Below, piece by piece: positions 1 through 64,000 of a DNA stretch of 64,000 bases (positions within the stretch are counted from its first letter, which is position 1; every line of letters starts with the position of its first letter). Under the pieces are notes generated by a model. The model was given only the letters and a program-made list of their open reading frames with translations. It had not been told where the DNA came from and did not search any database. The translations under genes were made by a program, and so were the position numbers. The DNA lies in NCBI RefSeq assembly GCF_010550695.1, contig NZ_JAAGOB010000008.1, positions 124,001 to 188,000 on the forward strand, in the 5' to 3' direction. The DNA comes from Phytoactinopolyspora alkaliphila (GTDB taxonomy: Bacteria; Actinomycetota; Actinomycetes; Jiangellales; Jiangellaceae).

Positions 1-1854
1 CGCCACCTGACTCGCCGGCAGACGGGCGGGTCCGGTACCGTGCTCGACGCCGCTCGGGCGGTCCACCGGCACCACGACGAGCCCCGGCGCGGCCTCGGAG
101 ACGAAACGGCGCCGGCCGTCGTCGTTCCACGGCGAGCGCCCGTGAATCGTCCAGGTGGATTCGACCGGCTCGTCCCCGAAGTCGTCGACCACCAGCCAGT
201 ACGCCGGATCGGAGCGCACGAAGACCATCCGTCGCCGGTGCCTTCGGACGAACGCGTCATGCCGTCCGGCCACCACGTCGACACCGTGCCGCTGATGCCG
301 AGGTGAATTGCCTCCCAGCGTCCAGAACGAGTCCACCACGGTGTTCCGCTCGGACGAGTTCGGTTCGCCGTCGAGCACGACGCTGTTGTGCCCGCGACCG
401 GCCTGGTACCACGTGTAGTAGCCGGGGTCGTCGTAGCTGGGTGGTCCGCCGGCCTCCCAGGCAAGCGCCTCCCCCCAGCCGGAGATGACGAAGTCCAGGG
501 CGGCGTGGTGCGAATGCGGCTCCAGCTCATGCCCGATGTACGGGCCCGCGTTCACGACCGCCGTGAGATCGTCCACCGCCCAGCCTTGCCGGAGCATCGC
601 GTATCCGCTCGGCCGGAGGAGCTCGCTTCGGCCGCTCGGCTCGATGCTCGGTGCGTTGAGGAAGAACTCGACCGGGTCGGTGCCGTCGGGGCGCGGCCCC
701 AGCCAATCCAGCCGGTCGACGATGTGATCGGGGTCCATCCAGCGCTCGACCAGCCACTTCCACTCCGGCACGCCGTAGAGATGGTGACCGATCAGCAGCA
801 TCTCCGCCGGTCGGACGAGGTGCGAATCTTGCAGGTGAGGCAGCCAGCCGGCCGGATGCGCCATGTCGGCCAGCCACGCGTGGGCGGCGCGCAGCCGTGG
901 GTGGTCGGCCAGCGGCCACTGTTCCGGGTCCGCCGAGAGCGCCGCGACGTGCAGCGCCTCCATGCACATCGTGTGGTAGGACGGCGAGCGCTCGTAGTGG
1001 CAGCCGTCGGCGTAGAAATCCAGCTCCAGGTGGTCCTCGATCCGGCGCCGGGCGACCTCGTTCCAGGTTCCGTGCTCCGCGAACTCCGGATACAGCGAGG
1101 CGACGTGTGCCAACTCGCAGACCGACACCAGCTGCCAGTTGCCGTTGCGGAACGTCACGTGCTCCTCAGCGGCCCAGCGAGCGCCACCGAGCAGGGACTT
1201 CATGGTCCGCCGCCACTGCTCGTCGGTGAACGCCGGCTCCGCGGAGAGCAGCGAGATCGCCTGGTTGTACATGCCGCTGCGGGCTCTGAGCCCGAGCGAG
1301 TACCAGACGACGTCCAGCCCCGGCCAGTCGCCTATCACCTGATCCCGGGCGTCGTACCACTGCGAGAACAGCTCACCGTAACGGGCGGCGTACCGCGCGT
1401 CCCCGGTCAGCGCATAAGCCTCGAGCAACGGCCGCATCCAGTACAGGTAGTGGAATCCGTAGAAACTGGACCGGCCGCGGCTGGAATCGACGAAATCGAC
1501 GTCCTCGTTGAGCAACACCTCGGCGGCCTCGAGAAACCCGACTCGTCCGCCGCGGATGCCGAAGACGTGCCGGACCACTCGAGCGCTGCGCAGCGCGTCG
1601 TCGGCCGGCGGCGCCGACGGCCGCGACCGGCGCCTCTGTACCCAGCGCCGGATGTCGGCCACCGGGGACGGCGCCGCGCCACTCGCGCGATAGGCACGCC
1701 ACTCGCGCAGCGCGCGGTCCGTGTCGTCCGCGGCCCTGGCTACCGTCTCCAGGCCCGGAAGCGTCAGATCGAGCGAGTCCACCAGGTGCCGGTCGGTGAT
1801 GTGCCGCATCCGGGTCTCGTCGATGTGCGGAGGGCTCTCTACCCATCGGGTCAT
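1..1854 (-). CDS. Heparinase II/III-family polysaccharide lyase (partial, 3' end outside window)
   Basis: About 618 residues are visible and the frame stays open past the window edge, so the C-terminus is missing. The N-terminal part is a helix-rich toroid-like segment (YGFHYLYWMRPLLEAYALTGD, then RNGNWQL and CHYERSPSYH). It is followed by the beta-rich heparinase II/III-like part (SGYAMLRQGW, HSHHAALDFVISGWGEAL, GRGHNSVVLDG). In this superfamily Asn, Tyr and His residues in these segments support beta-elimination of uronic-acid-containing glycans; I see no clear signal peptide, so it may act on imported oligosaccharides. ATG at 1854 overlaps the stop of the upstream oxidoreductase gene (ATGA), so it is the last visible gene of a three-gene operon. 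The substrate (heparin-like, alginate or rhamnogalacturonan-like) cannot be assigned. Confidence 0.8.
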   Translation of the reverse strand, partial: MTRWVESPPHIDETRMRHITDRHLVDSLDLTLPGLETVARAADDTDRALREWRAYRASGAAPSPVADIRRWVQRRRSRPSAPPADDALRSARVVRHVFGIRGGRVGFLEAAEVLLNEDVDFVDSSRGRSSFYGFHYLYWMRPLLEAYALTGDARYAARYGELFSQWYDARDQVIGDWPGLDVVWYSLGLRARSGMYNQAISLLSAEPAFTDEQWRRTMKSLLGGARWAAEEHVTFRNGNWQLVSVCELAHVASLYPEFAEHGTWNEVARRRIEDHLELDFYADGCHYERSPSYHTMCMEALHVAALSADPEQWPLADHPRLRAAHAWLADMAHPAGWLPHLQDSHLVRPAEMLLIGHHLYGVPEWKWLVERWMDPDHIVDRLDWLGPRPDGTDPVEFFLNAPSIEPSGRSELLRPSGYAMLRQGWAVDDLTAVVNAGPYIGHELEPHSHHAALDFVISGWGEALAWEAGGPPSYDDPGYYTWYQAGRGHNSVVLDGEPNSSERNTVVDSFWTLGGNSPRHQRHGVDVVAGRHDAFVRRHRRRMVFVRSDPAYWLVVDDFGDEPVESTWTIHGRSPWNDDGRRRFVSEAAPGLVVVPVDRPSGVEHGTGPARLPASQVA

Positions 1855-2885
1855 CCCGCCACCTGTTCCGCCACCGCTACCGGCGCTCCCGTCGCGATCG
1901 ACGTGTGGGCGGCCGCCAGGACGGCAGTCACGTGACGTGAGCTCTCCACCGTGATCAGCGGCTCCACTCCGCGTATCGTGCAATCGACGAAGTGCGCGAT
2001 CGCGTCCCGGTACGCGCCCGCGTGCACGCCGTGGACAGTGCGCTGCAACATGTTCCGTGGAAAGGCGACGCCCTCAGCCGTCGCCATCACGATGTTCTCC
2101 TTCTGGCGGTCCAGCTGGATCACGCCGTCGTCACAGATCAGCGAGACGTAACTGTCGACCATGGTCGGGAAGGTATTGGGGTAGATCCAGGCCGACTCGA
2201 ATGTCGCTACCGCGCCGCGGGTGAACCGAGCCTGGATCTGGACGCCGTCCGGGGTGTCGATGCCCATCGAGCGAAGCTTGCCGTAGCGGGCGGTCGCGTA
2301 CACCTGCTCGACTTCGTCGTCGAAGAGCCAGGTGATCAGGTCGATGTCGTGGCTGGAGAGGAACCAGGCGCAGGTGGTGTCCTGCGCCCAGCTGAGCATT
2401 TCGGTCGGCACATAGATGGTGTCGTCCTTGCGGGCGTACCCGACGGCCGGACTTCCCAGCCCGGCGATCAGGTCCTTGGCTTGCGCATACGCCGGCACCC
2501 AGCGGTGATTGAAGATGCACATCGCGGTCACGCCGGCCGCACGGACCGCGCGGACACACCGGTCGGCATCCTCCACCGACGTGGTGAACGGCTTCTCCAC
2601 GAGGACGTGCAACCCTGCCGCGGCGGCCTTCACGACCACGTCGGCATGCAGATGGTCGGGTGTGGCCACCACCACCGCGTTCACGGTGCCGGATTCGATC
2701 AACTGGTCGTAGTCGTCGAACACGGCGGGCCGGCCGCCGAACTCGCCGGCGAGTTTCTCCGCTCCTTCACGGGTCCCACTGGCGATAGCCGTCACCTCGG
2801 ACTCCGCCAGGGAGTCGATCACCCTGGCGTTGCCCGTCCCCATGATTCCAGCGCCGACGATGCCGACTCTGAGTTGCTCTGGCAT
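1851..2885 (-). CDS. Gfo/Idh/MocA-family NAD(P)-dependent oxidoreductase
   Basis: A 344-residue protein opening with a Rossmann dinucleotide fold (VGIVGAGIMGTGN) followed by VVVATPDHLHADVVVKAAAAG and the EKPFTTS motif, whose Lys is the family's catalytic lysine. The C-terminal half has the alpha/beta substrate-binding domain with SSHDIDLITWLF. The family oxidises or isomerises sugars, inositols and uronates in the cytoplasm. I chose ATG 2885 rather than an ATG seven codons upstream because it overlaps the stop of the binding-protein gene as TAATG. It lies between a solute-binding protein and a lyase, which fits catabolism of an imported sugar or uronate. The exact substrate is unknown. Confidence 0.88.
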   Translation of the reverse strand: MPEQLRVGIVGAGIMGTGNARVIDSLAESEVTAIASGTREGAEKLAGEFGGRPAVFDDYDQLIESGTVNAVVVATPDHLHADVVVKAAAAGLHVLVEKPFTTSVEDADRCVRAVRAAGVTAMCIFNHRWVPAYAQAKDLIAGLGSPAVGYARKDDTIYVPTEMLSWAQDTTCAWFLSSHDIDLITWLFDDEVEQVYATARYGKLRSMGIDTPDGVQIQARFTRGAVATFESAWIYPNTFPTMVDSYVSLICDDGVIQLDRQKENIVMATAEGVAFPRNMLQRTVHGVHAGAYRDAIAHFVDCTIRGVEPLITVESSRHVTAVLAAAHTSIATGAPVAVAEQVAG

Positions 2886-4210
2886 TACTGAAGCTCCGCA
2901 TTCCATTGCTGCTCGGCATTGTCAAGGGCGGTCTGAGCGTCGATGTCGCCTTGCAGGAAGGCCCGGATCTGCTCGCTGAAGAGTTCACCGAGCTGGGTGT
3001 CCTTGGACGTTCCCAACGCTCCGTCTTCCAGGTCCGGCAGCGTCTCGACGATGATGTTGCGAGCCACGTCGGTGGGCTCGTCGCCCTCGCTCTCGAAGAA
3101 CGGGTCCTCGAGGGTCGCCTTGGTGGACGGGAAGATCGCCACGATCTTGCAGAACTCCAGCTGGTTCTCCGCGTTCGTGACGAACTTGAGCCAATCCGCG
3201 GCCGTCCCCTTGTTGTCCGAGCCCGACGGGATCGCGAACGTCTGCTGACCTTGCAGGCGCAGCTTCCCGTCCGGGGTGCGCACGCCCGGGGTCACCACGA
3301 GGTCCTCGTACACCTCCGGCGCGTTGTTCTCCGTATTGACAAGCTGGGCGGCCGGTACATTGACGACCATGCCGACGCGGCGGTTCTCCAGGTTCTCCGG
3401 CAGGTTCCGGGTGTCCTTGGAGATGGCGCCCGGGGCGATGGCCCCGGAGTCGTAGGCCGCCTTCCATTCCTCAAGGATCTCGAGAGTCTCCGGCGTGTTG
3501 AAGGCGGCCTGCGTCCGGTCCTCGTTCAGCATCTCCACGCCATAATGCGGCAGCACCAGGTGGTTCGGGATCGAGTTCATGCCGAAGACTCCGGCGTCCT
3601 CCTCCACCTCGGCGGCGAGGTCGAGGACCTCGTCGAACGTGGCCGGCGGAGCGTCGGGGTCGAAGCTCGTGCCTTCTATGGCCTCCTGCCGGTAGATGGC
3701 CACCGGCGACCCGCCGTTGTACCAGGGCAACGCGGTCTGTGCGCCGTCCCTCTGCAACGGTTCGTACAGCGACTCCTGGTACGCACCGAGTTCCTCGGCG
3801 GAGAAGTAGGCGTTCAGGTCGGTCAGCGACTCCTGGAACTGCCCGAGATCCGGGGAGCCGATATTGACTAGATCCGGTGGATCCCCTGCGGCCATAGCGG
3901 CCAGCAGTTTCGTGGCGAGGTCCGCGCCTGGGACATCCACCCAGTCGATGGTGGTGCCGGGGTTCTGCTCCTCATAGGCGTCGATCATGCCCTGGATGTA
4001 GTCGGCATAGTTGGCCTGAAGGTTGATGGTCCACCATTCGACCTCCCCGCCGAGTTCGGTCTCTTCGGCTTGCTCAGGCTCTTCTTCCGTGTCGGCGCCG
4101 CCGCTGATGCAGCCCGACGTAAGCAACGCCAGCGCGATCGCGGGCGCGGCCAGCGCGGCCAGCGCGGCCCGTCGTCGTATCGGCCGGACGGATGTGGGAT
4201 CGGTTCGCAT
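2885..4210 (-). CDS. Sugar ABC transporter substrate-binding lipoprotein (family 1)
   Basis: A 441-residue lipoprotein. Arg-rich n-region, hydrophobic core and lipobox LLTSGC (Cys34) are followed by an acidic linker, then a bilobal family-1 binding protein (GEVEWWTINLQ, ALPWYNGGSPVAIYRQEA, NDKGTAADWLKFVTNAENQ). It would capture an oligosaccharide outside the membrane and hand it to the divergently encoded permeases at 4512-6364. ATG 4210 was chosen because AGGAGAG sits just upstream and because it starts the signal peptide; a longer frame to 4297 lacks these features. The ligand is unknown, but the downstream lyase suggests a uronic-acid oligosaccharide. Confidence 0.88.
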   Translation of the reverse strand: MRTDPTSVRPIRRRAALAALAAPAIALALLTSGCISGGADTEEEPEQAEETELGGEVEWWTINLQANYADYIQGMIDAYEEQNPGTTIDWVDVPGADLATKLLAAMAAGDPPDLVNIGSPDLGQFQESLTDLNAYFSAEELGAYQESLYEPLQRDGAQTALPWYNGGSPVAIYRQEAIEGTSFDPDAPPATFDEVLDLAAEVEEDAGVFGMNSIPNHLVLPHYGVEMLNEDRTQAAFNTPETLEILEEWKAAYDSGAIAPGAISKDTRNLPENLENRRVGMVVNVPAAQLVNTENNAPEVYEDLVVTPGVRTPDGKLRLQGQQTFAIPSGSDNKGTAADWLKFVTNAENQLEFCKIVAIFPSTKATLEDPFFESEGDEPTDVARNIIVETLPDLEDGALGTSKDTQLGELFSEQIRAFLQGDIDAQTALDNAEQQWNAELQ

Positions 4211-4511
4211 GGTCTCTCCTGAACGCAAAGGGTGGAATGGAAGCCATGGCGCGGCGCCGTTCGATGATGCGGACCAGTTTCGGACACGACGACACACAAG
4301 TCAATAGGCAAAGACTGAACACGTCGGCACTGCTGGCCATTCGCTTGCCCTCGGATCACGAAGTGCCTTGTCACATGGTTGACACAATTCTCGAGGGTTC
4401 AGGGGTAGACGGCATGGGGAGGCTCTGCTTATAGTCGCTGCGATGTTTAGGACGCATGATGAACCATTTCTCTACGACCTAATCTGAACTCAGGTCACAG
4501 CCGGAGGTGAG
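4211..4511. promoter_or_regulatory. Divergent promoter region between binding protein and permease operons
   Basis: A 301-base non-coding interval between two diverging transcription units. On the plus strand TAGACG (4406-4411) and TATAGT (4430-4435) are 18 bases apart and could drive the permeases. An imperfect inverted repeat TGTCA-N6-TGACA lies at 4369-4384 and a second short one, CTGA-N2-TCAG, lies near 4488-4497. Either could be an operator. No regulator gene sits next to this region, and the LacI palindrome seen at 8296 does not occur here. Confidence 0.4.
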
Positions 4512-5528
4512 ATGCCACAGCAGCCCGGAAGCGACGTACCAGAGCTGACGCCGGTGGTCGATCCGACCAGTCCGCATCCACCTTCTCAACGGGTGGACGC
4601 GCGGCTGTCACGACGCCGCCGAGCCAGCGCCCGGCCGCCGGGAGCATCGCGCTGGCGCGCACAGTCGAACCACCCCGCCATATGGACCCCGTGGCTGTAC
4701 ATGCTGCCCGGGCTGGCACTGTTCGCCATCTTCTTCGTCTGGCCGGCCGCGCAGGCCATGCAGCTCGCCTTCTACAAGTACAACGGCATCTCCGCCCCGG
4801 TCATGATCGGCACGGAGAACTTCGAGCGGATGTTCAACGATCCGCGCTTCTCCGAAGCCCTCGTCAACTCGTTCCTGTTCCTGGCCGGGATGATCCCGCT
4901 CGCGGTCGCCGTGCCCCTGCTGCTCGCCGTCCTGGTCAACCAGAAGATCCCCGGCATCCAGGCCTTCCGCCTCGCCATCGTGATGCCCGTGGTCGTCTCC
5001 ATGGTCGCTGTCGCGGTCACCTGGAAATACGTTCTCGATGCCCAGGGCATTCTGAGCTGGATCGTCACCAGCGTCGGCATCGCGGACGAGCCGACCGCGT
5101 GGCTGCTGAGCAGTGACTGGGCGCTTCCCTGCCTGATCATCATCGAGGGCTGGAAGAGCATGGGGATCTACATGATGATCTACCTGGCCGGCCTGCAGGC
5201 GATCCCCGCCGACCTCTATGAGGCAGCGCAGATCGACGGCGCCGGCATCCGGCACCGGCTGATGAAGATCACCGTGCCGCTGATGATCCCGTACGTGGCC
5301 GTCACCTCCACCATGGCCATGCTCGACGCCATGCAGGTATTCACTTCGGTCTACGTGATGACCAGGGGTGGGCCGCAGGACAGCACGATGACCCTTGGCT
5401 ATTACGTCTGGTCCAAGGCGTTCGAGGACTACGAGTTCGGCTACGCCAACGCGATCGCGCTGGTTCTCTGGGCCATCATGATCATCCTGGCCGTGGTCAA
5501 CTACCAGATCACGAAGGAGCGCCGATGA
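4512..5528 (+). CDS. Sugar ABC transporter permease (MalF/UgpA type)
   Basis: A 338-residue inner-membrane permease. A basic, Pro-rich cytoplasmic N-terminus of about 55 residues precedes six hydrophobic segments, the first being WLYMLPGLALFAIFFVWPAA. The EAA loop that docks the ATPase is clear (YEAAQIDGAGIRHRLMKITVP). ATG 4512 follows GGAGG. The stop overlaps the next permease gene by ATGA, so the two subunits form one heterodimer. No ATPase gene is present in the locus, as is usual for actinobacterial importers that share an MsiK/UgpC-like ATPase. Confidence 0.92.
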   Translation: MPQQPGSDVPELTPVVDPTSPHPPSQRVDARLSRRRRASARPPGASRWRAQSNHPAIWTPWLYMLPGLALFAIFFVWPAAQAMQLAFYKYNGISAPVMIGTENFERMFNDPRFSEALVNSFLFLAGMIPLAVAVPLLLAVLVNQKIPGIQAFRLAIVMPVVVSMVAVAVTWKYVLDAQGILSWIVTSVGIADEPTAWLLSSDWALPCLIIIEGWKSMGIYMMIYLAGLQAIPADLYEAAQIDGAGIRHRLMKITVPLMIPYVAVTSTMAMLDAMQVFTSVYVMTRGGPQDSTMTLGYYVWSKAFEDYEFGYANAIALVLWAIMIILAVVNYQITKERR

Positions 5529-6364
5529 CGGTCGGAACCCGCCGACGCCGCGCGTCGACCCTCGCGGGCAACTATGTCTTGCTGCTCATCCTGGCGGCTA
5601 TCTTCGTCGGTCCGTTCATCGTGCTGCTGGCGTCGTCGCTGAAGCCCGCCACGCAGGACGTCTTCTCCTTCCCGCCGGACCTCATCCCGCGTCCGCCGGT
5701 CGCGGATTGGTTCGTCCGGGCGTGGACGGTGATCGACTTCCCCCGCTACCTCCTCAATTCGGCGATCTACGTCGGGGTGATGGTTCCGGCATATCTGGCG
5801 ATCTCAGCCTTGACGGCCTACCCGCTGGCGAGGATGAGGTTCCCGTTCCGCACGGTGATCTTCTTCCTCTTCCTGTCCACGATGTTCCTACCGGGCGAGC
5901 TGATGCTGATCCCGCGCTTCCTGGTGATCTCCGAGCTCGGGCTGGCCGATACCTACGCCGGTGTCATGTTGCCCGGCCTGCTCTCCGCGATCGGCATCTT
6001 CCTGCTGCGCCAGACCTTCGCCGGCGTCCCGCAGGAGCTCGACGACGCCGCACGCATCGACGGGTGCAAGGAGTGGGGGGTCTTCTGGCACGTCATGCTG
6101 CCCGCGGCCAAGCCGGCGCTCGCTGTCCTGGCCATCTTCGGCTTCATCTCGGTATGGAACAGCTTCATCTGGCCGCTGGTGGTCCTCAAGGACACCAGCA
6201 AGTACCCGATCGCGCTCGGAATCTCCTACCTCACCGGTGTGACCGGTACCGACGTCCGTTCGCTCGCGGCCGGCACGGTGATCTCGCTGATCCCGGTCCT
6301 GGTCTTCTTCATCATCATGCAGCGCCACATCCTCGAAGGCATGAAGGGCGCGGTGAAGGGCTGA
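5525..6364 (+). CDS. Sugar ABC transporter permease (MalG/UgpE type)
   Basis: A 279-residue permease with six membrane segments (first LLLILAAIFVGPFIVLLASSLKP) and the EAA loop ELDDAARIDGCKEWGVFWHVMLP. It pairs with the upstream MalF-type subunit, whose stop it overlaps by four bases. The gene ends 87 bases before a Tat-exported protein gene, which may be co-transcribed. Length and motif order are normal for the family. Confidence 0.92.
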   Translation: MTVGTRRRRASTLAGNYVLLLILAAIFVGPFIVLLASSLKPATQDVFSFPPDLIPRPPVADWFVRAWTVIDFPRYLLNSAIYVGVMVPAYLAISALTAYPLARMRFPFRTVIFFLFLSTMFLPGELMLIPRFLVISELGLADTYAGVMLPGLLSAIGIFLLRQTFAGVPQELDDAARIDGCKEWGVFWHVMLPAAKPALAVLAIFGFISVWNSFIWPLVVLKDTSKYPIALGISYLTGVTGTDVRSLAAGTVISLIPVLVFFIIMQRHILEGMKGAVKG

Positions 6365-6451
6365 GCGGCACCCCGCGCTCTCCCTTCCCGCACTCCACTC
6401 CCCTGAGCATTTCCTACCGTCCCCCTTCCCCTCACCCCCGGAGGAACGACG

Positions 6452-7984
6452 ATGACCAGCTATCCCACCATCGGACGCCGACGGCTGCTCCAGGCCGGTG
6501 CTGCGCTCGGACTCGGCGTCGCAGGCGGCCTGGCGGGCGCCGTACCCGCCCGTGCCGCAACCCGCGACTACGCACTCAGGGCCACCTACGACTGGGCGGA
6601 GGCGTATTTCACCGAGCACGGCGAGGCTCAGCCCGACGTTCCCAACGAGAACCGCGGCTCGCTCGCCTGGGGCCAGTCGTACATTCTGCGCTCTTATCTC
6701 GCGATGTACGACGCCTTCGGTGACACCCGGTATCTGGACCTGATGTGCCGGAACGTGGACGCCATCATGGAGATCCGAGACAGCGAACGCGGCGTGACCG
6801 ACTGGCGCGGCGAGTCACTCCCGGTGTGGCGAGGAGGGGCACCCTATACCGGCGGCGAGGTCGACGTCCCAGGTGCGAACGGCACTCCGGTGCTGCGCCT
6901 GCGCACCGCACAGGCCTACGCCGACGGCGTCACCGCGGAGGTGAGCCACGAGTCCGCCGACCGGTTCACCGTGGTCATCACCGACACCAGGATCGATCGG
7001 TCTGACACGTTCACCAACCTGACCATGGACGCCACCAGCCCGGACTTCGCCGTGTCCCGGATCCGGGCCGCCAGCCCCTCAGTGACCCGCGCCACCGCGG
7101 TAGACCTGCGATCGGACAACTCGCCGGCCATGCCGCAGGGCGGGACGTACACCATGACGTCCCACTACGTGACGTTCTCCGTGCACACCGGCATGGTCGT
7201 CGCCCCCATCGCCGAGTTCTGCCGGCTCGTCCGGAAGAACCCGAAGCTGATGCCTCGCTACGGCTCCAAGGCCGCCAAGTACCTACGCGCGATCCGTGCC
7301 GCCGTCGCATGCCACGATCACGAGTGGCGACAGAACAGCGAGGGCGAAGGCTGGTACGTCTGGGAGAAGGGCACGCCCCTCGCTTTCGACGGCTGCGAGA
7401 TGCCGCACAACCAGTTCCTGGCGCTGGCCACGGCACAGGCCCACCTGGCCACTTTGGTCGACGACGGTCCCTACCACGACCGGGCGGTCCGGATGCTCAC
7501 CGCGTTCCGCAACGACCTCGAGGTCCGCGGCAACAGTTACGTGTGGAAGTACTGGTGGACCAAGGGGCACGTCTACAACGGCTATACCCAGGCGGACGAC
7601 GTCTCGGAGTGGACACCGGCGTACAACGGCGCTCGCCAGGTCGAGGATGGCTCGCACGCCGCGATCAGCGTCGAGGCAGTGCTCGCCGGTTTCCGGACCG
7701 GAATGGTGTTCGACGAGACCGACGTCCGCCGCATGGCCGCCACGTACACGGACGGACTCATGCACTACGACGAGGACGGCGAGGCACACGTGTGGTACCG
7801 GGTCGACGGCACCGCGAACCTCGGCCTGCAGGACCTGCAGGCCCCGCGCTGGGTCAACCTGGCCGCCTGGGACGAGCGGATCTTCACCCACGCCCGGGAG
7901 ATCTTCAACCGGGAGCAGCCCGAGCCGGTCTTAGGCTCCTACCTGCTGAGCACGGCCTTCCTGGCGGCGCACAACGGTAGATAG
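6452..7984 (+). CDS. Tat-exported protein of unknown activity, probable helical-toroid carbohydrate enzyme
   Basis: A 510-residue protein with a twin-arginine signal (GRRRLLQAGAALGLGVAGGL, then ARA cleavage near residue 36). The mature part is rich in Trp, Tyr and charged residues. It alternates helical segments (YDWAEAYFTEHGEAQPD, AWGQSYILRSYLAMYDAFGD, EMPHNQFLALATAQAHL, EWTPAYNGARQVEDGSHAAIS) with a central beta-rich stretch at about residues 150-260. That layout resembles (alpha/alpha)6 glycan-active enzymes such as lyases or C5-epimerase-like proteins, but I cannot place it in a named family. Tat export suggests folding or cofactor loading before secretion. ATG 6452 follows GGAGG and lies downstream of the sugar permeases. 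Confidence 0.7.
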   Translation: MTSYPTIGRRRLLQAGAALGLGVAGGLAGAVPARAATRDYALRATYDWAEAYFTEHGEAQPDVPNENRGSLAWGQSYILRSYLAMYDAFGDTRYLDLMCRNVDAIMEIRDSERGVTDWRGESLPVWRGGAPYTGGEVDVPGANGTPVLRLRTAQAYADGVTAEVSHESADRFTVVITDTRIDRSDTFTNLTMDATSPDFAVSRIRAASPSVTRATAVDLRSDNSPAMPQGGTYTMTSHYVTFSVHTGMVVAPIAEFCRLVRKNPKLMPRYGSKAAKYLRAIRAAVACHDHEWRQNSEGEGWYVWEKGTPLAFDGCEMPHNQFLALATAQAHLATLVDDGPYHDRAVRMLTAFRNDLEVRGNSYVWKYWWTKGHVYNGYTQADDVSEWTPAYNGARQVEDGSHAAISVEAVLAGFRTGMVFDETDVRRMAATYTDGLMHYDEDGEAHVWYRVDGTANLGLQDLQAPRWVNLAAWDERIFTHAREIFNREQPEPVLGSYLLSTAFLAAHNGR

Positions 7985-8041
7985 ATCATGACGCCGGTCG
8001 TCTGACGAGTGGATCAGATGGCGAAGAGGCATTCGCAGGCG

Positions 8042-8185
8042 CCGTTGTGTCACCTGATCGATTCGCGTCCACAATCTGAGATGTGATCAGGTGACACAAA
8101 CGGGCCTCAACCACGGTGTTGGGCTCCTGATCAGCACCACAGTGGTGAATCAGACGACATATCGACGATCAGGTGACACAAACGG
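8042..8185. repeat. Three copies of a 19-base element, one inverted
   Basis: The element GATCAGGTGACACAAACGG occurs directly at 8085-8103 and 8167-8185, and in inverted form (one A missing) at about 8042-8060. The first two copies face each other across about 24 bases and can fold into a stem behind the gene ending at 7984, so they may serve as a terminator. The third copy lies just before the promoter of the secreted hydrolase. They could equally be operator sites for an unidentified regulator. Confidence 0.6.
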
Positions 8186-8201
8186 TGGGCGAAAACGGGT
8201 C

Positions 8202-8230
8202 TTGACCGCTCGAATGTTATCGCTCACAAT
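8202..8230 (+). promoter_or_regulatory. Candidate promoter for the secreted multidomain hydrolase
   Basis: TTGACC at 8202-8207 and CACAAT at 8225-8230 are separated by 17 bases. The LacI-type palindrome lies about 65 bases downstream, a suitable place for roadblock repression. The assignment rests on box match and position only. Confidence 0.4.
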
Positions 8231-8295
8231 GGTCGCCACGTACGCGAGCTCGCTCTGACGAAAATCCCCAGTGAAAACGGCCGGGCACTGTAGCC

Positions 8296-8319
8296 GGTTG
8301 TCGAACCGGTTCGACAACC
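8296..8319. promoter_or_regulatory. Perfect 24-bp LacI-type operator palindrome
   Basis: Each half-site reads GGTTGTCGAACC toward the centre. The core CGAACCGGTTCG has the central CG and dyad typical of LacI-family operators. It lies between the candidate promoter and the ribosome binding site of the hydrolase gene at 8415. The LacI gene at 12201 carries a related core upstream, so it is the most likely ligand. Confidence 0.75.
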
Positions 8320-8414
8320 CGCGCACACGACCGGCAACCGGAGAGGAGAAGCACGCCACCACCGTGGGAACGAAGCGTCAGACCAACGCCAGCGACAAGT
8401 CAGGAGCAGCAACG

Positions 8415-11400
8415 ATGTTGCCAAACAAGCCAGGACGACTACGGGTGGGGACTGTGTCAGCAGTGGTGGCCGCCGCGCTCAGCGCCAGCTTGGTGTCCGC
8501 GGGATCTGCCCAGCCGGCACCCGAGGCGGCCGAGCCCCCACAGCCTGCCGTGCACTACGAGTTCGACGACGATGACGCCACCAGCAGCACCATCACCGAT
8601 ACGTCCGGACACGGGCGCCACGGCGCGCTCGTCAACGGCTCCACTGCCTCGTTCGTGGACGGCGCCGACGCAGGGCGCGCCCTGAAACTGCCTGGCGGCG
8701 CCCAGAGCTCCGGTGGCGCCTATGTCGACCTGCCTCGGGACGTCCTGAGCGGCGCCTCCGATCTGACCGTCTCTACCCGGATCAGGTGGGACGGCGGCAA
8801 CGCGCCCTGGCAATGGATCTATGCGCTGGGCACCAACACCACCCGTTACCTGTTCAGCACGCCGTCGAACAACGACGGCCGGCTGCGCACCGCCGTCACC
8901 GTGTCCGGCGGTGGCGGCGAGGCACAGGTCACCGGTTCCGCGGCGCTCCCCGCCGACGCGTGGAAGACGCTCACCGTAACGCTCGATTCGAACGCGGGCC
9001 TCGTCACCACCTATCTCGACGGTGCGGCCGTCGGCACCGCCACGACCTCGATCAGCGCCGGCGAGCTCCTCACGGGTTCGGCGAGCCGGGCCGGCTACAT
9101 CGGCCGCTCTTTCTACCCCGATCCCCTGTTCGCCGGAGCCATCGACGACTTCCGGGTCTATCACTCCGCGCTGTCGGCTGAGCAGGTGGCCGGTATCGTC
9201 GGCGAGGTGCCCGAGCCCGTCGCCCTCGAGCAGGACAGCTTCGACGTCCGGACAGAGGTCGGCGTCGCGCCGCCCCTGCCCGAGGCCGCACCGGCCACCT
9301 ACTCCGACGGCTACGATCGCCCGCTCGCCATCTCGTGGCCGGACGTCGACCCCGGCGATTACGCACAGCCAGGGGCGTTCAGCGTGGCCGGCAGCGCGGG
9401 CGAATGGCCGGTGACCGCGGAGGTCACCGTGGTTCGTCCCGGGCAGATCAGCATCGACCTGGCCACGAACACCGGAGACTTCCACGGCGGTGCATCAGGC
9501 AGCCTCTACGGCCTGTACGGACCCGGGCTGCCTACGGACAACGTCATCGAAGGCATGAATGTCCGCACGGTGGCGACCAAGGCGCAGGACGGCGCGCAGC
9601 ATCCCGGCTCCGACGCCCTCGAGGTGGTCAGATCCCTGGCCGACACCACCGGGGGCGACATCTACGTCCGCACTACCGACTACTACCGCGGCTTCCCGTA
9701 TCAGTGGCCGGGTGACACACCCGAAGCGAAGCTCTCCGGCTATATGGAGCTAATGGAACGGCAGCTCGACCAGATCGCACAGCTCGACCCCGAGTACCTG
9801 GATCACATCGTCATCGAGCCGTTCAACGAGCCCGAGGGCAACATGTTCGGCACCGGTCAGTGGAGCTACAACCGGATCAGCTGGCTCAACGACCCCACCG
9901 ACTACTTCCGCGCCTGGGACGACGCCTACGCGCTGATCAAGGAGAAGCTGCCTGACGTCAGGATCTCCGGCCCGAACACCAGCATCCTCTACAGCCAGGT
10001 CAAAGGATTCATGGAGCACGCGGTGGAATCCGGGACGGTGCCGGACATCATCACCTGGCACGAGCTCAGCCATCCGGAGCAGATCCGCGGCTCCGTGCGC
10101 ACGTACCGGCAGTGGGAGCGGGAGGTCTTCGCCGGAACCGTGCACGAGGGCACCGAGCTGCCGATCAACATCAACGAGTACGCGTTCAACTACCACACGT
10201 CGGTACCCGGCCAGATGATCCAGTGGATCTCAGCGATCGAGGAGTCGAAGGTCGACGCGATGATCGCCTTCTGGAACATGAACGGCAACCTGTCCGACAC
10301 GGCTGTGCAGGCCAACCGCGGCAACGGCCAGTGGTGGCTGTTCAACGCCTACGGCCGCATGACCGGGCACACGGTCGAGGTGGTTTCGCCGTTCCCCGGA
10401 CAGAACTACACGCTTCAGGGCGTCGCCACCCTCGACGAGGAGAAGGCGCGGGCGACGACCATCTTCGGCGGCTCGGACGGGCCGGCGTGGGTCGAGTTCC
10501 AGAACGTTCCGGACGACGTGTTCGGTGACGCCGTGCGGGCGTGGATCAGGGAGATCCCGTGGACCGGCCAGATCGGTGACTCCGCGCCGCCCGCGCTCAT
10601 CGCCGAGCAGGTCGTCGAGGTCAAGGACGGCGCGGTGGTGTTCAATCTTGGCGGTGACGGCCTGCCGGAGCTCAAAGAGTCGTCGGCCTACGAGATCGTG
10701 TTCACACCTGCCGGTGATGCCGAGCCGACCGCCACACCGCCGAAGCTCTGGGAAGGGTCATTCGAGGCCGAGGACGCCGCGTACACGGGCAGCGGCTACA
10801 GCCGCAACGGACCGGAAGGCTCACCGTCGGACGTGTCGAAGTTCTACACCTCCGGCCGCTACAACGTCGGCGGTCTGCGCACCGGCTCGGACGGCGTGCT
10901 CGATTTCACCGTCGACGTGCCCCAGAGCGGAACCTACGATCTGCGGGTCTTCGCAAACTCGCTCAACACGTACAGTCTGGTTCAGGAGCAGGGCCCGACC
11001 AACGTGTTCCTGCGGGTCAACGGCGAAGCCGAGCAGGAGATCTTCCTGCCCCTCGGCTACAAGTGGGTGGTCTGGGACTACACGGAGACGACGGTCGAGC
11101 TGACCGAAGGCGAGAACGTCATCTCTCTCGCGGCGCAGAGCCTGGACGGATCCGGGGTCACCAAGGGCGACGCGCTCGTCGACCGCATCACCCTGTCGCT
11201 GCCGAACCCGGACGCCTCCACCGCGGTCTACGAGGCGGAGCTGGCACAGCTGGACGGCGCCCAGCCGGTCTACGATCATGCGGAGATCCGCCGCCGGGGG
11301 GCGTCCGGCTCGGGCGTCGTGGAGCTCGGCAAGGGTGATTCCGCGACCTTCTGGGTGTATTCAGCCCGGGACGCGGAGTCGACCGTCCGGGCGTCGACAC

Positions 11401-12083
11401 TGGGCGGAGGCCAGGCACAGCTGACCGTGAACGGCGTCGACGTGGCGCGAGCCGGCCCCGCGTCGTCGGCGGTGGCCGTGTCCCTGTCCGGCGGCATCAA
11501 CAAGATCACGGTCACCGGCCACTCTCGGTCCACCCTGCTCGACCGGATCGAGGTGGCGGAGTCGACCGGGAATCTTCCCGAAGCGGTGTACCCGGCCGAG
11601 GATGCACGTATCAGTGGAACAGCCGCCGTTCAGGCTCTCCCTCGCGCCAGCGGCGGGTCGGCCGTCGGCGGCATCGGCGGGGAGCCCGGCAACGCGAACA
11701 CCCTCACGTTCGAGGTGCAGGCGGAGAAGAAGGGCCTGCATGCCGTCCGAATCCGCTACTCCAACCTGGAGCAGTCGCCGGCGACACACTACAACCCGAA
11801 CCCGATGGCCCGCCGCGCCGACATCTCGATCAACGGCGCGGCACCCGTGGAGGTGCTGTTCCCCAGCACGTTCCACGAGAACAACTTCTGGGTGCTCACC
11901 GTGCCCATGGAGTTGAAGAAGGGCTCGAACACCATCGAGTTCTCGTCCGAGGAGAAGCCGAACATCGACGGCGAGAGCTATGCGTCGGACACCTGGCCGG
12001 GCATCCTGCTCCGGTCCCAGTTCGCACCGGTGATCGACGAACTCACCGTCACTCCGTACAGCAGCGCCCGACTGGGCCGGTGA
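8415..12083 (+). CDS. Secreted multidomain glycoside hydrolase (LamG, Ig-like, clan-A barrel, CBM-like modules)
   Basis: A 1222-residue secreted protein. It has an N-terminal signal peptide ending near SAGSAQPAPEA and a LamG/concanavalin-like module at about residues 45-240. A short Ig-like stretch follows (residues about 260-345), then a (beta/alpha)8 domain (about 350-690), a beta-rich cap, and several beta-sandwich CBM6/35-like modules (EAEDAAYTGSGYSRNG, EAELAQLDGAQPVYDHAE). The barrel has EPFNEPEGN (candidate acid/base Glu) and NINEYAF (candidate nucleophile Glu), the clan-A pattern seen in GH39/GH5-like enzymes. ATG 8415 was chosen for its AGGAG site and signal peptide; a longer frame from 8271 would read through the operator. 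A role in cutting a plant or microbial polysaccharide for the neighbouring importers is inferred. Confidence 0.82.
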   Translation: MLPNKPGRLRVGTVSAVVAAALSASLVSAGSAQPAPEAAEPPQPAVHYEFDDDDATSSTITDTSGHGRHGALVNGSTASFVDGADAGRALKLPGGAQSSGGAYVDLPRDVLSGASDLTVSTRIRWDGGNAPWQWIYALGTNTTRYLFSTPSNNDGRLRTAVTVSGGGGEAQVTGSAALPADAWKTLTVTLDSNAGLVTTYLDGAAVGTATTSISAGELLTGSASRAGYIGRSFYPDPLFAGAIDDFRVYHSALSAEQVAGIVGEVPEPVALEQDSFDVRTEVGVAPPLPEAAPATYSDGYDRPLAISWPDVDPGDYAQPGAFSVAGSAGEWPVTAEVTVVRPGQISIDLATNTGDFHGGASGSLYGLYGPGLPTDNVIEGMNVRTVATKAQDGAQHPGSDALEVVRSLADTTGGDIYVRTTDYYRGFPYQWPGDTPEAKLSGYMELMERQLDQIAQLDPEYLDHIVIEPFNEPEGNMFGTGQWSYNRISWLNDPTDYFRAWDDAYALIKEKLPDVRISGPNTSILYSQVKGFMEHAVESGTVPDIITWHELSHPEQIRGSVRTYRQWEREVFAGTVHEGTELPININEYAFNYHTSVPGQMIQWISAIEESKVDAMIAFWNMNGNLSDTAVQANRGNGQWWLFNAYGRMTGHTVEVVSPFPGQNYTLQGVATLDEEKARATTIFGGSDGPAWVEFQNVPDDVFGDAVRAWIREIPWTGQIGDSAPPALIAEQVVEVKDGAVVFNLGGDGLPELKESSAYEIVFTPAGDAEPTATPPKLWEGSFEAEDAAYTGSGYSRNGPEGSPSDVSKFYTSGRYNVGGLRTGSDGVLDFTVDVPQSGTYDLRVFANSLNTYSLVQEQGPTNVFLRVNGEAEQEIFLPLGYKWVVWDYTETTVELTEGENVISLAAQSLDGSGVTKGDALVDRITLSLPNPDASTAVYEAELAQLDGAQPVYDHAEIRRRGASGSGVVELGKGDSATFWVYSARDAESTVRASTLGGGQAQLTVNGVDVARAGPASSAVAVSLSGGINKITVTGHSRSTLLDRIEVAESTGNLPEAVYPAEDARISGTAAVQALPRASGGSAVGGIGGEPGNANTLTFEVQAEKKGLHAVRIRYSNLEQSPATHYNPNPMARRADISINGAAPVEVLFPSTFHENNFWVLTVPMELKKGSNTIEFSSEEKPNIDGESYASDTWPGILLRSQFAPVIDELTVTPYSSARLGR

Positions 12084-12166
12084 CGGTGGCTGCCTGACGG
12101 CGAGGGAGTTCGGTGTGCCGGGCACGAGTTTCCGGCACACCGAGCACCTCCCGGCTAGGCTCCGTG

Positions 12167-12180
12167 TCGAATCGGTTCGA
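12167..12180. promoter_or_regulatory. Second LacI-type operator core upstream of lacI
   Basis: TCGAATCGGTTCGA is a near-perfect dyad sharing the TCGAA-Y-CG-R-TTCGA core of the 24-bp palindrome at 8296. It ends 20 bases before the GTG of the LacI gene, which suggests autoregulation and links this regulator to the hydrolase gene. Confidence 0.6.
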
Positions 12181-12200
12181 TCCAGACAGATGGAGGACAC

Positions 12201-13253
12201 GTGGTTACCATCGGCGACGTCGCCCGGGCAGCGGGCGTGTCCCGCAGCACCGCGTCGTACGCGCTCTCGGGCAAGCGGACGATCTCCATGGAGGTCCGCG
12301 AACGGGTGAACGACGCCGTGCGCGAGCTGGGCTATACGCCCAACGCGGGCGCCCGGGCCCTGGCCACGTCGCAGACGATGGTCATCGGCCTTCTCGCCCA
12401 GTTCCTGGAAGACGAGTTCGCCCCGGCCATGCTGCAGTACATGCTCGGAGTCTCGGACACCGCTCGTGAGCTCGGCTATGACATTCTGCTGGTCACCGAG
12501 GCAGACGGTGCCCGTGCGCTACGGCGGATCACCGATTCGCAGATGGTGGACGGCGTCGTACTCCTCAACGTGGCTCAGGATGACGTCAGGCTGCCGATCC
12601 TGCGTGCCGCCCCCCAGCCCGGCGCGCTGGTGGGCCTTCCCGGCGACTGCTCCGGCCTGGACGTCTTCGATCTGGACTTCGAAGAGGCTGGCCGAATCAT
12701 GGTCAATCACATGCACCGTCTGGGGCACCGGGAACTCATCCTGGTCTCGCAGCCGGAGCACGTGGTGGAACGGGGCGGCGCGTACGTGTGGCGTCTTCAG
12801 GACGCCGCGCTGCAGCAGGCCCGCGTCCGCGGCATCCGCCTGCACACCGCGTTCGGAGAGTCCCGCCAGCCCGCGGTCGGCCGGACGCTGCACGCCTTGC
12901 TGGATTCGCATCCGTCGGCAACCGGGCTCCTGCTCAACAACGAAGCCGCGGCGGCGGCCCTCCCCACGGTCCTCCACGAGCGCGGGCTCACCGTTCCAGC
13001 GGATCTGTCGGTGATCGGCCGGTACTCCGACGAGTTCGCCCGGACATTCTCGCTGTCGTTCTCGTCCATCGAGAGCGCGCCCGACCGCCTGGGCCGGATG
13101 GCAGTGCGCCAGCTCGTACGTCGCATCGAGTCATCGGATACGGCGGCCGAACCGTACGTCGTGCGGTTCATCTCACCTGAACTGGTCGACCGGGGTAGCA
13201 CGGCGGCGCCAGGAAGCCGCCGTGACGGCTCGCACTCCCGGCGTCCGCAATGA
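12201..13253 (+). CDS. LacI-family transcriptional regulator
   Basis: A 350-residue repressor. The N-terminal HTH (TIGDVARAAGVSRSTASYALSG) and hinge helix (NAGARALATSQT) are canonical. The periplasmic-binding-like sensor domain follows (MVIGLLAQFLEDEFAPAMLQYM, LLLNNEAAAAALPTVLHERG, SVIGRYSDEFARTFSLSFSSIES). GTG 12201 is preceded by TGGAGG. It stands between the secreted hydrolase and a second sugar ABC operon and probably controls both. Candidate operators are at 8296-8319 and 12167-12180. The effector is unknown but should be a sugar released by these enzymes. Confidence 0.92.
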   Translation: MVTIGDVARAAGVSRSTASYALSGKRTISMEVRERVNDAVRELGYTPNAGARALATSQTMVIGLLAQFLEDEFAPAMLQYMLGVSDTARELGYDILLVTEADGARALRRITDSQMVDGVVLLNVAQDDVRLPILRAAPQPGALVGLPGDCSGLDVFDLDFEEAGRIMVNHMHRLGHRELILVSQPEHVVERGGAYVWRLQDAALQQARVRGIRLHTAFGESRQPAVGRTLHALLDSHPSATGLLLNNEAAAAALPTVLHERGLTVPADLSVIGRYSDEFARTFSLSFSSIESAPDRLGRMAVRQLVRRIESSDTAAEPYVVRFISPELVDRGSTAAPGSRRDGSHSRRPQ

Positions 13254-13320
13254 ACGTCACGGAACATACCGCCGATGCCCACAGCCGTGGGCCCGCGCTT
13301 GCCAACAAGAGAGGAATGCC

Positions 13321-14577
13321 ATGAAGCGTCCAGAGAGTCCACTGCGTACGGCAGCCACGTTCGCCGCGGTTGCCGTCTGCGCCGCCACCGCCGCATGTTC
13401 GTCGTCGTCCGACGACGCCGGCACTACCGAATCGAGCGACACCTACACCTGGTGGGACCCCTACCCCCAGCACGACGACACCTCCGAATGGGCCCAACGG
13501 GTCGCGGCATGCGGCGACGAGGCGGGGGTCACGATCGAGCGCACCGCGTACGACACCACGGCGCTGACGAACCAGGCGCTGCTGTCCGCCCAGGAAGGCA
13601 CCGCACCTGACATCATCCTGCTGGACAATCCCGCTGTCTCCACGCTGGCCGACACCGGGATGCTCACCACGATGGACGAGTTCGGCCTCGACACGACGGC
13701 AATGGACGAGAACCTGCTCGCGGCCGGCGTCGTCGACGGCGAGGCGTACGGGGTTCCGATCGGCGCGAACACCCTGGCGATCTACTACAACCAGGACATC
13801 CTCGCCGACGCCGGGGTGGACCCAGCCGCGATCACCGACTGGGCGTCTTTGACGGCAGCGTTGGAATCCGTCACTGCCGCCGGCCACAAGGGCATCACCT
13901 TCGCCGGGATCGGCACCGAGGAGGGGTCCTTCCAGTTCCTGCCCTGGTTCTGGGGCGCCGGCGCGGACCTGCGTCAGCTCGACTCGCCCGAGGCGGTCGA
14001 GGCATTGGAGCTGTGGACCGGCTGGCTGGATGAGGAGTACGCGCCCAACTCGGTGATCACCAACTCGCAGAACACCGTCTGGGAGGAGTTCCTCACCGGA
14101 ACCTTCGCCTTCGCGGAGAACGGCACCTGGCAGGTGAACAGCGCCGCGGAGGCCGACTTCCCCACCGGCGTCATCGCCTTGCCTGCCCGGGACGGCGGCG
14201 TCGCTCCGACACCCACGGGTGGTGAGTTCATCACGGCGCCCGTCCAGAACGACACGGGCCGCTACGAGGTCACCACGCAGATCGTCGAGTGCATGACGAC
14301 GCCCGAAGGCCTCGTCGAAACCGCCACCACGTTCGCGTACTACATTCCGCCCACCCAGGAAGGACAGGAGGCGCTCGTCGCGGATCAGGCCGAGCTCGAG
14401 CCCTGGGTCGACGCTGTCCGCAATGCCAAGGGCCGCACCAGCGACGACCTCGGCACCGACTATCCCCTGATCTCCGAAGCTCTCTGGACCGCGGTGCAGA
14501 ACGCGCTCAGCGGCGCCATGAGCGCCGACGAGGCGCTACAGCAGGCTCAGGCCGACGCCGACGCGGCGACGAGCTGA
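13321..14577 (+). CDS. Sugar ABC transporter substrate-binding lipoprotein (second importer)
   Basis: A 418-residue lipoprotein with signal and lipobox ending at Cys26 (AATAAC), a Ser-rich linker, then a family-1 binding-protein fold (TYTWWDPYPQHDDTSEWAQRV, EGTAPDIILLDNPAV, GANTLAIYYNQDILADAGVDP, ENGTWQVNSAAEADFPTGV). ATG 13321 follows GAGAGGA. It is the first gene of an operon with two permeases and a GH127 enzyme. A ligand containing beta-L-arabinofuranose is therefore likely, though not shown directly by the sequence. Confidence 0.9.
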   Translation: MKRPESPLRTAATFAAVAVCAATAACSSSSDDAGTTESSDTYTWWDPYPQHDDTSEWAQRVAACGDEAGVTIERTAYDTTALTNQALLSAQEGTAPDIILLDNPAVSTLADTGMLTTMDEFGLDTTAMDENLLAAGVVDGEAYGVPIGANTLAIYYNQDILADAGVDPAAITDWASLTAALESVTAAGHKGITFAGIGTEEGSFQFLPWFWGAGADLRQLDSPEAVEALELWTGWLDEEYAPNSVITNSQNTVWEEFLTGTFAFAENGTWQVNSAAEADFPTGVIALPARDGGVAPTPTGGEFITAPVQNDTGRYEVTTQIVECMTTPEGLVETATTFAYYIPPTQEGQEALVADQAELEPWVDAVRNAKGRTSDDLGTDYPLISEALWTAVQNALSGAMSADEALQQAQADADAATS

Positions 14578-14620
14578 GCCCTCCGAACACCCGGGCACGA
14601 CGTCACAAGGACAGCACGTC

Positions 14621-15607
14621 ATGAGACCGACGCTTCAGAACGCCGGGTCGCCGGCCGGCACATCAGTGCCGGCCACGACCGCGTCTCCCCGCGGCCCGCG
14701 GGGGGACGCGGTGTCCCGGAGACCTTCGACCGCACATCGCTGGGCCGCGCTGGCGTTCATCGCTCCCCTGCTCGCCTACCTGGTCATCTTCTACGCGTAT
14801 CCCCTCTACCGGAACGTCGAGCTGAGTTTGCACGACTACACGCCGCGCGCGTTCGTGCAAGGCAACGCGGACTTCGTCGGGTTCACCAACTTCCTCGACG
14901 TCGTCTCGTCGCAGGCGTTCGGTCTGGCGATCCGGAACACCCTCGTCTTCACCCTTGTCTCGATCCTCGCGCAGTACACCATCGGGCTGGCGCTCGCGGT
15001 GTTCTTCTACCGGAACTTCCGGTTGTCCGGGGTACTTCGGGCGATGTTCCTCATTCCCTGGTTGCTGCCGCTGATCGTCTCGGCGTCCACCTGGTCGTGG
15101 ATGCTCAACAGCGACAGCGGCATCGTCAACTCGGTGCTGGGTGCTTTCGGGATCGGCCAGATCAACTGGCTGACGTCGCCGCAGTGGGCGCTGACCTCCG
15201 TGATCATCGCCAACATCTGGCTGGGCATCCCGTTCAACCTGGTGATCCTCTACGCCGGGCTGCAGAACATCCCCGCCGAGCTTTACGAGGCGGCCTCCCT
15301 GGACGGCGCGGATGCCTGGCAGCAGTTCCGGCGTATTACCCTCCCGCTGCTCCGGCCGGTCTCGGCCATCACGATTCTGCTGGGGCTGATCTACACGCTG
15401 AAGGTCGTGGACGTCGTCTGGATCATGACGTCCGGCGGACCCGGCAACGCCTCGACCACACTGGCGATCTGGTCCTATCGCCGCGCCTTCGGCACCGGCC
15501 AGCCGGACTTCTCGCAAGCGGCAGCGGTGGGCAACCTGCTCATCGTGATTGCGCTGGTCTTCGGCTTCGTGTACCTCCATCTCCAACGACGCCAGGAGCG
15601 GTCATGA
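14621..15607 (+). CDS. Sugar ABC transporter permease (MalF/UgpA type, second importer)
   Basis: A 328-residue permease. A disordered basic N-terminus of about 40 residues precedes six membrane segments (AFIAPLLAYLVIFYAYPLYR first). The EAA loop is YEAASLDGADAWQQFRRITLPLL. The stop overlaps the next permease by ATGA. It forms the membrane channel with the MalG-type partner; the ATPase must come from another locus. Confidence 0.92.
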   Translation: MRPTLQNAGSPAGTSVPATTASPRGPRGDAVSRRPSTAHRWAALAFIAPLLAYLVIFYAYPLYRNVELSLHDYTPRAFVQGNADFVGFTNFLDVVSSQAFGLAIRNTLVFTLVSILAQYTIGLALAVFFYRNFRLSGVLRAMFLIPWLLPLIVSASTWSWMLNSDSGIVNSVLGAFGIGQINWLTSPQWALTSVIIANIWLGIPFNLVILYAGLQNIPAELYEAASLDGADAWQQFRRITLPLLRPVSAITILLGLIYTLKVVDVVWIMTSGGPGNASTTLAIWSYRRAFGTGQPDFSQAAAVGNLLIVIALVFGFVYLHLQRRQERS

Positions 15608-16425
15608 CCCGACGTCGTCGCACCTGGTGGAAGACCGCGCTGGGAGTGTTCCTGACCGCGGTGATGCTCTTCCCCGTCTACTGGATGTTCAACGTCTCGC
15701 TGACCAAGACCAGCGACATGCGGGCCGACCCGCCACATTGGTTCCCGTGGGACCCGACGTTCGATGGCTACCTCGACGTGTTCCGGCAGCAGCTGCCGAA
15801 CCTGATCACCAGCTTGCTCGTCGGCCTCGGCTGCGTGGCGCTCACCCTGGTGATCTCAGCCCCCGCGGGGTACGCCCTGGCCAAGCTGCGCACGCCGGGA
15901 CGCGGGACGATCGGATTCCTCCTGCTGGTGGCACAGATGATCCCGAGCGTGGTGATGGCGATGGGGTTCTACGCCATCTACGTCCGCCTCGGCTGGCTCA
16001 ACACGGTGTGGGGTCTGATCATCGCCGATTCGACCATCGCAGTCCCGTTCGGCGTCCTGCTGTTCACCGCGTTCATGTCCGGCATTCCGCGTGAGCTCAT
16101 GCAGGCGGCCACGGTGGACGGCGCGAACGTGTGGCGCACGTTCCGTTCCGTGGTGTTGCCGGTGAGCCGCAACTCGATACTCACGGTTTCGCTGTTCGCC
16201 TTCCTCTGGGCGTGGTCGGACTTCATTTTCGCCTCGACGCTGAGCCGCAACGGCGACATGATCCCGATCACGCTGGGCATCTACGCGTACATCGGCAACA
16301 ACACCACGCAGTGGAACTCCATCATGGCGACCGCCGTCGTCGCCTCGATACCCGCGGCGATCCTGTTGATCGTCGCGCAACGCTACGTCGCCGGCGGAGT
16401 CACCGCCGGCGCGGTCAAGGACTGA
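15604..16425 (+). CDS. Sugar ABC transporter permease (MalG/UgpE type, second importer)
   Basis: A 273-residue permease. I chose ATG 15604 because it overlaps the upstream stop and directly precedes a basic n-region (MTRRRRTWWK) and the first membrane segment; the frame stays open much further upstream without meaning. The EAA loop is ELMQAATVDGANVWRTFRSVVLP. It completes the second sugar importer and lies 74 bases before the GH127 gene. Confidence 0.92.
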   Translation: MTRRRRTWWKTALGVFLTAVMLFPVYWMFNVSLTKTSDMRADPPHWFPWDPTFDGYLDVFRQQLPNLITSLLVGLGCVALTLVISAPAGYALAKLRTPGRGTIGFLLLVAQMIPSVVMAMGFYAIYVRLGWLNTVWGLIIADSTIAVPFGVLLFTAFMSGIPRELMQAATVDGANVWRTFRSVVLPVSRNSILTVSLFAFLWAWSDFIFASTLSRNGDMIPITLGIYAYIGNNTTQWNSIMATAVVASIPAAILLIVAQRYVAGGVTAGAVKD

Positions 16426-16499
16426 GCCCGGCACCGCCGCCGTGGCCACGGCCTCGATCGAAAGAACCGAACCACCGAACCTGATCACGAGGAGCACGT

Positions 16500-18491
16500 G
16501 TGACCGTCCACGAGGTACCGACCACGACCGACCCGAAAGGCGGACGGCCGGTCATTCCCTCCCGGAGCCAGGTGCGCCCTCTCGGACTCCACGAGATCAC
16601 CCTGGCACGCGGCTTCTGGGCGCGGCTGCAGGCCACGAACGCCTCGGGCACGCTGGAGCACTGCGAGCACTGGATGGAACGGCTGGGCTGGCTGGCCAAC
16701 TTCGACCGGGTGGCCGAGGGGCGCACCGGCCCTGACCGGCCCGGATGGTGCTTCTCCGACTCCGAGGCGTACAAACTCCTGGAGGCGCTCGCCTGGGAGT
16801 ACGGCCGCACCGGGGAGCCGGAGGTGGACGCCGCCGTGCGTCGCCTGACGGCACGCATTGCGCGCGCGCAGGACGACGACGGGTACCTCAACACCTGTTA
16901 CGGGCACCCGAACCAGCCCCCGCGCTACAGCGACCTCGAAGCCGGCCACGAGCTCTACTGCACGGGGCATCTGCTCCAGGCGGCCGTCGCCCGTCTGCGC
17001 ACGAGCGGCCAGGACGAGCTGACCGAGATTGCCCGGCGGGCCGCCGACCACGTCTGCGACACCTTCGGGCCGGACGGGTCGCACGGCATCTGCGGCCATC
17101 CGGAGATCGAGCTCGGTTTGGTCGAGCTGGGACGCGCGCTCGGTGAGGACCGGTACATCGAGCAGGCGAAGCTGTTCCTCGACCGCCGCGGCCACGGGTC
17201 GTTGAAGGACATCCCGCTGGGCCGTGCCTATTTCCAAGATGACATCCCGATTCGAGAGGCCCTCGTGTGGCGCGGACACGCGGTGCGGGCCCTGTACCTG
17301 TCCGCCGCAGCCGTGGACGTGGCGGTCGAGCGCGACGACGACGACCTGCTCGCTGCGATCCAGCGGCAGTGGGCGCATTCGGTGGCCCGGCGCACCTACA
17401 TCACCGGCGGCATGGGCTCGCGTCACCAGGACGAGGGTTTCGGCGAGGACTGGGAGCTGCCCGCGGATCGCGCCTACTGTGAGACCTGCGCCGGGGTCGC
17501 ATCGATCATGGTGTCCTGGCGGCTCTATCTGGCCACCGGGGATCCCCGCTATGCGGACCTGATCGAGCGCACGTTCTTCAATGTGGTGGCGACCTCGCCG
17601 AGCAGCGACGGGCAGGCATTCTTCTACGCCAATCCGCTGCACCAGCGGGTCGCCGACTCGGTGCCGTCCGACGACGCCGTCAGCCTGCGCGCCGAGAGCA
17701 CGGCGCGGGCACCGTGGTTCGACGTTTCGTGCTGCCCGACGAACGTCGCACGCACGCTCGCCAGCTGGCAGACCTACGCGGCCAGCGCCGCGGAGGGCGA
17801 ACTCACCGTTCTCCAGTACGCGGGTATGCGGATCGCCGCCGACGTGGGAGGCGGGCGCACTCTCGGCCTCGATGTCGAGACCGGTTATCCACGCGACGGC
17901 CGCGTGACCGTGCGAGTGACCGAGGCACCCGGCGGGGTGGCGACACTGCGCCTGCGCGTGCCGGACTGGGCCGACGGAGCGGTGCTCGAGGAAGGGGGCC
18001 GGCAGCGGAGCGTCGAGCCAGGACTGGCCGTCGTCGAACGCGAGTTCCACGCGGGCGAGGCGATCACCCTTCACCTGCCGATGGCGGCGCGCTTTACGCG
18101 CCCCGACGCCCGGATCGACGCCGTACGCGGCTGCGTCGCCGTGGAACGGGGTCCGCTGGTGTACTGCGCGGAATCGGTGGATCTTCCGGCAGGCGTCGCA
18201 CTGGACGGCATCGCGATCGATCCCGGCGTGGTGCCCACGGAGTTCGGCGAGCTTCCGCACCTTCGGTGCGCGGCGATCGTCGTCACGCCTCATTCGCAGC
18301 AGAGCTGGCCGTACCTGTCAGCCGCGACCACCGGCTCCCCCGCCGCGGACCGCGACACCCCAGCCCGACCCAACAGCGAGACCCCAGCCCCGGCGCGGAC
18401 AGTCCAGCTGGTCCTCAGCCCCTATCACCAGTGGGCCGAGCGCGGTCCCACCACCATGCGCGTCTGGTTACCCACAGTCACGTCCCCCTGA
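16500..18491 (+). CDS. GH127 (DUF1680-type) beta-L-arabinofuranosidase
   Basis: A 663-residue protein without a signal peptide, so it should cleave imported oligosaccharides in the cytoplasm. It starts with the family's short lead strand and an (alpha/alpha)6 barrel (SGTLEHCEHWMERLGWLANF, DDDGYLNTCYGHPNQPPRYS, GHELYCTGHLLQAAVA), followed by beta-sandwich domains. The zinc-cysteine centre is intact: E328 and C330 in AYCETCAG, and C411-C412 in SCCPTN. In GH127 the second cysteine of the pair is the nucleophile. GTG 16500 has GAGGAG upstream. As last gene of the second importer operon it would release L-arabinose from beta-arabinofuranosides. Confidence 0.9.
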   Translation: MTVHEVPTTTDPKGGRPVIPSRSQVRPLGLHEITLARGFWARLQATNASGTLEHCEHWMERLGWLANFDRVAEGRTGPDRPGWCFSDSEAYKLLEALAWEYGRTGEPEVDAAVRRLTARIARAQDDDGYLNTCYGHPNQPPRYSDLEAGHELYCTGHLLQAAVARLRTSGQDELTEIARRAADHVCDTFGPDGSHGICGHPEIELGLVELGRALGEDRYIEQAKLFLDRRGHGSLKDIPLGRAYFQDDIPIREALVWRGHAVRALYLSAAAVDVAVERDDDDLLAAIQRQWAHSVARRTYITGGMGSRHQDEGFGEDWELPADRAYCETCAGVASIMVSWRLYLATGDPRYADLIERTFFNVVATSPSSDGQAFFYANPLHQRVADSVPSDDAVSLRAESTARAPWFDVSCCPTNVARTLASWQTYAASAAEGELTVLQYAGMRIAADVGGGRTLGLDVETGYPRDGRVTVRVTEAPGGVATLRLRVPDWADGAVLEEGGRQRSVEPGLAVVEREFHAGEAITLHLPMAARFTRPDARIDAVRGCVAVERGPLVYCAESVDLPAGVALDGIAIDPGVVPTEFGELPHLRCAAIVVTPHSQQSWPYLSAATTGSPAADRDTPARPNSETPAPARTVQLVLSPYHQWAERGPTTMRVWLPTVTSP

Positions 18492-18498
18492 CCATTCT

Positions 18499-18576
18499 CA
18501 ACCCCTGGCATGGGTTGAGGTCGTAATCGTGCCCGAAATGTCTGATTCTAGCGACCCTAACCCATGCCAGGGGTTG
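18499..18576. terminator. Perfect 18-bp inverted repeat between convergent genes
   Basis: CAACCCCTGGCATGGGTT at 18499-18516 is matched by its exact reverse complement at 18559-18576, separated by 42 bases. It sits between the converging GH127 and RpiR genes, where a bidirectional terminator would be expected. There is no T-run, and the long loop is unusual for a terminator, so an intergenic repeat or protein site is also possible. Confidence 0.5.
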
Positions 18577-18619
18577 GAACAGGGCGGAGGGTGGTAACGG
18601 AGGGTGAGGGCGGACAGGG

Positions 18620-19516
18620 TCACGGGGTGGGGTCGTCGCCGTGCACGGCGGCATACGTCTGGCGCAGCGCATCGATCGACTGGCCGTACGAGGCCTGAGC
18701 CACCCCGGTGAACAAGCAGTCGATCACCATCAGCTGGGCGATCCGGCTGCCGAGCGCGCCGGGTCGCAGGCGGGTCTCCCGGGCGGCCGTGGTGAGGGCG
18801 ATGTCGGCGGCCTCCGCCACCGGCGCGCCGGCGTGGTTGGAGATCGCGACGGTGGTCGCGCCCGCCGCCGCGGCGAGTGAAAGGAACCGGAGGGTGTCGG
18901 CGGTCTGCCCGGTGTGCGAGATTCCGATCGCCACACAGCCCGAGTCCAGCAGCGTGGCCGACGTCCACGCCGAGTGCGAATCCGGCCAGGTCAGCGCCGT
19001 GCGACCGATCCGGATCAGCTTCTGCTGCAGGTCCAGGCCGACGAATGCGCTGGCCCCGACGCCGAACACGTCGATCCGGCGAGCGGCCGATACCGCGGCG
19101 ACCGCCCGCCCCAGAGCGTCCACGTCGAGGGCTGAAGCTGTGTCGGAGATGGCCAGGGCCTCGTTGCGAGCCACCTTGGCGACGATGTCGGTGAGCGTGT
19201 CCTCCTGGTCGATGTCGCCGGACACCGCGGACGGGGCAGCGCTCACTAGTGTCTCGCGCGCGCTCTCCCTGGTGAGGTCGAGGCGAAGGTCCTGGTGGCG
19301 GGTGTAGCCGAGCCGGCGGCAGAGCCGGACGACGGAGGTCGTGGACGTATCGCAGAATGCGGCGAGCCGAGTGACCGGCCATCCGGCCACGGCCACCGGG
19401 TCGGCGAGAATCGCCTGCGCGATGCGTCGCTCCGCGGGCGGAAGTGACGGCAGCACAGACCTGATGTGGACCAGCACCATGCGCGCGGTGGGGCGGGCGC
19501 CGTCGTCTGTCGTCAC
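18620..19516 (-). CDS. MurR/RpiR-family transcriptional regulator
   Basis: About 298 residues. The N-terminal HTH_6 domain (LPSLPPAERRIAQAILADP, VTRLAAFCDTSTTSVVRLCRRLGY) is followed by a SIS sugar-phosphate-binding domain (RRIDVFGVGASAFVGLDLQQKL, GCVAIGISHTGQTADTLRFLSLA). RpiR-family SIS domains usually sense a sugar phosphate. The divergent operon contains murQ and anmK, so MurNAc-6-phosphate or a related phosphosugar is the likely signal. Start is uncertain: GTG 19516 is used, with ATG 19480 as the alternative. A good Shine-Dalgarno (GGAAG) instead precedes an out-of-frame ATG at 19524, an oddity at this start. Confidence 0.85.
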   Translation of the reverse strand: MTTDDGARPTARMVLVHIRSVLPSLPPAERRIAQAILADPVAVAGWPVTRLAAFCDTSTTSVVRLCRRLGYTRHQDLRLDLTRESARETLVSAAPSAVSGDIDQEDTLTDIVAKVARNEALAISDTASALDVDALGRAVAAVSAARRIDVFGVGASAFVGLDLQQKLIRIGRTALTWPDSHSAWTSATLLDSGCVAIGISHTGQTADTLRFLSLAAAAGATTVAISNHAGAPVAEAADIALTTAARETRLRPGALGSRIAQLMVIDCLFTGVAQASYGQSIDALRQTYAAVHGDDPTP

Positions 19517-19537
19517 CCGGACATGGTAGCTTCCTTT

Positions 19538-19554
19538 GCGTACATAAATTACGC
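19538..19554. promoter_or_regulatory. Candidate RpiR/MurR operator
   Basis: GCGTA-N7-TACGC forms a dyad in the divergent promoter region between the regulator and the dipeptide-type importer. Its AT-rich middle contains GTAATTTATGTAC on the minus strand, close to the GTAAT-type dyads bound by other RpiR proteins such as HexR. Position and symmetry support it; binding is inferred. Confidence 0.45.
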
Positions 19555-19655
19555 CAAGATCGCCCAACGCGTACCTTTCATACCTAGCGCCGGGCAACGC
19601 CCTTGCCCCGAGGACCACACGTCTTCGCCCACCCACCATCCAGGAGGAACCCGAC

Positions 19656-21236
19656 ATGTCGGATCGTCTCCGCCGCACGCGTTCCGGGCCGGCGCTCGTC
19701 GGCGCCGTCGCGGCCGCTGCCCTCGTCCTCGCCGCGTGCTCCGACGCGAACACCGGCGACGGTGACACCAGCAACACCGAGCCCGGCTCGGCCGATCTCC
19801 AGCCGGGTGGCGACCTCGTCATCGGCGTCACCTCGGACCCGGACACCCTGTTCCCGTGGCGCGCCACGCAGTTCCAGGCCGTGCACATGCTGGGCAACGT
19901 CTACGGCACCCTCACCGAGCTGGACCAGAACCTCGACGTCGTCCCCGGGCTCGCCGAAACCTGGGACGTGTCCGAGGACGGGCTCACGGTCACGTTCACT
20001 CTCCGTGACGGCGTCACCTTCGCCGACGGCAGCTCATTCGGCTCCGAGGACGTGGTGCACTCGCTGGAGAGTATCCGCGACGAGGAGACGGCAGCGGTCG
20101 CCAGCAGCTCGCTGGCCCGGGTGGACGAGGTCACGGCACCCGACGAGAGCACCGTGGTGCTGACTCTCGCCTCCCCCGACGCGGGCCTGTTCGCCAACCT
20201 GGCCAGCGTCAACCTGGCCATGCTGTCCTCCGACGACACCGAGGACGCCCTCAACACCACGCCCAACGGCACCGGCCCGTTCACCTTCGAGACGCGGGTG
20301 CCCAACCAGTCCGTCACTCTGGCCAGGAACGACGCCTACTGGGGCGAGCCGGCACTACTGGACACCGTCGAGTTCCGCGTGATCCCCGACGAGTCGTCGA
20401 TCGTGTCGTCGCTGCAGTCCGGCAACGTGCAGATGGCCGTCTTCGACGACCCGCTCGTCGCCGACACCGCCACCGGCTCGAACGTGAACGTCACGGAGAC
20501 CCCGCAGCTGAGCTACCACGTCCTCCAGCTCAACGCCCGCCGCGGGCCGCTCGCCGACCTCAACGTCCGGCTGGCGATCCAGTGCGGCATCGACCGGCAG
20601 CAAGTACTCGACACGGCGGCTCTCGGCGAGGGCGAGGTCACCGGCCCCATCACCTCGCCGGCCTACCGTTCCGACCCGAACGCCCGGCCCTGCCCAGAGC
20701 GCGACGTCGAGCGGGCGAAGGACTATCTCGCCGAGGCCGACGTCGACGGTCCCGTGGTCCTGGAGACCATCGTCTCGCAGGGTGAGTACGCCACGTCGGT
20801 CAACGAGGCGCAAAACCTGAAGGCGCAGCTCGACGAGGTGGGCATCGAGCTGAAGATCGAGCCGCTGGAGTCCGGCGCCTACGTGGACCGCTGGGTCGCG
20901 GCAGACTTCGACGCCGCGGTGGCGCTCAACGGCGGCCGCCCCGAGCCCGACGGCATGTACGGCCGGTACTTCACCAGCGACGGCAACCTCAACGAGGTCG
21001 CCGGCTACAGCTCCCCGGAGCTGGACGAGCTGTTCGCGCAGGGTCTGCTCGCCACGGACGACGACGAGCGCAAGCAGATCTACGACGACGTCTCCCGCCA
21101 CCTGGAGGACAACGCCGTCTGGGTCTGGCTGTTCACCAGCTACACCTACACGGTCACGGACAGCTCGCTGCAGGGCTTCGTGCCGATGGCCAACGGTTCA
21201 CTGCAGTATCTGCGGACCGCGGGCTTCGCCGGCTGA
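19656..21236 (+). CDS. Dipeptide/oligopeptide-type ABC transporter substrate-binding lipoprotein (SBP_bac_5)
   Basis: A 526-residue lipoprotein with lipobox LAAC (Cys28) and a family-5 binding-protein fold (GGDLVIGVTSDPDTLFPWRA, ETWDVSEDGLTVTFTLRDGV, PNGTGPFTFETRVPNQSVTL, VRLAIQCGIDRQQVLDTAAL). ATG 19656 follows AGGAGGA. Family-5 proteins bind peptides, nickel or sugars. Because the operon continues with permeases, MurQ and AnmK, muropeptides or MurNAc-containing sugars are the best guess for its cargo. Confidence 0.9.
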   Translation: MSDRLRRTRSGPALVGAVAAAALVLAACSDANTGDGDTSNTEPGSADLQPGGDLVIGVTSDPDTLFPWRATQFQAVHMLGNVYGTLTELDQNLDVVPGLAETWDVSEDGLTVTFTLRDGVTFADGSSFGSEDVVHSLESIRDEETAAVASSSLARVDEVTAPDESTVVLTLASPDAGLFANLASVNLAMLSSDDTEDALNTTPNGTGPFTFETRVPNQSVTLARNDAYWGEPALLDTVEFRVIPDESSIVSSLQSGNVQMAVFDDPLVADTATGSNVNVTETPQLSYHVLQLNARRGPLADLNVRLAIQCGIDRQQVLDTAALGEGEVTGPITSPAYRSDPNARPCPERDVERAKDYLAEADVDGPVVLETIVSQGEYATSVNEAQNLKAQLDEVGIELKIEPLESGAYVDRWVAADFDAAVALNGGRPEPDGMYGRYFTSDGNLNEVAGYSSPELDELFAQGLLATDDDERKQIYDDVSRHLEDNAVWVWLFTSYTYTVTDSSLQGFVPMANGSLQYLRTAGFAG

Positions 21237-21238
21237 CG

Positions 21239-22210
21239 ATGCTCGACACCTTCCTTCACAACGGCGTCGTCCAACGCGTTGGGCAGGCCGTCTTCACCCT
21301 GTTCGGGGTGGCCGTGTTCGTCTTCGTCATGCTCCGGGCCATCCCGGGTGACCAGATCACGGCCAACCTCGGCACAGAGGCGGCCGCCCTCACGCCGGAC
21401 CAGCGGGCGTCGCTGGAGGCGTACTACGGGATCGACCAGCCTCTGATCGGTCAGTTCTTCAGCTGGCTGGGCAATGTCATGACCGGCAACCTCGGGTTCT
21501 CCTCGCGGGCGCAGACCAGCGTCGCCGATCTGACGCTGCAGGCGCTGCCCATCACCTTCGAGCTCGCGGTGCTGTCGATCGTGCTGGCGCTGGCCATCGG
21601 CATCCCGCTGGGCATGCTGTCCGCGTCGCGGCCGAACTCGCCGCGCGACGCGGCGGGTCAGGCCGTGGGGCTGGCCGGCCTGTCGATCCCGGCCTTCCTG
21701 CTGGCGACGACGCTCATGTCCGTGCTGGCCGCGCAGTTCGGCTTCAACCCCAACGGCGAGCCGTTCGCGCGGCTGTTCGACGACCCGTTGCTGAACATGC
21801 AGCAGATGCTCTTGCCTGCGCTGGTTCTCGGCTTCGGCGTCGCGGCACCGATCATGCGGACCACCCGCACGGCCGTCCTCGAGGTCACCTCCGACGACTT
21901 CGTGCGCACCGCGCGGGCCAAGGGTGTGCCGCCGCGTCGGCTGCAGATCCGGCACATCCTGCGCAACGCGCTCGTGCCGATCGCGACGATGACGGGTCTG
22001 CAGTTCGGGTATCTGCTCGGCGGTGCCGTGGTGGTGGAGCAGATCTTCTCCATCCCGGGCATCGGGCGGCAGGTCCTGCTGGGCATCCAGCAGAACGAGT
22101 ACGCCCTGGTCCAGAGCACGGTGCTGGTGATCGCGCTGGCCTTCGTCCTGGTGAACCTTCTGACCGACCTTCTGTATCGGCTCATCGACCCCCGGGTGCG
22201 TGCGGCATGA
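21239..22210 (+). CDS. DppB-type ABC transporter permease
   Basis: A 323-residue permease with six membrane segments. The first is FTLFGVAVFVFVMLRAIPGD, and the N-terminal signature GDQITANLG plus the loop DDFVRTARAKGVPPRRLQIRHILRNALVP are typical of BPD_transp_1 DppB subunits. It begins two bases after the binding-protein stop and its own stop overlaps the DppC-type gene by ATGA. Confidence 0.92.
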   Translation: MLDTFLHNGVVQRVGQAVFTLFGVAVFVFVMLRAIPGDQITANLGTEAAALTPDQRASLEAYYGIDQPLIGQFFSWLGNVMTGNLGFSSRAQTSVADLTLQALPITFELAVLSIVLALAIGIPLGMLSASRPNSPRDAAGQAVGLAGLSIPAFLLATTLMSVLAAQFGFNPNGEPFARLFDDPLLNMQQMLLPALVLGFGVAAPIMRTTRTAVLEVTSDDFVRTARAKGVPPRRLQIRHILRNALVPIATMTGLQFGYLLGGAVVVEQIFSIPGIGRQVLLGIQQNEYALVQSTVLVIALAFVLVNLLTDLLYRLIDPRVRAA

Positions 22211-23094
22211 CCACAACCGACCAGATTCCCGACGTCGCCCCGCGCCGGGTCAGCGGCCGGGCTCTGATCCGCGCGGTCACCCGTAACCGGAGCACCCTCG
22301 TCGGGCTCGGCATCACCGCACTGCTGGCGACGGTGGCGGTCCTGGCGCTGCTCGGCGCGCTCCCGTCGGACCCGCTGGCGCAAGATCCGCCGTCGCGGCT
22401 GCTGGCGCCGTCACCCGACCATTGGTTCGGGACCGACCAGTTCGGCCGCGACGTGTTCTCCCGGGTGGCGGCCGGTGTAGCCAACTCGGTGCTGATCGCC
22501 GTGGTGGCGGTCGCTTTCGCCACCGTCGTCGGCACCGCCGCCGGCTTGGTGGCGGGGTTCTACCGCGGCTTCTCCGACACGGCCATCGGCGGGGTCACCA
22601 ACATCCTCTTCGCCTTCCCGCCGCTGCTCCTCGCGCTCGCCATCGCATCGGTGTTCACGCGCACCTGGTTCACCGTCGCGATCGCCATCGCCGTCGTCTA
22701 CACGCCCATCTTCGTCCGGGTCACCCGCGGCCCCGTGCTCTCACTACGCGAGATCGAGTACGTCAAGGCTGCGGTCAGCACTGGCCAGCACCGATTCATG
22801 GTGATGCTCAAGCATGTGCTGCCCAACATCACCTCGATCATCATCGTCCAGGTCACGCTCTCACTGTCGTGGGCGGTGCTCACGGAGGCGTCGCTGAGCT
22901 TCCTCGGCCTGGGCACTCCCCCACCGGCCCCGTCACTGGGGTCGATGATCTACGAGGCACGCACCCTCGTCACGGTGGCGCCGTGGACGATGATCGCCCC
23001 TGGCGTCGTCGTCGTGCTGCTCGTGGTGGGGCTCAACCTGCTCGGCGACGGGCTCCGCGATACGTACGACCCACGAAAAAGGGGAAGTAGATGA
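22207..23094 (+). CDS. DppC-type ABC transporter permease
   Basis: A 295-residue permease with the DppC pattern: an N-terminal membrane helix, the HWFGTDQFGRDVFSRVAAG segment, then five more helices with the loop REIEYVKAAVSTGQHRFMVMLKHVLPN and SLSFLGLGTPPPAPSLG. Its start overlaps the DppB stop and its stop overlaps murQ (ATGA). It pairs with DppB and the fused ATPase encoded at 26495. Confidence 0.92.
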   Translation: MTTTDQIPDVAPRRVSGRALIRAVTRNRSTLVGLGITALLATVAVLALLGALPSDPLAQDPPSRLLAPSPDHWFGTDQFGRDVFSRVAAGVANSVLIAVVAVAFATVVGTAAGLVAGFYRGFSDTAIGGVTNILFAFPPLLLALAIASVFTRTWFTVAIAIAVVYTPIFVRVTRGPVLSLREIEYVKAAVSTGQHRFMVMLKHVLPNITSIIIVQVTLSLSWAVLTEASLSFLGLGTPPPAPSLGSMIYEARTLVTVAPWTMIAPGVVVVLLVVGLNLLGDGLRDTYDPRKRGSR

Positions 23095-24011
23095 CGGGCG
23101 TGAACGAGCGGCCCTCGCCGCACCAACCGGTCACCGAGCTGGCCGATCCGAGGTTCGCCCACATCGAGGACGCGCCGGTCGCCGAGCTCACCCGGCTGAT
23201 GAACGAGGCCGACACCAGCGTGCCCGCAGCGGTGCAGCGCGAGCTTCCCCGCATCAGCACCGCGATCGAGGCGATCACCGCCCGGATGTCACGCGGCGGA
23301 CGCCTGATCTACATCGGTGCCGGCACCTCCGGCCGGCTCGGTGTCCTTGACGCCTCCGAGTGCGGCCCCACGTTCGACGTCGGACCGGACGAGGTGTTCG
23401 CGATCGTCGCCGGCGGGCCGAGCGCACTGGTCAGCCCCTCCGAAGGGGCGGAGGACGACGCGCAGGCCGGCGATCATGCCGTGGTAGAGGCGAATATCGG
23501 TGCTGACGACGCCGTCGTCGGGCTCGCATCCAGCGGCCGCACTCCGTTCGTGCTTGGGGCCGTGCGCCGGGCGCGCGAGCGCGGTGCCCTCACGGTGGGC
23601 ATCTCGTGCAACGCCGGCACCGAACTCAGCGCCCTGGTGGAATGCCCCGTCGAGGTCGTGGTCGGCCCCGAGGTGATCAGCGGCTCCACCCGGCTCAAGG
23701 CCGGAACGGCACAGAAGCTGGTGCTGAACATGATCTCCACCATCTCGATGGTGAAGCTCGGCAAGACCTACAACGGCCTGATGGTCGACGTGCGGCCGAC
23801 GAACGAGAAGCTGCGGGCCCGGGCGGCGCGGATCGTGAGCACGCTCACCGGCGCGCCCGAGACGGAAGCCACCGCCGTGCTGGCCGATTCCGCGTTCGAC
23901 GTGCGCACGGCCGTGCTACGCATCCAGCTGGGCCTGGATCACGCGGCGGCCACCGCCCGGCTACGGGCCGCCAACGGCCGGCTGCGAGTGGCGCTGGAGG
24001 CCGGCGAGTGA
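23091..24011 (+). CDS. murQ: N-acetylmuramic acid 6-phosphate etherase
   Basis: A 306-residue SIS-fold enzyme that removes lactate from MurNAc-6-phosphate to give GlcNAc-6-phosphate in the cytoplasm. Hallmarks are YIGAGTSGRLGVLDASECGPTF (catalytic-type Glu90), VSPSEGAEDDAQAGD, and the long conserved STRLKAGTAQKLVLNMISTISM followed by GKTYNGLMVDV. It overlaps the permease upstream by four bases and anmK downstream by GTGA, so import and breakdown are translationally coupled. Length is normal. Confidence 0.95.
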   Translation: MTGVNERPSPHQPVTELADPRFAHIEDAPVAELTRLMNEADTSVPAAVQRELPRISTAIEAITARMSRGGRLIYIGAGTSGRLGVLDASECGPTFDVGPDEVFAIVAGGPSALVSPSEGAEDDAQAGDHAVVEANIGADDAVVGLASSGRTPFVLGAVRRARERGALTVGISCNAGTELSALVECPVEVVVGPEVISGSTRLKAGTAQKLVLNMISTISMVKLGKTYNGLMVDVRPTNEKLRARAARIVSTLTGAPETEATAVLADSAFDVRTAVLRIQLGLDHAAATARLRAANGRLRVALEAGE

Positions 24012-25189
24012 GAGTTCTCGGCCTGATCTCCGGCACGTCCCACGACGGTATCGACGCGGCCGTCGTGGAGTTCACCGTGGACGGCGACACCCTGCACGGC
24101 ACCGTGACCCACACATCGGCGACGCCGTATCCACAAGAGCTGCGCGCCCGCCTCGTCGCCGCCCTGCCGCCGGCCCCGGTCACACTCGCCGAGGTGACGG
24201 TGCTCGACACGCTCATCGGCCAGGCCTTCGCCGGCGTGGCGGCACAGGCGATCGAGCAGGACGGCCCGGTGGACCTGATCACCTCGCACGGCCAGACGGT
24301 CTTTCACTGGGTCGAGGGGACGACGGCCCGGGGCACCCTTCAGATCGGACAGCCGGCATGGATCGCCGAGCGCACTGGCGCTCCGGTGCTGTCCGACGTC
24401 CGCATCCGCGACATCACCGCCGGCGGGCACGGCGCGCCGCTGGTGTCCTTCCTGGACGCACTGCTGCTCGACGGCTTGGGCTCCGTACCCGCGGCACTGA
24501 ATCTCGGTGGGATCTCCAACGTCACCGTGCTCGCCCCGGACGGACTGCGCGCCTACGACATCGGTCCCGCCAACGCACTGATCGACGCCGTGGTGAGTGA
24601 GCATCGGCTGCATCCGTCCGGGTACGACGACGACGGCCGCATCGCGGCGTCCGGAACGGTCGAACCGGGACTCCTCGGCGTCCTACTCGACGAGGACTAC
24701 TACCGCCTGCCACCGCCGAAGAGCACGGGCAAGGAGCTGTTCCATCCGGGTTACGTGCGCCAGGCCGTCGCGCGCGCCGGCGTCGAGCCGGAGCCCGCCG
24801 ACCTCGTCGCGACGCTGACGGAGCTCACCGTGCGCACGGTCGCGGATGCGCTGCGCGCCGAGGGAGTCGACGCCATCGTCGTCTCCGGCGGGGGCAGCCG
24901 CAACCCGCTGATGCTGGGCGGAATCCGGGACGCCCTCCCGGGCGCGCGCGTGGTCCTGTCCGACGAGCTCGGCGCGCCGGCCGCGGACAAGGAGGCCATC
25001 GCGTTCGCCCTGATCGGCTGGTGCAGCGCACATGGCCTGCCCGGGACGGTGCCGGGCGGCACCGGTGCGGCGCAGGCGCGGATACTCGGCACCTTCACCC
25101 CGGGCAGTGGGCCGTTGCGACTTCCCGAGCCACGCCCGCACATGCCTGCGGCGCTGCGTCTGCGCACCCGGGACGGTGGGCAGGGATGA
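24008..25189 (+). CDS. anmK: Anhydro-N-acetylmuramic acid kinase
   Basis: A 393-residue ASKHA-fold kinase that hydrolyses and phosphorylates 1,6-anhydroMurNAc to MurNAc-6-phosphate, the substrate of MurQ. It opens with VLGLISGTSHDGIDAAVVEF, where the usual Met of SGTSMDG is His. It continues with TSHGQTVFHW, GAPLVSFLDALL, NLGGISNVTVL, DIGPANALIDAVV, STGKELFHPGYV and VVSGGGSRNPLML, all typical of AnmK. I chose GTG 24008 because it overlaps the murQ stop as GTGA. Together with murQ it completes the peptidoglycan-recycling route to GlcNAc-6-phosphate. Confidence 0.94.
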   Translation: MRVLGLISGTSHDGIDAAVVEFTVDGDTLHGTVTHTSATPYPQELRARLVAALPPAPVTLAEVTVLDTLIGQAFAGVAAQAIEQDGPVDLITSHGQTVFHWVEGTTARGTLQIGQPAWIAERTGAPVLSDVRIRDITAGGHGAPLVSFLDALLLDGLGSVPAALNLGGISNVTVLAPDGLRAYDIGPANALIDAVVSEHRLHPSGYDDDGRIAASGTVEPGLLGVLLDEDYYRLPPPKSTGKELFHPGYVRQAVARAGVEPEPADLVATLTELTVRTVADALRAEGVDAIVVSGGGSRNPLMLGGIRDALPGARVVLSDELGAPAADKEAIAFALIGWCSAHGLPGTVPGGTGAAQARILGTFTPGSGPLRLPEPRPHMPAALRLRTRDGGQG

Positions 25190-25253
25190 TCGCGCGGCCG
25201 TCTGTCCGTCCGGCAGCGCCGGCACACTGCCGGACCTTAACGAAGGCCGTACC

Positions 25254-26498
25254 GTGACCGAGGCTAAGACGCCCGGCAGGCGGATCATTTTCCTGGTGTT
25301 CGCCGGAATGGGACTGAGCGCGGCGCTCGTGCCGGCGTCACTGCCCCTGGTGGCGGACGAGCTCGGCGTCGCCGTGCCCGACGTGCTCGGCGCCGTTCCC
25401 GCCCTGTTCGGCGGTCTGCTCACCGGAGTGATGGGAGCGCCGCTGCTCGTCCGGTCGCGTCCGGTCACGTGGGTCCTATGCGCCGGAGTCCTGGCGCAGG
25501 GTACGGGGCTGGCGTGTTTCGCGCTGGCGCCCTCGGCACCCCTGGTCGTCGTCGCCGCCGGCCTGGTAGGGCTCGGTTTCGGCGCCACCGAGGTCACCGC
25601 TTCCGCAAGCGCCCGTGCGCTGGCGCGGACCGCCACCACCGCCCTGCTCGGCCGGCTCATGCTGGTGGTCGCCCTCACGGCAGCGAGCGCGCCCCTGGCG
25701 GTCCTGGCCGCCGGACACGCGGGAGCCGGACGGCTGGCGCTGCTCGCGGCCACCGGATACCACCTGGCGTGCGCATGGCGTCTCATCCACGACGCCTCGT
25801 TCCGCGGCTCGGCCACCCCCGTGCCCACGCCGCACCGGAGCGCGCTGCGCCGTCTGCCCGCCGGTGTCGTCGTCGCGCTTTTCCTCTACGTCGGCGTCGA
25901 ATCGATACTCGCGGGCTGGTCGGCGGTGACCGTGGAGACCACGCTGGGACTCGACCCGTCGACAGCCGCGATCGGCACCTCGGCGTTCTGGGTGCTCATC
26001 AGCATAGGCCGGCTCGCCTCACCGTGGGTTCAAAGACACCTCCGCCCCGCCCGGGCCGTCCAGGTGTGCGCGGCGGTGCAGACCGTCACGCTCGGTGCCG
26101 CGATCGTCGCCGGCCCCTCCGGAGTGACCGTCGCCGTCGTGCTGGCGCTCGCCGTCGTCGCCTGCGGACCGTGCTACGCGATCCTGCTGGGCCACGCGCT
26201 CACAGTGGTCAGCGACCGCGCCGCGCCTTCCGCCACCGCCGTCCTGATCGGCGTCGGAGCAGCTGGCGGGGCGCTCATCCCACTGGCCGCGACGCTCGCC
26301 GCCAGGGCATCCGGCACCCGCGATGCCGGCGCGGAGGGATCGGCCGCCGCCTGGATCGCCCTGGGCGCGGCCGCCCTGCTGCTCGTGGCGTTGGCTCGCA
26401 CGCGCGAACACGCCGGCCCTCCGGAACCCTCCGAACCAGTCCTGTCCCCACGCCCCGACCCGACGACGGTCTCCCCGACCACGACGAGGCACCCATGA
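25254..26498 (+). CDS. MFS transporter, about 12 membrane segments
   Basis: A 414-residue hydrophobic protein with two six-helix halves (FLVFAGMGLSAALVPASLPLV and VVALFLYVGVESILAGWSAV begin each). It has the YVGVES and SRPVTWVLCAG-type loops of sugar-porter-like MFS proteins, but no motif that fixes a substrate. GTG 25254 was chosen as the first in-frame start just before the first helix; the stop overlaps the ATPase gene by ATGA. Placed inside the recycling operon it could move MurNAc, GlcNAc or a peptide. Direction of transport is unknown. Confidence 0.75.
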   Translation: MTEAKTPGRRIIFLVFAGMGLSAALVPASLPLVADELGVAVPDVLGAVPALFGGLLTGVMGAPLLVRSRPVTWVLCAGVLAQGTGLACFALAPSAPLVVVAAGLVGLGFGATEVTASASARALARTATTALLGRLMLVVALTAASAPLAVLAAGHAGAGRLALLAATGYHLACAWRLIHDASFRGSATPVPTPHRSALRRLPAGVVVALFLYVGVESILAGWSAVTVETTLGLDPSTAAIGTSAFWVLISIGRLASPWVQRHLRPARAVQVCAAVQTVTLGAAIVAGPSGVTVAVVLALAVVACGPCYAILLGHALTVVSDRAAPSATAVLIGVGAAGGALIPLAATLAARASGTRDAGAEGSAAAWIALGAAALLLVALARTREHAGPPEPSEPVLSPRPDPTTVSPTTTRHP

Positions 26499-28162
26499 CA
26501 CCCACGCCGCTGTTGTCCATCCGCGACCTTTCGGTCTCCTTCTCCACCCCGGCCGGCCAGGTCACGGCCGTGAACCGGGTCAGCATCGAGCTCGCGGCCG
26601 GGCAGACGCTGGCCGTCGTCGGTGAATCCGGGTCCGGCAAGTCCACCACTGCGGCCGCCATCAACCGGTTGCTGCCAGCCAACGGCTCCATCACCTCCGG
26701 TTCGATCGTCTTCGCCGGACGTGACCTGGCGACTGCGGACGAGCGCGAGCTCATCCGCATTCGCGGTTCCCAGGTGGGCCTGATTCCGCAGGATCCGATG
26801 TCGAACCTCAATCCGATGCAGCGGATAGGAACCCAGATCGCCGAGGCTCTGGAGGTGCACGGCCGCACGTCCGGCAAGGAGACGGACCGCCGCGTCGTCG
26901 AACTGCTCGAGATGGTGGGCATCCCGGAGCCGGAGCGACGAGCCACCCAGCACCCGCACGAGTTCTCCGGCGGCATGCGCCAACGGGCGCTGATCGCGAT
27001 GGGACTGGCCTGCGAGCCCGCGTTGCTCATCGCCGACGAGCCGACCTCCGCGCTGGACGTGACCGTGCAGCGCAAGATCCTCGATCAGCTGGAGCGCCTG
27101 ACCGCCCGCATGGGTACCGCCGTCTTCCTCATCACCCACGACCTCGGGCTCGCCGCGGAGCGGGCGGACACCGTGGTGGTGATGTACCGGGGCGAGATCG
27201 TCGAATCGGGCGAGGCGCGCGAGATCCTGGAGAATCCCCAGCACGAATACACACGGGCGCTGATCGCCGCCGCCCCGAGCCTCACGTCACGCCGCCTGGC
27301 CGCGCCCCTGGCGTCGGTCACGGGCGTCGCCGAGGCGCACGCCGGCGCAGGCCCATCGGGATCCGGCCCCGCGCCCCTCGTCGAGGTCGAGAACCTGACC
27401 AAGGAGTTCGACGTGCGTGCGGGCCGGAGCGGAAAGCGCAGCCGTTTCACCGCCGTCGACGCTGTCAGTTTCGGCATTCCACGGCAGCAGACCGTGTCGA
27501 TCGTCGGGGAATCCGGGTCTGGGAAGTCCACGACCGCCAACATGCTGCTCGGCCTCGAACAGGCGACCTCAGGTTCGATCCGCTTCGATGGGGACCAGCT
27601 CATCGGGATGCGCCGGCGGCAGCTGCTCGCCTTCAGGCGACGCGTGCAGCCGGTCTTCCAGAACCCGTATTCTTCGCTCGATCCCCGCTACACCGTACGT
27701 CGTTCCATCGCGGAGCCCTTGCAGGTCCACGGCATCGGCGACGCGCGGAGCCGCCGGGCCAGGGTGAACGAGCTCCTGGAGCAGGTGGCCCTGCCCCCGG
27801 CGATGGCCGAGCGGCTTCCCCATGAGCTCAGCGGGGGCCAGCGGCAGCGGGTGGCGATCGCTCGTGCCCTCGCGCTCTCCCCGGAGCTGGTCATCCTGGA
27901 CGAGGCGGTTTCCGCGCTGGACGTCATCGTCCAGAACCAGATCCTCGAACTGCTGGCGGGTCTGCAGGAGCGACTCGGCCTGAGCTACCTGCTCATCAGC
28001 CACGACCTCGCCGTGGTTCGCATGCTCTCGCACCAGGTCCACGTGATGCAGCGCGGCCGGATCGTGGAGAGCGGGACACCGGACGAGATCTTCGACCGGC
28101 CGCAGGAGGATTACACCCGCGAACTGCTCGCCGCCATCCCCGGTGAGCGCCGAGTTGCCTAA
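26495..28162 (+). CDS. Fused DppD-DppF ABC transporter ATPase
   Basis: A 555-residue protein with two complete ABC domains in one chain. The first has Walker A GESGSGKST (near residue 45), signature FSGGMRQR and Walker B LLIADEPTSALD. The second, from about residue 290, repeats GESGSGKST, then LSGGQRQR and LVILDEAVSALD. Both have the H-loop (ITHDL, ISHDL). It energises the DppB/DppC-type permeases upstream, although the MFS gene separates them. Its start overlaps the MFS stop by ATGA. Confidence 0.93.
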   Translation: MTPTPLLSIRDLSVSFSTPAGQVTAVNRVSIELAAGQTLAVVGESGSGKSTTAAAINRLLPANGSITSGSIVFAGRDLATADERELIRIRGSQVGLIPQDPMSNLNPMQRIGTQIAEALEVHGRTSGKETDRRVVELLEMVGIPEPERRATQHPHEFSGGMRQRALIAMGLACEPALLIADEPTSALDVTVQRKILDQLERLTARMGTAVFLITHDLGLAAERADTVVVMYRGEIVESGEAREILENPQHEYTRALIAAAPSLTSRRLAAPLASVTGVAEAHAGAGPSGSGPAPLVEVENLTKEFDVRAGRSGKRSRFTAVDAVSFGIPRQQTVSIVGESGSGKSTTANMLLGLEQATSGSIRFDGDQLIGMRRRQLLAFRRRVQPVFQNPYSSLDPRYTVRRSIAEPLQVHGIGDARSRRARVNELLEQVALPPAMAERLPHELSGGQRQRVAIARALALSPELVILDEAVSALDVIVQNQILELLAGLQERLGLSYLLISHDLAVVRMLSHQVHVMQRGRIVESGTPDEIFDRPQEDYTRELLAAIPGERRVA

Positions 28163-28173
28163 GCCCGCGGTTT

Positions 28174-28198
28174 GTCAAGAGCGAATGCTCGTTTTAAC
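28174..28198. promoter_or_regulatory. TetR operator site 1 with overlapping promoter elements
   Basis: Contains GAGCGAATGCTCGTTTTAAC, matching sites 28832-28858 and 36114-36140 with shared core RCGAA-N2-YTCGTTTT. It lies eight bases before the TetR ATG. TTGTCA (28172-28177) and TTTAAC (28193-28198) could be a short-spaced -35/-10 pair. With no Shine-Dalgarno present, a leaderless TetR transcript under autorepression is plausible. Confidence 0.65.
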
Positions 28199-28206
28199 GT
28201 GTGGGC

Positions 28207-28803
28207 ATGCCTCGTGTGTCACAGGAGCATCGCGACCAGCGTCGCCAGCAGATCCTCACGGCCGCACGCCGGTGCTTCGTCCGCGAGGGTTTCCACCAGA
28301 CCTCCATGGCCGACATCCTCGCCGAAGCACACCTCTCAGCAGGCGCTGTGTACGGCCATTTCAACAGCAAGAACGACATCATCGCGGCCATCGCCGAGGA
28401 CGTCATCGGGCAGATCTCGCAGCTCCTGGAGCCGATCGTCACCCAGGAGCCGACGCCTTCCATCGAGGAGGCCGTCCTCCAGGTGCTGACCGCGACGAAC
28501 GAGATGGCCTTCGGCGAGGATGCCTTCGCCTCGCTGGCCCCACAGGTCTGGGCGGAGGCGCTGCGCAACGACGCGCTGGGCGAGGTGTTCCGCAGGAAGT
28601 ACGTCGGCATCCAGCAGTTGATCGCCCAGCTCGTGACCGCCGAACAGAACAACGGCCGAGTAGCCCCCACTGTCGCGCCGGACGAGATCGCCAAGGTGCT
28701 CCTCAGCGTGATCATGGGGTATATCCTGCAGCGACTGCTGGTCGGCAATGTGGAACCGGAGTCCTACGCGGCCGGTCTAGCCGCGATAGGCCGACCCGGT
28801 TAA
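28207..28803 (+). CDS. TetR-family transcriptional regulator
   Basis: A 198-residue regulator. The N-terminal TetR HTH is clear (RRQQILTAARRCFVREGFHQTSMADILAEAHLSAGAVYGHFNSKNDI). The C-terminal ligand domain is all-helical and not assigned. ATG 28207 is preferred over GTG 28201; neither has a good ribosome binding site. A conserved dyad repeats upstream of this gene, of the plsC/FAD operon and in the divergent 36.1-kb promoter. This makes it the probable regulator of the whole lipid locus. A fatty-acyl or alcohol effector is inferred from context. Confidence 0.88.
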   Translation: MPRVSQEHRDQRRQQILTAARRCFVREGFHQTSMADILAEAHLSAGAVYGHFNSKNDIIAAIAEDVIGQISQLLEPIVTQEPTPSIEEAVLQVLTATNEMAFGEDAFASLAPQVWAEALRNDALGEVFRRKYVGIQQLIAQLVTAEQNNGRVAPTVAPDEIAKVLLSVIMGYILQRLLVGNVEPESYAAGLAAIGRPG

Positions 28804-28831
28804 TGTTGCGCTTGCAGTGGACATATGACAG

Positions 28832-28858
28832 GTTACGAGAACGAAGGTTCGTTTTGCC
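28832..28858. promoter_or_regulatory. TetR operator site 2
   Basis: Contains GAACGAAGGTTCGTTTT, with perfect dyad ACGAA-GG-TTCGT, preceded by GTTACGA. It is almost identical to the site at 36114-36140 over about 24 bases. It lies 30 bases before the GTG of the acyltransferase gene at 28888. Confidence 0.65.
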
Positions 28859-28887
28859 TCTAGCCGGGGGCTGACGGGAGTGATCAC

Positions 28888-29610
28888 GTGCGGGTAGTCG
28901 CGGACTCGAAGGCCGGCCACCGGCGTTTCACTTCGAAGATCATCGCCGTTCTGCGCTTCGTCGTCCAGAGAATGATGCTCAAGCCGCTGGTGTGGTCCCT
29001 CGCCCGCGTCCACGTGCGAACCCACGAGGACGTCAGCCGGATGCCGAAGACGTTCATCGTGGTGTCCAATCACGCGAGCCACCTTGACGCTCCCCTCATC
29101 CTCGGCGCGCTCCCCCGCCGCCTCTCCCGCTACCTGGCCGCCGGCGCGGCGGCCGACTACTTCTTCGAAGTCAGATGGCGCAAGTGGATCACCGCGCTGG
29201 TCTTCAACGCGTTCCCCGTCGACCGCACCAGGTCCGGCTCGCATTCCGGGGTGTCGAAGAAGCTCCTCCAGCGCGGCGTGCCGCTGCTGATCTTCCCCGA
29301 GGGCGGCCGCTCCTCGAACGGCCGGGTCGGCCGGTTCAAGCCCGGAGCCGCCGCCCTGTCGATCGCCTGCGACGTCCCCTGTCTCCCGGTCGCCATCGCC
29401 GGAGCTCACGAAGCGATGCCCCGGGGCCAGTGGTGGCCCTCGCGCGGGCGGCCCCGGGTGGCCGTGTCCATCGGCGCGCCCATCTATCCCAAGCCCGCGG
29501 AAACCTCTGCCGAGTTCACCGAGCGGCTGTCCCAGGCGGTCCGCCGGCTGCACGACGAGATCGGCGCCGGCCAGCACGTCCAGACCTCAGCCCAGAGGAG
29601 GGCCGCATGA
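28888..29610 (+). CDS. PlsC-type lysophospholipid/glycerol-phosphate acyltransferase
   Basis: A 240-residue membrane-associated acyltransferase. It has the catalytic HX4D motif NHASHLD (H62, D67), the following block FNAFPVDRTRSGS, the FPEGG motif at 136-140 that binds phosphate, and PCLPVAIAG. GTG 28888 follows GGGAG. Its stop overlaps the FAD-oxidase gene by ATGA, so it should act with alkyl-DHAP synthase. Acylation of DHAP, which makes the substrate of that enzyme, or of alkyl-glycerol phosphate is the inferred role. Confidence 0.88.
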   Translation: MRVVADSKAGHRRFTSKIIAVLRFVVQRMMLKPLVWSLARVHVRTHEDVSRMPKTFIVVSNHASHLDAPLILGALPRRLSRYLAAGAAADYFFEVRWRKWITALVFNAFPVDRTRSGSHSGVSKKLLQRGVPLLIFPEGGRSSNGRVGRFKPGAAALSIACDVPCLPVAIAGAHEAMPRGQWWPSRGRPRVAVSIGAPIYPKPAETSAEFTERLSQAVRRLHDEIGAGQHVQTSAQRRAA

Positions 29611-31274
29611 CCGGCGTGAAGCACATGAAGTGGTGGGGATGGGGAGACGAGGGCATCGCCTTCGACCACCGCGACAAGCCCGAGTTCGCTCCGTTCGTCG
29701 AGCGCGCCATCGGTCTGGACGTCTCGACGGCCACCGTCCCAGTCCCGGCCTTCGACGAACTCGACCTGCCGGCCTCCCGGGCCGACGAGGCGTTCCACGC
29801 CCAGCTCACCGATATCGTCGGCGGTGAGCACGTGCACACCGACGCGATGGCCAGAGTGGTGCACACGTTCGGCAAGAGCATCCGCGACCTGCTTCGGGTC
29901 CGCTCCGGCACACTGAGCCGCACGCCCGACGTCGTCGTCTACCCGGCTGACGAGCAGCAGGTCCAGCGCATCGTCGAGCTGGCCGTCTCCGCCGACGCCG
30001 TCGTGATCCCGTTCGGCGGCGGGACCAACATCTCCGGCAGCCTCGAGCCCGCCGTCGACGAGGAGCGCGTCGTCATTTCGCTCGACCTCGGCCGCCTGAA
30101 CCGCGTCCTGGAGATCGACGAGGTCTCCGGGCTCGCCCGGGTTCAGGCCGGCATCCAGGGCCCCGACCTGGAGCGGGAGCTCAGCCGGCGCGGCTGGACC
30201 CTCGGGCATTTCCCGGACAGCTTCACCCACTCGACCCTCGGCGGCTGGATCGCCACCCGCTCGTCGGGAATGCAATCCGACAAGTACGGGGACATCGCCG
30301 ACATCGTGCGCGGCCTGCGCATGGTGCGCCCGAACGGCGTCGTCGTGGTCCGTCCGGTGCCCAGCGCGTCCACCGGACCCAGCATCAGGGAGATGATCCT
30401 CGGCAGCGAGGGCCGGCTCGGCGTCATCACCGAGGCCACGGTGCATGTGCACCGGGTGCCGCCGGTGCGCGTCGTGCTCGGCTACCTGTTTCCCACGTGG
30501 GACGCCGGCCTCGCCGCGATGCGGGAGATCGCCGAGAGCGACGCGAGCCCGTCGGTCACCCGGGTCTCCGACGCCCGGGAGACGGCGTTCTCCTTCGCCA
30601 CCCGCACCCGGAGCAAGGGCATCCAGTCCGTCGGAACCAGCGTCTTGATGAAGGTGCTGCAGCGGCGCGGCTGGGATCTGGACGAGATCTGCCTGTCCTT
30701 CATCGGCTACGAGGGCGAAGCCTCACACGTCCGCTACGAGAAGAAGCTCGTCCGGCGCATCGTCCGCCGGCACGGAGGCATCCTCGTCGGCAAGGGGCCG
30801 GGTGCGCTCTACGATCGCAAGAAGTTCGACACCCCGTACATTCGCGACTTCCTTCTGGACCGGGGCGCCGCGGGGGACGTGTCGGAGACCGCCGCGCCGT
30901 GGTCACGCCTGCGGCAGCTGTACGACACGACGATGGCGGCGGCAGGCAAGGCGTACGAGGACATCGGCGTGCAGGGCTGGATCATGTGCCACCTGTCGCA
31001 TTCCTACCATTCCGGCGCGTGCCTGTACTTCACCTTCGCCTTCGTCCACGACGATCAGCCGGTGAAGCAGTACGACCAGGTGAAGTCGGCGATCCAACAG
31101 GCCTTCGTCGATTCCGGGGGCACCTTGTCCCACCACCACGCCGTCGGCGTCGAGCACTCCGCGTGGCTGGCCCAGGATGTCTCGCCCGAAGGCGTCGAGC
31201 TGGTCCGCGCCCTGTTCGACGGCGCCGACCCGAACCGGAACTTCAACCCGGACAAGATCATCCCACCTGCCTAG
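29607..31274 (+). CDS. Alkyldihydroxyacetonephosphate synthase-like FAD enzyme
   Basis: A 555-residue flavoprotein of the VAO/PCMH fold. The FAD domain has PFGGGTNISG (from residue 135), FPDSFTHSTLGGWIATRSSG and DIADIVRGL, close to the pattern of alkyl-DHAP synthase. Residues matching the known ADPS active site are present: Arg413 in TPYIRD, Tyr474 in CLYF and the triple His 509-511 in LSHHHAVG. The enzyme swaps the acyl chain of acyl-DHAP for a fatty alcohol, forming the ether bond. ATG 29607 overlaps plsC and has GGAGG. The nearby acyl reductase can supply the alcohol. A D-lactate-type dehydrogenase is a less likely alternative. Confidence 0.85.
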   Translation: MTGVKHMKWWGWGDEGIAFDHRDKPEFAPFVERAIGLDVSTATVPVPAFDELDLPASRADEAFHAQLTDIVGGEHVHTDAMARVVHTFGKSIRDLLRVRSGTLSRTPDVVVYPADEQQVQRIVELAVSADAVVIPFGGGTNISGSLEPAVDEERVVISLDLGRLNRVLEIDEVSGLARVQAGIQGPDLERELSRRGWTLGHFPDSFTHSTLGGWIATRSSGMQSDKYGDIADIVRGLRMVRPNGVVVVRPVPSASTGPSIREMILGSEGRLGVITEATVHVHRVPPVRVVLGYLFPTWDAGLAAMREIAESDASPSVTRVSDARETAFSFATRTRSKGIQSVGTSVLMKVLQRRGWDLDEICLSFIGYEGEASHVRYEKKLVRRIVRRHGGILVGKGPGALYDRKKFDTPYIRDFLLDRGAAGDVSETAAPWSRLRQLYDTTMAAAGKAYEDIGVQGWIMCHLSHSYHSGACLYFTFAFVHDDQPVKQYDQVKSAIQQAFVDSGGTLSHHHAVGVEHSAWLAQDVSPEGVELVRALFDGADPNRNFNPDKIIPPA

Positions 31275-31369
31275 CGCCGTGCACGGGACGTCTGTCGCCG
31301 GATCTGTCGCCCAGGTGATCACCGGGACGATGAAGGTTCGCTGACGCGACGCGCGCTCACACAGGGAGC

Positions 31370-32182
31370 CTAGGTGACCGGCACGCCGCGGTTGCGCATC
31401 GCGTCTTCGACGATGGTCAGACCCTCGAGCCCGGGCATCCGCGCAACGTGGCCGTCGATCTTGCGGATCTCCCGGATGCCGTCCGGGCCGGCGAAGAGGT
31501 GGTTCATCACGTGGACGACCTCCTCGTCGGGCAGGACGCCGGAGCCGACCGGCGCCCAGAATTTGCGCAGGGCGAACCGGGCGAACTTCTGTGCCTTCGT
31601 ACTGCGCTGCAGCCGGTGGCGCGCCTGGCTGGCATAGAAGGCGACATGCTTGGCCTCCTGCTTGGCGATCCGGCGCAGAAGCTCCGCGAGGACCGGGTGC
31701 CCCTGCAGTTCAGCGAGTCGTGTGTAGGCCGCGATGGCCGACCACTCATTCACCGCGCCCCAGATCATGTGGACGGCGATGAAGTCCTTCCCCACGAGAT
31801 TGCCGAGCACCGACTGCTTGACCGGGTCGATGCGGTCCTTCCAGCCGACTTTGAGGCGTCGCGCCTTGAGCCCGTCGAAGTCCACCGTGATGCCGTGCCA
31901 GCCGAGGACGTCGGCCAGCGCCTCACCGTGCCAGAACTCCTCGCGGTTCCACATCGTCATGAACGCGGCGACGTCGTCGTCCTTGTGCGACGGCGTGACC
32001 AGCATGTCGCGCAGATAGCACACGGTGTGGTACTCGATGTCGCACATGTACCGGAGGCTGCGCAGCGTCTCTGGCGGCAGCGGGTCCGTGCGGAAGTCCT
32101 CGAAGGCGAGGTCCTTCCACTGCACGCCCGCGGAGGTCTCGGTGTAGCGGTCGATGTCAAAGGCCACGGGAGCTGCCTTCAC
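31370..32182 (-). CDS. Ferritin-like di-iron protein A, full ligand set
   Basis: About 270 residues, mostly helical. The ligand pattern of a non-haem di-iron enzyme is complete: E50 (CDIEYHT), E82xxH85 (REEFWH), E146 (NEWSA) and E176xxH179 (KQEAKH), the E..ExxH..E..ExxH order of acyl-ACP desaturases and related oxygenases. No membrane segment is seen. GTG 32182 with GGAG upstream overlaps the acyl-reductase gene by 26 bases. The lipid-gene context suggests O2-dependent desaturation or oxidation of an acyl or alkyl chain. An AurF-like N-oxygenase cannot be ruled out from motifs alone. Confidence 0.75.
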   Translation of the reverse strand: MKAAPVAFDIDRYTETSAGVQWKDLAFEDFRTDPLPPETLRSLRYMCDIEYHTVCYLRDMLVTPSHKDDDVAAFMTMWNREEFWHGEALADVLGWHGITVDFDGLKARRLKVGWKDRIDPVKQSVLGNLVGKDFIAVHMIWGAVNEWSAIAAYTRLAELQGHPVLAELLRRIAKQEAKHVAFYASQARHRLQRSTKAQKFARFALRKFWAPVGSGVLPDEEVVHVMNHLFAGPDGIREIRKIDGHVARMPGLEGLTIVEDAMRNRGVPVT

Positions 32183-34487
32183 CCGGCTCCGGCCGGTTGC
32201 CGGTCCACGGCCGCGCCAGCCGGGACAGTCCCGGTAGGCTCGGCCGGCCGGGGCCGGGATCGGCGGTGGGGGTACGCCCCCAGTCCACGATGGTCCACCG
32301 GTGCTTGCGCGCATGCCGGTAGAGCCGGTTGTCCGGGTTGACCGCGGCCGGATGCCCGAGCGTCTGCAGCCAGGCGACGTCGGCGTGGCTGTCCCCGTAG
32401 CCGTAGGAATGCCGCAGGTCCGCTCCGTGCTCCTCCGCGTACTTGGCCAGCCAGGCCGCGCGCGCCTCGTCGACCAGGGGCGGCGCGTCGAGATATCCGG
32501 TCAGCGCGCCGCCGGCCTCGTGCATGCGGCCGGCCACCACGTCGTCGAACATGGGCGCGAGCGGCTCCACCAGCATGTCGATGGAGCCGGTGACCAGAAC
32601 GGTGCGATGCCCGGCGTTGCGGTGTGCCTGGACACGGGCGATGGCGTCCGGGAGGAGCCGCTGGCGGACCGCGCGCCCGAAGCCGTTGAGAGCGTGCCGG
32701 CGGATCTCGTCCGGCGGGAAGCCCTGATAGCGGCGGGCGAACGCACGGATGAACTCACCACGGTCCCGGAGTTCGCTGCGGACGTACCCCGGCATCGACA
32801 CGGCAAGGCTGCCGATCTCCTTCGGCCACCGAGCCGCCGGCATCACGGCACGGCACAGCCAGAGATACTGCTCGATGAGGTTCCAGTCCAGGACGGTTCC
32901 CTCGAGGTCGAACACGGCGAGAGCATCGCCGCGCACCGGGAGCATCCGGTCCGGCCGGGAGGCCGCGGGACGCGACGTGGAGGTCCGGTTCAGGGCGACG
33001 ATCGCCGGGAAGTGCACCTCTTGCAGGTACTCACTCCAGTCGATCGAGCGGACGTCGAATCCGCGCTCGTCGCGAAGTTCCGGCGGGATGGACTCGAGGA
33101 GCTCTCGCGTGCAGGAGTCGTCGAAGACGATCTCCGTTTGCACATAGGGGCGGTACAGATCCGTGAGCTTGCGCAACGACGTGAGGCCCCGCTGGAGCCG
33201 GTGTACGCGATCCGCCCATCCGCGCGAGCGGGCCGTCATTGGCAACCGGGTCAGCACCCAGTCGGCGCTGCTCACCATCGCCACCCGTTGCCGGACGGTA
33301 CGTTCCACCCGCCGGTCGCCGGCCAGCGTCCACTCCGGCACGTCGACCCGGCGGCCGTCGCTGACCAGTGGCGTGCGGACGAAGTACTCGTGCACGTTGC
33401 GGTACATCTCGTGGAAGGCGAGCGGGTTGCTCGCACCAGAGCCGACCTGGAGGTAGCGCGTGCTCCGGGCTTCCGGCGGCGTGGCAGCGGCGGCAAGGAT
33501 GGCGTTGACGACGAAGTCCACCGGAATGATGTCGAGAATGCTGTCCGGAAGGGCGGGGAAGTCTGGGAGCTGCCCGCGCCCGTAGGCCAGGATCAGCGGG
33601 TCGGCCACCTTGAACCCGTCGATCCAGCCCGGGTACGGGTGCCGCAGGGCACTCTCGATGATGGTGGGCCGCAGCACCGAGAGGCGCTGCCCCGCAGCGG
33701 GCCAGAGGTCTTCCGCGGCCCGCTCGGCGAGCGCCTTGGTGAACGTGTAGACGTCCGTCCAGCCCACGCTCTGCGCACGAAGCCGGCCCTGGTCGACTAG
33801 GCGCTCGGTGATCCACTCCTGTCGAGCCAGCTCAGCGGCCCGGGCCACCGCGAGCGGCCCGGCCTTGCCGTGTTCGGCTCGCGCCTTCTCCAGGACCCTC
33901 CGCAGGACGTCAGGCTGCCGGGACGCCGACTCGATGCTCTGCCTTGCCTGCCGCGCCGCCTCGTCCTCCGCACGCCAGTCGACGTCGTGGGTCAGCGAGG
34001 CCTCGGGCGTGATGCCCTTGCGCAACCCGCCGACATACGCCGTCGACACGTGGATCACGTGGGGCGTGGCACCGGCCTCTTGCAGCGCCCGGTACAGGCC
34101 GCGGGCACCACCGACGTTCGTCCCGAACGCCACGTCGATGGGCGAGTCGAACGTGACCGCCGAGGCGCCGTGGATGACCGTGTCGAGGTCTGCCGGAAGG
34201 GCGGGTGGAGACTCCAGGTCACCGGAGATCACCGTGACCCGCTCGCTGACGATCCGGTCCGCCTCGGACGCTCCGACGGCATGCCGCCACGGCCGGAAGG
34301 CGGGCTTGCGCAGCAGCCGGGTCAGCCGGTCTTCGGCGCTCAGGCTGCCGCGGGGCCGGATGATCAGCGAGATCCTGCAGTCCGGGTGGGTGGAGAGCAG
34401 CCGTTCGAGAACGGCTTGCCCCACGAAGCCCGTTGCCCCGGTGAGCAGGATGTGCGTACCGGACAGGCTGCCCCAAGGGGTCGTCAT
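32157..34487 (-). CDS. Fatty acyl-CoA reductase fused to HAD-IB phosphatase-like domain
   Basis: A 776-residue two-domain protein. Residues 10-380 form an extended-SDR, male-sterility-type acyl reductase: GATGFVG (17-23), Ser148 and Y247-x3-K251. This domain reduces fatty acyl-CoA with NADPH to aldehyde or alcohol. Residues about 520-730 form a HAD-IB domain with DLEGT at 527-531, TGS at 633-635 and GDSHAD at 698-703. The usual second Asp of the DxD motif is Glu529, so phosphatase activity is uncertain. It starts four bases after the acyltransferase gene at 34492. It is the likely source of fatty alcohol for the alkyl-DHAP-synthase-like enzyme. Confidence 0.85.
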   Translation of the reverse strand: MTTPWGSLSGTHILLTGATGFVGQAVLERLLSTHPDCRISLIIRPRGSLSAEDRLTRLLRKPAFRPWRHAVGASEADRIVSERVTVISGDLESPPALPADLDTVIHGASAVTFDSPIDVAFGTNVGGARGLYRALQEAGATPHVIHVSTAYVGGLRKGITPEASLTHDVDWRAEDEAARQARQSIESASRQPDVLRRVLEKARAEHGKAGPLAVARAAELARQEWITERLVDQGRLRAQSVGWTDVYTFTKALAERAAEDLWPAAGQRLSVLRPTIIESALRHPYPGWIDGFKVADPLILAYGRGQLPDFPALPDSILDIIPVDFVVNAILAAAATPPEARSTRYLQVGSGASNPLAFHEMYRNVHEYFVRTPLVSDGRRVDVPEWTLAGDRRVERTVRQRVAMVSSADWVLTRLPMTARSRGWADRVHRLQRGLTSLRKLTDLYRPYVQTEIVFDDSCTRELLESIPPELRDERGFDVRSIDWSEYLQEVHFPAIVALNRTSTSRPAASRPDRMLPVRGDALAVFDLEGTVLDWNLIEQYLWLCRAVMPAARWPKEIGSLAVSMPGYVRSELRDRGEFIRAFARRYQGFPPDEIRRHALNGFGRAVRQRLLPDAIARVQAHRNAGHRTVLVTGSIDMLVEPLAPMFDDVVAGRMHEAGGALTGYLDAPPLVDEARAAWLAKYAEEHGADLRHSYGYGDSHADVAWLQTLGHPAAVNPDNRLYRHARKHRWTIVDWGRTPTADPGPGRPSLPGLSRLARPWTGNRPEPGEGSSRGL

Positions 34488-34491
34488 GGTG

Positions 34492-35229
34492 TCACTCCGG
34501 AAGTGGATCGGTGGTGGATTCGACCGGCAGTATCTGGTCGTTCGGGGTGAGCGCCCGGCCGGTCAGGGCGCACGCTTGCCGGACGTGCTCGCGAAGCTGT
34601 TCGCCCAGCGCTCCCGTCCGCTCGCGGACCACATGCTGTCGGCGGGGCCACGGAACCGGGTCGGTGGCGATGGGCTCGCCGAAGACGATGTCGATGGAGC
34701 TGCGCACCCTCGGCAGGCTCCCGTGGGAGGCAGCCGGGGCGCGGACTCCGAGTGCGGCCACCGGCACGATCGGCGCGCCCGTGCACAACGCCATGTACGC
34801 CGCGCCCGGCTTCACCAGAGCGAAGTCTCCGAGCCCGCGGGTTCCCTCGGGATAGACCGCGATCACGCCTCCGCGGTGCAGCACCGCCAGACAGTTCTTT
34901 ACCGCACGCACGTCGCAGGTGGACCGGTCGACCGGGATCTGGCCGATCCAGCGCAGCGCCGACCCGACCAGTCCGGCGAACATCTCCCGCTTCACCAAGG
35001 CGTGGACCGGCCGGCTGGTCACCGAGTACAGCAGCGGACCGTCGAGGATGCCGGTGTGGTTCGACGCGAGAATCACCGGGTCCTCCCGCGGAACCAGGTG
35101 GGCGTGATGAACCCGGACGTTCCAGACAGCGCGCATCAGAATCGCACCCACGGGCCGCATCACCCTGGCCCCCACCGACGACGGCCCCGGGACGTCTCGC
35201 CAATACGTCGACGCCACGCTGAGTTCCAT
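34492..35229 (-). CDS. PlsC-type 1-acylglycerol-3-phosphate acyltransferase (second copy)
   Basis: A 245-residue acyltransferase. It has NHTGILD (H58-x4-D63), IGQIPVDRST, YPEGTR (126-131) and APIVPVAALG, the four blocks of the family. ATG 35229 overlaps the upstream stop as TGATG and has AGAGGA. It differs in sequence from the copy at 28888 and is co-transcribed with the acyl reductase and both di-iron genes. Acylation of the sn-2 position of 1-alkyl-glycerol phosphate is the inferred job. Confidence 0.88.
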   Translation of the reverse strand: MELSVASTYWRDVPGPSSVGARVMRPVGAILMRAVWNVRVHHAHLVPREDPVILASNHTGILDGPLLYSVTSRPVHALVKREMFAGLVGSALRWIGQIPVDRSTCDVRAVKNCLAVLHRGGVIAVYPEGTRGLGDFALVKPGAAYMALCTGAPIVPVAALGVRAPAASHGSLPRVRSSIDIVFGEPIATDPVPWPRRQHVVRERTGALGEQLREHVRQACALTGRALTPNDQILPVESTTDPLPE

Positions 35230-36092
35230 CAGGTTCCTCTCCGCTGAGGCACGCCCGCCGCGACCGCGGCTGCGGCCAGCGTGATGCCGGCCATGCCGGG
35301 AAGCGCCTGGATCCGCCTGTCGAGCTGCTCGACGAGCGCCGGCACCGGGGAGAAGACACGGCCGAAGAAGAACGCGCTCTCGTGCGACGCGTCTCCGGGC
35401 GGATTCATCGGCCACAGCGAGCGCCGCAGCCGCCTCCGGGCGAGGAAGCACGCCAAGCTGGAGCGTCGCAACCGCGCACGTGCCTGCGCCTCGAAGAAGC
35501 GCAGGTGGCGGGCCTTCACCCCGACGAGAGTCGTGATCATGCGGGTCAGCTCCGGGTGATCCTCGAGCCGGGCGATGCGCAGGTAGGCGGCGCGAGTGAT
35601 CCACTCGTCCACAGTACCGGCCGCCATGTGGGTGGCGATGACGTCGTCGCCGAGCGTGTTGTCGACCAGCGCGCGCCTGATCGGTGCGAACCGGTCGTGT
35701 ACACCTCGCCAGATAGCCGCATCGCCGCCTCGGCCGGACCCGGGGCCAGGCGCCTCACGCGCATGGTGCGCGAGCGTGACGTCGAGGGCATCGGCGATCC
35801 AGTACTTCTCAAACGCCCACGTGGTGAGGAACGCGGTGATCCGTGCGTCCTTGTGGGTGGGTGTCACCAGCACGTGCCGGAGGTAGCGCATGGTCGAGCG
35901 CTCCACGTCTCGCACGAAGCTCAGGCACCGCAGGGTGCCGGGCTCCAACGGCCGCCGCTGGTACTCGTCGAGCCTAAGCTCGTCGCGGTGGCTTCCGACC
36001 GCGGTGCGGGCGAATTCGTGAAGGTCGAACTCTGGCGCCTCGTGCTCGTGACGTTCCACCTTGGGAACCGGTCCGCCGAGATCGGTCACCAT
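35229..36092 (-). CDS. Ferritin-like di-iron protein B, paralogue with lost ligands
   Basis: A 287-residue paralogue of the protein at 31370-32182, alignable over YLRHVLVTPTHKD and DEWITRAAY. E64, E163 and H196 correspond to retained ligands. Three others are replaced: E82 to Lys96, H85 to Ile99 and E176 to Lys193 (WAFEKYWI, GVKARH). It therefore should not hold a normal di-iron centre and may be a structural partner of protein A. ATG 36092 has GGAGAG upstream; the frame further upstream is non-coding. It is the first gene of the minus-strand operon, with TetR operator site 3 just upstream. Confidence 0.75.
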   Translation of the reverse strand: MVTDLGGPVPKVERHEHEAPEFDLHEFARTAVGSHRDELRLDEYQRRPLEPGTLRCLSFVRDVERSTMRYLRHVLVTPTHKDARITAFLTTWAFEKYWIADALDVTLAHHAREAPGPGSGRGGDAAIWRGVHDRFAPIRRALVDNTLGDDVIATHMAAGTVDEWITRAAYLRIARLEDHPELTRMITTLVGVKARHLRFFEAQARARLRRSSLACFLARRRLRRSLWPMNPPGDASHESAFFFGRVFSPVPALVEQLDRRIQALPGMAGITLAAAAVAAGVPQRRGT

Positions 36093-36113
36093 CACTCTCC
36101 ACGCCCGTCCAGA

Positions 36114-36140
36114 GTTAAAACGAATCTTCGTTCTCTTAAC
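36114..36140. promoter_or_regulatory. TetR operator site 3 in divergent promoter
   Basis: Contains the dyad ACGAA-TC-TTCGT within outer arms GTTAA and TTAAC. On the minus strand it matches site 28832-28858 over about 24 bases and its TTTTAAC end could be the -10 of the di-iron/PlsC/reductase operon. It also lies about 70 bases before the SDR start on the plus strand, so one site could control both directions. Confidence 0.65.
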
Positions 36141-36207
36141 TTGCCATAGTAGCGGTTTCCTCCGCAACGACATATACGGCCCGGCGCTTCCCCTCGGCGG
36201 CACCGGT

Positions 36208-36999
36208 ATGGTGCTGCCAGTGACGACAGCTCTCATCACCGGCGGAACCTCGGGCATCGGACTTGCTTTCGCGCACCGGCTCGCCCGCGAGGGATACGAC
36301 CTGGTCCTCGTGGCGCGCGACGCCGAACGCCTGGAGCGGACCGCGCAGCAGCTCCGTGCCGACTCGGGGGTCAGCGTCGAGACCCTGCAGGCGGACCTCG
36401 CCGACCGATCCGACGTGGCACGCGTCGCCGAACGCGTCTCGTCCGACGACGACCCGGTGGACATGCTGGTCAACAATGCCGGATTCGGCCTACACGCTCC
36501 CCTGGCGTCCACCAACACCTCCGTCCACGAAGTAGCTATCGACGTCATGTGCCGGGCCGTCCTGGTACTGGGTGGGGCGGCGGCGCAAGCCATGGCGTCC
36601 CGGCGACACGGGACCATTATCAACCTCTCCAGCACAGCCGGTTACGTCACCTTGGGCGGCTACTCCGCCATCAAGGCGTGGGTCACCGTGTACTCCGAAG
36701 GGCTGGCCGTGGAACTGCGTGACACCGGCGTCCAGGTCACCGCACTCTGCCCAGGCTGGGTTCACACCGAATTCCATCAGCGGGCCGGGCTGAGCACGTC
36801 GTCGATCCCCTCGCTGCTCTGGACCAACGCCGATCACGTCGTCGACATCTGCCTGCGCGACGTCCGCCGCGGCAAGGTGATCTCGATACCGACGAGGCGA
36901 TTCCGTTTCCTCATGTGGTGGGCGCGCCATCTGCCGCGCAGCGCTATCCGTGCGGTGTCCGCGCGGCTGGTGTCTCGCCGCCGCTCGCCTCTCCCATGA
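36208..36999 (+). CDS. Short-chain dehydrogenase/reductase
   Basis: A 263-residue classical SDR. It has TGGTSGIG (11-18), NNAG (89-92), the catalytic Ser in INLSSTAG (141-142) and Y152-SAI-K156. The C-terminus is basic with a hydrophobic patch (RFLMWWARHLP), as in membrane-associated lipid SDRs. ATG 36208 lacks a strong Shine-Dalgarno, and GTG 36220 is an alternative. In an ether-lipid pathway it could reduce alkyl- or acyl-DHAP to the glycerol phosphate, but many other substrates are possible. Confidence 0.82.
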   Translation: MVLPVTTALITGGTSGIGLAFAHRLAREGYDLVLVARDAERLERTAQQLRADSGVSVETLQADLADRSDVARVAERVSSDDDPVDMLVNNAGFGLHAPLASTNTSVHEVAIDVMCRAVLVLGGAAAQAMASRRHGTIINLSSTAGYVTLGGYSAIKAWVTVYSEGLAVELRDTGVQVTALCPGWVHTEFHQRAGLSTSSIPSLLWTNADHVVDICLRDVRRGKVISIPTRRFRFLMWWARHLPRSAIRAVSARLVSRRRSPLP

Positions 37000-38282
37000 T
37001 CACATCGTCAGCCACGCGCCCGGACCGGCGCCAGGTGGTCGCATGGGCGCTATGGGACTGGGGCTCCGCGGCGTTCAACGCGATCATCGTCACCTTCGTG
37101 TTCACCGTGTACTTGACCGACGCCGTCGCCGTCGACGCGGACAGCGGTTCTCAAGCGCTCGGCGTCGCGCTCACCATCGCGGGAGTGATCGTCGCGCTCA
37201 CGGCGCCGGTGACTGGGCTGCGCAGCGACGCCGGCGGGCGGCGCAAGCTGTGGCTCGGAGTGCACACCGCGCTGGTGGTGGCATGCACCGCTGGCCTGTT
37301 CTTCGTGCGAGAAGACCCGTCGTACCTCGCGCTGGGTCTCGTGCTGATCGCCGTCGGCACAGTCTTCTCCGAGTTCGCGGGTGTCAACTACAACGCGTTG
37401 CTGGTGCGCATCTCCACCAGGGAGACCATCGGCCGAGTCTCCGGGTTCGGCTGGGGCATGGGCTATTTCGGCGGGCTGGTCGCCCTGACGTTCGTGCTGT
37501 TCGCGTTCATCCAGCCTGAGATCGGCCTGTTCGGCGTAACCAGCGACGACGGACTGAACATCCGTGTCGTGGCAATCTTCTCCGCCGTGTGGTTCGCGGT
37601 GTTCGCCTTGCCGCTGTTCTTCATCGTCCCGGAACCACCTCCGTCCGGAGAGGCTGTTGCCCGGCAGAGCCTCCGGACCAGCTACGCCGTCCTCGGCAGG
37701 CGAATCGCGCGCATGTGGCGTGCCGAGCGACGCACGCTGTGGTTCCTCGCCGCGAGCGCCGTCTACCGAGACGGACTGACCGCCGTGTTCACCTTCGGCG
37801 GAGTGATCGCCGCAGGCACGTTCGGCTTCAGCAACACCCAAGTCGTGATCTTCGCCATCGCCGCGAACCTCACTGCCGGCATCGGCGCCGTCCTCGGCGG
37901 ACGGCTGGATGATCGTCTCGGCCCCAAGACCGTGATCATCGTTTCACTGGCCGCGCTCGTCGTCGTCGGGACGGCCATCACGATGTTCAGCGGCGCCGCG
38001 ACGTTCTGGGTGTGTGGGCTCGTTCTGGCGTGCTTCGTCGGGCCTGCTCAGTCAGCCAGCCGAACATTCCTCGCGCGCATCGTCACACCGGAGCGAGAAG
38101 CCGAGGCTTTTGGCCTCTACGCGACGACGGGCCGTGCGGTCAGCTTCCTGGGACCCCTGGCATTCAGCGGCTTCATCGCGATCTTCGGCAGCCAGCGCGC
38201 CGGCATGGCCGGCATCGTCCTGGTTCTCCTTCTTGGCTTGCTCGCGATCCTCCCGGTCAGAGCGCCGGAAAAGCAGCCGTGA
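36996..38282 (+). CDS. MFS transporter, UMF1/Atg22-like
   Basis: A 428-residue protein with about 12 membrane segments. The opening VVAWALWDWGSAAFNAIIVTFVFTVYL, FAGVNYNALLVRISTRETIGRVSGFGWGMGYFGGL and PAQSASRTFLARI are typical of the UMF1 branch. Its start overlaps the SDR stop by ATGA, so it belongs to the same transcript. Substrate is unknown; lipid or precursor movement is only suggested by the neighbours. Confidence 0.82.
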   Translation: MITSSATRPDRRQVVAWALWDWGSAAFNAIIVTFVFTVYLTDAVAVDADSGSQALGVALTIAGVIVALTAPVTGLRSDAGGRRKLWLGVHTALVVACTAGLFFVREDPSYLALGLVLIAVGTVFSEFAGVNYNALLVRISTRETIGRVSGFGWGMGYFGGLVALTFVLFAFIQPEIGLFGVTSDDGLNIRVVAIFSAVWFAVFALPLFFIVPEPPPSGEAVARQSLRTSYAVLGRRIARMWRAERRTLWFLAASAVYRDGLTAVFTFGGVIAAGTFGFSNTQVVIFAIAANLTAGIGAVLGGRLDDRLGPKTVIIVSLAALVVVGTAITMFSGAATFWVCGLVLACFVGPAQSASRTFLARIVTPEREAEAFGLYATTGRAVSFLGPLAFSGFIAIFGSQRAGMAGIVLVLLLGLLAILPVRAPEKQP

Positions 38283-38533
38283 GGTCACCCTCAGCGGCGC
38301 CCGCGAGGAGCTCGAGCTGGATGGTCGAGAACGAGTGAGGGAAGATCGACGACGAGCGAGTCCCCATCACGGTGGAAATCCCCGAAACTCGCGGGGCACG
38401 ACGGCGGCCGGATCCTCGACCGTGTTGTGACTCAATATACGGCCGCTCACCAACCCCGTGATGATGTGGCGCCGCATAGTGAAGACGATCACCACGGGAT
38501 AAGGACGATCACACGGTCAGGAAGCCAGACATC

Positions 38534-38557
38534 CCCGGGCACCACCGGGCGCCCGGG
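38534..38557. terminator. GC-rich hairpin before the tRNA
   Basis: CCCGGGC (38534-38540) and GCCCGGG (38551-38557) form a perfect stem with a 10-base loop between the MFS gene and the tRNA. No T-run follows. The rest of 38283-38579 shows no coding signal. It could terminate MFS transcription. Confidence 0.4.
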
Positions 38558-38579
38558 CAGGTAAGGTTGTGTCGCTGCC

Positions 38580-38656
<77 letters not shown>

Positions 38657-38746
38657 TAGCTGAACTGCTCGAATGGCCGAGGAGTTATCCACGGGCGACC
38701 GTTCGTGGCATGGCCCATGGCATGAGTTGCGCGCTACTGTTCGTTC

Positions 38747-40111
38747 ATGGCACGAGCGGACGGCCGCACTCGCGGCAACATCGAAGAGCTGCCGAGCGGC
38801 GGCTACCGCGTGCGGGTCTACGCCGGATTAGACCCCTTGACCAAGCGGCCTCACTATCTCCGCGAGACAGTGCCGGCCGGCCCCCGAGCCCGCCGAGAAG
38901 CGGAAAGGTCTCGGACACGATTACTTGCCCAGATCGACGAACGCAAGAACCCCCGCACCAATGCCACCATCAACCAGCTGATGGATCACTGGTTGGATGT
39001 GCTTGACGTAGACACGTCGACCAAACGCGGCTACGTCAACAAGATCAACAAGCACATCCGGCCAAACCTCGGCAACATTGCCGTCGGCAAGGTCGATGTC
39101 GAACTGCTGGACTTGTTCTACGCGCAGCTCAAGAAATGCCGCGACCATTGCCACGGGCGACGCTATGTTCAACATCGCACGGCGCACAACCACGTGTGCG
39201 ACGAACATGTGGACTCACGTTGTGAACCGCCGCAACCGGGCAGATGCCGTGCCTGCAAGAGAGCCTGTCGCGAGCACCGATGCAAGGGCCTGGCGGATTC
39301 GACTGTTCGGCAGATCCATTGGATCCTCAGTGGAGCACTCAGTCGAGCGGTTCGCTGGGGCTGGATCGGCGTCAACCCGGCCGACCATGCTGAGCCGCCA
39401 TCTTTGCCTCACCCCGATCCGCAGCCGCCGTCGCCCACCGAAGCCGCGAGAATCGTCAACGACTCTTGGGCGCACGACCCCGAATGGGGCGCACTGATCT
39501 GGATCACCATGACCAGCGGTGCCCGACGAGCCGAGATGTGCGCTCTACGGATACGGCACTTTGACGACGAGAACGGAGTCTTGACCCTTGGGCGCGCCAT
39601 CTACAAGGACGACAACGGCGAACTCCAAGAGAAGGACACCAAGACTCATCAGCAGCGCCGTGTCGTGCTGGACCCGGAGAGCTGCGATGTTCTCCGCGAG
39701 CACATCAACCGCCTTCGAGCGCGCGTGAAGAAGCTAGACATCGACCTATCTCCCGACGCCTACCTCTTCTCGCCCGCACCAGATTGCCGCGTGGCGCGAA
39801 ACCCCGACGCCATCACCCGGCGGTACGACCGGATGGCCGAGCGCCTCGGCATTAAGACCACGTTCCACCGTCTCCGCCACTACTCGGCGACCGAACTCAT
39901 CCTCGCAGGCGTCAATGTCAGAGCCGTTGCTGGCCGCCTCGGCCACGGGGGCGGCGGAGCCACAACGCTCCGTGTCTACGCCGCATGGACCTCTGAAGCC
40001 GATCAACGCGCGGCAGCAGCGCTTTCGGCCCGCATGCCTCCGCGTCCGGATTCGAAGAGCGGGAAGCCGCCCGAAACTATCGACAAGTCGAACGCTGAGC
40101 CGGCGGATTAA
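38747..40111 (+). CDS. Tyrosine site-specific integrase
   Basis: A 454-residue phage-type integrase. Catalytic residues are present: R260 (SGARRAEM), H374-RL-R377, H400 (GRLGH) and Tyr411. The core-binding domain contains an insertion (residues about 131-179) with eight cysteines and several histidines, probably a zinc-binding module. ATG 38747 lies 90 bases downstream of the tRNA, the usual layout for elements inserted in tRNA 3' ends. It would catalyse integration and, with an excisionase, excision. Confidence 0.94.
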   Translation: MARADGRTRGNIEELPSGGYRVRVYAGLDPLTKRPHYLRETVPAGPRARREAERSRTRLLAQIDERKNPRTNATINQLMDHWLDVLDVDTSTKRGYVNKINKHIRPNLGNIAVGKVDVELLDLFYAQLKKCRDHCHGRRYVQHRTAHNHVCDEHVDSRCEPPQPGRCRACKRACREHRCKGLADSTVRQIHWILSGALSRAVRWGWIGVNPADHAEPPSLPHPDPQPPSPTEAARIVNDSWAHDPEWGALIWITMTSGARRAEMCALRIRHFDDENGVLTLGRAIYKDDNGELQEKDTKTHQQRRVVLDPESCDVLREHINRLRARVKKLDIDLSPDAYLFSPAPDCRVARNPDAITRRYDRMAERLGIKTTFHRLRHYSATELILAGVNVRAVAGRLGHGGGGATTLRVYAAWTSEADQRAAAALSARMPPRPDSKSGKPPETIDKSNAEPAD

Positions 40112-40495
40112 AGGCCGCAGAACCACACCTCAAACAGCTTCTACCACCAACAACAGTAACGCTAAGGCCCACACCACGCACCAAAAACCACACCCGTTGA
40201 CTCCATTTGGCACCACGAATGACACCACGCAGCGCCGACCAGACGAGCCGTGATCAAGCTGAGCCACTTGCCATCCTGCGGGCAAGGCTCATGGTCCAGA
40301 CCGGCCCGCTGCCCGACCCGGTCCCGCCCCCCGCCTACAGCAGGCGCGTGGCTGTGGAGTGACGGATCGGGTGTGGGGTGACGATGGTCTTGTGAAGCTC
40401 TGCCCGCTCGGCCTCCTTGCTTGCCACACTCATTGCGACATTCTCCCATCATGTGCCGACGAAATCCCGAATTCTCGGGCCGCGCGCCGGGTCGA
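40112..40495. other. Non-coding interval after the integrase
   Basis: About 384 bases between the integrase and the convergently placed DUF262 gene. No convincing reading frame, RNA gene or strong hairpin was seen. It may hold terminators for both genes. Confidence 0.4.
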
Positions 40496-42979
40496 TCAAC
40501 TCGCCGAGGCGTCGGTGGATTCGATGCTGGCGGCTCCAACTGCCTCGAGCACGCGCACGGAGCGCCATGCCGCGGCGGTGTCCGGCGTCATCCGGTAGTG
40601 CCAGCGGCCGTCGTACTCGATGAACTCGATCGGCGGGTTCGATCGCTCGAAGTCGTTGTAGATCTTGCTGGCCATCGCGCCAGTTACCTCGGCGACCTGT
40701 TCAGGGCTCAAGCCGACGACCGCGAAGTCTGGCCCGGTGAGCAGTTCGTCGGGTCGTTCGGCGGCCACGTGGTCGAGCAGCCGCAGGGTGAGTTCAGCCG
40801 TGCCGGCGGCATAGTCGGCGAGATCTTCCTCGTTCCACTCGATTCGAGGCAGCGCAGCCGTCCAGTGCGCGTCTTTGGGCTTCTCGCCGCGGAAGGCCGC
40901 ACGAACATCGATCAACCGACGGCCGTCAGGAAGGCTCCAGAAGGTCCAACCGTTCGTCACGCTGCCCTTGACGTGACGGCCAGCCCCAGATGGTGACCCG
41001 AACAGCTGCCCGTCTACCTCGAGCATGCCGTCGTCACGCACCAGGGCTTGCTTCGACGTCCAACTTCCCTGCCGCGGGGTGAGCAGTGTGCCGGGTTCGA
41101 GGAGTCCGGCCGCCACGAGGTCCTTGACCTCGACCCAGTCGTGGCCCTTGTCCCGCGGATCGACAACGTGGCCGGTGTGCCCCTCTGGCACCGGCCACAC
41201 GCTCAAGAGCACGTCGATGAGCTGGCCACTCCGGGCGTCGATCGTGTCCTCGGTCCACCCGCCGTCGGCCGCCTGGCTGAGCAACCGGCTGTTCAACAGC
41301 AATGTGTCGTGATCGCGCAGCGCCTCCCGCTTCACGTTCCAGGCCGAATTCGACACTTTCGAGTTCAACGAGCTCGTCAGCAGGGTCAGGTTGCCGAGGC
41401 GATGGACGTGGGCACCGCGCTCGATCTCGGCCTCGAGCCCGTCAACGGGCCAGTTGTCCTGCCACTTCTGCGGGAGAACGTGCTCGATCGGGTAGCCACG
41501 TCGGGGGACCTGCGGCTGATTTGTGCCGCGGCGGAACTCGTTCTCTACCGCCTCAAGGAAGAGCCGGAGTCGCGCCACCTTGAACCGTCGATAGGCGGCC
41601 TCGTCGGTGAGCGCGGCGCGGATCTCGTCGTCACCCGGCCAGTAGGTGCTGGACACGTTGAGTCGGGCGAGATGACCGCGGACCCGATCAACCAACTCCG
41701 ACGCGGGAGCGTCCCCATGGATCCTGATGATCTCGGCAACGACGCGGCCCAGGTCCGACGTCGTCAGCCGGAGGAACATCCGGCGCATGATCCAGCTCTC
41801 TGCCACCGCCACCACGTCGTTGATGACGTCGCTGGGGAGGGTGCGCTCTGGCTCGTGAAGCCAGATCAGCAAGGGCTTCAGCAGCTCCAGCTCGCTGGCC
41901 TTCATCCGGTAGATGGACATTTCGACGCCAGTAAGCTGCCGATCCTTGTCGTCGGCAGCCACAGTCCACGACTCGTAGAGGTCGGCCTGTCGCTTGATCG
42001 TCGGGAGCAGATCACCCATCTTCTGTCCGGCGTCGAGCTCGACGTAGGCCTTGAACCGAGTGAAGGTCTGTTGCGGGCTGATCTCCTCGCCAAGACGCGA
42101 GGCAAGCCACTGGTTGAGGAAGAGCGAGCTACGGCTTACGCGGTAGCGACCAACGCTGACTTCCGTCTCCCAGAACTTCGTGTCGAATGGCCAGTCCTCG
42201 GCGTATGCGCGACGAGTGTCGGCACCGTCTGCGGCCAGACGCTGGAAGACGAAGTTCTTGATCAGGTCGGCCGCGGTGAGAGGCGTGCCGCGAGCGTTGA
42301 GCGTCTCGAAGATCTCTTGCGAGTTCTCAGTAGCTGTCAGGTTGATCGCGACCAGCTGCAGCCCGCTCGTGAGCACGGCAACAAGCGCGTTGGCTCGGGC
42401 GGGGTAGGCGTCATCTTCCAAGTCACCTAGCCACGTAGCGACGGCGTCGGTGAAGTATGCATGAGCTCGAGCGATCCTCGAGGACGCGTGCTTCAGCTCG
42501 TCGTGATCGACAGGCGGTTGAGCATCCATCACCTCGTCGAATGCCGCGTGGTCGCGGTTGGTGTGGCGGATCTTGAGGCGTGACTCGCCACGGGGCACGA
42601 AGGTGGCCTGGTTGTGCGTCAGGCTTTCGAGCTGGCCAGCGAGCGTGTCGAGCCCTGCCGACTCGAGAACGGATGCTGCGGCATCCATCACAACCTGCAG
42701 AGTGGTGAGCCGCTGCTGCCCGTCGATGATGTTGCTGGCCTGCATGTTGCCGAGCTGCCCGTCGTGGGCCTGGACGACCACCGCCCCGAGGAAATGAGTC
42801 GCCGACGAGAAGGGTTCGCGGAGCCGCACTTCAGTCAGACGCCGGATGTCGCTCCATAGTGGTGCCCACTGCTCCTCTTGCTCCCACACGTATGGCCGCT
42901 GGAAGAGCGGCACGACGAGTTGTTGCGGAAGGCTGAAGATCTGCATCGGCGTACGGACATTGGTCTCCACGGATGCCAT
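40496..42979 (-). CDS. DUF262/DUF1524 GmrSD-like endonuclease with RAMA domain
   Basis: An 827-residue protein that looks like fused GmrS and GmrD. The N-terminal DUF262 part has LFQRPYVW (26-32) and NIIDGQQRLTTLQVV, the nucleotide-using region. The middle carries DUF1524/HNH motifs (GYPIEHVLPQKWQDNW, HRLGNLTLLTSSLNSKVSN). A RAMA-like domain (LVAAGLLEPGTLLTPRQGSW, GSVTNGWTFWSLPDGR) follows near residues 610-690. Such proteins restrict DNA with modified bases (type IV). ATG 42979 is the chosen start. It is the first cargo gene after the integrase. Confidence 0.85.
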   Translation of the reverse strand: MASVETNVRTPMQIFSLPQQLVVPLFQRPYVWEQEEQWAPLWSDIRRLTEVRLREPFSSATHFLGAVVVQAHDGQLGNMQASNIIDGQQRLTTLQVVMDAAASVLESAGLDTLAGQLESLTHNQATFVPRGESRLKIRHTNRDHAAFDEVMDAQPPVDHDELKHASSRIARAHAYFTDAVATWLGDLEDDAYPARANALVAVLTSGLQLVAINLTATENSQEIFETLNARGTPLTAADLIKNFVFQRLAADGADTRRAYAEDWPFDTKFWETEVSVGRYRVSRSSLFLNQWLASRLGEEISPQQTFTRFKAYVELDAGQKMGDLLPTIKRQADLYESWTVAADDKDRQLTGVEMSIYRMKASELELLKPLLIWLHEPERTLPSDVINDVVAVAESWIMRRMFLRLTTSDLGRVVAEIIRIHGDAPASELVDRVRGHLARLNVSSTYWPGDDEIRAALTDEAAYRRFKVARLRLFLEAVENEFRRGTNQPQVPRRGYPIEHVLPQKWQDNWPVDGLEAEIERGAHVHRLGNLTLLTSSLNSKVSNSAWNVKREALRDHDTLLLNSRLLSQAADGGWTEDTIDARSGQLIDVLLSVWPVPEGHTGHVVDPRDKGHDWVEVKDLVAAGLLEPGTLLTPRQGSWTSKQALVRDDGMLEVDGQLFGSPSGAGRHVKGSVTNGWTFWSLPDGRRLIDVRAAFRGEKPKDAHWTAALPRIEWNEEDLADYAAGTAELTLRLLDHVAAERPDELLTGPDFAVVGLSPEQVAEVTGAMASKIYNDFERSNPPIEFIEYDGRWHYRMTPDTAAAWRSVRVLEAVGAASIESTDASAS

Positions 42980-43546
42980 CCTGCCCTACGGCCCCGACAA
43001 TTGGGCTGTGGAATGACTATCGGTGGACCCGTCGAGCAGTCACGAATAGGTATGCGGCCTCACGCCGGACGTTACCCACACTCCGAGGAACGGAGTGACG
43101 CTCGGTGTTGTCCGCAAGACCTAGCCCGAACGGCTTGCTGTCAAGCTGCACGTGCGTACTGCCCTCAACCGCGACAGACCCCCTTCAGCGTCTCTTGCCA
43201 AGGCCAAGCAACCACCTCCGTCTCCGTCTAGGCAGTCCGAGTCTCGGGGCTCATCCGACTCAGCGGGCGCTGTCGAGGGCGGTAGCTGAGTCGTGGAAAC
43301 CGGATGCCGAGATCGAATGTACGCCCGGCCGACACGGCGCACCATCCTGCCGCGAAAGCTCCCCGGCAACAGTCCTGAACTGCGACGAAACACGAACCGT
43401 CGCACTTGTTTGAACTCACAAGTCCGCGATACGAGGCGTTTGGCGGGTTAGAACCGCGCGGCGTTGTCAGGACCTCGCATCGTGCTCATTGAGCCAGTGC
43501 ACACGCCCACGTCGGTACAGACGCTGAGCTATGATCACTTCGTCTG
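42980..43546. other. Non-coding interval between divergent genes
   Basis: About 567 bases between the divergent DUF262 nuclease and the EEP enzyme. Short frames occur on both strands, but none has a plausible start or protein-like composition. The promoters of both neighbours should lie here; I could not assign boxes with confidence. Confidence 0.4.
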
Positions 43547-44725
43547 ATGATCATCACACGGGCTCTGGGTGGCGGCGTGGTTACGGTGGCGACATTCAAC
43601 GTAGAGAACCTGTTCGCGCGGCCGAAGGCCTTCGACCCGCTCGACTGGTCGGCCGGCGAGCCTATCCTCCGCGCGTACGGCGAGTTCAACACCCTGATAG
43701 CCAACAACACCTACACGGATGCTGATCGCGAGCGGATGCGCGACCTGCTCGTCGAGCTCGGCGTGTACTACCGCAACACGCACGGCGCGATCCGGCGCCG
43801 CCCGAGCCAGACTCCGGCGTGGGCGTGGTTGCGTAAGAACCGAGGCTCGTTCGACCGGGAACCACGCGACGCCACCGAGAGTGTCGAGATTATCGCGGCT
43901 GGGCGTGATGACTGGATTGGCTGGCTTGAGTTGGCGACCGAGCCGACCGATGAGATCGGCACCCGAATGACCGCCAACGTCATTAGCGACGTGGACGCGG
44001 ACATCATCGCCGTGATCGAGGCCGAAGACCGCCCAGCCCTCGCGCGGTTCAACCACGAGATGCTCGACAGGACGTACCGGCATGTCATGCTCGTGGACGG
44101 CAACGATGAACGCGGCATCGACGTCGGCGTCATGACCAAGCCAGGCTTCCCCATCGGTGCGATCCGGTCCAACGTCGACACCGAAGACGCCACCGGAACG
44201 GTCTTCAGCCGTGACTGCCCGCAGTACGAGATCACCACGCCAGCCGGGACCGTCATCCACGTGCTGATCAACCACTTCAAATCCCAGTCCGGCGGAGGAG
44301 GAGAGAAACGCAAACGCCAGGCCGATGCGGTTCGCGGCATCGTCGACGAGCTTGTCGGCGACGGCGAGCACGTGATCGTGCTCGGTGACCTGAACGAGGG
44401 ACAACCCAAGATCGACGAGCCGCCAATCAACCTCGCGAACCTCTTCGACTCCGACGGGCCGCTGATCTCCTGCTACGACCTTGACGGCTTCGACACCGGT
44501 GACCGGCCCGGCACCTTCGACACCTGCAGCATTCGTAGCCGGCTGGACTACATCCTCATCTCCCACAGTCTCCAACCGGCCTTCCGCTCCGGGCACGTGT
44601 TCCGCAAAGGACTCTGGGGCATCCGCAAGACCCGCCCCACCGCGTGGGACACCTACCCCGAGATGACCGCGGCGATCCATCAGGCATCCGACCACGCCGC
44701 CGTCGTCATCGACCTCGATACCTGA
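43547..44725 (+). CDS. Endonuclease/exonuclease/phosphatase (EEP) family protein
   Basis: A protein of up to 392 residues with the EEP catalytic motifs in order: ATFNVENLF, IIAVIEAED (metal-binding Glu), VLINHFKSQSGG (His), VIVLGDLNEG (Asp/Asn) and PSDHAAV-like ASDHAAVVID at the end. The family cuts DNA, RNA or phosphoesters with Mg2+. Start is uncertain: ATG 43547 gives a poor N-terminus, while GTG 43577 gives VVTVATFNVEN. No signal peptide is seen. It may be a nuclease carried as island cargo. Confidence 0.85.
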   Translation: MIITRALGGGVVTVATFNVENLFARPKAFDPLDWSAGEPILRAYGEFNTLIANNTYTDADRERMRDLLVELGVYYRNTHGAIRRRPSQTPAWAWLRKNRGSFDREPRDATESVEIIAAGRDDWIGWLELATEPTDEIGTRMTANVISDVDADIIAVIEAEDRPALARFNHEMLDRTYRHVMLVDGNDERGIDVGVMTKPGFPIGAIRSNVDTEDATGTVFSRDCPQYEITTPAGTVIHVLINHFKSQSGGGGEKRKRQADAVRGIVDELVGDGEHVIVLGDLNEGQPKIDEPPINLANLFDSDGPLISCYDLDGFDTGDRPGTFDTCSIRSRLDYILISHSLQPAFRSGHVFRKGLWGIRKTRPTAWDTYPEMTAAIHQASDHAAVVIDLDT

Positions 44726-44972
44726 CCCGGCTAGCGCCGCCGAGCACACACCAGATGTGCCTCATCACGCAAGCAAGGCTGATCGTTGGCATTTCAAAAG
44801 CACCGGTGGCGCCATCGCAGGGACCGACCACGACGCCCGAGGACGCGATCAGCCGGTCGGTAGCGGCCGGACACGGATGTCAGCCGTTGAGAAGACCACG
44901 ATGGCGCCCAAGCCAGGTCAGATTGAAGTCGCGACCTGGCGATCAAGGGAACTATTGTTCTATCTTCGCCTT

Positions 44973-45227
44973 ATGGTCAGCACAGAGATCCACGCGCCAC
45001 TCAATGAGCACTGGCCTGCCGACCCGAGCCGAGTCCCCGGTCACGAGCCAGCCCTACCGGTACGAGTGCGCCTTATGTGCGAGCGGCACGGCCAAGAGTT
45101 CGTAGACGGCACCGCCAAGCGCTGGGACACCCAGCACGTACACGTCACCTTGGACGGCGGACAAACGTGCTGGCTAAAGCCAGTGGACGTATATCGGCGC
45201 TCACCAACCCCGTCACCGAGGACCTGA
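44973..45227 (+). CDS. Small hypothetical protein
   Basis: 84 residues from ATG 44973, with the recognisable composition of a folded small protein (RVRLMCERHGQEFVDGTAKRW, HVHVTLDGGQTCWLKPVDVY). No family is recognised. TATCTT lies just upstream and a short dyad GAAC-TATT-GTTC at 44949-44960 precedes it; with no Shine-Dalgarno the transcript may be nearly leaderless. The frame extends upstream to 44757 but that part is low-complexity. Confidence 0.55.
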   Translation: MVSTEIHAPLNEHWPADPSRVPGHEPALPVRVRLMCERHGQEFVDGTAKRWDTQHVHVTLDGGQTCWLKPVDVYRRSPTPSPRT

Positions 45228-45275
45228 CGTGATCCCGGGCCACCACCGGAGCTAGGCCCCTCTTCTCCTACCGGA

Positions 45276-45506
45276 TTAGTCGAAGGTGTCCCGTTGGCCG
45301 CGAGATCCGGCACGTGGGCCGCCTTGTTGCTGGCTGGGCCGGTTCTTGTGCCACGCACGGATGGTGTCGGCGTGCCAGACGGATCCGCCGGCTAGCCGCA
45401 TGTCAGGGGGAGGCATCTCACCGCGACTGACGTAGGTGCGCACCGTGGACCTGGCGACGCCCAGGTACTCCGCCACCGTGCGGGTATCCCATAGCTCGTC
45501 TGGCAC
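45276..45506 (-). CDS. Excisionase-like helix-turn-helix protein
   Basis: About 76 residues with a MerR/AlpA-type winged HTH: DTRTVAEYLGVARSTVRTYVSRGEMPPPD then GSVWHADTIRAWHKNRP. Small proteins of this type act as excisionases or regulators in integrated elements. GTG 45506 is the assumed start; an ATG at 45539 adds eleven residues. A palindrome centred on CTACGTAG near 45552-45559 lies upstream and could be its operator. Confidence 0.75.
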   Translation of the reverse strand: MPDELWDTRTVAEYLGVARSTVRTYVSRGEMPPPDMRLAGGSVWHADTIRAWHKNRPSQQQGGPRAGSRGQRDTFD

Positions 45507-45651
45507 AGGAGCAAAACTACAGTGCAGCGCATACGCCACGCGGCGTTTGCACTACGTAGCGCACGCGTTGTACCGTCAAATCAAACGGCCCCGCCCAGAG
45601 CTTGCACCTCCGGACGGGGCCTACGACGAGACCTACAGGGAGGTCTAGCCG

Positions 45652-45897
45652 ATGGTGTCCAATTTACCGATCGCTGAGCGAGCTGTGCTGCTCCAGAGAG
45701 CGTCATCTCTGCCGAATGGGCAGATGTGGCACCTCAAGTTCCTCGACGGCAGCGGCGGTGAGACCAGCACACCGGTCATCAGCATCACTGAAGACACGGA
45801 CGCGCTCGATGTCGCGGCCTTGCCGAGTGCGCTGCGCGGCCTCGCGGAAAACGACCGGCCCGCCTGCGTCGGGTCGCTTGGGGGTAGAGCGTCGTGA
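45652..45897 (+). CDS. Small hypothetical protein
   Basis: 81 residues from ATG 45652, acidic-neutral, no recognised domain. Its stop overlaps the next gene as GTGA, and GGGAGG lies a few bases before its start, which together support it as real. It appears to begin a short operon of accessory genes reaching 46816. Confidence 0.5.
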   Translation: MVSNLPIAERAVLLQRASSLPNGQMWHLKFLDGSGGETSTPVISITEDTDALDVAALPSALRGLAENDRPACVGSLGGRAS

Positions 45898-46349
45898 ACG
45901 ACATCTTGCTTCCCTTGTTCTTCGAGGTGGAGAAGACGCTCGAGCGTGTGTCCCGGCCTCTCACCGGGTGGGAGCATGGCCCTGACCCCGACGTTGCCAA
46001 AGCCCTCATCGGCCATATCGATGACGCTGCTGCCGGTCTTGCTTTGATCCGCGAACGACTCCTCGCTGGAAGCGACGCCGCCGCGCGAGTCCGGCTCTTG
46101 CACCGCCGGGCAGATCAGTGGCTGTTCGCTCACTGCTGTGACTGCGAGGACAAGACCGTCCATCGCACCGCCATGGATCGCTGGGAGAACCCGGTCTGCG
46201 TCGAGCCACAGTCACACCAAGGTGTGGCGTGCACGCACTGCCGTGACTTCGACGAACCCGAAGACTGGCCGTGCGCCACCATCCGCGCCCTCAACGGTGA
46301 CAATGGCGAACCTGCCGCGTCGGCCATCGCCGGTGGTGATCAGCGGTGA
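45894..46349 (+). CDS. Cys/His-rich hypothetical protein
   Basis: 151 residues starting at GTG 45894, coupled to the gene before. The N-terminal half is helical (LFFEVEKTLERV, LIGHIDDAAAGLALIRERLL). The middle is Cys/His-rich (FAHCCDCEDKTVHR, CVEPQSHQGVACTHCRDFDEPEDWPC) and may bind zinc. No family is recognised. Confidence 0.5.
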   Translation: MNDILLPLFFEVEKTLERVSRPLTGWEHGPDPDVAKALIGHIDDAAAGLALIRERLLAGSDAAARVRLLHRRADQWLFAHCCDCEDKTVHRTAMDRWENPVCVEPQSHQGVACTHCRDFDEPEDWPCATIRALNGDNGEPAASAIAGGDQR

Positions 46350-46435
46350 ACCGAACCGAGGCAAATCGTCGCAGTGTACGAACCGCTCCAGGCCCCGTGG
46401 ATCGCCCCAAGGTAGGTACGCACGGGGAGGTCGCC

Positions 46436-46816
46436 ATGCCTCAGGCGTTCACGAGCACCGCCACGAGGAAAGGTACCGTGTGGATCGTCGAGTGTGATCA
46501 ACATCCAGAAGTGCGCTCCCAAGTGCGGTTGTTGTCGTGGGCACGAGATGAACAACGCAGAGAGATCGCCGCGCGTCTCGGCGTGCCCGTCGCGACCGTC
46601 ACCGTCGACGTGCGCCCGGTCCTACCCGATGACGTGATGGAGCAAATCGCCCGCGCGGAAGAACTGCGTGCTCAGGCTTCAAGTGCCAACCGTGCCGCCG
46701 CGGCTGAGCGCAGAGCTACGGCCCGCGCCCTCGCCGCCGAGAACCTTTCATTGCGTGACATCGGGACCATCCTCGGTGTCACGCACCAACGCGCGCACCA
46801 ACTGCTACACACCTAA
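46436..46816 (+). CDS. Small DNA-binding protein, HicB-like start with C-terminal HTH
   Basis: 126 residues. The N-terminus (KGTVWIVECDQHPEVRSQV) resembles the small beta fold of HicB-type antitoxins. The C-terminus is an HTH (NLSLRDIGTILGVTHQRAHQLL). ATG 46436 has an ideal GGAGG five bases upstream and is preferred to GTG 46346, which overlaps the previous gene. No toxin partner is adjacent, so a regulator role is more likely than a toxin-antitoxin pair. Confidence 0.6.
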   Translation: MPQAFTSTATRKGTVWIVECDQHPEVRSQVRLLSWARDEQRREIAARLGVPVATVTVDVRPVLPDDVMEQIARAEELRAQASSANRAAAAERRATARALAAENLSLRDIGTILGVTHQRAHQLLHT

Positions 46817-46930
46817 TCCGCGCCACAAGCACCTCAAGAGCCGTCACGCGCCCACCCAACGGGTCAGTGCGTGGCGGCTCCAGGTCGTCACAACGCGATT
46901 CTCGAAGGAAGATCGTTAGTCTTGTCGGTC

Positions 46931-47464
46931 ATGTTCGATCCTGGTGCGCACGTCTTCGTCGACGAAGGCAAATCCAAGGGCTACGTGCTCGCAGCCACCT
47001 CCACTCAACCCACCAGCCTCGCCGCCGCCCGCGCGGCGATGCGCCGGCTGCTCCTACCGGGCCAGGACCGTCTGCACTTCGCCAAGGAAAGCGACCCACG
47101 ACGGCGTTCAATTCTCAGTGCCATGGCGGAACTCGATGTCAGCGTAATCCTGTACGTCAGCCCGGCGAAGTCGCACAAAGTCGGTCGCGAGCGATGCCTT
47201 CAGGCACTCCTCGATGACGTCCTCAAACACTAGGTCCACCGCCTCGTGCTTGAACAATACGACTCGCTGATGCGTCACGACCGCCAGCTCATCGCCGCCC
47301 GGGTCCGCGACGACGGAACGGCCACACCGCCGGACTACGTGCATCTGCGAAGCAAGAGCGAGCCTCTGATTTGGGTCAGCGACGCCGCAGCATGGTGCTG
47401 GCAACGTGGCGGCGAGTGGCGACGACGAACCAGACAGCTCATCGGCCAGATCAACAAGGTCTGA
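46931..47464 (+). pseudogene. Conserved hypothetical gene split by an in-frame amber codon
   Basis: The frame starts MFDPGAHVFVDEGKSKGYVL and runs to KH at 47230, then meets TAG (47231-47233) and continues in the same frame as VHRLVLEQYDSLMRHDRQL through DAAAWCWQRGGEWRRR to 47464. The two parts read as one 177-residue protein of a type I recall as common in actinobacteria (FVDE near the N-terminus, LVLEQ-D and AWCW-RGG-WRR near the C-terminus), of unknown function. Either a point mutation inactivated it or the stop is read through. Confidence 0.7.
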
Positions 47465-47802
47465 CCCCGGAAAAGCGCGAACCCGGCTCGTCCACCGTCC
47501 GGAAGACTGCCGGGTCTACTTCAGGCAGCTACTGCCACCTGCACCACTCACCCTACCCGCGCTCCGCGCGACCGTCCACGCCTATGAATCGGCGCAGCCG
47601 AGGCCAAATCGGTCGAAGAAAATTGCCAGATTCGCCAGCGGGCTAACGCACGGGCTAATCAACGGGTGACCCCTACGCGGTTTCCTCCTACCTCAGTGAT
47701 CGGCCCGAATCGGCCATGGCGAACAACGCCTCAGACCGGCTCGTCGTCGGCCACGCCACCCGGCACACCCGGGCAACACACAGCAACGGTTGGAGGAACA
47801 CC
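47465..47802. other. Non-coding interval
   Basis: About 338 bases with only short, arginine-rich out-of-phase frames that lack starts with ribosome binding sites. It probably holds the promoter for the excisionase-like gene at 47803. Confidence 0.35.
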
Positions 47803-48063
47803 GTGAAACGAACGTTGCCAACGCGAGCAAACCGCGAACCACGGAGCTGGTATTCCGTCGCCGAGGTAGCGCGCATGCTCGGCATGTCCCAGATGACCGT
47901 CTACAGGGCTATCGCGGAAGGATCTTTCCCCGCCGTCAAGATCCGCGGCCGGCTCATCGTTCCTGCGAAGGCGCTCGCCGCCATGGAAGACGCTGCCACC
48001 ACCGCCCAAGGCGTCGTGGATTCGGCCGACTACGTGCCGCCCTCCACCGCGGGCGCCCCCTAA
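47803..48063 (+). CDS. Excisionase-like HTH protein
   Basis: 86 residues with a MerR-type HTH: SWYSVAEVARMLGMSQMTVYRAIAEGSFPAVKIRGRLIVPAKAL. This is the typical form of excisionases (Xis) in actinomycete elements. GTG 47803 was chosen because GGAGG lies just before it; the open frame to 47716 has no such site. It may set the direction of the integrase at 38747. Confidence 0.78.
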   Translation: MKRTLPTRANREPRSWYSVAEVARMLGMSQMTVYRAIAEGSFPAVKIRGRLIVPAKALAAMEDAATTAQGVVDSADYVPPSTAGAP

Positions 48064-48143
48064 CAACGACGGACACGGCGCGCGACCACTCATGAAGAGC
48101 GTCGGCGCGCGAACCCGAAACCCGAAACCCGAACGGAGCTCAC

Positions 48144-48557
48144 ATGACCGATTCCATTTCCGGGCGCCAGCTGCCCAACCGACGAAAGACATCGAGATGG
48201 TGGCTAGCCGAACACGCAGCAGATGGTGACCACGAAGCCGCTGCCGCCGCTATCATCTTGTGCGATCCTATCTTCGCTGGTGACTGGCGGCTCTGGGCAC
48301 ACGTCGACGACAACCGTGAAGAGATCGACTGGGATGGAATACTGGCCGACCGCACATGGTCGTCCGGCGAACACCTCCTGCTAGAACTGGGCCGCAACCT
48401 CTGGTCCGGAGGCCATCAGACCGCCGTCGACCTCACCAAGCTGGTTCGCCTCGGTGACCGCTTCTTCTCGGTCGCACTATCGGCGATCGAAGCGCGTCGC
48501 GGGTGCGGACCGCTCCCTCGAACCGAGGGGCAGCGCGCATCGGCCAGTCCACGATGA
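48144..48557 (+). CDS. Hypothetical protein, first of an element operon
   Basis: 137 residues from ATG 48144 with GGAG upstream. It is rich in Trp and acidic residues (RWWLAEHAADGDHEAAAAAI, DWRLWAHVDDNREEIDWDGIL). No domain recognised. The stop overlaps the next gene by ATGA, so the two products are probably made together. Confidence 0.55.
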   Translation: MTDSISGRQLPNRRKTSRWWLAEHAADGDHEAAAAAIILCDPIFAGDWRLWAHVDDNREEIDWDGILADRTWSSGEHLLLELGRNLWSGGHQTAVDLTKLVRLGDRFFSVALSAIEARRGCGPLPRTEGQRASASPR

Positions 48558-49435
48558 TCAGCGACATACGCACGGACGACGGCCTTCGCGATGCGCTGGG
48601 CAGGCTTCCGGCCGAGGGCGGCTGGGACGGCCCGCTGGGACGTCGTATTGTCGCGACGCTCGCTGCGGCAGCGCGCCATTGGGTCCGCAGCCACACCTAC
48701 GACGTCGTTGACCCCCATCGCCGCGAACATCTCACAGGGGTGGCATGGGAGTTTGTCGCCACCAACACGTCGGCCGTCATCGCAGCCCGCTCGCCCTGGG
48801 GCCTGCTGATCACCGCGATGCGGCACCACGCCGCCGCGGAAGCGCTCGCCGACGAGCTGTCCACATCGGCGCGGCACGCCAAGAATCTCCTCGAAGAGAA
48901 GGTACGCGCACGACTGCCTACTCCCCTGCACTCTGCAGTCCGCCCAGGCCTCGCCCACGAGACAACAGCCACACAACCAGCATCATCAAAGACCAACGAT
49001 GATCCCGTCAGTCACGAGGTCCTCGCCCACCTCGAGCCGGATCCCACCGCCGACTGGGACAATGCCCTACGCGCCCTCTACGACGAACTCCTCGCCGCGG
49101 GCGCGCCGTCAGAGAAGACAGCTGCGGCCATCGAGAACGTCATCGACGCGTCCTGCTCGACCACGTCCCGCTCCCGAATGCATACCGCCGTGTACAGGTC
49201 GACGTCCATGCTTGACCTGACGCACGCCCAGAGGCGGGCGCTGACCGAGCTGCTCATCGGCACTCGCCGAGGCGGTCCCGAACAATCCACCTGGCTGGCA
49301 ATCCGACGGTCGATCGCCTCGGGCGAGGAACCTGCAATGAGCACGGACGTGGTCGCCGCCACCCGCATCGCACGGTTCGCTTCGGCGAGTCAGCAAGATC
49401 CAGCGTCGGTCCGGCAGCTGGCGATGTCCGCCTAG
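48554..49435 (+). CDS. Hypothetical protein of an element operon
   Basis: 293 residues, soluble, helical, with a central low-complexity Thr/Ser/Pro segment. The first half (GRRIVATLAAAARHWVRSHTYD, HLTGVAWEFVATNTSAVIAA) looks like a sigma-factor-like or DNA-associated helical bundle, but no motif is decisive. The start overlaps the previous stop. Its position between the excisionase-like gene and the conjugation-type genes suggests an element maintenance or transfer role. Confidence 0.55.
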   Translation: MISDIRTDDGLRDALGRLPAEGGWDGPLGRRIVATLAAAARHWVRSHTYDVVDPHRREHLTGVAWEFVATNTSAVIAARSPWGLLITAMRHHAAAEALADELSTSARHAKNLLEEKVRARLPTPLHSAVRPGLAHETTATQPASSKTNDDPVSHEVLAHLEPDPTADWDNALRALYDELLAAGAPSEKTAAAIENVIDASCSTTSRSRMHTAVYRSTSMLDLTHAQRRALTELLIGTRRGGPEQSTWLAIRRSIASGEEPAMSTDVVAATRIARFASASQQDPASVRQLAMSA

Positions 49436-49932
49436 GTACGCCGGCCGGCTCAGCACATCCAGTTGGCCCATTCAACGTCATCCATGCTCACGCCCCGAGG
49501 TCAGGGGGCGGGCGTGGCTGGCGTTGTCGGGGTCGCCTCGGCAGCGGAGCTAGTTCCGAGAGTCCTCCGCGCTCGTGGCCAACGAGCAGACAGACCTCGG
49601 CCGTCGTAAGCGTGTCCCGACGACGGCGGGACCACCGCTGGCTGATCACCGGCGGTGTCACACGGCACAGCCTGGTCACCACGAGTGACCGGGCCGGTGG
49701 TGCTGGGCGGGACGAAGGCGCAGCGGGTGAGTCCCGAGCGAAGCGAGGGGGAAGCCCTCATTCTGTCCTCTCCCACCTTCGGCCAAAGACGACGGGCCGC
49801 GTCGGGCAGACAGCGCCCTCCGAGATCAACCAACGCACGGTGTCACTCGACGCCACCTTGAGCGGAGCGTGCGCAGCCGACGACTCCCTACGGACAAGAA
49901 CATCCCGGTCGAGCGGTGAAGGGAGCACGGTC
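49436..49932. other. Non-coding interval
   Basis: About 497 bases. The plus-strand frame is open but has no start with a ribosome binding site before 49933. No RNA gene or strong repeat was recognised. It likely contains the promoter for the membrane-protein operon that follows. Confidence 0.4.
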
Positions 49933-51696
49933 ATGACATTCCGTCCAGACCTGACCGCCAAGATCACCGTCGACGATGTCGGTGACGCCACAACGACCAT
50001 CACCGGCAACGCATGCGACGACGAGCTGATTGTGGACCGAGCCGATGCATGGACCCGGATCATCGACATCGCCACCCAGACTGGACGCCCACTTCTCGTG
50101 CGAACGGTCGATGAACACGGTCGCTCCTACCGAGACGTCGTCACCCCCGCGATACCGGCCGACGACGAACGCACCACGTCGGAGGCGCCTCGGGAATCAT
50201 CTGACCCGGCAGCCCCGCTGCCAGCCAGACACACGAGCCCCGAACCTGGGATGGCGGTCACGACCACCCTCGAATCGGGCTACCCCAGTCCACTCGCCGA
50301 GCACCGAGATGCGTTCCCGCAGCCCGATGCTGAAGACCACGGCCACACCGAACCAGACCTGCCCGTAACGCCTGCTGGCGACTGGTTCGAACCCGAGTCT
50401 CAACAATTCCGTGCGCCGATGTCGGCCGACGACGCCAAAGACGGTGCTGCCGGAGGCCACCGTCGTGACCTGTCCCACCGCCGACTGCTCGTCGCCGGTG
50501 CGGGCATGCTCCTGTGCGTCACACTCGCGGCCGCGATGCTCAGCCCTGGCCGCGGCGAAACGGTCGCCGTCACTAAAGAAGCAGCGGAACCACGCCCTGA
50601 TGGCCAAGACGACGAGCCACCCGAGCCGCCGGCATGGCACGTCGTCCTCGCAGCCGGAACCAGGCCAACGATCACCCCGGCGGGTCTCGTGGCCGCCCAC
50701 TCTCGCGCCGGACACATCCAGCTCATCGACCCCGACACGGGATCTGTCGAGTGGCGAGCCGACGCGGGCGATGACGCTTCCTCCCCGGTTGCCTTCTCAT
50801 ATGACAACAGGGACGCCGTTGCCTGGCAACGCCCCGGTCAGCTCGTCGTCGGCGGACCGGCAACCGACCCCAGCCCAGTGACATACCGACTCAACGATGG
50901 CGCCCGGATCAGCAACGCCGGAACCCAACTCCTCGTCACCGACCCCGGCCGGCCTGACCAGGTGCTGGTCGTGACCGAATCCGGGCTGACCAAGGTGACC
51001 ATTCCCGACGACGCGACCGCCATGGCCGCGGTCGGCAACCACGTGGTGTCGTCCAACGGCCATCCGAAGCTCTGGCGCAGCCCGATCCACGGCGGCGAGA
51101 CCGACGAAGTCCCGCTGCACGGCCCCGCCGAGATGACGCCGCACCGCTGGGCGGGCATGGCAGGCGACACCGTCACCGTGGTGTGGGCAGCACCCGGCTC
51201 CCAGAATCCGGACGGCGAGGTCATCGTGATGGCACACGACGCCGCAACGGGCCAGCCGCTTGCGTCGATCGGTGCTCGTTGGGGCGATGTCGCGGAGGCC
51301 GACCTGACTGCTGCGCCAGGTCCGCGTTCCGTCGCGTTAGGCCCAGCGGTGTTGCCGCTCACCGAGGGCCGCGAGCCACTGACCGCACCGGGAGTCAGGT
51401 GGGTGCGCTACGTCAACTCCCAGCTCTGGGGCGTGCGTCGAGGCGACGGCCGCGTCGTGCGTCTCGATAAAGCCGGCGTACTCCACGTCCTGCCCGATGG
51501 CGCTCGGATGCCCTACGGCATCACCGATGAAGGTGCATGCGTCGTCGTCGATGGCGACACCGTCTATGCGCTAAGCGCGGGGTCAGAGACGCCCGATTCA
51601 CGAAGTAGCGGCAACGGCTCAAAAGAGCCCCCGCCCGACAGCTCGTCGATCCTTCCACGCCGGCTCCGACAACAAGCAGAGAGAACCGAGAGGTGA
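49933..51696 (+). CDS. Single-pass membrane protein with beta-propeller-like outer domain
   Basis: 587 residues from ATG 49933 (GGGAG upstream). An N-terminal cytoplasmic region of about 180 residues is followed by one membrane helix (RRLLVAGAGMLLCVTLAAAML), a Pro/Glu linker, and a C-terminal region of repeating beta segments (HIQLIDPDTGSVEWRADAG, PDQVLVVTESGLTKVTIPDD, VYALSAGSETP) like a PQQ-type propeller. It begins a four-gene operon ending in an SLT/M23 hydrolase. A part in the cell-envelope complex of a conjugation system is likely. Confidence 0.6.
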   Translation: MTFRPDLTAKITVDDVGDATTTITGNACDDELIVDRADAWTRIIDIATQTGRPLLVRTVDEHGRSYRDVVTPAIPADDERTTSEAPRESSDPAAPLPARHTSPEPGMAVTTTLESGYPSPLAEHRDAFPQPDAEDHGHTEPDLPVTPAGDWFEPESQQFRAPMSADDAKDGAAGGHRRDLSHRRLLVAGAGMLLCVTLAAAMLSPGRGETVAVTKEAAEPRPDGQDDEPPEPPAWHVVLAAGTRPTITPAGLVAAHSRAGHIQLIDPDTGSVEWRADAGDDASSPVAFSYDNRDAVAWQRPGQLVVGGPATDPSPVTYRLNDGARISNAGTQLLVTDPGRPDQVLVVTESGLTKVTIPDDATAMAAVGNHVVSSNGHPKLWRSPIHGGETDEVPLHGPAEMTPHRWAGMAGDTVTVVWAAPGSQNPDGEVIVMAHDAATGQPLASIGARWGDVAEADLTAAPGPRSVALGPAVLPLTEGREPLTAPGVRWVRYVNSQLWGVRRGDGRVVRLDKAGVLHVLPDGARMPYGITDEGACVVVDGDTVYALSAGSETPDSRSSGNGSKEPPPDSSSILPRRLRQQAERTER

Positions 51697-51702
51697 CCGA
51701 CC

Positions 51703-52371
51703 ATGAAGAACACGCGATTCGTCTCCGGTCTTTGGGAGCACGTCAACGCCACCGACCGCAGCGGCGGCGGATACCTGACGACCTATGAAGTGGCCGCGAG
51801 GACCCGTGATGAGGCTTCACTCCCCCATGCCGCTCACAGCGACCGCCACATGGTGACGCGAGACGTGATGATGGCGATCGTCGAACGGCAGACTGACCTG
51901 CACAACGTCCCACGTCCCGTGGCGCAACGCGACAGCTTCCCGACGCCGGCAGGTGAGGCATTTCCCCTGCTGGATTATCTCAGCTGGGACGGCCACCGGG
52001 TTCGGGTGGAATTCCGGCACGTCATTGAGGTGGGCGACGACAAGCCGTCCACCGTTGCGACCGGGCACTTCCATCTCGCCCCGGACGCCGACGGGCTATA
52101 CCACCTCAACCAGCTCGGATGGGACCTTCACCCTGTACCCAGGGATTCACGGATGCTCCGCCCGGTCAGCAGCACCCTGCATCCGGCGGTGGACGACATG
52201 GCTCGCCGCGCCGTTGATGCGGTCGAGAACGGGGATATCGGGTACGGCGCAGCCTCACGCGTCCTGCTCAGGGACATCACGGTGATGGCCCGACGACCAC
52301 GACTCGATGCCCTCAGCTCGTTGCGGGTCTCGCACGGTCAAGAGAGCCCGTCGCGAGGGGTGACGCTGTGA
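51703..52371 (+). CDS. Hypothetical protein of conjugation-type operon
   Basis: 222 residues from ATG 51703 with GAGAGGTGA upstream. It appears soluble (VNATDRSGGGYLTTYEVAAR, HRVRVEFRHVIEVGDD, HPAVDDMARRAVDAVENGDIG) with no signal peptide. No known family. Its stop overlaps the next gene (GTGA). Confidence 0.55.
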   Translation: MKNTRFVSGLWEHVNATDRSGGGYLTTYEVAARTRDEASLPHAAHSDRHMVTRDVMMAIVERQTDLHNVPRPVAQRDSFPTPAGEAFPLLDYLSWDGHRVRVEFRHVIEVGDDKPSTVATGHFHLAPDADGLYHLNQLGWDLHPVPRDSRMLRPVSSTLHPAVDDMARRAVDAVENGDIGYGAASRVLLRDITVMARRPRLDALSSLRVSHGQESPSRGVTL

Positions 52372-53069
52372 CTCCTAGCCTCATGCGTGCCCGAAGGCTC
52401 GCCATCACCCGCGCATGGACGGTGACGATCGTTGCGGCGTTGCTCGTCGCAGGCGCCACCGTCATGACGCTGATTTTCCACCCGGGCAGCGCTGACCACG
52501 ACGACGTGGCGAGCCGCGACGTCGCCCAACAATCACCGCAGGTGCACACTGGCAGTCCGCACACGAAAGCTGACACTGAGCATCGCTCTGCTGTTGGCGC
52601 GGTCGCCCCGGCTCCGCCTGACGACGATCCTGCCGAACTGGGACGCTGGATCGCCGAGGTCGTCTACGGGATCGACTCCCGAAACCAGCGCGACTCCTAC
52701 GTCGACGCCCTGCAGGCGGTCACGAGCAGCGCCTCCGGAACAGACGACACATCGCCGATCACGATTGCCGAACTGTTGCCAGAGCCGGACGTGTGGGAAC
52801 GTATGGCCGAACACGAGCAGTGGTCTACCTTCGACGCCCGCGAACCGGTCGGCACCGAAACGGTGGACGCAGACGTCGCTCAGGGCGCCTTCGGTATTGC
52901 TACGAGCATCGTGCTGGTCACCGGCCGTCAGACCATTCACTACCTCGGCGACGACGGAACACCGCAGACTCACACCGTCCTTCCGGCGCTACAGATGCTC
53001 ATCGGCTGCGCCGACGAGTTCGCTGGGTGCCGACTGTTGCACGTCGTCGATCAGCAACCCAGGTCGTAG
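52368..53069 (+). CDS. Single-pass membrane protein of conjugation-type operon
   Basis: 233 residues from GTG 52368. One N-terminal membrane helix (WTVTIVAALLVAGATVMTLIF) is followed by a Ser/Thr/Asp linker and a compact outer domain of about 130 residues (ELGRWIAEVVYGIDSRNQRDSYVDALQ, VTGRQTIHYLGDDG). The layout recalls TcpC/VirB8-like conjugation proteins, but I do not claim homology. The following hydrolase frame opens directly after its TAG. Confidence 0.55.
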   Translation: MTPSLMRARRLAITRAWTVTIVAALLVAGATVMTLIFHPGSADHDDVASRDVAQQSPQVHTGSPHTKADTEHRSAVGAVAPAPPDDDPAELGRWIAEVVYGIDSRNQRDSYVDALQAVTSSASGTDDTSPITIAELLPEPDVWERMAEHEQWSTFDAREPVGTETVDADVAQGAFGIATSIVLVTGRQTIHYLGDDGTPQTHTVLPALQMLIGCADEFAGCRLLHVVDQQPRS

Positions 53070-53072
53070 ACG

Positions 53073-54077
53073 CTGAGGAAACTCACGAAAGCATTCACTG
53101 CGGCCGTCGCCATCGGCCCGGCCACCCTTCTCTGCGCCTTCGCTCTCGGATTCACCATCATTCTTGTAGACGACGATGGTGGAACAGACGGCGACAACGA
53201 CGGCCACATTTGCGTGGCCAGCAATTCGGATCCGCTCGACCCTGAGCAGCGACATATCGCCCGCACGATCATCACCGCAGGAGAAGCGGCCGGCGTACCG
53301 AGGCGAGGCTTCGTCGTCGCCCTCGCCACCGCCGCGGTTGAGTCCGGCGTCCGCAACCTCGATTACGGCGATCGCGATTCCCTCGGCGTCTTCCAACAAC
53401 GCCCATCCGCAGGATGGGGAACACCCGAACAGATCACGGACGTCGCCTACTCCGCCAAGGCATTCTTCGGCGGTTCGACCGGGCCGAACTCTTACGGGTC
53501 GGGAAGCGAACCACCCGGCCTTCTCGACATTCCCGGCTGGGAAGACATACCCATCGGCGAGGCAGCACAAGCGGTACAGCGCAGCGCCTACCCCGACCGA
53601 TACGCCGACTGGGAAGACCGCGCCCGCGCCTGGGTCACCGACCTCCTCGACGACGACGCCACATGCGAAGCGGCGCTCCCGATCAAATCCGGCCAGTACC
53701 GAGTCACAGACCGTTTCGGATGGCGCCAACACCCCATCACCGGCGAGTGGAAACTCCACGACGGCATCGACCTCGCCGCGCCAACCGGCACCACCGTGAT
53801 GGCGATCGCACCAGGCAAGGTCACCTTCGTGGGCTTTCGTCCGTGGGCCGGACCTCACCTCGTCGAGATCGATCACGGCGACGGGCACGCCAGTGTCTAC
53901 GGACACATGTCAGAAGCCGTCGTGAGCCCAGGCGACACCATCGATGCCGGGCAACAGATCGGCACAGTTGGCAACGAGGGCCTCTCCACCGGCCCACACC
54001 TACACCTCACGATCCGCGCCAACGGATCGCCGATCAACCCTGAGAAATGGCTAGCCAACCGCGGCCTCGGCTTCTGA
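53073..54077 (+). CDS. Cell-wall hydrolase with SLT-like and M23 peptidase domains
   Basis: About 334 residues if started at CTG 53073, giving a basic n-region and membrane anchor (AFTAAVAIGPATLLCAFALG). A lysozyme/SLT-like domain follows (AGVPRRGFVVALATAAVESG, DSLGVFQQRPSAGWG). The C-terminal M23 LytM domain has the zinc motifs LHDGIDLA and GPHLHL. The first in-frame ATG/GTG/TTG is GTG 53214, which would drop the anchor. The only upstream codons after the in-frame TAG are ACG and CTG. Such enzymes open peptidoglycan for conjugation machines. Confidence 0.78.
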   Translation: MRKLTKAFTAAVAIGPATLLCAFALGFTIILVDDDGGTDGDNDGHICVASNSDPLDPEQRHIARTIITAGEAAGVPRRGFVVALATAAVESGVRNLDYGDRDSLGVFQQRPSAGWGTPEQITDVAYSAKAFFGGSTGPNSYGSGSEPPGLLDIPGWEDIPIGEAAQAVQRSAYPDRYADWEDRARAWVTDLLDDDATCEAALPIKSGQYRVTDRFGWRQHPITGEWKLHDGIDLAAPTGTTVMAIAPGKVTFVGFRPWAGPHLVEIDHGDGHASVYGHMSEAVVSPGDTIDAGQQIGTVGNEGLSTGPHLHLTIRANGSPINPEKWLANRGLGF

Positions 54078-54498
54078 GGCGCTCGAATTGTAGGTTCTCA
54101 TCGAAGATGTCGTTTTTCATCGGAATGTCATCTGCAGATGCCCGGGCGGCAAGAGAGCATGGCCCTGCTGGTGCGGCGTTACCAACAGCAGCTAACGGCA
54201 TTTGCGTCATCCCGCCCCACACTGGGCACAGCCCGGGGCCCGAAATCTTCCAGAGAAACAGAAGCAGTCCCTACGGCAATCGAGCGCCTCCAAGTCGACG
54301 CCGCCGAGTCCGCAGCGCTCCTCGACGCAGCATGCCGTGGCCCAGGGACATTGCCGGTGGCTCAGTCGAGCTCGCGTCCAGGCAGGCGCCCTGACCAGGC
54401 CCATAGGTTGATTCGGTGTAATTTCCGGCATCCCGACGGGCGCGCCCACCCAACGACATCACACAGCCGCGAAGTCTCGCGGCTCAGTTGGGCTTAGG
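54078..54498. other. Non-coding interval
   Basis: About 421 bases between convergent genes. The composition is mixed and no frame has a convincing start. It may be where the conjugation module was truncated, since genes such as virB4 or virD4 would be expected nearby. Confidence 0.35.
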
Positions 54499-54792
54499 TC
54501 AGGTTAGCAACGCCGCGATGACGAGAATGACCGCGATAAGGATCGGCACACCGATAAGTCCGAACAGGATCAGTGACCACCCGAGCGTGCTCCTGGCCTT
54601 TGCGACATCGGAGTCTTTCGGCGCTGCGATCACCGACCGGATTTCGTCGCGTAGGCTCTTGGGTTTCCGGATGTCTGCGAACTGATCATGGATGCGGGCG
54701 ACGTCCTTCAAGGACTTAGCGGCAGCCAGCTGAGCGGCGTAGTCCGCCGCACGCTGGGGATCAGCATCGGGATTCAACTCAGGCGTGGTCAT
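54499..54792 (-). CDS. Small membrane protein
   Basis: 97 residues from ATG 54792, which has GGAGG upstream. The N-terminal 65 residues are charged and helical (AADYAAQLAAAKSLKDVARIHDQF). The C-terminus is one long hydrophobic stretch (LILFGLIGVPILIAVILVIAALL), so it is probably tail-anchored. Function unknown; it stands alone. Confidence 0.6.
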   Translation of the reverse strand: MTTPELNPDADPQRAADYAAQLAAAKSLKDVARIHDQFADIRKPKSLRDEIRSVIAAPKDSDVAKARSTLGWSLILFGLIGVPILIAVILVIAALLT

Positions 54793-54995
54793 GCGTACCT
54801 CCGGATCGGACTCCCCACCCATGGTGGCGCGTCGACTACGTGACTCATAGAGACCAAGGTCCTCGCTCTGCACCTACAGGCCCTCGGCCATACTTCAGGT
54901 GGCGCTTGCGAGTACCACGTGCGTTTGTTCATTAAATCTCGGCCCGTCGCGCGTCGCACGGGTCGCCCCGGTCGCTACCTGGCTATCGTCATGTC

Positions 54996-55250
54996 ATGTC
55001 GGATCGCACCGCCAGTGGCTATGCCATCTTCATTAACGGAGTGCAGAGCGCTGGCAAGTCAACTGTAGCCAAGCTGGTCGAGCGGCGAACGTTGACGTTT
55101 CGCATCGCCTCCGGCGACGAGTTGATCTTGACGGTGCCGGTTTATCAGCGAGTACTCCGGGCCGCTGAGATCTTCGGCCGTTTGCTTGCAACCGTCGATG
55201 AGCAGCGAGATACGCAACGGGCAAGATTCTATTCGTTCTGCTACGCCTAG
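54996..55250 (+). pseudogene. Truncated P-loop kinase-like gene
   Basis: 84 residues starting MSDRTASGYAIFINGVQSAGKSTVAKLVE, a Walker A motif (GVQSAGKST) as in small nucleotide or antibiotic kinases. The rest of the expected 170-200 residue fold is absent and the frame ends soon after an Arg-rich stretch. Probably the 5' remnant of a kinase gene lost by deletion. Confidence 0.5.
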
Positions 55251-55690
55251 CCGAGAGTGATCGAGTCCGGCGTGAACGATCGCGGAGTGACAGACGACTC
55301 CATCTGCTTTTCGAGAGGAGTGGCATAAGATTGTGGGGCAAGACGAGCTGCACGTTCTCGTCGTCGACTCCTCAGCGTTAAATCCCGCCGAGATTACCAG
55401 CCAGGTAATCCGTGCGGCCAAGTGCACCTGGGGGCGACATTGAGTTGTAATGCGGAAGAACAATGGGCGCCGAAAAGACATCCTAGTGCAATGTTTCGCC
55501 TTGATCGCCGGTCGGCCGAAAGCGCTGGCAGGTCGACCACTGACGTTCACGAGAATGCGGTGACAGTAGATGCATCGTAGCCGGGACCTCACAATAGTGC
55601 GTCAATCCGGCTCCAGATTGACGCACGCTCGACCTGTCACAGATGCGCCTTCGAGACGTAGGGAAGTGCCGGATTCGCGGCACGGGCAGG
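55251..55690. other. Non-coding interval of lower GC
   Basis: About 440 bases without a supported frame, in a stretch richer in A and T than the window as a whole. It lies between the kinase remnant and the end of the AAA-linked gene and may mark a recombination joint. Confidence 0.35.
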
Positions 55691-57028
55691 TCACCAGTAC
55701 ATAGCGATGAACTCAAGTTCTAGTACGGGCGTCTTCGCTTCAGGTGGTATGGTCGGACCCTCGTGCGTCGGCAAACTCACTAGCACTTGTGCGCTTCGCC
55801 AGGCCTCCTGTCGAAAGACCCCAACCTTGTCCTCGTCGCGTTCGAGGTGTTCGTGGTTGCTGTAGAACTCGTCTGTAACGTTATTTAAAGCCGCGAGCTT
55901 GCCTTCAAGAGTGCCGTCGTCGAGCAGCGAGGCTAACGTTTCCGGGGATATTCCAGTGGCTTTGACACTGTGATGATTGGCCAGGCTGAAATTGAGCTTG
56001 GTGCCGGCAACGACGAGAGCCGCCGCTGGCTCGACCGTTGGACGTGTCTCGTCGGTAACGGTCCTGAGCGCGTCGACAGCCGTGATGAGCCCGCTTGCGG
56101 CGGAAGGGATGACTCGCCTGAAGGTCTCGATCATCTTCACTGGCGTCCACCCGTCCTGGAGACCGGTTCGGCTAATTCGGCCTAGAACGTCGAACTCAGC
56201 TTCTGCGTGAAGGATGCGTCGTGTGTCCTTCCAGAACGAGCCGGTCTCTGCGACACCGACAACGCGAAGCGGTTCAGTGGTGGTTTGGCCGTCCCATATG
56301 GAGTTGAGTGCTGCGATGTCTGCGACCCACACGTCGCCGTCCGCGTCGGTCACAATCTCGTGAGTGGTGGAACGGCCCTCGATGGGAACAAGGTCCTCCA
56401 TGAGCTCAGCGAGGAATTCGCCCGCGTCCATGGCGGTCTTAATCCCAGAGACGTCTCGGACCTGAAGTAGTTCCGGGTACTTGTTGGCCAAGCCAGTCAC
56501 CAACCGCATAAAGGTTGTGATGTCGAATGTGTGATGTGCGCGGAGCGAAACCCGGAGCTCTGCGAGCGCTCCGCGGGTGAGGTTCGAAGCGCGGATCGCG
56601 TGCTGCGCCTCTTCGAGTTGCATTAGGGCGTCACCGAGGCTGTTTGCATCTTTGAACTTCGTGTCGAGAGCGTTTGCCGCTAGCAGAAATGTTGGGCGGT
56701 ACATGCCATGGAGCCGTGCGAACTGGCTTTGGATGTTGAACTGTCGCTGGACCTGGAGCCCGTTGGATCGGCTCGAGTTCAACTCTCCGCTCATGTTTGC
56801 CTTCGCCACCAGCGGTGCACCGCCTTCGATCTGGGCCGAAAGGACTTCTCCCGCCGTTGAGTCCGCGGACTCTGACATCGTGACTGGAGGAGGCATGTCG
56901 GGCGCGGAGGTGAGGCTGTAGACGCTGACCTCGTCCAGGTAGACAAACTCTCGTAGCGAGCCGGCTGTGCCGATCACCGGCGTGGGAGGGGCCACGGTGT
57001 TCGTTGGCTTCTTCTTGAAGAACTTCAC
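55691..57028 (-). CDS. Unknown protein coupled to AAA+ ATPase (possibly DUF6414-like)
   Basis: 445 residues from GTG 57028, which overlaps the ATPase stop (TAGTG) and has GAGG upstream. It starts with a short basic tail (FFKKKPTN), then REFVYLDEVSVYSL, a start I associate with DUF6414-type proteins from memory only. The middle is helical (LGDALMQLEEAQHAIRASNL) and the end beta-rich. No catalytic motif or membrane helix is seen. Its tight coupling with an AAA+ ATPase on an island suggests a two-gene effector/sensor cassette. Base use is less GC-rich than the chromosome part. Confidence 0.6.
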   Translation of the reverse strand: MKFFKKKPTNTVAPPTPVIGTAGSLREFVYLDEVSVYSLTSAPDMPPPVTMSESADSTAGEVLSAQIEGGAPLVAKANMSGELNSSRSNGLQVQRQFNIQSQFARLHGMYRPTFLLAANALDTKFKDANSLGDALMQLEEAQHAIRASNLTRGALAELRVSLRAHHTFDITTFMRLVTGLANKYPELLQVRDVSGIKTAMDAGEFLAELMEDLVPIEGRSTTHEIVTDADGDVWVADIAALNSIWDGQTTTEPLRVVGVAETGSFWKDTRRILHAEAEFDVLGRISRTGLQDGWTPVKMIETFRRVIPSAASGLITAVDALRTVTDETRPTVEPAAALVVAGTKLNFSLANHHSVKATGISPETLASLLDDGTLEGKLAALNNVTDEFYSNHEHLERDEDKVGVFRQEAWRSAQVLVSLPTHEGPTIPPEAKTPVLELEFIAMYW

Positions 57029-58422
57029 TAGATCCTCGCGATCTGAGTGCGCCGTGCCAGCACTTGTCGGGCGATGCGTTCGATCGCGACTTCGCAGTCG
57101 AGGTCAAGAATCTGTTTTCGACCCTCGCTGCGAGCGAACTGAAAGGCGCGGGTCCAGAGAGCTCGAAGGTCTGCGCTGCACCATGTCTCGGTCAGCGTCG
57201 CCAATCGGCGCACGTCGATGTCCTCGGCTAAGTCCTTCGGGCTAGTTGCCTGCAAGATTGCCTCGCGAGCGTCGATCGTGGGGAGCTCAAAGTCGATCCG
57301 TCGGTCGAATCGCCCCGACCTCAGCATTGTGGGATCTAGGGCGTCGGGTCGGTTGGTTGCGCCGACGATGAGAGCGCGTCCAGGCTTCTCGTCGAAACCG
57401 TCGAGGAGTGCGAGAAATTGTGTGATCAGCTTGTTTGACATTTCGTGCGCAGTCGAGGACCGGGCGCCGCCGAGGCTATCGATCTCATCGAAGAAGACGA
57501 CCGCGCGGTCAAGGCTGTCCGCCTCATCCATCAACGCGCGAAGCATTTCCTCACTCTCGTTGACCCATTTGCTGGCAATCTCAGGGCCGCGCACATGAAA
57601 GTAGACTGCGTTCGCTTCGTTCGCCAGCGCACGCGCAAGCATGGTCTTTCCAGTTCCGGACTCGCCAGCAAGAAGGAGCCCACGGATGGGGAGCATGCCT
57701 TTCTCCTTCAGCGCTTCGGTGTTGTGCATCATTTCGATGATCTGTCGCAACTCGGCGATCTGGCCGTCGAGGCCTTCGATCCCGTCGAAAGTCTCCGTCA
57801 CCTTGCTCGGGTCGACCCGGAAGCGAGAATGAACCGCTGTCGCCGCGGGAGGATCGTCGCGGTACCTCAATGGACGCTCGTCAAGTTCCTTTACGATTCC
57901 GGTTTCACTAAGTTCGACGGTCGACCATTCCTTCCAGTCGATGACGCCTTCGTGTGGGAGCCATAGGAGCGAGTGGTCGGTCTCTACGAGTGACCGTGTC
58001 TCCTCAACCCGTCGCACTACTCCAATGCCATTCTTCGGTGGCGGCAGCAGTCCGTCGGGCGCACGGACGAAAGTGCTGCCGGATACGAGAATGACCGCGC
58101 CTATCGCTACTTCCGGTCCTCCATCCCGGTGGAGCGGCCCGTAGCCTCCACCGGTGTAGCGGACCCAGTAGGTCTCCCCTGGTGCGGCCAACACCACAGT
58201 GGCGAGAGACCCAGTCTCCGAGCCCCTCGGGAACACCTCAATCGGAGCTTCGACAAATGAGCCGTCCTCCAACGAGACCAGCAGGATCGATCCGACCTCG
58301 ACATCTGGACCGTCGTGTGGATCGAGGAAACCTGCATTGCCGTTGGCGTAGCGGACCCAGAGCAGATCGTCCTCGTTATCAACAAAAGCCACGGTTGCCA
58401 GTGCACCGGCTGTCGGCGACAT
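57028..58422 (-). CDS. AAA+ ATPase with N-terminal small-barrel repeats
   Basis: 464 residues from ATG 58422 (GGGGGC upstream). Residues 8-52, 74-118 and about 133-172 are related short beta units (LLWVRYANGNAGFL, TYWVRYTGGGYGPL, SLLWLPHEGV), like stacked OB/SH3-type barrels. The AAA+ domain has Walker A GESGTGKT (253-260), Walker B VVFFDE (308-313) and the arginine-finger segment GATNRPDALDPTMLRSGRFDRR. It belongs to the classical clade (Cdc48/proteasomal-ATPase-like) and may unfold or remodel a protein. No peptidase gene is near. It is the first gene of the pair with the unknown protein. Confidence 0.82.
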   Translation of the reverse strand: MSPTAGALATVAFVDNEDDLLWVRYANGNAGFLDPHDGPDVEVGSILLVSLEDGSFVEAPIEVFPRGSETGSLATVVLAAPGETYWVRYTGGGYGPLHRDGGPEVAIGAVILVSGSTFVRAPDGLLPPPKNGIGVVRRVEETRSLVETDHSLLWLPHEGVIDWKEWSTVELSETGIVKELDERPLRYRDDPPAATAVHSRFRVDPSKVTETFDGIEGLDGQIAELRQIIEMMHNTEALKEKGMLPIRGLLLAGESGTGKTMLARALANEANAVYFHVRGPEIASKWVNESEEMLRALMDEADSLDRAVVFFDEIDSLGGARSSTAHEMSNKLITQFLALLDGFDEKPGRALIVGATNRPDALDPTMLRSGRFDRRIDFELPTIDAREAILQATSPKDLAEDIDVRRLATLTETWCSADLRALWTRAFQFARSEGRKQILDLDCEVAIERIARQVLARRTQIARI

Positions 58423-58591
58423 CCCTCTGCCCCCTTTGCAGCCATCGGCACGTCCCAGTCATGGCTAGCCCCACCTCGGCGGACGGCTGGTGCGTAGCAC
58501 TCGCCCACAGCCTAGTCGCTACCTCCGACAGCCGAGCGATGTCCGCCATGGACGCCGAGGGAAGGTGCGTCACACCGGCTCCCCTCTGTTG

Positions 58592-59832
58592 TCAACCCGC
58601 TCTTTTGAGGGACTTGTTGGCGGTGGCCTTACGGGGTCGCGCGGATGGTTGTAAGGTCGGTTTCGCGGGTCCGGGAAGTGGCTGATCCGAAGTGTCGATG
58701 TGCGGGGGTAGATCGACCGCGCTGGATATCAGAGTCGCCCCGCAGTGCCCTCCCGGGCCCGTGCCAGCCTCGGTCGCCGTCTGGTTCGCCTGCTGGTTCT
58801 CGGCGGCGTTGGCTGCGGCTCGGGCGTCGGCGAAAGTTGGCGGTAGACGGCATCGGAGATGCGTCGCTTCAGGCATCGCATGGCCTCCATCCGGGTCTTG
58901 CCTTCGGCGAGCTTGCGGCGGAAGTAGGTCCGGCCGGGAGTGTCGAGGCGGACCTGGGTGGCTGCGGCGATGTGCAGCATGTGGTTCATCTTCCGGTTCC
59001 CGGCCCGCGACAGCCGGTGCCTGACCTGTTCCCCGGAGGAGGCGTCAAGGGGCGCGGTGCCGGTCCAGGACGCAAACCGGTTCCGGTCGGCGAACCGGGC
59101 GACGTCGCCGACGTCGGCGAGGATCTTGGCTGCCACGATGGGCCCGACGCCGGGCAGGTCCATCAGCGTGGAACCTCGGGCGATGACCATCTCCTTGAGT
59201 TCCTTGGTCAGCGCCTTGATCTTCTTCTCCACCGCAACCAGCTCGGTCAGCTGTTCGGCGGCGAGCCGGCGGCGTGTCTTCCCGGCCAGATCCCGAGGGC
59301 GCACCGAAGCGAGGATTCCCTTGGCCTGCAGGGCGGTGATGTCCTTCTTCGCTTTCCCGGGAGTCAGCTCGGACAGCAGCCGCTGCAGCCGGTTGACAGT
59401 CTGGACCCGCTGCCGGGTGAGCTCTTCACGCCGGTCAGCGAGCATCCGCAGCGCCTCGAGCTCGACGCCGTAGGACAGCACCCGCAGCCCGCCGGTGCGG
59501 ACCGCGACCACCGCGACCGCGTGTGCGTCGTGAGCGTCGGTCTTGCGGTTGTGGCCGGTGTCGAACAACCGCGCCCGGGCGGCCAGTTTCGCGGGCACGT
59601 CGACCACGTGCTCACCGTCTGCCAACAGCCGCTGCGCCAGCGGGCGACCGGCGCCGTTGCTGCCCTCGACCGCCCAGACCCGCTCCGGCCACGCCGCGAC
59701 GTGCTTGAGCATCGCGGCATAGCCTGCGTTGTTTGTGCTGAAACGACCGGCTGTCAGCACCGTCTCGCGGTCGTTGACGGCCTCGATGGTCACCGACAGC
59801 TTGTGGGGATCGACCCCGATGAACACCTTCAT
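58592..59832 (-). pseudogene. IS110-family transposase with C-terminal frameshift
   Basis: The main frame runs from ATG 59832 to 58729 (367 residues). It has the DEDD-type start FIGVDPHKLSVTIEAV, WAVEGSNGAGR, DTGHNRKTDAHDAHAVA and the Transposase_20 block LMDLPGVGPIVAAKILADVGD, then GNRKMNHMLHIAAATQVRLD. Near 58834 (CAACTTTCG on the coding strand) it appears to shift. The tail typical of the family (GPGGHCGATLISSAVDL) is in the overlapping frame 58592-58876. Ends without clear inverted repeats are normal for IS110. It sits between the AAA cassette and the Septu-like pair. Confidence 0.75.
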
Positions 59833-60289
59833 CCAGCCACTCGCCTTCTCCTCGTGAACCGAAGGGAAACGCGAGGCGGGCACTGCTACTACGAGCTGGG
59901 CAGTCTCCTCTGGAGCCACGCCTCGGCACGGCGCCCAGCGGGAACGCAAACCGATAGAGGGCCACACCCACGCAACGGGGTGGGCAGCCGCAAAGAGAGC
60001 GTCCCGCCAAGCGCCTGGACCGAGCCTGGCCGGACGTCGATCCTGAGGCAATCGTCTAGTAACCGCGAACGACACAGGATGCGCTTGGATCTCGCGTGAC
60101 AACTGAACGCATGCACATGACCTTGAGATGAGGAGATCCGCGTGATCGGACGGTGAATGGTTCATAGTCGAGTCCGTTAGGGACTGAGGGATGTTGTCCC
60201 GAAGGTTGGGCTGATCACCGTCTAAGCTGTGCGCTAGGTCTGCGTCGTAGCAGACGCGGGGTCTTGCTTCTCGGCATCTCATCGCCGCC
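59833..60289. other. Upstream flank of the IS110 element
   Basis: About 457 bases. Part of it should be the 5' non-coding end of the IS, which in IS110 elements carries the promoter and, in studied members, a bridge-RNA region. The exact boundary with island DNA cannot be set without a second copy. No protein frame is convincing. Confidence 0.35.
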
Positions 60290-60556
60290 GTGCCCGGCCC
60301 AGTTCGCGTGGAGGCGTCATTGTTTGGTCGCGATGAAGAGGTTCGTGCAATCACGGCCGCTCCTCAGCGAGTCACGCTGCTCGTCGGCGACTCCGGCTTC
60401 GGTAAGAGCATCGTCCCGGATGCTGCCCAGGACCTGCGCTCTGACGCGGTCGCGCCAGGACCTGTCCAGCTGCGGGATGCGCCCGCCTACGCCCACGGTA
60501 CGACCGCGTTCTTCGAGCGCTACTTCGGACTTGCCAAGAGGGGCAGCGTGACATGA
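60290..60556 (+). CDS. Short P-loop protein fragment coupled to the Septu-like ATPase
   Basis: 88 residues from GTG 60290. It contains FGRDEEVRAI and a Walker A, LLVGDSGFGKS, then ends abruptly, so it looks like the N-terminal part of an AAA/STAND-type ATPase joined out of frame to a new end. Its stop overlaps the start of the next gene (ATGA), which may still couple their translation. It could be a remnant left by the IS insertion or an internal deletion. Confidence 0.5.
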   Translation: MPGPVRVEASLFGRDEEVRAITAAPQRVTLLVGDSGFGKSIVPDAAQDLRSDAVAPGPVQLRDAPAYAHGTTAFFERYFGLAKRGSVT

Positions 60557-62100
60557 AATTTCAGGTGCTCGGAGTTGGCCAGTTCCCGAACCGGAACAGC
60601 CGTCGAGGGGTCTGCTATCTGACGTCTGACCGATGGAACGACTACAACTTCCAGACGCAGTTCTACTTGACGTACCTCGCGCCAGACGGCACGGAGCACG
60701 CGATCGGGAAGGTTAAGATCGGGGGACGTGGCTGGGAAGAGGAGCAGAAGAGTCCGGAGCTTCCAGCCAGCTTCGATGAACTCGGGGACGATCTCTTCTC
60801 CGTCGGCCAGGACGACGACTACTACACACGCTTAAACAAGCTCCCCGACAGCATCGGTCGGGTGATCCTGAGGGCGCTCAGGGACTTCGCCTTCGACAAT
60901 ACGATCTTCGACCAGGTACGCCAGGAAGAAGTCACCCGGGTCTCCCTTCTGCGTGAGCTGTCAGTAGCAGCCGTCAAAGGCCGGCTGAACCGACTCGCGC
61001 GCGGACAGGTGCTTCTTACGCCGTACTCCTTCACCTATCTGTGGCCCGCCGCCGATGGCGAGGGCGAAGACTCGCTCTCCTTCAAGGTGACGCCCTACAG
61101 CAAGCCGCCGACGAACATCAATGTCCTGATCGGGCGCAACGGTGCCGGCAAGACCCGCATCCTGCACGGCATGGCATCGGCCCTGGCCGGCCAGCAAGGC
61201 GGAGAGCACGTCGGACGATTCCTCGTCGGCGAGAACGAGGCCACCGCCAAAGACTTTGCGAACGTGGTCTCCGTGACATTCAGCGCCTTCGACCCATTCG
61301 ATCCCCTGCCAGACGGGGTCACGAAGCGCAACGAGATCAAGTACTCCTACGTCGGCCTCCTACGCGCGCCGCAGCACAATGAGCGCCCATCCACCAAGAA
61401 CGCCGACGAACTCGCCGAGGAGTTTGCCGACTCACTGCTGAAGCACTGTGCCACGGGGGCTCGTAGCCGCCGCTGGACACAGGCGGTCGAGACTCTCAGT
61501 GCCGATCCCAACTTCCACGACGCCAACCTCCCACAACTCCTCGATGACCCCGGCAGCGACAACGACAACATCCGCAGCACAAGGGCCTTCGGAGTCTTCC
61601 GTGAGCTCAGCTCCGGCCACAGCATCGTCCTCCTCACCATGACGAAGCTCGTCGAGAAGGTCGACGAGCGAACCTTGGTTCTCCTGGATGAGCCGGAGTC
61701 ACACCTGCATCCACCACTGCTCTCCGCGTTCGTGCGCGCCTTGTCCGACCTGCTGATCGATCGCAACGGGGTCGCGGTGGTTGCCACCCACTCGCCGGTC
61801 GTCCTGCAAGAGGTACCGCGCACCTGCGTCTGGAGGATCGAGCGCTCAGGCAACGCCCGCGAGGTCTTCGCGCCCGCCGTGGAGACCTTTGGCGAGAACG
61901 TCGGCACACTCACACGGGAGATCTTCGGGCTGGAGGTGACGTCGACCGGCTTCTATGCGCTGCTCCAGACGGAGGCGCGGCACGCCGAGTCCTACGAGGA
62001 CGCGGCTGCGGCCTTCGACCACCAGCTCGGGGGCGAGGCGTCCGCCGTCCTCCGCGCCTATGTTGCCCAGCGGGCACGCCGGCAAGGTGACCAGGTGTGA
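60553..62100 (+). CDS. Septu-like (PtuA-type) ABC-class ATPase
   Basis: 515 residues. Walker A is IGRNGAGKT (about 193-201), the ABC-like signature LSSGHSIVLLTM, Walker B VLLDEPESH (Asp379, Glu380) and H-loop ATHSP (His413). This is the SMC/OLD-type layout of defence ATPases. The N-terminal 190 residues are specific and may bind partner or ligand. The following gene encodes an HNH protein and overlaps by GTGA, the two-gene arrangement of Septu (PtuA-PtuB). Role in phage defence is inferred from this pairing. Confidence 0.78.
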   Translation: MKFQVLGVGQFPNRNSRRGVCYLTSDRWNDYNFQTQFYLTYLAPDGTEHAIGKVKIGGRGWEEEQKSPELPASFDELGDDLFSVGQDDDYYTRLNKLPDSIGRVILRALRDFAFDNTIFDQVRQEEVTRVSLLRELSVAAVKGRLNRLARGQVLLTPYSFTYLWPAADGEGEDSLSFKVTPYSKPPTNINVLIGRNGAGKTRILHGMASALAGQQGGEHVGRFLVGENEATAKDFANVVSVTFSAFDPFDPLPDGVTKRNEIKYSYVGLLRAPQHNERPSTKNADELAEEFADSLLKHCATGARSRRWTQAVETLSADPNFHDANLPQLLDDPGSDNDNIRSTRAFGVFRELSSGHSIVLLTMTKLVEKVDERTLVLLDEPESHLHPPLLSAFVRALSDLLIDRNGVAVVATHSPVVLQEVPRTCVWRIERSGNAREVFAPAVETFGENVGTLTREIFGLEVTSTGFYALLQTEARHAESYEDAAAAFDHQLGGEASAVLRAYVAQRARRQGDQV

Positions 62101-62933
62101 GGTACCTCGACGTTCCTGACGACGACGCGGTGGACGTCTACGAACTCTCGATCTCGAAGATCCAGGTACCACACACAAAGGACCGTTTCGCCAAAGCTAC
62201 GGTTCAGCTCTGCGAAGACTCCGACCGCTACCTGAGAGCCGTGGCGGCGGGCGGCCTTGCCGCGGAGCCGGACTTCACGTTGACGGACGTGACTCAGGAA
62301 GAGATGTCGAGGCACTACAAGAACAGGTTCGCCCGAAAGGAAAGCCCCGGCCGCCGAGTGTACGACCAGATCAAGATCCGGGCTCGAGGCATGTGTCCGC
62401 TCTGCGGCCCGCGGACCGTGGGCACGCTCGACCACTACTGGCCCAAGAGCCCGCATACCAGCCTGGCTGTCCATCCCGCTAACCTCGTTCCCTGTTGCTG
62501 GGAGTGCAACAACAGGAAAGCTGACTTTCAGCCCTCGGACCGTGCTGGAGAACTGCTCCACCCGTATTTCGATAACCTCGGCAACGACCTTTGGCTCGAA
62601 TGCGAGATCATAGACGTCAGCGGAAGTCCCGCATTCCTTTTCGCGCCCACGCGTCCTGCCTCATGGTCCGACGAGACCTTCTGGCGCGTGTGCCATCACT
62701 TCGAGTTCTTCGACCTGGGAGAGCTCTACGCCTCGCAGGCCGCCAACGAGTTCGAGAGCATCCGACACGAGTTGGCCGAGGTTCTCACCGAGGACGACGC
62801 GGCCGGCGTGCGGAAGCACCTCGAGCGAGCCACCCGTTCGCGAACCAATAGCGAGCCGAACGGATGGCAGGCCGCCATGTATCGCGCGATGGCTGCTTCA
62901 ACCAAGTTTCACGCGGGTCCGTTTACGAAGTGA
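62097..62933 (+). CDS. Septu-like (PtuB-type) HNH endonuclease
   Basis: 278 residues from GTG 62097. The HNH core is complete: C100xxC103, D112-H113 (TLDHYWPKS), Asn129, and C134xxC137-N138 (CCWECNNRK), with the four Cys binding structural zinc. The C-terminal part (about 150-278) is helical and unassigned. Translation is coupled to the ATPase by GTGA. It would be the DNA-cutting effector of the pair. Confidence 0.82.
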   Translation: MRYLDVPDDDAVDVYELSISKIQVPHTKDRFAKATVQLCEDSDRYLRAVAAGGLAAEPDFTLTDVTQEEMSRHYKNRFARKESPGRRVYDQIKIRARGMCPLCGPRTVGTLDHYWPKSPHTSLAVHPANLVPCCWECNNRKADFQPSDRAGELLHPYFDNLGNDLWLECEIIDVSGSPAFLFAPTRPASWSDETFWRVCHHFEFFDLGELYASQAANEFESIRHELAEVLTEDDAAGVRKHLERATRSRTNSEPNGWQAAMYRAMAASTKFHAGPFTK

Positions 62934-63194
62934 CGTTCGCGGGCACCCGAGCCTGCGCCCTCTGGTTCGCGTAGCCACGAGACGGAAACCAGTCCGAGCA
63001 GACCGCAAGCGAGGCGTAGAACCGAGCCTCCCCCAGATTCGTCACGCCAACGCCGCAAGGGTTGATCATCTTCAGGGCCCATACCGGTTCTTCACAGTTA
63101 AGGGGGTAGGGAGGGCTGGCGCGTCGTTGCCGGGTAGGCGTCGAGGTCTTCCGACGATGAGAGTTCTCACACAGCCCATCTGGAAAACCTCGAC
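62934..63194. other. Flank and left end of ISL3-type remnant
   Basis: No supported gene. GGTTCTTCACAGTTAAGGGG near 63086-63105 resembles the terminal repeat of ISL3-family elements as I remember them, and marks the likely left end of the remnant that follows. Confidence 0.4.
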
Positions 63195-63838
63195 GTGCCT
63201 GACGCTACCTTCACACGCCCTGACTTGACCATGTTCTCCATCCCGACGAACTCGGCCTTGAAGCCGTCGGGCAGCGACTCGAACCCGACCGCCCCGTGTT
63301 GGCCTGCCGGTTGTCGAGTCTGACGAGTGGTGCCGCCGCTGCGGCTGCGAAGGCATGCTGCGTGACACCGTGGTCCGTCGGTTGGCGCACGAGCCGCTGG
63401 GGTGGCGCCCGACGACGCTGGAGGTGGCCGTGCGTCGCTATCGATGTGCTGGCTGCGGGCATGTGTGGCGCCAGGACACCACCAAACCAAGGGAGCAGAG
63501 CCGCGGGCGAAGCTGTCACGCCGGGGTCTGCGTTGGACACTCGAGGCGATCGTGGTCCAGCACCTCACCGTCGCCCGTGCCGCTGAAGAGTTTGGGTCGC
63601 CTGGAACAGGCGCCAACGACGCCGTCCTCGCCGGGGGCCAGCGGGTCCTGATCAACGATCCCACCCGGTTCGACGGCGTCAAGGTCGTCGGTGTCGACGA
63701 ACATGTGTGGCGTAACCCCGACGCGGCGACAAGTACGTCACCGTGTCCTCGATCTGACCGGCATCCGTGAGGGCACCGGCCCCGCGCGGCTGCTGGACAT
63801 TCGATCATTCCTCAAACAAAAACTACCGGCAAGGTAAG
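63195..63838 (+). pseudogene. Decayed ISL3-family transposase
   Basis: Fragments of an ISL3 transposase lie in changing frames. A start resembling VPDATFTRPDLT is followed by a zinc-ribbon part (DEWCRRCGCEG, YRCAGCGHVWRQDTTKP). After a shift near 63490 comes KLSRRGLRWTLEAIVVQHLTVARAAEEFG and FDGVKVVGVDEHVWR, which holds the first catalytic Asp. After another shift comes VLDLTGIREGTGPARLLD, and then the rest is missing. At least three frame changes and a deletion show it is dead. Confidence 0.72.
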
Positions 63839-64000
63839 ACACATGACCAGCTTTCCAAAGCCGGACACGCCGACCGTGTGCGCAGAACGCCTACTCCCTG
63901 CCGAGCGACAGGGAACCCAGGCGAACTCGCGTGCCTGGGCGTCGGCGCGCAGGGAAGGGCAGCCATCTTGCACCTCATCCATCAGTTGATCACCGAGCTA
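63839..64000. other. Window end
   Basis: No feature can be supported in the last 162 bases. Confidence 0.3.

Follow-up and report, generated by a model that had tools for sequence, protein, structure and literature searches.

The locus

The window analysed here is a single stretch of 64,000 nucleotides from the genome of Phytoactinopolyspora alkaliphila. The features at issue, in window positions, are as follows.

28201-28803, plus strand: TetR-family regulator (PF00440, 1e-15)
28840-28853: palindrome AACGAAGGTTCGTT, an exact AACGAANNTTCGTT site; candidate TetR operator before AT2-AGPS
28888-29610, plus strand: AT2, PlsC-type acyltransferase (PF01553), candidate DHAP acyltransferase
29607-31274, plus strand: AGPS, alkyl-DHAP synthase homologue (matches to 2uuu and 4bby; LSHHHAVG kept)
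31370-32167, minus strand: protein A, acyl-ACP-desaturase-like di-iron protein of 265 residues (weak PF02915 and PF03405 matches, ligands, predicted fold)
32157-34487, minus strand: FAR, NAD_binding_4/Sterile fatty acyl reductase with a fused HAD-IB phosphatase domain (domain matches)
34492-35229, minus strand: AT, PlsC-type acyltransferase (PF01553, 3e-21)
35229-36092, minus strand: protein B, paralogue of A without the metal site, 287 residues (homology to A, ligand alignment)
36119-36132: palindrome AACGAATCTTCGTT between B and SDR, the second exact AACGAANNTTCGTT site
36220-36999 (start codon approximate), plus strand: SDR, short-chain dehydrogenase (PF00106, 1.6e-43)

On the minus strand the order is B-AT-FAR-A, with overlaps between B and AT and between FAR and A, and a gap of 4 bases between AT and FAR; packing this tight agrees with the preliminary description, which had placed A, B, the acyl reductase and the acyltransferase in one operon. 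SDR is divergent from B. The AT gene, which sits between B and FAR, is missing there in the four genomes of the same genus that were examined. AGPS matches solved alkyl-DHAP synthases (2uuu, E 1.6e-123; 4bby, E 1.2e-92), and its sequence allows it to be assigned with confidence as a homologue of these enzymes; SDR is a candidate acyl/alkyl-DHAP reductase. With a DHAP acyltransferase-like protein, an alkyl-DHAP synthase, a reductase and a fatty acyl reductase, the surroundings of A and B are an alkyl-ether lipid cluster.

Across the 5.5-Mb genome the exact AACGAANNTTCGTT sequence has two sites only, one separating TetR from AT2 and the other B from SDR, and the palindrome lies near TetR/B in relatives as well. 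This placement, at both operons and in relatives, indicates that one regulator probably serves both arms of the cluster; the TetR protein may be that regulator, acting at both sites. A different conserved palindrome, ACGCTACGG...CGTAGCGT, is found about 60-140 bases before B in the Microbacteriaceae loci L005-L008, L012 and L014. Beyond SDR, at 38580-42979, a tRNA-Met gene precedes a phage-type integrase (38747-40111) and then a GmrSD-type restriction protein (40496-42979, minus strand), probably an integrated element with defence cargo.

Metal ligands of A and B

The likeliest start of A is the GTG at 32167, with an alternative GTG at 32182; B runs from ATG 36092 to TGA 35229. The two proteins can be aligned over 253 residues with 33% identity (E 6e-45), in keeping with the earlier view that B matches A along its length. 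Numbered from GTG 32167, the six ligands of A (EEHEEH) are E45, E77xxH80, E141 and E171xxH174; they had previously been given as E50, E82, H85, E146, E176 and H179, five higher because the count began at the upstream GTG. B has E64, K96, I99, E163, K193 and H196 at these positions (EKIEKH), and the lysine, isoleucine and lysine first noted at three of them are therefore upheld.

Both patterns extend well beyond this genome. A scan with A of a genome collection holding one genome per species (84,980 species) returned 80 loci, and EEHEEH is present in A at every one. Among 91 aligned B sequences – the non-B rows L129, L153 and L154, with their columns, having been taken out by hand – none has an intact metal site: B homologues always lack the full set of ligands, an outcome in favour of the original reading. 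The glutamate at position 1 is invariably retained. Position 2, a glutamate in A, is lysine or arginine in 88 of the 91 (glutamine in 2, glutamate in 1); position 3, a histidine in A, is isoleucine, valine, leucine, methionine or threonine in all 91 and never histidine; position 4 is often glutamate or aspartate; position 5, again a glutamate in A, is lysine or arginine in 87; and position 6 is histidine or glutamine. That the losses return in all 91 homologues shows that they are not due to chance; the loss of ligands is ancient and under selection.

Lost ligands and faster divergence might also be read as signs that B is a functionless duplicate in decay. This is highly improbable: reading frames are open across several families, B is always beside A (Streptomyces included), and E64, K96, W92, T77 and H80, among other residues, are nearly invariant.

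Co-occurrence of A and B

B lies beside A in 79 of the 79 A-scan loci that have the flank; at the sole remaining locus (L042) the contig stops just upstream of A, within FAR. An unbiased scan with a B profile, covering 394 class-level genomes, found the A/B family in 40, and all 12 that bear B carry A within about 3 kb of it. The expectation that B always occurs with A is thus borne out at the level of both loci and genomes, and its converse fails. The remaining family-positive genomes have A alone, and those examined all keep the ligands apart from L129 and L132, the latter a fragment. When 396 phylum-level genomes were scanned with an A profile, other classes yielded A-like proteins that stand alone and are ligand-intact; B was never recovered by itself. 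Ligand-intact A stands alone in Jiangella-type genomes, in Streptomyces and in other actinobacterial classes, from which it follows that A, as a family, is not in need of B. Neither the loci nor the genome scans contained a B that stands alone with a full ligand set. The original reading of the pair as an active and an inactive twin accordingly stands in part: B has lost its ligands and is never seen without A, but A is found without B.

Two proteins were considered as B and rejected. The first, L126, has the top B-profile score but full ligands, and groups among solo A. The second, L129, is solo A-like and falls outside the B clade; in this protein (L129:8622-9389, genome G197) the first ligand motifs are damaged.

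Divergence and possible co-adaptation

In the tree B forms one clade (support 100/100). Paired A forms a separate clade whose support (84/60) is not firm, and its sister group is the Jiangella-type solo A. The tree uniting B with paired A, as a late emergence of B from paired A would require, was rejected (AU p 0.005), although the long branches of B may bias this result. The duplication looks older than the split of paired A from Jiangella-type solo A. The divergence rate of B is about 2.8 times that of A.

The sole sign of co-adaptation between A and B is a hint from one residue of paired A. Arg75, two residues ahead of the ligand E77, is present in 84 of 85 paired A sequences and in 0 of 42 solo A, where the position is methionine or valine (14 Jiangella-type sequences) or tyrosine or phenylalanine (the 28 others); its counterpart in B is phenylalanine or tyrosine. 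Tree correlation is not specific: r is 0.87 for A-B, against 0.86 for A-FAR and 0.90 for B-FAR, and since A and B correlate no better with each other than either does with FAR, it gives no specific support for contact between them.

These data bear upon whether B is a subunit of A or a separate protein that has put the fold to another use, such as the binding of lipid, a carrier protein or a regulator. Independence would sit well with the fast divergence of B, with a conserved block peculiar to it (residues 64-101 of B) and with the position of FAR, which separates B from A in most loci. It sits poorly with a dependence on A that is strict and not mutual, with the loci in which B directly adjoins A where other cluster genes are gone, and with the confinement of Arg75 to paired A. 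We consider an independent B unlikely.

Fold and family membership

Predicted structures were obtained with good confidence (pLDDT 89 for A, 88 for B). The best match to the model of A is castor stearoyl-ACP desaturase (Z 18.9, 3.3 A, 241 residues), with further matches to DesA2 (Z 16.4) and to the R2-like ligand-binding oxidase R2lox (Z 15.6); B matches the same structural classes more weakly. By predicted fold A is thus closest to the acyl-ACP desaturases, and it has their six-ligand di-iron layout; B has a weak structural match and lacks the ligands. Foldseek E-values are weak, so that the assignment is one of fold class and not of family. A scores 17.9 bits against PF03405 (FA_desaturase_2), below the curated cut-off of 22.7, and B has no match to that profile. 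An AurF-type N-oxygenase was rejected, PF11583 having no match anywhere in the genome, and neither A nor B matches PF10520.

Linkage to ether-lipid genes

Of the 80 loci, 69 have a linked FAR and about 66 a linked AGPS. Across the 394-genome scan FAR is present in 34 of 40 A-family genomes and 41 of 354 others; by genus the figures are 13 of 15 and 14 of 122 (p 3e-9, relatedness not corrected). Close AGPS homologues are found in about 21 of the 40 A-family genomes, as against 34 for FAR.

The association is not absolute in either direction. From ten A/B genomes (Agromyces, Leifsonia, Glaciibacter) both FAR and a close AGPS homologue are missing, which indicates a use for A/B outside the ether-lipid pathway there and makes its substrate uncertain. 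Conversely, a close relative, G019 (locus L166), retains AGPS-AT2-SDR/FAR-AT with no A or B, and G038 and its kin, of another genus, have AGPS without A/B; A/B is therefore dispensable for alkyl-ether synthesis. An alkyl-ether set without A/B fits a tailoring role, and leaves the reaction unfixed. Genes for a molybdopterin oxidoreductase and for a luciferase-like protein follow the retained set in L166. Clustering of the neighbours of solo-A and A/B-only loci gave no gene conserved alongside in all. A LarA-like (Lar_N) gene and a PlsC acyltransferase lie between FAR and A in Subtercola (L038:7596-9856) and next to A in a Jiangellaceae genome without AGPS (L117:8962-11966).

On balance we favour a reading in which A has in B a partner subunit without metal, and A/B tailors the chains of ether lipids. 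A would be the catalytic subunit and B its metal-free sister in one soluble, O2-dependent enzyme of the acyl-ACP desaturase/R2 class. Two of the four glutamate ligands have become basic in B (usually lysine) and one histidine aliphatic. By simple count of charge, four glutamates and two Fe(II) would leave the site of A neutral, as two glutamates and two lysines would that of B; neutrality without metal suggests that the four-helix core of B can stay folded. Most simply, B would take the place of one half of an ancestral homodimer, there stabilising A or shaping its face toward substrate or electron donor. In the pathway AT2 would acylate DHAP, FAR supply the fatty alcohol, AGPS swap acyl for alkyl and SDR reduce the ketone; A/B, the only oxygen-type enzyme of the conserved block, would then tailor the chain.

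The closer tracking of FAR than of AGPS raises another reading, namely that A is no desaturase and acts as an oxygenase or deformylase on the product of FAR, a fatty aldehyde or alcohol, with B as helper. The AGPS-less genome with locus L117 (G090), in which A is near FAR and an acyltransferase, would suit such an activity. The ten A/B genomes without FAR would not, and the closest fold is that of a desaturase, although fold leaves the reaction unfixed; we think this reading quite unlikely.

A possible link to plasmalogens

Plasmalogens yield dimethylacetals upon methanolysis. Subtercola vilae DB165, whose genome is the source of locus L043, has 17% iso-16:0 dimethylacetal, and dimethylacetals are substantial in three further Subtercola species; a little is mentioned for Agreia, and none for Frondihabitans (PMC5945732). 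For other Microbacteriaceae the open literature on dimethylacetals gave only this Subtercola paper. The lipids of Subtercola, dimethylacetals included, are almost wholly saturated iso and anteiso chains (PMC5945732). With chains otherwise saturated, A/B is the natural candidate for the vinyl-ether step.

The known aerobic enzyme for this step, CarF, has been reported chiefly in myxobacteria, in Leptospira and in some Alphaproteobacteria (PMC9131029). Its profile, PF10520, matched 0 of 32 of the genomes, and no control genome either; PF09989 (PlsA-type) matched 0 of 11 genomes, while controls did match.

The saturation of these lipids also tells against A/B as an ordinary desaturase of acyl-ACP or acyl-CoA which, with B as helper, places a mid-chain double bond before the chain enters ether lipids. 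Acyl-ACP desaturases are nearest to A in fold, and this activity would account for the genomes that have A/B but neither AGPS nor FAR; a general fatty-acid desaturase, however, need not track FAR as the A family does. This too appears unlikely. For the tailoring enzyme that we favour, the likeliest reaction, though still less probable than not, would be a 1'-dehydrogenation converting the alkyl ether into the vinyl ether that plasmalogens carry. We put forward tentatively, as a possibility, that A/B is a soluble, heterodimeric, O2-dependent plasmanyl (1'-alkyl ether) desaturase, unrelated to CarF/TMEM189, in whose partner subunit two irons have given way to two lysines.

Comparison with known systems

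Acyl-ACP desaturases such as the castor enzyme and DesA2 share with A the nearest fold and an identical six-ligand layout, but at 14-19% identity and with a sub-cut-off PF03405 score. They are homodimeric and, to our knowledge, have no obligate metal-less twin. In the bacterial multicomponent monooxygenase hydroxylases, paralogous active alpha and ligand-less beta subunits are encoded in one operon, as are A and B; unlike A/B these hydroxylases form large multicomponent complexes acting on other substrates, and the structural match of A to one of them (2inp_D, Z 15.0) is distant.

Yeast Rnr4 carries lysine or arginine in place of ligands, a parallel to B. Rnr2 and Rnr4 are an active di-iron subunit and a paralogue without the activity residues, joined as a heterodimer (PMC3161108). 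As in pairs of this type, the inactive paralogue of A/B is ligand-less family-wide and always found with the active member. Rnr2/Rnr4 nevertheless belong to the R2 fold family and another pathway, and their heterodimer is proven where that of A/B is inferred. The A/B set offers a large and clean case of a metal enzyme evolving a metal-less partner, with lysine replacing the charge of the metal.

The reaction proposed for A/B, vinyl-ether formation after AGPS and FAR, is that of the plasmanyl desaturase CarF/TMEM189, yet CarF is a membrane histidine-box protein. In myxobacteria the elb and MXAN_1676-1674 operons group FAR, acyltransferase and AGPS functions as here, though with a multidomain ElbD where the A/B cluster has separate genes; the accessible portions of their descriptions mention no A/B-like pair. 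Bacterial aerobic plasmalogen synthesis has been described mainly for myxobacteria with CarF, while Subtercola and its relatives form dimethylacetals of the plasmalogen type without a known desaturase. The present cluster brings the enzymes of alkyl-ether synthesis together with a pair that could supply the missing aerobic step; as a vinyl-ether enzyme A/B would be a good candidate for that step in aerobic actinobacteria, which keep an iron enzyme and its lysine-substituted twin within an ether-lipid gene cluster.
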